DNA of 14,116 nucleotides from a bacterium (lineage in GTDB: Bacteria > BMS3Abin14). Location of the stretch: assembly GCA_029210545.1 (NCBI GenBank), contig JARGFV010000066.1:1-14116 (forward strand), in the 5' to 3' direction. The first letter of the stretch is position 1. Each line of letters opens with the position of its first letter. Shown here piece by piece: positions 1 through 14,116 of the stretch. The translations under genes were made by a program, and so were the position numbers. Under the pieces are notes generated by a model, which saw only the letters and a list, made by a program, of their open reading frames with translations, was not told the DNA's origin and did no database searches.

Positions 1-86
1 CAGTCATTGTAAGGAAAGGGAAAACGACGCTTTTCCCTTTCCGTGGAGCGAAAAGTCCCGGATTGGACTTTTTGCGAGTCCATCAG
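1..86 (-). mobile_element. Left-end fragment of the multi-hairpin MITE-like element, cut by the window edge
   Basis: Read on the minus strand, this starts with the terminal repeat core (TGATGGACTCGCAAAAAGTC, 67-86). A hairpin follows with arms at 48-58 and 65-75 around loop CGGATT (59-64), with one mismatch. Next is a perfect 12-bp hairpin, arms 13-24 and 31-42, loop CGACGC at 25-30. The order matches the beginning of the complete copy at 6513-6836. The rest of the element would lie left of base 1. It ends about 20 bases before the likely xseA ribosome binding site and contains an in-frame TTG (63) that could be mistaken for the xseA start. Family membership is seen directly from the match; mobility is inferred. 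Confidence 0.75.
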
Positions 87-119
87 GTTCGGGAAGCAAA
101 GTCTGAAGGAGCCGCCGCT

Positions 120-1382
120 GTGGATCGTTCGACACCCCTCACCGTCACCGAACTGACACGCCATATCAAGGGCGCCCTGGAAGCAGCCTTCCCGCCCCTC
201 TGGGTCGAAGGGGAGATCTCCGATTTCAATGCCGCTTCCAGCGGGCATCTCTATTTTACCCTCAAGGATGAAAACACCCAGATCCGGGCGGTGATGTTCC
301 GGCGGGATGCCGGGCGCCTGCCGTTCCTCCCGGCAGGCGGGATGCACGTGCTTCTTTTAGCGCGCCTGACCGTTTACGAGGCCCGGGGCAACTACCAGAT
401 CATCGTTGAGGACATCGAGCCCCGGGGGGTCGGAGCCATCCGGCAGGCGTTGGAGCAGCTGCGCCAGGCCCTCGATGCCGAGGGGCTTTTCCATCCGGAC
501 CGCAAGCGGCCCCTGCCCACTTACCCGGCCTGCATCGGTGTCGTCACGTCCCCCACGGGCGCCGCCATTCAGGATATCCTGAAAGTGATCAGGAATATGG
601 ATGCGCCGGTAAGGGTCCTTCTTGCGCCGGCTCTCGTGCAGGGCCGGGATGCCCCCGAATCCCTGGTCCAGGCTCTTGCCGACCTTTCGGCATCTGATGA
701 GGAAATCGATGTGATCATCATCGGCCGGGGTGGAGGCTCCTACGAGGACCTGCTGGCCTTTTCCGACGAGCGGGTGGTCAGGGCAGTGGCCGATTGTCCG
801 ATTCGGGTCGTTTCGGCCGTGGGACACGAGACCGACGTGGCTTTGACAGATCTGGCCGCGGACGCCCGGGCAGCCACGCCCTCTGCCGCCGCCGAACTGG
901 TCACCCAGGGCAGGGATGATCTTCTCGCGGGCCTGGAGTATTACAGGAGCAGGCTTTCCTCGGCAGCCCGCCTCGCGGTGGGCGAGGCCAGGGAACAGCT
1001 CGCCGCCGTCGGGTCCAGGCTCGTCCATCCGCGCCACATCCTTGACCAGGGGCGCATGCGCCTCGACGACCTGTCGTTCCGCCTCGTCAGCCACACCCGG
1101 TCCCGCCTGGCGGAAAGCCGCTCGGACCTGAAACACCTGGCCGGGCTTTTAAACTCCCTCGGCCCCCAGGCAGTTTTAGACCGCGGATATTCTGTTGTCA
1201 GCAAAAAGGATGGTAGTATCGTGAGGGGGCCGGACCAGGTTGAAGTGGGCGAGGGACTGGATGTGCGTGTTGCGGCGGGGAGGATAAAGGTGAAAGTGGA
1301 AGCCCTTCGACCACGCCTCCGGCGTGGCTCGGGACAGGCGGGGACGCAGGGACGTGGGGAAAAGGTTCCACCCGAAACCTGA
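120..1382 (+). CDS. xseA: Exodeoxyribonuclease VII large subunit
   Basis: Large subunit of exonuclease VII, which with several XseB small subunits degrades single-stranded DNA into oligonucleotides in the cytoplasm. The N-terminal OB-fold is clear (LTVTELTRHIKGALE, then WVEGEISDF near residues 28-36), followed by the catalytic domain (IGVVTSPTGAAIQDIL, IIIGRGGGSYEDLLAFSDE, VSAVGHETDVALTDLAAD) and a long helical region ending in LDRGYSVV. I chose GTG at 120 because GAAGGAG (105-111) precedes it at 8-base spacing and the family normally begins there. An upstream in-frame TTG at 63 lies in a repeat. At 420 residues the length is usual, but the last ~23 residues (from 1311, PRLRRGSGQAG...) look non-native. 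They are encoded by a 7-bp hairpin (1311-1327) and a repeat-like tract, and the stop codon lies in a heptamer array. No xseB follows. Confidence 0.95.
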   Translation: MDRSTPLTVTELTRHIKGALEAAFPPLWVEGEISDFNAASSGHLYFTLKDENTQIRAVMFRRDAGRLPFLPAGGMHVLLLARLTVYEARGNYQIIVEDIEPRGVGAIRQALEQLRQALDAEGLFHPDRKRPLPTYPACIGVVTSPTGAAIQDILKVIRNMDAPVRVLLAPALVQGRDAPESLVQALADLSASDEEIDVIIIGRGGGSYEDLLAFSDERVVRAVADCPIRVVSAVGHETDVALTDLAADARAATPSAAAELVTQGRDDLLAGLEYYRSRLSSAARLAVGEAREQLAAVGSRLVHPRHILDQGRMRLDDLSFRLVSHTRSRLAESRSDLKHLAGLLNSLGPQAVLDRGYSVVSKKDGSIVRGPDQVEVGEGLDVRVAAGRIKVKVEALRPRLRRGSGQAGTQGRGEKVPPET

Positions 1383-1414
1383 AACTCGAACCCTGAACCC
1401 TGAACTCCAACCGG
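1373..1414. repeat. Degenerate heptanucleotide array 1
   Basis: Six consecutive 7-base units: CGAAACC, TGAAACT, CGAACCC, TGAACCC, TGAACTC, CAACCGG. The second unit begins with the xseA stop codon TGA (1380-1382), so the array straddles the gene end. The block before it (about 1353-1379) resembles the block before array 2 (about 2045-2070). Confidence 0.75.
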
Positions 1415-1447
1415 GGATTGGAATCATTAAAAGGCTCGGGCCCGTTA

Positions 1448-1476
1448 TTGCCCGCAAACCGTTAAAAGGATAAAAT
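1448..1476 (+). promoter_or_regulatory. Possible sigma-70-type promoter for the 69-residue gene
   Basis: TTGCCC (1448-1453) and TAAAAT (1471-1476) are separated by 17 bases and lie 24 bases before the start at 1501. The -35 match is only 4 of 6, so this is a weak prediction. Confidence 0.35.
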
Positions 1477-1500
1477 AGTCAATAGTTTCGGAGGTTTTTA

Positions 1501-1710
1501 ATGATCAGGGACTTTGACGCGAAAAGTAAATTCGATGACGATCTGGCCCGCAGGGAGGGCCGGCTGGATCACAGCCAGGCACTGGATATTTTCACCCGCC
1601 TGTGGGAGGAGGGGCGTGAACTGCGGGTTCTTCCCCCCGCCGATCCCATGGAAGGGATCGAGACCGATATCGCTGTCGCACGGATCCTGAATTCATGTTC
1701 CAGGAATTAA
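1501..1710 (+). CDS. Small hypothetical protein upstream of a nucleotidyltransferase remnant
   Basis: A 69-residue soluble, charged protein beginning MIRDFDAKSKFDDDLARREG, with no signal peptide or membrane segment. ATG 1501 is preceded by GGAGG (about 1490-1494) at good spacing, so it looks translated. I do not recognise a domain. Its 3' end overlaps by 16 bases the start of a nucleotidyltransferase-like reading frame, the tight coupling often seen for two-gene modules such as toxin-antitoxin or MNT-type pairs. That makes a partner role for this protein an inference only, and the partner here is broken. Confidence 0.6.
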   Translation: MIRDFDAKSKFDDDLARREGRLDHSQALDIFTRLWEEGRELRVLPPADPMEGIETDIAVARILNSCSRN

Positions 1711-2022
1711 TCGCCAGCATCGCCGCTTCCCTGAACGTAAGGAAGATCCCCTACATGATTATCGGCGGCCAGGCGGTCCTTTTATACGGGGAACCCCGCC
1801 TGACAAGAGACATCGACGTGACCTTGGGCGCGGGTGTCTCATGGCTCCCTGATCTTTGCCGGGAGACCGCGGGACCTGGAAGACGTTAGATCCGTGCTGC
1901 TACGCAACCGTGATGTTGACACGGCATACATCCGCCGTTGGTTGGGGGAGTTCGACGCGTCCATGGAGAGTGGGCGGTTTACCCGGGTGTTCGAAGAGGT
2001 CCTGGCGGAAACAGAGAAGTAG
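1695..2022 (+). pseudogene. Nucleotidyltransferase (DUF6036/MNT-like) with internal deletion and frameshift
   Basis: The N-terminal part (from ATG 1695) reads MFQELIASIAASLNVRKIPY followed by MIIGGQAVLLYGEPRLTRDI and DVTLG. This is the start of a minimal nucleotidyltransferase fold with the GGxA motif and the first metal-binding DxD (DID). After about residue 46 the frame runs into unrelated residues and stops at 1889. A second frame (1834-2022) resumes the same family's C-terminal end, LIFAGRPRDLEDVRSVLLRN then DVDTAYIRRWLGEFDAS. Intact relatives, from memory, are roughly 80-100 residues longer between these two parts. The reading is therefore one gene that lost its middle near 1830-1850 and shifted frame. 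The missing segment would carry the third catalytic acidic residue, so neither fragment should be an active enzyme. The exact family name is from memory. Confidence 0.75.
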
Positions 2023-2063
2023 AGTGCTCCCCTCGACCGGGCGACGCGGGGGAAGGTCTCACC

Positions 2064-2098
2064 TGAAACCATAAACCATAAACCATAAACTCCAGCCG
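2064..2098. repeat. Degenerate heptanucleotide array 2
   Basis: Units TGAAACC, ATAAACC, ATAAACC, ATAAACT, CCAGCCG in strict 7-base register, 42 bases after the end of the broken nucleotidyltransferase gene. This is the cleanest array in the window, with ATAAACC repeated exactly. Confidence 0.75.
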
Positions 2099-2107
2099 CA
2101 GGCTGGC

Positions 2108-2147
2108 GTCATTGCGAATAACGGCCTCGGCGTGATGAGGCAATCCC
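2108..2147. repeat. REP-like palindromic repeat, degenerate
   Basis: GTCATTGCGA (2108-2117) and GAGGCAATCCC (2137-2147) are the two ends of an interspersed palindrome (GTCATTGCGA...GCAATC) found between genes in many bacterial genomes. The middle is diverged. Assignment is by resemblance. Confidence 0.5.
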
Positions 2148-2176
2148 GGGAATCAAAAGCTTTAATGCCAAAATCA

Positions 2177-2205
2177 AAAGCCCGGAGCTCAACGCTCCGG
2201 GCTTT
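2177..2205. terminator. Strong hairpin, possible bidirectional terminator
   Basis: Perfect 12-bp stem AAAGCCCGGAGC / GCTCCGGGCTTT with loop TCAAC (2189-2193). It lies between the converging 1501-2022 region and groEL. T tracts are short on both strands (GGGCTTTC on +, GGGCTTTTGATTTT on -), so it may be a back-up terminator for either side. Confidence 0.6.
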
Positions 2206-2209
2206 CTTG

Positions 2210-2237
2210 GAACTTTCCACTTTCTACTTTGAACTAA
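2210..2237. repeat. Degenerate heptanucleotide array 3
   Basis: Units GAACTTT, CCACTTT, CTACTTT, GAACTAA, lying between the two hairpins downstream of groEL. Its last bases touch the groEL terminator stem. Confidence 0.6.
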
Positions 2238-2268
2238 AAATAGTGGGGCTTCGAGCCCAACTATTTTT
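2236..2268 (-). terminator. Intrinsic terminator of groES-groEL
   Basis: It begins at the base after the groEL stop codon. The 14-bp stem (arms 2236-2250 and 2254-2268) has a single G/A mismatch (2245/2259) and a 3-base loop TCG, and on the minus strand it ends in TTTTT. Symmetric A and T tracts mean it could also stop transcription arriving on +. Confidence 0.85.
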
Positions 2269-3927
<1,659 letters not shown>

Positions 3928-3942
3928 CTATTGTTTGTGGGA

Positions 3943-4233
3943 TTATTTCTCGATAACGCCGAGAACGTCATCTTCCCTCATGATGAGGTAGTCTTCGTCA
4001 TCGATCTTCACATCAGTTCCGGCGTACTTGCCGAAAAGGATCTTGTTCCCGACCTTGAGGTCCAGAGCCCTCTGGGTGCCGTCCTCCAGGATGCGGCCCT
4101 TGCCAACGGCAACAACCTTGCCCTCCTGGGGCTTTTCTTTAGCGGTGTCGGGGATAATGATGCCACCCTTTGTCTTCGCCGTCTCCTCAATCCTTTTGAC
4201 GAGAATACGGTCCTGAAGCGGTCTGATCTTCAT
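3943..4233 (-). CDS. groES: Co-chaperonin GroES (10 kDa)
   Basis: Heptameric lid of the GroEL chamber. The 96-residue product [20 protein letters not shown]... contains the mobile loop ([20 protein letters not shown]) and the conserved [10 protein letters not shown] and VLFGKYAG-like ([14 protein letters not shown]) strands, ending [12 protein letters not shown] start at ATG 4233, preceded by AGGAGGA at about 7 bases. The open frame continues upstream through the leader but those residues are not GroES-like. First gene of the groES-groEL operon. Confidence 0.97.
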
Positions 4234-4351
4234 CTTCTGGTCCTCCTCTAGGTTCTGGATTGTTCCTCTTGTTGTCTGTCCAGGCACCGTCCCGTACCGG
4301 GACAGTATCCTGAAAGCCTGATAACCGTGTCTGTTGTTCCGGTTTTCCGAA

Positions 4352-4378
4352 TTAGCACTCTCACATTGTGAGTGCCAG
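4352..4378 (-). promoter_or_regulatory. CIRCE operator (HrcA binding site)
   Basis: On + the site reads TTAGCACTC (4352-4360), 9 bases, GAGTGCCAG (4370-4378); on the transcribed minus strand CTGGCACTC-N9-GAGTGCTAA. The consensus is TTAGCACTC-N9-GAGTGCTAA, so one arm is perfect and the other has two changes. It starts a few bases after the predicted transcription start. This predicts heat-inducible repression by HrcA (not encoded in the window). Confidence 0.93.
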
Positions 4379-4387
4379 TAGAGGGGC

Positions 4388-4415
4388 AATATAACCCTCC
4401 TCGATTAAAAATCAA
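4388..4415 (-). promoter_or_regulatory. groES-groEL sigma-70-type promoter
   Basis: On the minus strand -35 TTGATT (4415-4410), a 16-base spacer and -10 TATATT (4393-4388). The predicted start is near 4381, just before CIRCE, giving a leader of about 147 bases. The leader contains a short hairpin (GTCCCG/CGGGAC, about 4289-4303). Confidence 0.75.
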
Positions 4416-4432
4416 GGGGCGGTCATAGATAA

Positions 4433-4467
4433 CCTCGCAAAAAGTCTCTTCGAGCCAATTTGCGAGG
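4433..4467. repeat. Decayed piece of the hairpin element
   Basis: CCTCGCAAA (4433-4441) pairs with TTTGCGAGG (4459-4467), a 9-bp stem, and contains the element core TCGCAAAAAGTC (4435-4446). The other half of the usual unit is missing or diverged. Confidence 0.45.
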
Positions 4468-4506
4468 CGGGGGATGAAAATTCTTCGGGTTCCTCCTATT
4501 CCCGCC

Positions 4507-4535
4507 TTGTCAACAGGTTGTTGCTCCCATAGAAT
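4507..4535 (+). promoter_or_regulatory. Predicted promoter for the DUF502/PAP2-like pair
   Basis: TTGTCA (4507-4512), a 17-base spacer and TAGAAT (4530-4535), each 5 of 6 to the sigma-70 consensus. It lies 92 bases before the chosen start, so the hairpin at 4563-4590 would be in the leader. Confidence 0.6.
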
Positions 4536-4562
4536 AGAGTCTCTTCCGGCAGTCATGACGCC

Positions 4563-4590
4563 GCAAAAAGTCCAGTCCGGGACTTTTTGC
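4563..4590. repeat. Solo hairpin unit of the element in the DUF502 leader
   Basis: GCAAAAAGTCC (4563-4573), loop AGTCCG, GGACTTTTTGC (4580-4590): a perfect 11-bp stem with a 6-base loop, nearly identical to the unit at 8227-8258. The outer terminal part (AGTCCATC) is absent. Confidence 0.75.
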
Positions 4591-4626
4591 TCGACACGGT
4601 TCACCATCAGACACGGGGAGAGATTC

Positions 4627-5346
4627 GTGCACACCCTGAGAACGGCCATCAAAAAATACATGCTGACGGGGCTTCTCGTCCTGGTCCCCCTCACTCTGAC
4701 GTGGTGGGTTCTCCTGTCCCTCTTCCACTGGACCGACCGTACTCTCAGGCTTATCCCCCCGATGTACCGTCCGGAGGCCCTTATCGGGTTCCCCATCCCC
4801 GGCCTCGGGCTTATCCTCACGGTGGCAATCATCTTCGTCATCGGGGCCCTGGTGGCCAACGTGGCCGGACGGAAGCTGATCTCCACCGGTGAGAAGATCC
4901 TGGAAAAGATCCCCCTTTTACGGTGGTTCTACTTTTCCACCAAGCAGATCATGGAGGCCGTGTTCGTCAAGGGACAGGACAGCTTCAGAAGGGCCATCCT
5001 CCTTGAGTATCCCAGGAAGGGGATCTACAGCATCGGCTTCATCACCGGTGAAGCCAGGGGAGAGATCAAGGACAGAATCCCGGGCAGGTCCATGACGATC
5101 TTCGTCCCCACGACGCCCAATCCCACCTCGGGATACCTTGTGGTTGTTCCCGAAAATGAATTGATCCCCCTCAACTGGAGCGTTGACGAGGCGTTCAGGA
5201 TGATCATCTCGGCGGGGGTGGTGATGCCGGGTGACGTGAGCAACTTCGGCGAGGTCACCCACTTGGGGCCCAAACCTGCTTCCCAAAGCGGCGATGGCCG
5301 GCCCGGGGATGCTCAAAGCGATCCGGAAGGAGAACTCGAGGGGTGA
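4627..5346 (+). CDS. DUF502 family inner-membrane protein
   Basis: A 239-residue protein of the DUF502 family, an integral membrane family of unknown function. The first hydrophobic segment is YMLTGLLVLVPLTLTWWVLL (about residues 11-30) and a second is GLGLILTVAIIFVIGALVAN (about 59-78). Then come the family hallmarks IPLLRWFYFSTKQIMEAVF, ILLEYPRKGIYSIGFITGE, FVPTTPNPTSGYLVVVPENE and a final amphipathic EAFRMIISAGVVMPG. The C-terminal tail after GEVTHLG is polar and variable. GTG 4627 is used because GGGGAG lies 6 bases before it and family homology begins there. An open frame extends upstream but runs through the repeat hairpin at 4563-4590. Its stop overlaps the start of the next gene (GTGA), so the two are probably co-translated. 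Confidence 0.93.
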   Translation: MHTLRTAIKKYMLTGLLVLVPLTLTWWVLLSLFHWTDRTLRLIPPMYRPEALIGFPIPGLGLILTVAIIFVIGALVANVAGRKLISTGEKILEKIPLLRWFYFSTKQIMEAVFVKGQDSFRRAILLEYPRKGIYSIGFITGEARGEIKDRIPGRSMTIFVPTTPNPTSGYLVVVPENELIPLNWSVDEAFRMIISAGVVMPGDVSNFGEVTHLGPKPASQSGDGRPGDAQSDPEGELEG

Positions 5347-6209
5347 AAGCCTGGGGCACCATGGCGGCAATGTGCGCCCTGCTGCTTGTGTCTGCCGGCC
5401 CGGTGGAGGGGCAGGACCAGGGCGCCGCCGGTTCCGAAAGACAGCTGAGGGTCATCCGTCCCGACGAACCGGTTCCGATCCTGGACCCGGCGTTCGAGAT
5501 GATCATGGAGAAGGTTGACAAGGACCTGAAATACGTCCTTTCCTCACCTGTAAGGGTCACCCCAAGGAATACCGCCCTGACAGGTCTGACCGTTCTGACG
5601 ACCCTGTTCCTCCTCAACCATGACGAGGATTACGCTGCCGACATCATCGATACGCGGGACGATCGCAACGACAAGATGTACGAAAGGTTCAGAGTCCTGA
5701 GCAGGCACGTCCCGGAAACCACGGCAGGGCTTTACCTCCTGGGCTACTTCCTTGACGACAAGGAACTGAAATCCAGGTCCCTGGCCGGTTTTGAAGCCCT
5801 TGCCATCACCGCCCTCATCAGCGCCAGTTCAGGATTTATCGTTGGCCACGAGGGACCCGGCGACAGCCCGACGGCCGACCAGTTCGATCCGTTCAACCGC
5901 TACCACTCCATGCCGGACATAAGCTCTTCCCTGGTGTTTTCCGTTGCCAGCGTTTTTGCCTACGAGGCGCCATGGCACCAGGCGCTCTTTTACTACGCCC
6001 TCGCCGCCGGGACCGCCGTAAGCCGCGTCTATCATGAAGACGCCTGGCCTTCGGACGTTTTCCTGGGCTCTGTCATCGGGACGGCCATCGGCAGGACCAT
6101 CGCCGGCAGATCGAGGAGGAACGGGAGGGAGCCGGATTTCACGCTCATTCCGGTGCTGGAACATCACGGCAGAGCGGCGGCCGGGATCAAAGTCGAATGG
6201 AAGTTGTGA
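5343..6209 (+). CDS. PAP2-superfamily-like membrane protein lacking the catalytic residues
   Basis: A 288-residue protein with an N-terminal signal segment (CALLLVSAGPVEGQ) and several hydrophobic helices, ending in a PAP2 (phosphatidic acid phosphatase) layout. PAP2 enzymes need KX6RP, PSGH and SRX5HX3D. Here the third motif is SRVYHEDAWPSD (227-238), with Ala234 where the nucleophile-activated His should be. The PSGH position reads PDIS (191-194), with Ser for His. The first region reads GHEGP (168-172) instead of the usual GRxRP. The surrounding residues (DVFLGSVIGTAIGR, FSVASVFAYE) are well kept, so the fold looks intact while phosphatase chemistry should be lost. GTG 5343 overlaps the DUF502 stop, with AAGGAG at 5327-5332. 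It may be a structural or lipid-binding pseudoenzyme. The stop codon abuts a heptamer array, and a terminator follows at 6307. Confidence 0.8.
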   Translation: MKAWGTMAAMCALLLVSAGPVEGQDQGAAGSERQLRVIRPDEPVPILDPAFEMIMEKVDKDLKYVLSSPVRVTPRNTALTGLTVLTTLFLLNHDEDYAADIIDTRDDRNDKMYERFRVLSRHVPETTAGLYLLGYFLDDKELKSRSLAGFEALAITALISASSGFIVGHEGPGDSPTADQFDPFNRYHSMPDISSSLVFSVASVFAYEAPWHQALFYYALAAGTAVSRVYHEDAWPSDVFLGSVIGTAIGRTIAGRSRRNGREPDFTLIPVLEHHGRAAAGIKVEWKL

Positions 6210-6242
6210 TCTCAGATCTCACATCTCAGATCTCAGAATGAT
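6208..6242. repeat. Degenerate heptanucleotide array 4
   Basis: Units GATCTCA, GATCTCA, CATCTCA, GATCTCA, GAATGAT in 7-base register. It starts on the second base of the PAP2-like gene's stop codon (6207-6209). This opens the 658-base gene-free stretch 6210-6867, which holds arrays 4 to 6, a terminator, two common interspersed repeats and the complete hairpin element. Confidence 0.8.
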
Positions 6243-6306
6243 CCAAGATCCATCCGTCTGTGCTTTCAGCTACGACGCGACAAGAAATCCAAGATCCAGG
6301 AAATTG

Positions 6307-6327
6307 CCGGGCGATGCCCGGTTTTTT
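6307..6327 (+). terminator. Intrinsic terminator after the PAP2-like gene
   Basis: CCGGGC-GAT-GCCCGG (6307-6321) followed by six T (6322-6327). Compact GC stem with a proper T tract, 98 bases after the stop codon. Confidence 0.8.
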
Positions 6328-6330
6328 GTT

Positions 6331-6393
6331 CAGCTATCAACTTCATGCTCTCAGGTTTAGCTTAAAGCTTTCAGCTGATAGCTGTCAGCTGTA
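6331..6393. repeat. Degenerate heptanucleotide array 5
   Basis: The best part is AGCTTAA, AGCTTTC, AGCTGAT, AGCTGTC, AGCTGTA (6359-6393). Weaker units upstream (CAGCTAT, CAACTTC, ATGCTCT) are one base out of register. It begins a few bases after the terminator T tract. Confidence 0.7.
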
Positions 6394-6425
6394 CTTCCCG
6401 AGATTTCTTCATTTGGGGAAAGCCT

Positions 6426-6468
6426 TCCCCCTCACCCCGGCCCTATCCCTCGGAGGGGAAAGGGAGAG
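6426..6468. repeat. Interspersed repeat of the CCCTCACCCCGGCCCT type
   Basis: Pyrimidine-rich half (CCCTCACCCCGGCCCTATCC) followed by CGGAGGGGAAAGGGAG, forming an imperfect hairpin. Closely similar interspersed palindromes occur between genes in many proteobacterial genomes, so I read it as a generic repeat. Confidence 0.5.
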
Positions 6469-6479
6469 TAATGAAACTG

Positions 6480-6503
6480 ACTGTTTAAGCGGTTCGCAAT
6501 GAC
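6480..6503 (-). repeat. REP-like repeat remnant, reverse orientation
   Basis: TTCGCAATGAC (6493-6503) is the reverse of the GTCATTGCGAA end seen at 2108. Only one arm is recognisable. Confidence 0.35.
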
Positions 6504-6504
6504 A

Positions 6505-6844
6505 AACGGTTGATAGGGTCGCAAAAAGTCCAAGCGGAACTTTTCCTGGCTCATTGATGTCCTGGGGAAAGGGAAAAGCGTGGTTTTCCCTTTCCTCACG
6601 GTGACTGCTGATAATCACCAAAGTCTGTGCGAGACTTTGGCTCAACGGGAACCGAAAAGCGTGGTTTTCGGTTCCCTCACGGATCGAACACACAGCCATT
6701 GGCACTCGATCCGGGCGCCCTCCCCGGGCGCGGCTGCTTTCATCGGTCATCGATCCGGGCGCCCTTCCCAGGCGCGGCTTTTCATTGATTTGGGCGCCCC
6801 ACGCGGGGCGCGTTGATGACTTTTTGCGAAGTCATCAACGGTTG
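6505..6844 (+). mobile_element. Complete MITE-like multi-hairpin element with flanking direct repeats
   Basis: The element body is 6513-6836, flanked by AACGGTTG at 6505-6512 and 6837-6844. The ends are inverted repeats sharing TCGCAAAAAGTC (left 6519-6530; right inverse 6819-6830 with one mismatch). Internal hairpins in order: 6566-6595 (12-bp stem, loop GCGTGG); 6618-6640 (CCAAAGTCT, loop GTGCG); 6647-6676 (12-bp stem, loop GCGTGG); 6715-6731 (GCGCCC/GGGCGC); 6759-6775 (GCGCC/GGCGC); 6794-6811 (GCGCCCC/GGGGCGC); 6811-6840 (12-bp stem, loop TTTGCG). No believable protein is encoded. Order and spacers are repeated in the minus-strand copy at 13889-14116. What is seen is structure and duplication; transposition by an enzyme supplied elsewhere is inferred from termini plus direct repeats. 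Confidence 0.8.
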
Positions 6845-6846
6845 GG

Positions 6847-6867
6847 CCAGACACCGGACACCAGACA
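6847..6867. repeat. Degenerate heptanucleotide array 6
   Basis: CCAGACA, CCGGACA, CCAGACA, ending on the base next to the endonuclease V stop codon (6868-6870, minus strand). It lies 2 bases from the direct repeat of the hairpin element. Confidence 0.75.
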
Positions 6868-7533
6868 CTATTCATTCCCTTTCTCCTTGCTTAACTTATC
6901 CGCAAGCCTGGTAGCTTCCGGCAGCCGGTACCCCCTCAGGCACCTCGTCACCGCCTTCACCGCCTCGGCCGGATCCAGGAGGTGCCCGGGGGAGATGTAC
7001 AGCGGTTTACACCCCTTCCTGCTCCTCAAGGCATAGCCGACGGTTTTTCCGTTAAGTGTTATTGGCGAGCTGTTTCCCGGTACCGGCCCCGGCTCATCGC
7101 ACTTGCCCGTCAGCAGGCTCTTTGCGCATCCGGCAGTGGGAACGCCTGTGAGGAGCCCGATGTGGGACGCAAGCCCCATTCCTCGGGGATGGGCGATGCC
7201 GTGGCCGTCCACCACGATGAGATCGGGCCGGGGCATCTCGTCCAGCAGGGGAAGGAGGGGAGGGATCTCCCGGAAGGAAAGCAGGCCCGGCACGTAGGGG
7301 AAAGGGGTGGTGCCCCTGGCGGTCACGGAGCGAAGCGGCGTCATCTCCGGAACGGCCAGAAGGAGCGCCGCAGCGAGGAACTCCTTTTCCCGCCTCCGGT
7401 ACGAAACGTCCACACCCAGGACCGTTTTCACCTCCGGCAGTTTCCCTCCACGGACCTTTGCCGCCAGCTCCCTCTGGACCTTGACCGCTTCGGTTGGCGT
7501 CAGATCCCAGCGGTTGAGAGTTCTCAGATTCAT
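6868..7533 (-). CDS. nfi: Endonuclease V (deoxyinosine 3' endonuclease)
   Basis: Repairs deaminated adenine by nicking DNA one base 3' of deoxyinosine, a Mg-dependent cytoplasmic enzyme. The 221 residues match family length. Catalytic residues are in place: Asp42 in LGVDVSY, Glu89 in LLSFREIP, Asp109 and His115 in VVDGHGIAHPRGMGLASHIG. The wedge motif FPYVPG (78-83), which separates the strands at the lesion, is also present, and GYALRSRKGCKPLYISPGH is typical of the C-terminal half. ATG 7533 has only a weak upstream purine stretch. It is transcribed divergently from the Rrf2 gene with a 226-base spacer, and its own promoter is not obvious. A heptamer array abuts its stop codon and another lies just upstream of its start. 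Confidence 0.96.
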   Translation of the reverse strand: MNLRTLNRWDLTPTEAVKVQRELAAKVRGGKLPEVKTVLGVDVSYRRREKEFLAAALLLAVPEMTPLRSVTARGTTPFPYVPGLLSFREIPPLLPLLDEMPRPDLIVVDGHGIAHPRGMGLASHIGLLTGVPTAGCAKSLLTGKCDEPGPVPGNSSPITLNGKTVGYALRSRKGCKPLYISPGHLLDPAEAVKAVTRCLRGYRLPEATRLADKLSKEKGNE

Positions 7534-7539
7534 GGTGTT

Positions 7540-7574
7540 CTCAGCTTACAGGAATCAGCGGTCAGCTATAAACC
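7540..7574. repeat. Degenerate heptanucleotide array 7
   Basis: CTCAGCT, TACAGGA, ATCAGCG, GTCAGCT, ATAAACC in 7-base register, in the spacer 7 bases upstream of the endonuclease V start. More diverged than the others, and the only array on the 5' side of a gene. Confidence 0.5.
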
Positions 7575-7655
7575 AAAATAGGCATTCACTTTTGCCTTTG
7601 GGGAAGACCTGGATTCGGCGGTATCAGGGACTATCCGGGGCATTGGGGGAGCAGG

Positions 7656-7685
7656 CACGGAATCCAGGCCCGACCGGATTCCGTG
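7656..7685. promoter_or_regulatory. Perfect inverted repeat just upstream of the rrf2 promoter
   Basis: CACGGAATCC (7656-7665), loop of 10, GGATTCCGTG (7676-7685). It ends 7 bases before the -35 box. CCTGGATTC (7608-7616) can instead pair with GAATCCAGG (7660-7668), so two exclusive foldings exist. It may be an operator, a transcription-blocking hairpin or a repeat relic; a T tract is lacking. Confidence 0.45.
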
Positions 7686-7692
7686 TTTAAAC

Positions 7693-7721
7693 TTGACAAA
7701 ACAACTGTAAAAAAATATCTT
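7693..7721 (+). promoter_or_regulatory. Promoter of the Rrf2-family regulator gene
   Basis: TTGACA (7693-7698, perfect -35), a 17-base spacer, TATCTT (7716-7721). The region is A/T-rich in contrast to its surroundings and lies 38 bases before the start codon. IscR/CymR-type regulators often repress their own promoters, but I could not assign a clear operator. Confidence 0.75.
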
Positions 7722-7759
7722 CAAAGAAATTATAACCGTAAAAAAAGGGGTAATTACGA

Positions 7760-8221
7760 ATGAGACTTTCCACCAAGAGCCGATACGGCGTCCGTGCATT
7801 GTTCGATATCGCTTACCACTCAGTGGGTCTTCCCACCCAGATCAAGGATATCTCGAGGCGCCAGCAGATCAGCCCCCGGTACCTTGAGCAGATCTTCCAG
7901 AAGCTCAAGAAGGCCGGTCTTCTGGGGAGCAAGCGGGGCCCCAACGGCGGGTATTACCTTCTCAAGGACCCGGCCGACATCACCCTTGGAGACATTGTAA
8001 GAGCCACCGAAGGACCTTTTCAACTTGTCTTTTGCGCCAGTGAAGCGCCCAGAAAGAAGTGTCCCCGATCGGATGATTGCGTCGCACAGAAGATGTGGCT
8101 GGATATCAGCAACCAGATCGGCGATTTCTTCGACGCCATCACTATCAGCGACCTTTGCGCCAGGGCTCGCATCGTTGGTGTGGAACGGGAATATGACCAC
8201 CCCTACACGTATCAGATCTGA
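7760..8221 (+). CDS. Rrf2-family transcriptional regulator, IscR/CymR-like
   Basis: A 153-residue winged-helix regulator. The N-terminal DNA-binding part is classical: MRLSTKSRYGVRALFDIA, then ISPRYLEQIFQKLKKAGLLG and the wing SKRGPNGGYYLL (about 57-68). Three cysteines, C92, C101 and C107 (spacing X8 and X5), sit where IscR-type members ligate a [2Fe-2S] cluster, so it may sense iron-sulfur or redox status. CymR, which has no cluster, is the alternative for a sulfur regulator. ATG 7760 follows AGGGG at 9 bases. Usual partner genes such as a cysteine desulfurase or scaffold are not in the window. The nearest downstream gene is a sulfur-transferase homologue (larE), beyond a repeat. The stop codon lies in the candidate target duplication of that repeat. 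Confidence 0.93.
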   Translation: MRLSTKSRYGVRALFDIAYHSVGLPTQIKDISRRQQISPRYLEQIFQKLKKAGLLGSKRGPNGGYYLLKDPADITLGDIVRATEGPFQLVFCASEAPRKKCPRSDDCVAQKMWLDISNQIGDFFDAITISDLCARARIVGVEREYDHPYTYQI

Positions 8222-8274
8222 TAGAGTCGCAAAAAGTCCAATCCGGGACTTTTTGCGAGTCCATCAAATCTGAT
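8216..8274. mobile_element. Minimal copy of the hairpin element (ends only) at the rrf2 stop codon
   Basis: TCGCAAAAAGTCC (8227-8239), loop AATCCG, GGACTTTTTGCGA (8246-8258): a perfect 13-bp stem. The right arm continues into GTCCATCA (8259-8266), so GGACT can pair alternatively with AGTCC. The ends match those of the complete copy but the internal hairpins are absent. ATCTGAT flanks it on both sides (8216-8222 and 8268-8274) and the first copy includes the rrf2 TGA. It could serve as a terminator. The rest of the spacer to 8386 shows only a short CCGGT/ACCGG hairpin (about 8301-8313). Confidence 0.7.
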
Positions 8275-8386
8275 TGATACCTCTGATCGCCCGTCACGCC
8301 CGGTGTAACCGGCGGCCCGTCACTCGGGGCGGATCGCCTGACCTGTTTCCGGACCATCCCATATCCTCGTCAGAGGTGATCCGCAA

Positions 8387-9232
8387 GTGACTCCACACGA
8401 TGTTCTCAAGGATATCATCCGCCAGATGGGGAAGGTCCTCGTGGGCTTTTCCGGCGGTGTGGACAGCACCTTTCTCCTGTATTCCTGTCTCGAAATCCTT
8501 AAAGCCGATGCGGTGACCGCTGTTGTGGTGGACCATCCCCTGATGCGGGAAGGGGCCGTTTCAGATGCGGTCAGGACGGCAGGGGATATGGGAGCCGACG
8601 TCCGCACCACCGCTCTGAACCCCCTTCTGTCAGGGAAAGTTTCGGGAAACAGCCCCGACAGGTGCTACCACTGCAAATTGCTCATCTTCGGCAAACTGAC
8701 GGAGATGGCCCGGTCGGACGGGATCCCCTGGGTCCTGGACGGAACCAATGCCGACGACGTCAACGAGTACCGTCCCGGGATCGCCGCCCTCCAGGAGTCA
8801 GGTGTTCGCAGCCCCCTGAGGGAGGCCGGCCTGACCAAGGACCGGATCAGGGAGTTGAGCCGCCAGGCCGGGCTTCCCACCTGGGATCGCCCGTCGGCGC
8901 CCTGCCTTGCCACCAGATTTCCCTACGGCACATTCCTTACGAAGGAGGAGATCGACAGGGTCCGTAAGGGAGAAAAATTCCTGGTGGACGCCGGGTTCCC
9001 CGACCTCCGGCTGAGGGTCCACTCGGATGGCGGAAGCACCGTCGTCCGTATCGAGATCCCGCCGGATGACATGGCCAGGCTTTTTTCCGGCGGTTTGGCC
9101 GAACAGGTGGTTGCGTCCCTCAAGGGGCTGGGGTATCGTTACATCACCCTCGACCTGGAAGGGCTCCGTTCGGGGAGTATGGACGAGGCCCTGGACCTGC
9201 CGGACCCGGGCCGGGAAGATGAACCTGTCTGA
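8387..9232 (+). CDS. larE: ATP-dependent sulfur transferase of the LarE family
   Basis: LarE installs sulfur on the nicotinic-acid-derived precursor of the nickel-pincer nucleotide cofactor of lactate racemase. It is a PP-loop ATPase. The PP-loop is SGGVDS (22-27). DRCYHCK gives a CxxC (C93, C96), and APCLATRFPYG carries C173 at the position of the sacrificial cysteine of the Lactobacillus enzyme. A CxxC plus a third cysteine has also been linked to cluster-binding LarE proteins, which I recall but cannot verify here. LDGTNADDVNEYRPG and SPLREAGLTKDRIRELSR are typical. The 281 residues match family length. GTG 8387 follows GAGGTGAT. No larA, larB or larC is present, so an orphan role in another sulfur transfer is possible. 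The stop codon overlaps the ribosome binding site of the next gene. Confidence 0.9.
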   Translation: MTPHDVLKDIIRQMGKVLVGFSGGVDSTFLLYSCLEILKADAVTAVVVDHPLMREGAVSDAVRTAGDMGADVRTTALNPLLSGKVSGNSPDRCYHCKLLIFGKLTEMARSDGIPWVLDGTNADDVNEYRPGIAALQESGVRSPLREAGLTKDRIRELSRQAGLPTWDRPSAPCLATRFPYGTFLTKEEIDRVRKGEKFLVDAGFPDLRLRVHSDGGSTVVRIEIPPDDMARLFSGGLAEQVVASLKGLGYRYITLDLEGLRSGSMDEALDLPDPGREDEPV

Positions 9233-9244
9233 AAGGAGATTCAT

Positions 9245-9646
9245 GTGAAAAAGATTCTTGAGATGCCTGCCGTCAAGGTGGTTTGCCTTTACCTCGTACT
9301 GGTCCTGTCAGGCGCCGCCGCCCTGCCCTCTGCGGCCCAGGCGGCATTCATATCCCCTTCCGAAAATGCCCTGGCCCAAATGGACGTGACCAGTGTGGAC
9401 GGGATAAGGGCCGCCCTCGAAAATGAGCTGCTCACCGAGCGCCTGTCAGCTCTCGGGTTGTCTTCGGAGGAGATCCGGGCCCGACTGGATTCGCTGACCG
9501 TCCAGGAGCGCCAGGCCGTCATGGCCGACGTCGGGAAACTGCAGGCAGGCGGTGATGGAGTCGGGACGCTCGTCAGCCTTGCTGTCCTGGTACTCATCAT
9601 CATCCTCATCATCAAGCTCATGGACAAGGAGATCACTATCAAATAA
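9245..9646 (+). CDS. PA2779-family small membrane protein
   Basis: A 133-residue protein with an N-terminal signal segment (VKVVCLYLVLVLSGAAALP, cleavage likely after AAQA near residue 33). A short charged helical domain follows (LSALGLSSEEIRARLDSLTV and QERQAVMADVGKLQAGGDG), then a C-terminal membrane helix (LVSLAVLVLIIILIIKL) and a short basic/acidic tail. It matches the PA2779/DUF6627 type, which in Pseudomonas accompanies a PA2778-type peptidase; the same neighbour is found here. The function is unknown. GTG 9245 is chosen because GAAAGGAG (9231-9238) precedes it. The gene lies 12 bases after larE, so the two may be co-transcribed, and a strong terminator overlaps its stop codon. Confidence 0.85.
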   Translation: MKKILEMPAVKVVCLYLVLVLSGAAALPSAAQAAFISPSENALAQMDVTSVDGIRAALENELLTERLSALGLSSEEIRARLDSLTVQERQAVMADVGKLQAGGDGVGTLVSLAVLVLIIILIIKLMDKEITIK

Positions 9647-9676
9647 AACAGGGTCCTGGAGTACGGACCCTGTTTT
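9645..9676 (+). terminator. Intrinsic terminator overlapping the PA2779-like stop codon
   Basis: AAAACAGGGTCC (9645-9656), 8-base loop, GGACCCTGTTTT (9665-9676): a perfect 12-bp stem ending in four T. The stem includes the last two bases of the TAA stop. It separates this gene from the PA2778-like gene. Confidence 0.88.
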
Positions 9677-9709
9677 ATCTGAAGAGAGCTGATTGATCGG
9701 TCTCCATCC

Positions 9710-10366
9710 ATGCGGAAAATGCTTCAACAGCCGGAGTTTCGAGCAGATCAGAATGGTGGATCTGCAATTTTTTCCGGCACTGCTGATAACGGATTTCCCC
9801 GGAGACCGGGATGCGGGTTCCTGCACCGGGCCGGCTGGATCGCCGTCTGGTGCTCGCTGCCGCTTATCCTGTCCTGCTCATTGCGGATCATGGAGCCTGA
9901 CCGGTTCCCGGAAGCGGTCAGGCTCCATGACGTTACCCCCTATATCCAGGAGCCCCTGCAGTGCGGTCCCTACGCCCTGGCGGCTGTGCAGGACTTCATG
10001 GGGATCGAGACCGACGCCGGCGAGATGAGTCGGCGCCTGTACAGTCCGGGGGCCGGCGGCACACTTACCATGGACCTTTTCCTGGAAGCCACGAGATCAG
10101 GCCTGCCGGCGCGGCAGTTGAGCGGCTCGGCCTCGAACCTTCAGGATCAGCTGGAATCGGGGCCGGTCATCGTCCTTTTCCGCTACCCCGCACTGGTCGG
10201 GTCGGGAGGGCACTTCATCGTGGTCACCGGCTATTCTTCCTCCCGGAAGGGCTTTTTCATCCTGTGGGGTGACGGGCGCCTGACATGGATGGATGAAAAG
10301 AGGTTCGACGGTATGTGGTCCGGATCCGGCAGGTGGATGCTGACTTTTGACAGGGTCGCGAAATAA
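9710..10366 (+). CDS. PA2778-family C39-like cysteine peptidase, probable lipoprotein
   Basis: A 218-residue papain-like C39-type peptidase. The catalytic set is visible: Cys85 in LQCGPYALAAV (preceding Gln84 as oxyanion residue), His168 in GGHFIVVTGY and Asp188 in LWGDGRLTW. A hydrophobic stretch WIAVWCSLPLILSC (43-56) ends in a lipobox-like LSC, suggesting a lipid-anchored extracytoplasmic enzyme. Forty residues precede that signal, which is odd. There is no strong ribosome binding site before ATG 9710 (or 9719), and no later ATG, GTG or TTG precedes the signal, so the start is uncertain. Pseudomonas PA2778-type proteins carry TPR repeats C-terminal to the peptidase; here the peptidase ends and the TPR part is the next gene. 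The substrate is unknown. Confidence 0.8.
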   Translation: MRKMLQQPEFRADQNGGSAIFSGTADNGFPRRPGCGFLHRAGWIAVWCSLPLILSCSLRIMEPDRFPEAVRLHDVTPYIQEPLQCGPYALAAVQDFMGIETDAGEMSRRLYSPGAGGTLTMDLFLEATRSGLPARQLSGSASNLQDQLESGPVIVLFRYPALVGSGGHFIVVTGYSSSRKGFFILWGDGRLTWMDEKRFDGMWSGSGRWMLTFDRVAK

Positions 10367-10385
10367 GTTGGGAAAAGATGGTCCG

Positions 10386-10979
10386 ATGACTTTTGGTTAC
10401 TTTTTCCGAACAGTACTCGCTGGTGCCTTGCTTTTGTCTGTTGTTTCCTGCGCCGGGCCGGACAGACGGACTTCCCTGCAGATGCCCTACGACGACAGGG
10501 TCCGTCTCGCCTCCATCTATATCCAGTCCGGCCAGACGGGCCGGGCCGTTCCGCTTCTCGAGGACGCTCTTTACCAGGACGACGGGAGACCGGAGGCCTG
10601 GGCCATGCTCGGAGAGATCGACTACTCGGAAGGGAATCTGGACAAGGCAGCGGCCCGCCTCGGAAAGGCACTCGAGGTGGGAGGGGAGAACCCCGTGGTC
10701 CTTAACAACCTGGCGTGGGTGGAGATGGGGCGGGACGATGCGGCAAGAGCCCTGGCCCTGGTGGACCGGGCCCTGCTCCTGGATCCTGCTCCCAGCTATC
10801 CGTACCTGGACACCCGGGCGCGGATCCTGGGAAAACTGGAGCGGTACGGCGAGGCCCTTGCCGACGCCGGGGCGGCCAGGAACCTGGTACCGGACCACGA
10901 ACTGAATACGATCAGGGAACTGGACGATCTCATTACCGAACTCGAGGGGCTTGCCGCCGGCGGGCCTTTGGAGTACTGA
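10386..10979 (+). CDS. TPR-repeat lipoprotein
   Basis: A 197-residue protein with a lipoprotein signal (LAGALLLSVVSCAG, lipidated Cys22) followed by about three tetratricopeptide units: LASIYIQSGQTGRAVPLLED, AWAMLGEIDYSEGNLDKAAA and TRARILGKLERYGEALADA, with LNNLAWVEMGRDDAARALAL between. TPRs form helical protein-binding scaffolds. I start at ATG 10386. The frame also opens at TTG 10347 inside the preceding gene, but only the later start gives a signal peptide at the N-terminus. The ribosome binding site is weak (GGGAAAAG). It begins 20 bases after the peptidase gene and probably acts with it, since the two domains are fused in PA2778-type proteins. It ends 7 bases before the M28 gene. Confidence 0.85.
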   Translation: MTFGYFFRTVLAGALLLSVVSCAGPDRRTSLQMPYDDRVRLASIYIQSGQTGRAVPLLEDALYQDDGRPEAWAMLGEIDYSEGNLDKAAARLGKALEVGGENPVVLNNLAWVEMGRDDAARALALVDRALLLDPAPSYPYLDTRARILGKLERYGEALADAGAARNLVPDHELNTIRELDDLITELEGLAAGGPLEY

Positions 10980-10986
10980 CCAGAAA

Positions 10987-12180
10987 ATGGAAAAGACGTT
11001 TTCCGACACGCCGCTTGAAAAGGAACTGAAAGGATACGTGGATGCCCTCACCTCGGTGGGTCCGGACCGGTTCGTCGGATCCAGGGGACATAAGGCGTCC
11101 TTTGCCCTGATCCGGCGTCTCCTTCGGTCGTGGGGTCTGGAAGTGACCGTCCAGCCGTTCACTGTAGATATGACCGTTCCGGCCAGGTGGTCCTTTCAGG
11201 TCGATCTCGGGAAGGGGTTTGAAACGGTGGACTGCATGCCGGGTATCGGCTCACCTTCCGTGAAGAACCTTGTCGCGGACATCGTCCCCGTGGGACACGC
11301 CCGGGAGGAGGATTACGATTCCCTGGAGGGGATCGCGGGCAAGGCTCACCTTGCCAGGCTCTGGAAAAGCCACGAAACCGCCAAGGTGGCAGAGGCGGCC
11401 ATCAAGGGCGCGTCCTCCCTCATCTGGTACAATGATTATATCGACGAGCTTTACTCGGGTGCGTGCGATTACTCCCTTGCTCCCATTCCGGGAATTTCCA
11501 TCCGCAAGTCCATGGCCGAGAGGATCCTCGAGGCCGGGGGCGGGAGGATCAGACTTTCCCTGAAGTCCAGAAGGAAAAAGATCCGGTGCCGCAACATCGA
11601 GGCAGCCCGGCCCGGTACCGGGAGCCCTTACGCGCTGCTCGCGTCCCATTACGACAGCCGCCCCCGCACCCCCGGGGCCAGTGACGACGCTTCCGGCGTG
11701 GCCGCCATGCTGGCCTTTATACGAAACGGCTGCGATTCCGAGGCAAGCCTGCCGGTGAGATACCTGTTCGCGGACTGTGAGGAGGAGGGATGCATCGGTG
11801 CGGAAGCATACGCCGACCTGCTTTACAGGTCCAACCGGTTAAGGGAGGTCGAGGCCATGGTCAATCTCGATGCCGTGGGGTGGCCGAACCTTTGCTTCAT
11901 CGTCCGTGACCGGGAGGCGGTCATGGACGAACAGCTCACCGGGCTGGCCGTCCAGGTCTTCGAAGACATGGGATACCATGCCGACAAGGTCCGTTCCAAG
12001 AGCGGCAAGAGCAACCACACTCCCTTTGCCGCGAGGGGGGTAAGGACCGTGTGGTACTCGGACTATCCCAACTACATCCGACACTCCGCCATTGATAACG
12101 CGTTCAATATCGATTATCCGACCATAGCCATGGTGACCCGGGGCCTGCAGCGGTTCTTCAGCCGAATGGGGCATCCGTGA
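10987..12180 (+). CDS. M28-family zinc aminopeptidase-like protein
   Basis: A 397-residue metallopeptidase of the M28 type, which removes N-terminal residues using two zinc ions. The zinc and catalytic set is readable: His221 (LLASHYDSR), Asp233 (GASDDASG), Glu265/Glu266 (FADCEEEG), Asp295 (MVNLDAVG) and a C-terminal His366 (YIRHSAIDN). The region before this (about 60-190) resembles the PA-domain insertion found in many M28 enzymes (ASSLIWYNDY, PIPGISIRKS). No signal peptide is seen, unlike the two preceding lipoproteins, so it is probably cytoplasmic. ATG 10987 is chosen; GGAG lies 14 bases upstream, which is loose, and a TTG in frame at 10951 would overlap the TPR gene. Its stop overlaps the next start (ATG on the A of TGA). 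Confidence 0.88.
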   Translation: MEKTFSDTPLEKELKGYVDALTSVGPDRFVGSRGHKASFALIRRLLRSWGLEVTVQPFTVDMTVPARWSFQVDLGKGFETVDCMPGIGSPSVKNLVADIVPVGHAREEDYDSLEGIAGKAHLARLWKSHETAKVAEAAIKGASSLIWYNDYIDELYSGACDYSLAPIPGISIRKSMAERILEAGGGRIRLSLKSRRKKIRCRNIEAARPGTGSPYALLASHYDSRPRTPGASDDASGVAAMLAFIRNGCDSEASLPVRYLFADCEEEGCIGAEAYADLLYRSNRLREVEAMVNLDAVGWPNLCFIVRDREAVMDEQLTGLAVQVFEDMGYHADKVRSKSGKSNHTPFAARGVRTVWYSDYPNYIRHSAIDNAFNIDYPTIAMVTRGLQRFFSRMGHP

Positions 12181-13802
12181 TGGATCGGCGCCACTTTTCT
12201 CCCTACCTGCAGAGGCTTGCCCTGAGAGGCTGTTTCGCGGTTGTCGTCCTGGTGTGGAAGCTGCTGGCACAGCCCGGGAAGTTCGCCCTGGAAGTCCAGG
12301 TCCTCGGTTTCCTTTTCTGTCTTTACGCCGTCACCGTGTTCGTATGGGAAAAGTGGCGGAGAGGTCTACGGCGGGAACCGGGCCTTTTCACCTACATGGA
12401 CATCCTCTTTGCCGGGGCGTTTATCGGGATGTCGGGAGGAGCGGAGAACGAGTTCTACCTCCTTCTGTACTTCATCGTGGCCATCCGGGCGCCTTACTTT
12501 TCGTGGCTCCAGACGGTAATGATCCCCGGCGTGTCCTCCGTCGCCTACCTGGCGGCCGTGGGACAGGCGGGCCGGGACACTCACTGGTTCGACCTCATGG
12601 TCCGGATCGGCCTCCTGTGGTTCCTCGCGGTCCTGCTCAAGTTCATCGGCCTTAAGACCATGAGGGAAAAGGAGAGGGCCCGGCGGCTTACCGAAGAGCT
12701 TTCCTCGACCCACAACGAGGTCCGCCGGTACACGGCGGCTCTTGAGAAGGCCAATGCCGACAAGGAGCGGCGCCTCGCGGAGATCACTCTCCTGCACCAG
12801 TTCGTCATGGAGGTGAGGGGATCGGTTGAGTACGACTCCGTTTACAAGGCGATCCTGAGCCATGCGGGCCAGGTGTGCGAGGCGCCCTGGGTTTTCCTTG
12901 TCCACCGCAGTTCCCCTGAAAAACCCGGGATCGTGGTTCGAAGCAAGGGCGATCCCCCGGAAGTCCTCAAGGATGCCGTCTGGGAGTTCGGCATCGACCC
13001 CGGCTGCGGCAGCGACGGAGCCAGGGTGACGGATACGGTGGAAGAGTTGGGAGAGGTCGATCTCCGGTACTTCGTCCGATGTTATGAAGATCGTACCTCG
13101 GTATCCCTCGTCCTGGCCTTTCCCGCCTCAGAGGCTTTCCTCCTCGACGAGCAGGTCGAGGTTCTTTCGGCCCTCATGGATACGGTGGAGATGGAGCTGG
13201 AGCTGCTGCGACTCCACAGGGACCTCGGAAGAAGCAACCGGAAACTGTCGGAGAGCAACCGCCACCTGACCCGTCTCCACGAACTCCAGCAGGAACTGAG
13301 TTCAGCCTTCCTTGCCGAGGGCGATATCTCCGCTGTCATCCACAGGGCACAGGATATCATGGCCAAGGAGCTTTTTGAGCTGGACCGGCTCAACCTCTTT
13401 CTCCCTGGTGAGGATGGCACGATGCTGCAGTGCCGGACCTCGGTGGGGATCGGGTATTATCCCCTGGGAGAGATCGCGGTTCCCGTGGATGAAAGGGGAG
13501 GGGCCATTTCCCTGGCCTTCCGGGAGGGGAGGACCATCTTCTACAACGGCAAGGGGACCGTACCGGACGAGTTCAGACTGGCGGAACCCTACAGCCGCAT
13601 CCCTGCGATACGCTCCAGGATCTTTGTCATCGTACCCCTCATCGACCACCGGGGTGTCGTCCTCGGGGTCATCGGGGCCGATCGCAAATACACCCGCCAG
13701 CCGATACCGGAAGAGACGGTGGCCATGCTGGAGTTCTTCGCCCGCCACGTGGCCATGGTCCTGTCCATCCAGGAACTGACGAAGGGCAGGGGGAACGGTT
13801 AA
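12180..13802 (+). CDS. Membrane-anchored tandem-GAF sensor protein without an output domain
   Basis: A 540-residue protein. The N-terminal ~155 residues hold five or six hydrophobic segments (CFAVVVLVWKLL, LGFLFCLYAVTVFVW, FYLLLYFIVAI, IGLLWFLAVLLKFIGL). A coiled coil follows (EKERARRLTEELSSTHNEVR, about 160-205), then a first GAF-like domain (about 205-345). A second helical linker (LHRDLGRSNRKLSESNRHLT) leads to a second, clearer GAF domain (about 375-535: ELDRLNLFLPGEDG, GGAISLAFREGRTIFYNG, IFVIVPLIDHRGVVLGVIGA). This is the architecture of a sensor histidine kinase or diguanylate cyclase, but the chain ends after GAF2 with no kinase, GGDEF, EAL or phosphatase. It must signal through a partner or be a truncated derivative. 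ATG 12180 overlaps the M28 stop; GTG 12177 is an alternative. No partner gene follows. Confidence 0.82.
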   Translation: MDRRHFSPYLQRLALRGCFAVVVLVWKLLAQPGKFALEVQVLGFLFCLYAVTVFVWEKWRRGLRREPGLFTYMDILFAGAFIGMSGGAENEFYLLLYFIVAIRAPYFSWLQTVMIPGVSSVAYLAAVGQAGRDTHWFDLMVRIGLLWFLAVLLKFIGLKTMREKERARRLTEELSSTHNEVRRYTAALEKANADKERRLAEITLLHQFVMEVRGSVEYDSVYKAILSHAGQVCEAPWVFLVHRSSPEKPGIVVRSKGDPPEVLKDAVWEFGIDPGCGSDGARVTDTVEELGEVDLRYFVRCYEDRTSVSLVLAFPASEAFLLDEQVEVLSALMDTVEMELELLRLHRDLGRSNRKLSESNRHLTRLHELQQELSSAFLAEGDISAVIHRAQDIMAKELFELDRLNLFLPGEDGTMLQCRTSVGIGYYPLGEIAVPVDERGGAISLAFREGRTIFYNGKGTVPDEFRLAEPYSRIPAIRSRIFVIVPLIDHRGVVLGVIGADRKYTRQPIPEETVAMLEFFARHVAMVLSIQELTKGRGNG

Positions 13803-13806
13803 GGAA

Positions 13807-13834
13807 GGGTCTGGAGTCTGGGGTCCAGGGTCTA
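13807..13834. repeat. Degenerate heptanucleotide array 8
   Basis: GGGTCTG, GAGTCTG, GGGTCCA, GGGTCTA in exact 7-base register, starting 4 bases after the GAF gene's stop codon. The stretch 13835-13888 shows nothing recognisable. Confidence 0.75.
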
Positions 13835-13888
13835 GCCCGCTTTATTCATGATGCAAATGAGATGTCCGCTAACTGTGTGGCAATTAAA

Positions 13889-14116
13889 GATGATGGACTC
13901 GCAAAAAGTCCATCAACGCGCCCCGCGCGGGGCGCCCAAATCAATGACAAGCCGCGCCTGGGAAGGGCGCCCGGATCGATGACCGGCAAATATGTCAGCG
14001 ATCCGTGAGGGAAGGGAAAACCCCGCTTTTCCCTTCCCGTAGAGCCAAAGTCTCGCACAGACTTTGGTGATCTATCAGCAGTCATTGATTTGTAAGGAAA
14101 GGGAAAACGACGCTTT
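13889..14116 (-). mobile_element. Second copy of the multi-hairpin element, minus strand, cut by the window end
   Basis: Compared with the complete copy, the same units appear in the same order on the minus strand: 14096-14116 (12-bp hairpin, cut); 14045-14067 (AGACTTTGG/CCAAAGTCT); 14009-14038 (GGGAAGGGAAAA/TTTTCCCTTCCC, loop CCCCGC); 13954-13970; 13918-13935 (GCGCCCC/GGGGCGC); 13892-13914 (GATGGACT/AGTCCATC). One of the two GC hairpins of the complete copy is missing. The spacer words (GATCGATGACC, TCAATGAC) also match. The far terminus lies beyond the window, so a flanking direct repeat cannot be tested here. Confidence 0.8.

Follow-up and report, generated by a model that had tools for sequence, protein, structure and literature searches.

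A non-coding element of ordered hairpins is probably a MITE mobilised in trans by an IS1182-like transposase

The window, a 14,116-nucleotide contig from a bacterium of the BMS3Abin14 lineage, carries near its middle (6505-6844) a stretch made up of one hairpin after another, which raises the question of whether this stretch is mobile and, if so, which enzyme moves it. A first-pass annotation had described it as a MITE-like body with inverted ends and an 8-base direct repeat. We found that the feature is a real transposable element, with the element proper spanning 6512-6836 (325 bp; Table 1) and containing no ORF of transposase size. The inverted ends are present as claimed (arms 6505-6530 and 6818-6843, 81%). 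The 8-base repeat AACGGTTG can be read at 6505-6512 and 6837-6844, but the true target-site duplication is the 7-mer AACGGTT. The right limit of the body, previously given as 6513-6836, stands, while its start moves to 6512: all aligned copies start with G and nearly all with GAT or GAC, and we therefore take G6512 as the first base of the element. Nearly every copy begins with the pattern GAT/GAC...TCGC. The duplication is 6 bp in most copies and 7 bp in the window copy.

Table 1. Positions in the window of the element, its parts and its further copies
Feature	Position	Strand	Remarks
Left target-site duplication AACGGTT	6505..6511	+	Identical to 6837-6843
Right target-site duplication AACGGTT	6837..6843	+	
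Complete 325-bp MITE, long form, two fused units	6512..6836	+	Structure model matches 6512-6598 and 6610-6836
Left terminal inverted repeat GATAGGGTCGCAAAAAGTC	6512..6530	+	Pattern GATNNNNTCGYAAAAAGTC abundant in own genome
Hairpin B of first unit, 12-bp stem, loop GCGTGG	6566..6595 (within 6563-6598)	+	Compensatory stem variants elsewhere
Second complete unit, degenerate left end GATAATCACCAAAGTC, expanded C/D part	6610..6836	+	Covariance model match
Hairpin A', 9-bp stem	6618..6640	+	
Hairpin B', 12-bp stem	6647..6676	+	83% direct repeat of B, complementary changes
Hairpin C' (CGGATCGA / TCGATCCG)	6680..6713	+	Inverted pair
Two tandem 39-nt C/D blocks, spacing 44	6697..6779	+	85% identical direct repeat
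Hairpin D (GCGCCCC / GGGGCGC)	6794..6811	+	From sequence; aligned to D of the core
Hairpin E with right terminal inverted repeat (6818-6836)	6815..6836	+	Seen as 6811-6840 including 4 flanking bases
Further long-form copy, cut by contig end	13892..14116	-	119 bits over 13892-14076
Partial copy, cut by contig start	1..84	-	74.7 bits
Minimal 46-bp copy, two ends only, near-duplication AGATCT/AAATCT	8220..8265	+	
Degenerate copy, second subfamily, right limit uncertain	4428..4600	-	End motifs at 4436 and 4562-4581

The copy and the partial copy that the first-pass annotation had placed at the right and left ends of the window do exist, each truncated where the contig stops; the 46-bp copy and the second-subfamily copy starting at 4428 had been overlooked. 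A genome-wide search, as the annotation had advised, returned many further copies. In its own 2.72-Mb genome (G000), the query gave 53 matches, with the best full-length relative at 95%, and long-form copies elsewhere were 80-95% identical over the whole form. The 12-base end motif TCGCAAAAAGTC occurred 376 times (reversed control, 0) and the pattern GATNNNNTCGYAAAAAGTC 298 times (control, 0), and forms of the element range from 46 to 325 bp. Several genome matches sit at contig ends, and this contig both starts and stops inside a copy, from which it appears that the repeats interrupt the assembly. The same ends also define a second MITE subfamily, represented by L213:1054-1205, L204:17428-17584, L087:4576-4703 and the window copy at 4428-4600, which shares 38 bp at 94.7% identity with L213:1054-1205.

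The flanks of these copies carry the mark of insertion. In 21 of 55 oriented copies, the six bases that border GAT are exactly those that border ATC, compared with a maximum of 4 when the right flanks were shuffled (500 shuffles), and the duplicated site prefers AANNTT inside the palindrome TTC-AANNTT-GAA. One copy (L080:3189) sits within another repeat and is flanked by AACTTT twice; a paralogue of that repeat (L206:13968-14204) has a single AACTTT, is 95% identical across the junction and is thus an exact empty site. Another copy, also within a repeat of this kind, joins two neighbouring AANNTT sites with a loss of 13 bases, the product to be expected if two insertions had recombined. Further copies, an empty site and direct repeats at most insertions, the three signs by which the annotation had proposed to judge mobility, were all found. 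In the orthologous PAP2-nfi gap, element ends are absent from G002 (approximately 89 bp, L120) and G008 (approximately 613 bp, L119), where the assignment to genomes is presumed, and divergence of the flanks precludes reading a base-exact empty site. The same genome also contains another dispersed repeat that is rich in hairpins but unrelated to the MITE (CTAGGAGTCTGTCGGAGAACC... and GTTTGTCGGAA...), with copies at L206:13968-14204, L215:9613-9849, L095 and L116, into which the MITE has inserted at least twice.

When ends were paired in 728 kb of the genome, the common element proved to be 140 or 141 bp long between the outer TCGC motifs and 155 bp in full. We aligned 40 copies from the own genome and related genomes (155 columns) and found five hairpins in the fixed order A, B, C, D, E, A opening the unit on the left and E closing it on the right; B has a 12-bp stem and a 6-base loop, C a stem of 13 bp and D a G+C-rich stem of 7 bp. 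A covariance model of this ordered unit, a kind of search that had also been recommended, recovered copies across the family, with at least 155 matches in the own genome (a lower bound; 150 first-look candidates were scored), 11 to 151 in each of ten other family genomes and zero in G001.

Within the unit, pairing is conserved more than sequence. Under the named structure, 94.7% of the cells are paired. Thirteen pairs have changed on both sides, with 44 such cells against 11.8 in shuffled alignments (0 of 500), and sliding the partners reduced the double-sided changes to 1-7 pairs; these compensated-pair counts are not independent events. Stem B occurs as ggaaagggaaaa, gggaaccgaaaa, ggaaacccaaaa, ggaaagtgaaaa, ggaaagcgaaaa and other variants, always matched by the complement across an almost unchanged loop, and hairpin E, unlike the left end, re-forms perfectly round the variable outer bases in 27 of the 40 aligned copies. 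Stem changes are compensated across genera, and from genus to genus within the family the hairpins keep their order and the unit its length (about 150-155 bp).

The window copy follows the same plan. The structure model identifies 6512-6598 as the left part of one unit, and the covariance model matches 6610-6836 with 108 bits over model positions 1-153; because both stretches match, we read the 325-bp form as two fused units with extra C/D blocks and not as a new design. Recombination between units would fuse and lengthen elements in this manner. As DNA, the element folds 6.5 standard deviations better than shuffled sequences, none of 100 being as good, and the stem-loops that had been claimed within the body were confirmed for B, A', B' and E.

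Beyond this genome, a search of 386 genomes located GATNNNNTCGYAAAAAGTC in 11 of 12 genomes of the same family, at low numbers in G002 and G008 and at zero in G001, with controls essentially zero. The TCGT form of the end was frequent in G275 (261), G103 (135) and G370 (79), which represent two unrelated families, and sampled insertions there have identical 6-base flanks (e.g., ATCTTT, ACCATT, ATTCCT). A G370 copy, its right end cut by the contig start, folds into hairpins A, B, C and D one after another, four in all, whose stems differ in sequence, and part of its interior matches the second subfamily of the window's genome (79-81% over 48 bp), a likeness that suggests transfer between lineages. 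The first-pass annotation considered an ordered hairpin series unusual for a MITE, a reasonable view, as copies with the same ends in G053 and G181 fold as one dominant stem. The 261 end motifs of G275 mark short elements of about 100 bp, one of which was sampled and has little interior folding, and no homologue of the candidate transposase described below was detectable in that genome. G001, a complete single contig of the same family, has Y1 transposases and no element ends and represents a natural element-free relative. Among viral contigs, two specific end patterns gave 0 matches, and a loose pattern gave 20 single matches without partners, which we read as chance level.

If the element is acted on in trans, its end motif might also be expected at the ends of a transposase gene, and such genes were found in G000 and three other genomes. 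The G000 gene (L267:1241-2905; G000:C1) is a PF01609 gene encoding an IS1182-like protein of 520 aa. The ends of this IS, GATGGACCCGCAATTAGTC and GACGGCATCGCAAAAAGTA, match the MITE ends, and a MITE is inserted directly beside it. A relative in G370 (61% identical) lies between GATGAACTCGTAACAAGTC and GATGGCTTCGTAAGAAGTC, which are of the TCGT form found on G370's own MITEs, and the IS ends in G009 and G007 likewise match. Given that the IS shares the terminal repeat of the MITE both here and in three further genomes, we propose that the IS1182-like DDE transposase is probably the enzyme that mobilises the MITE in trans.

Full-length relatives of this protein score above the cut-offs for PF13751, PF01609 and PF05598; the best NCBIfam profile, NF033551 for IS1182 transposases, reached 116, 159 and 182 bits against a cut-off of 270, and the IS copies have no clear duplications of their own. 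The G000 copy has an in-frame deletion of about 81 residues, including a YRxRAG[IV]E segment kept in the relatives that, we infer, contains the third catalytic residue, presumably a glutamate, and an intact partner transposase was not found in this assembly. Two complete IS1182-type genes in G103 and G053 (L372, L373), which encode PF13751 transposases of other subgroups, have no such ends in the fetched loci. On Microvirga plasmid NZ_CP069355.1, an unannotated, IS1182-like relative (36%; L371:1459-3240) has ends GACGGGGCGGTAAAAAGT, which also conform to the pattern of the other IS ends, inside the palindrome ATGACGGA...TCCGTCAT. A full-length autonomous element should appear as two ends separated by 0.7-8 kb and bordered by the same 6 bp; a search for this arrangement gave 2 matches, both ordinary genes between separate copies, and the PF01609 loci of G007, G009 and G003 had no matching ends in a first survey, bar a MITE beside a gene.

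Judged from sequence, with many copies, duplications, an empty site and a transposase with the same ends, the description of the feature as MITE-like and acted on in trans is supported, and we consider it likely that the element is a cut-and-paste type II MITE with a DNA hairpin interior, served by an IS1182-like DDE transposase. The transposase would bind the MITE ends GAYNNNNTCGCAAAAAGTC in trans, and cut-and-paste insertion at AANNTT would give the 6-bp, sometimes 7-bp, duplication; as the G000 IS copy is deleted, movement would either be past or depend on an IS copy missing from the assembly. That same deletion, together with the many element-bearing genomes in which no homologue of the candidate is detectable, could mean that an unrecognised transposase does the work and that the IS1182-like gene shares the ends by coincidence or common descent. 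We regard this as unlikely, since in two lineages the motif stands at both IS ends and shows whichever C/T variant is typical of the lineage. Hairpins at both ends, and Y1 genes in 8 of the 12 family genomes, this one included, might instead recall a single-strand (Y1/RAYT-type) transposase that recognises hairpins, as in REP elements and IS200/IS605, and this enzyme had been suggested in the first-pass annotation. Y1 transposition, however, does not give 6-bp duplications or an exact empty site, and Y1 genes do not track the element: G001 has the genes and no element, G006, G007, G010 and G011 (some of them incomplete) have the element and no Y1 match, and the fetched loci of the two best Y1 matches (G000, G003) have no element end. 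Mobilisation of this kind is scarcely credible.

The interior poses its own question. If the element were a functional RNA (a terminator, processing element or regulatory element) spread by transposition, selection on RNA structure would account for the strong single-strand folding and for stem changes compensated across genera. This reading, close to the mobile structured RNA or insulator proposed earlier, is very unlikely in view of several observations: copies point with and against their neighbouring genes about equally often (11 and 13, by a simple ORF caller), they are not enriched between convergent genes, an Rfam search of the element gave 0 matches at the gathering threshold, and G-T (G-U type) mismatches are no commoner than A-C mismatches in the aligned copies (39 versus 58), so that neither strand is favoured. 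Because mismatches are balanced and orientation bias is absent, we infer that hairpin pairing is kept at the level of DNA and not RNA. Pairing would be kept by selection for a compact fold joining the two ends, by template-switch correction of imperfect palindromes during replication, or by both. Correction together with divergence of duplicated units may in fact suffice, with the order merely inherited and no selection needed. Strand-symmetric mismatches, tandem internal duplications and the lack of a gene-context preference all fit this account, but drift alone should erode order and spacing; the order and the length of about 150-155 bp persist across family genera, and the distant G370 repeats the order for four or more hairpins with stems of its own. 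We hold this account to be a serious possibility that falls short of probable. Unlikely, in our estimate, is that the five-hairpin order, which persists from genus to genus and recurs with other stem sequences in another lineage, is itself a selected transposition module. If true, a DDE transposase or the host would read the structure of the interior in addition to the terminal repeats.

Several known systems resemble the proposed type II MITE in part. IS1182-related MITEs are on record in Methanosarcina acetivorans, where ISMac2-related elements of 160-169 bp occur in 7-14 copies (PMC3852290). These, too, are short and non-coding, with terminal inverted repeats and an IS1182-type partner, whereas the present MITE has about ten times their copy number, 6-bp instead of 0-4-bp duplications and an ordered hairpin interior. 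BOX elements of Streptococcus pneumoniae combine fixed outer modules with variable inner stem-loop modules and are likewise modular composites for which mobilisation in trans was proposed from TIR similarity (PMC3049150); the likeness is one of plan only. That paper reports no comparable empty site for one or more of the three repeat families of the pneumococcus, while clear duplications and an empty site are present here. The Chunjie MITE of Geobacter uraniireducens, intergenic, 178-235 bp long and present in dozens of copies, is similar by its published description in its intergenic location, conserved ends, duplications and size variation (PMC10969869). REP/REPIN sequences with RAYT (PMC2817692, PMC3116915) are also high-copy intergenic palindromes in mosaics, but the present MITE duplicates its target, ends in GAY...TCGC and would be served by a DDE and not a Y1 transposase. 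In the open-access literature searched, a limited library, high copy number, a 6-bp duplication, a candidate IS partner and ordered covarying hairpins were not found together, and a text search for the end motif returned nothing relevant.

These related MITEs number in the hundreds; their sequences vary but the hairpins keep their order and pairing, and a candidate transposase and a defined target site come with them. This natural set allows a test of whether internal DNA structure affects the movement or the tolerance of bacterial MITEs.
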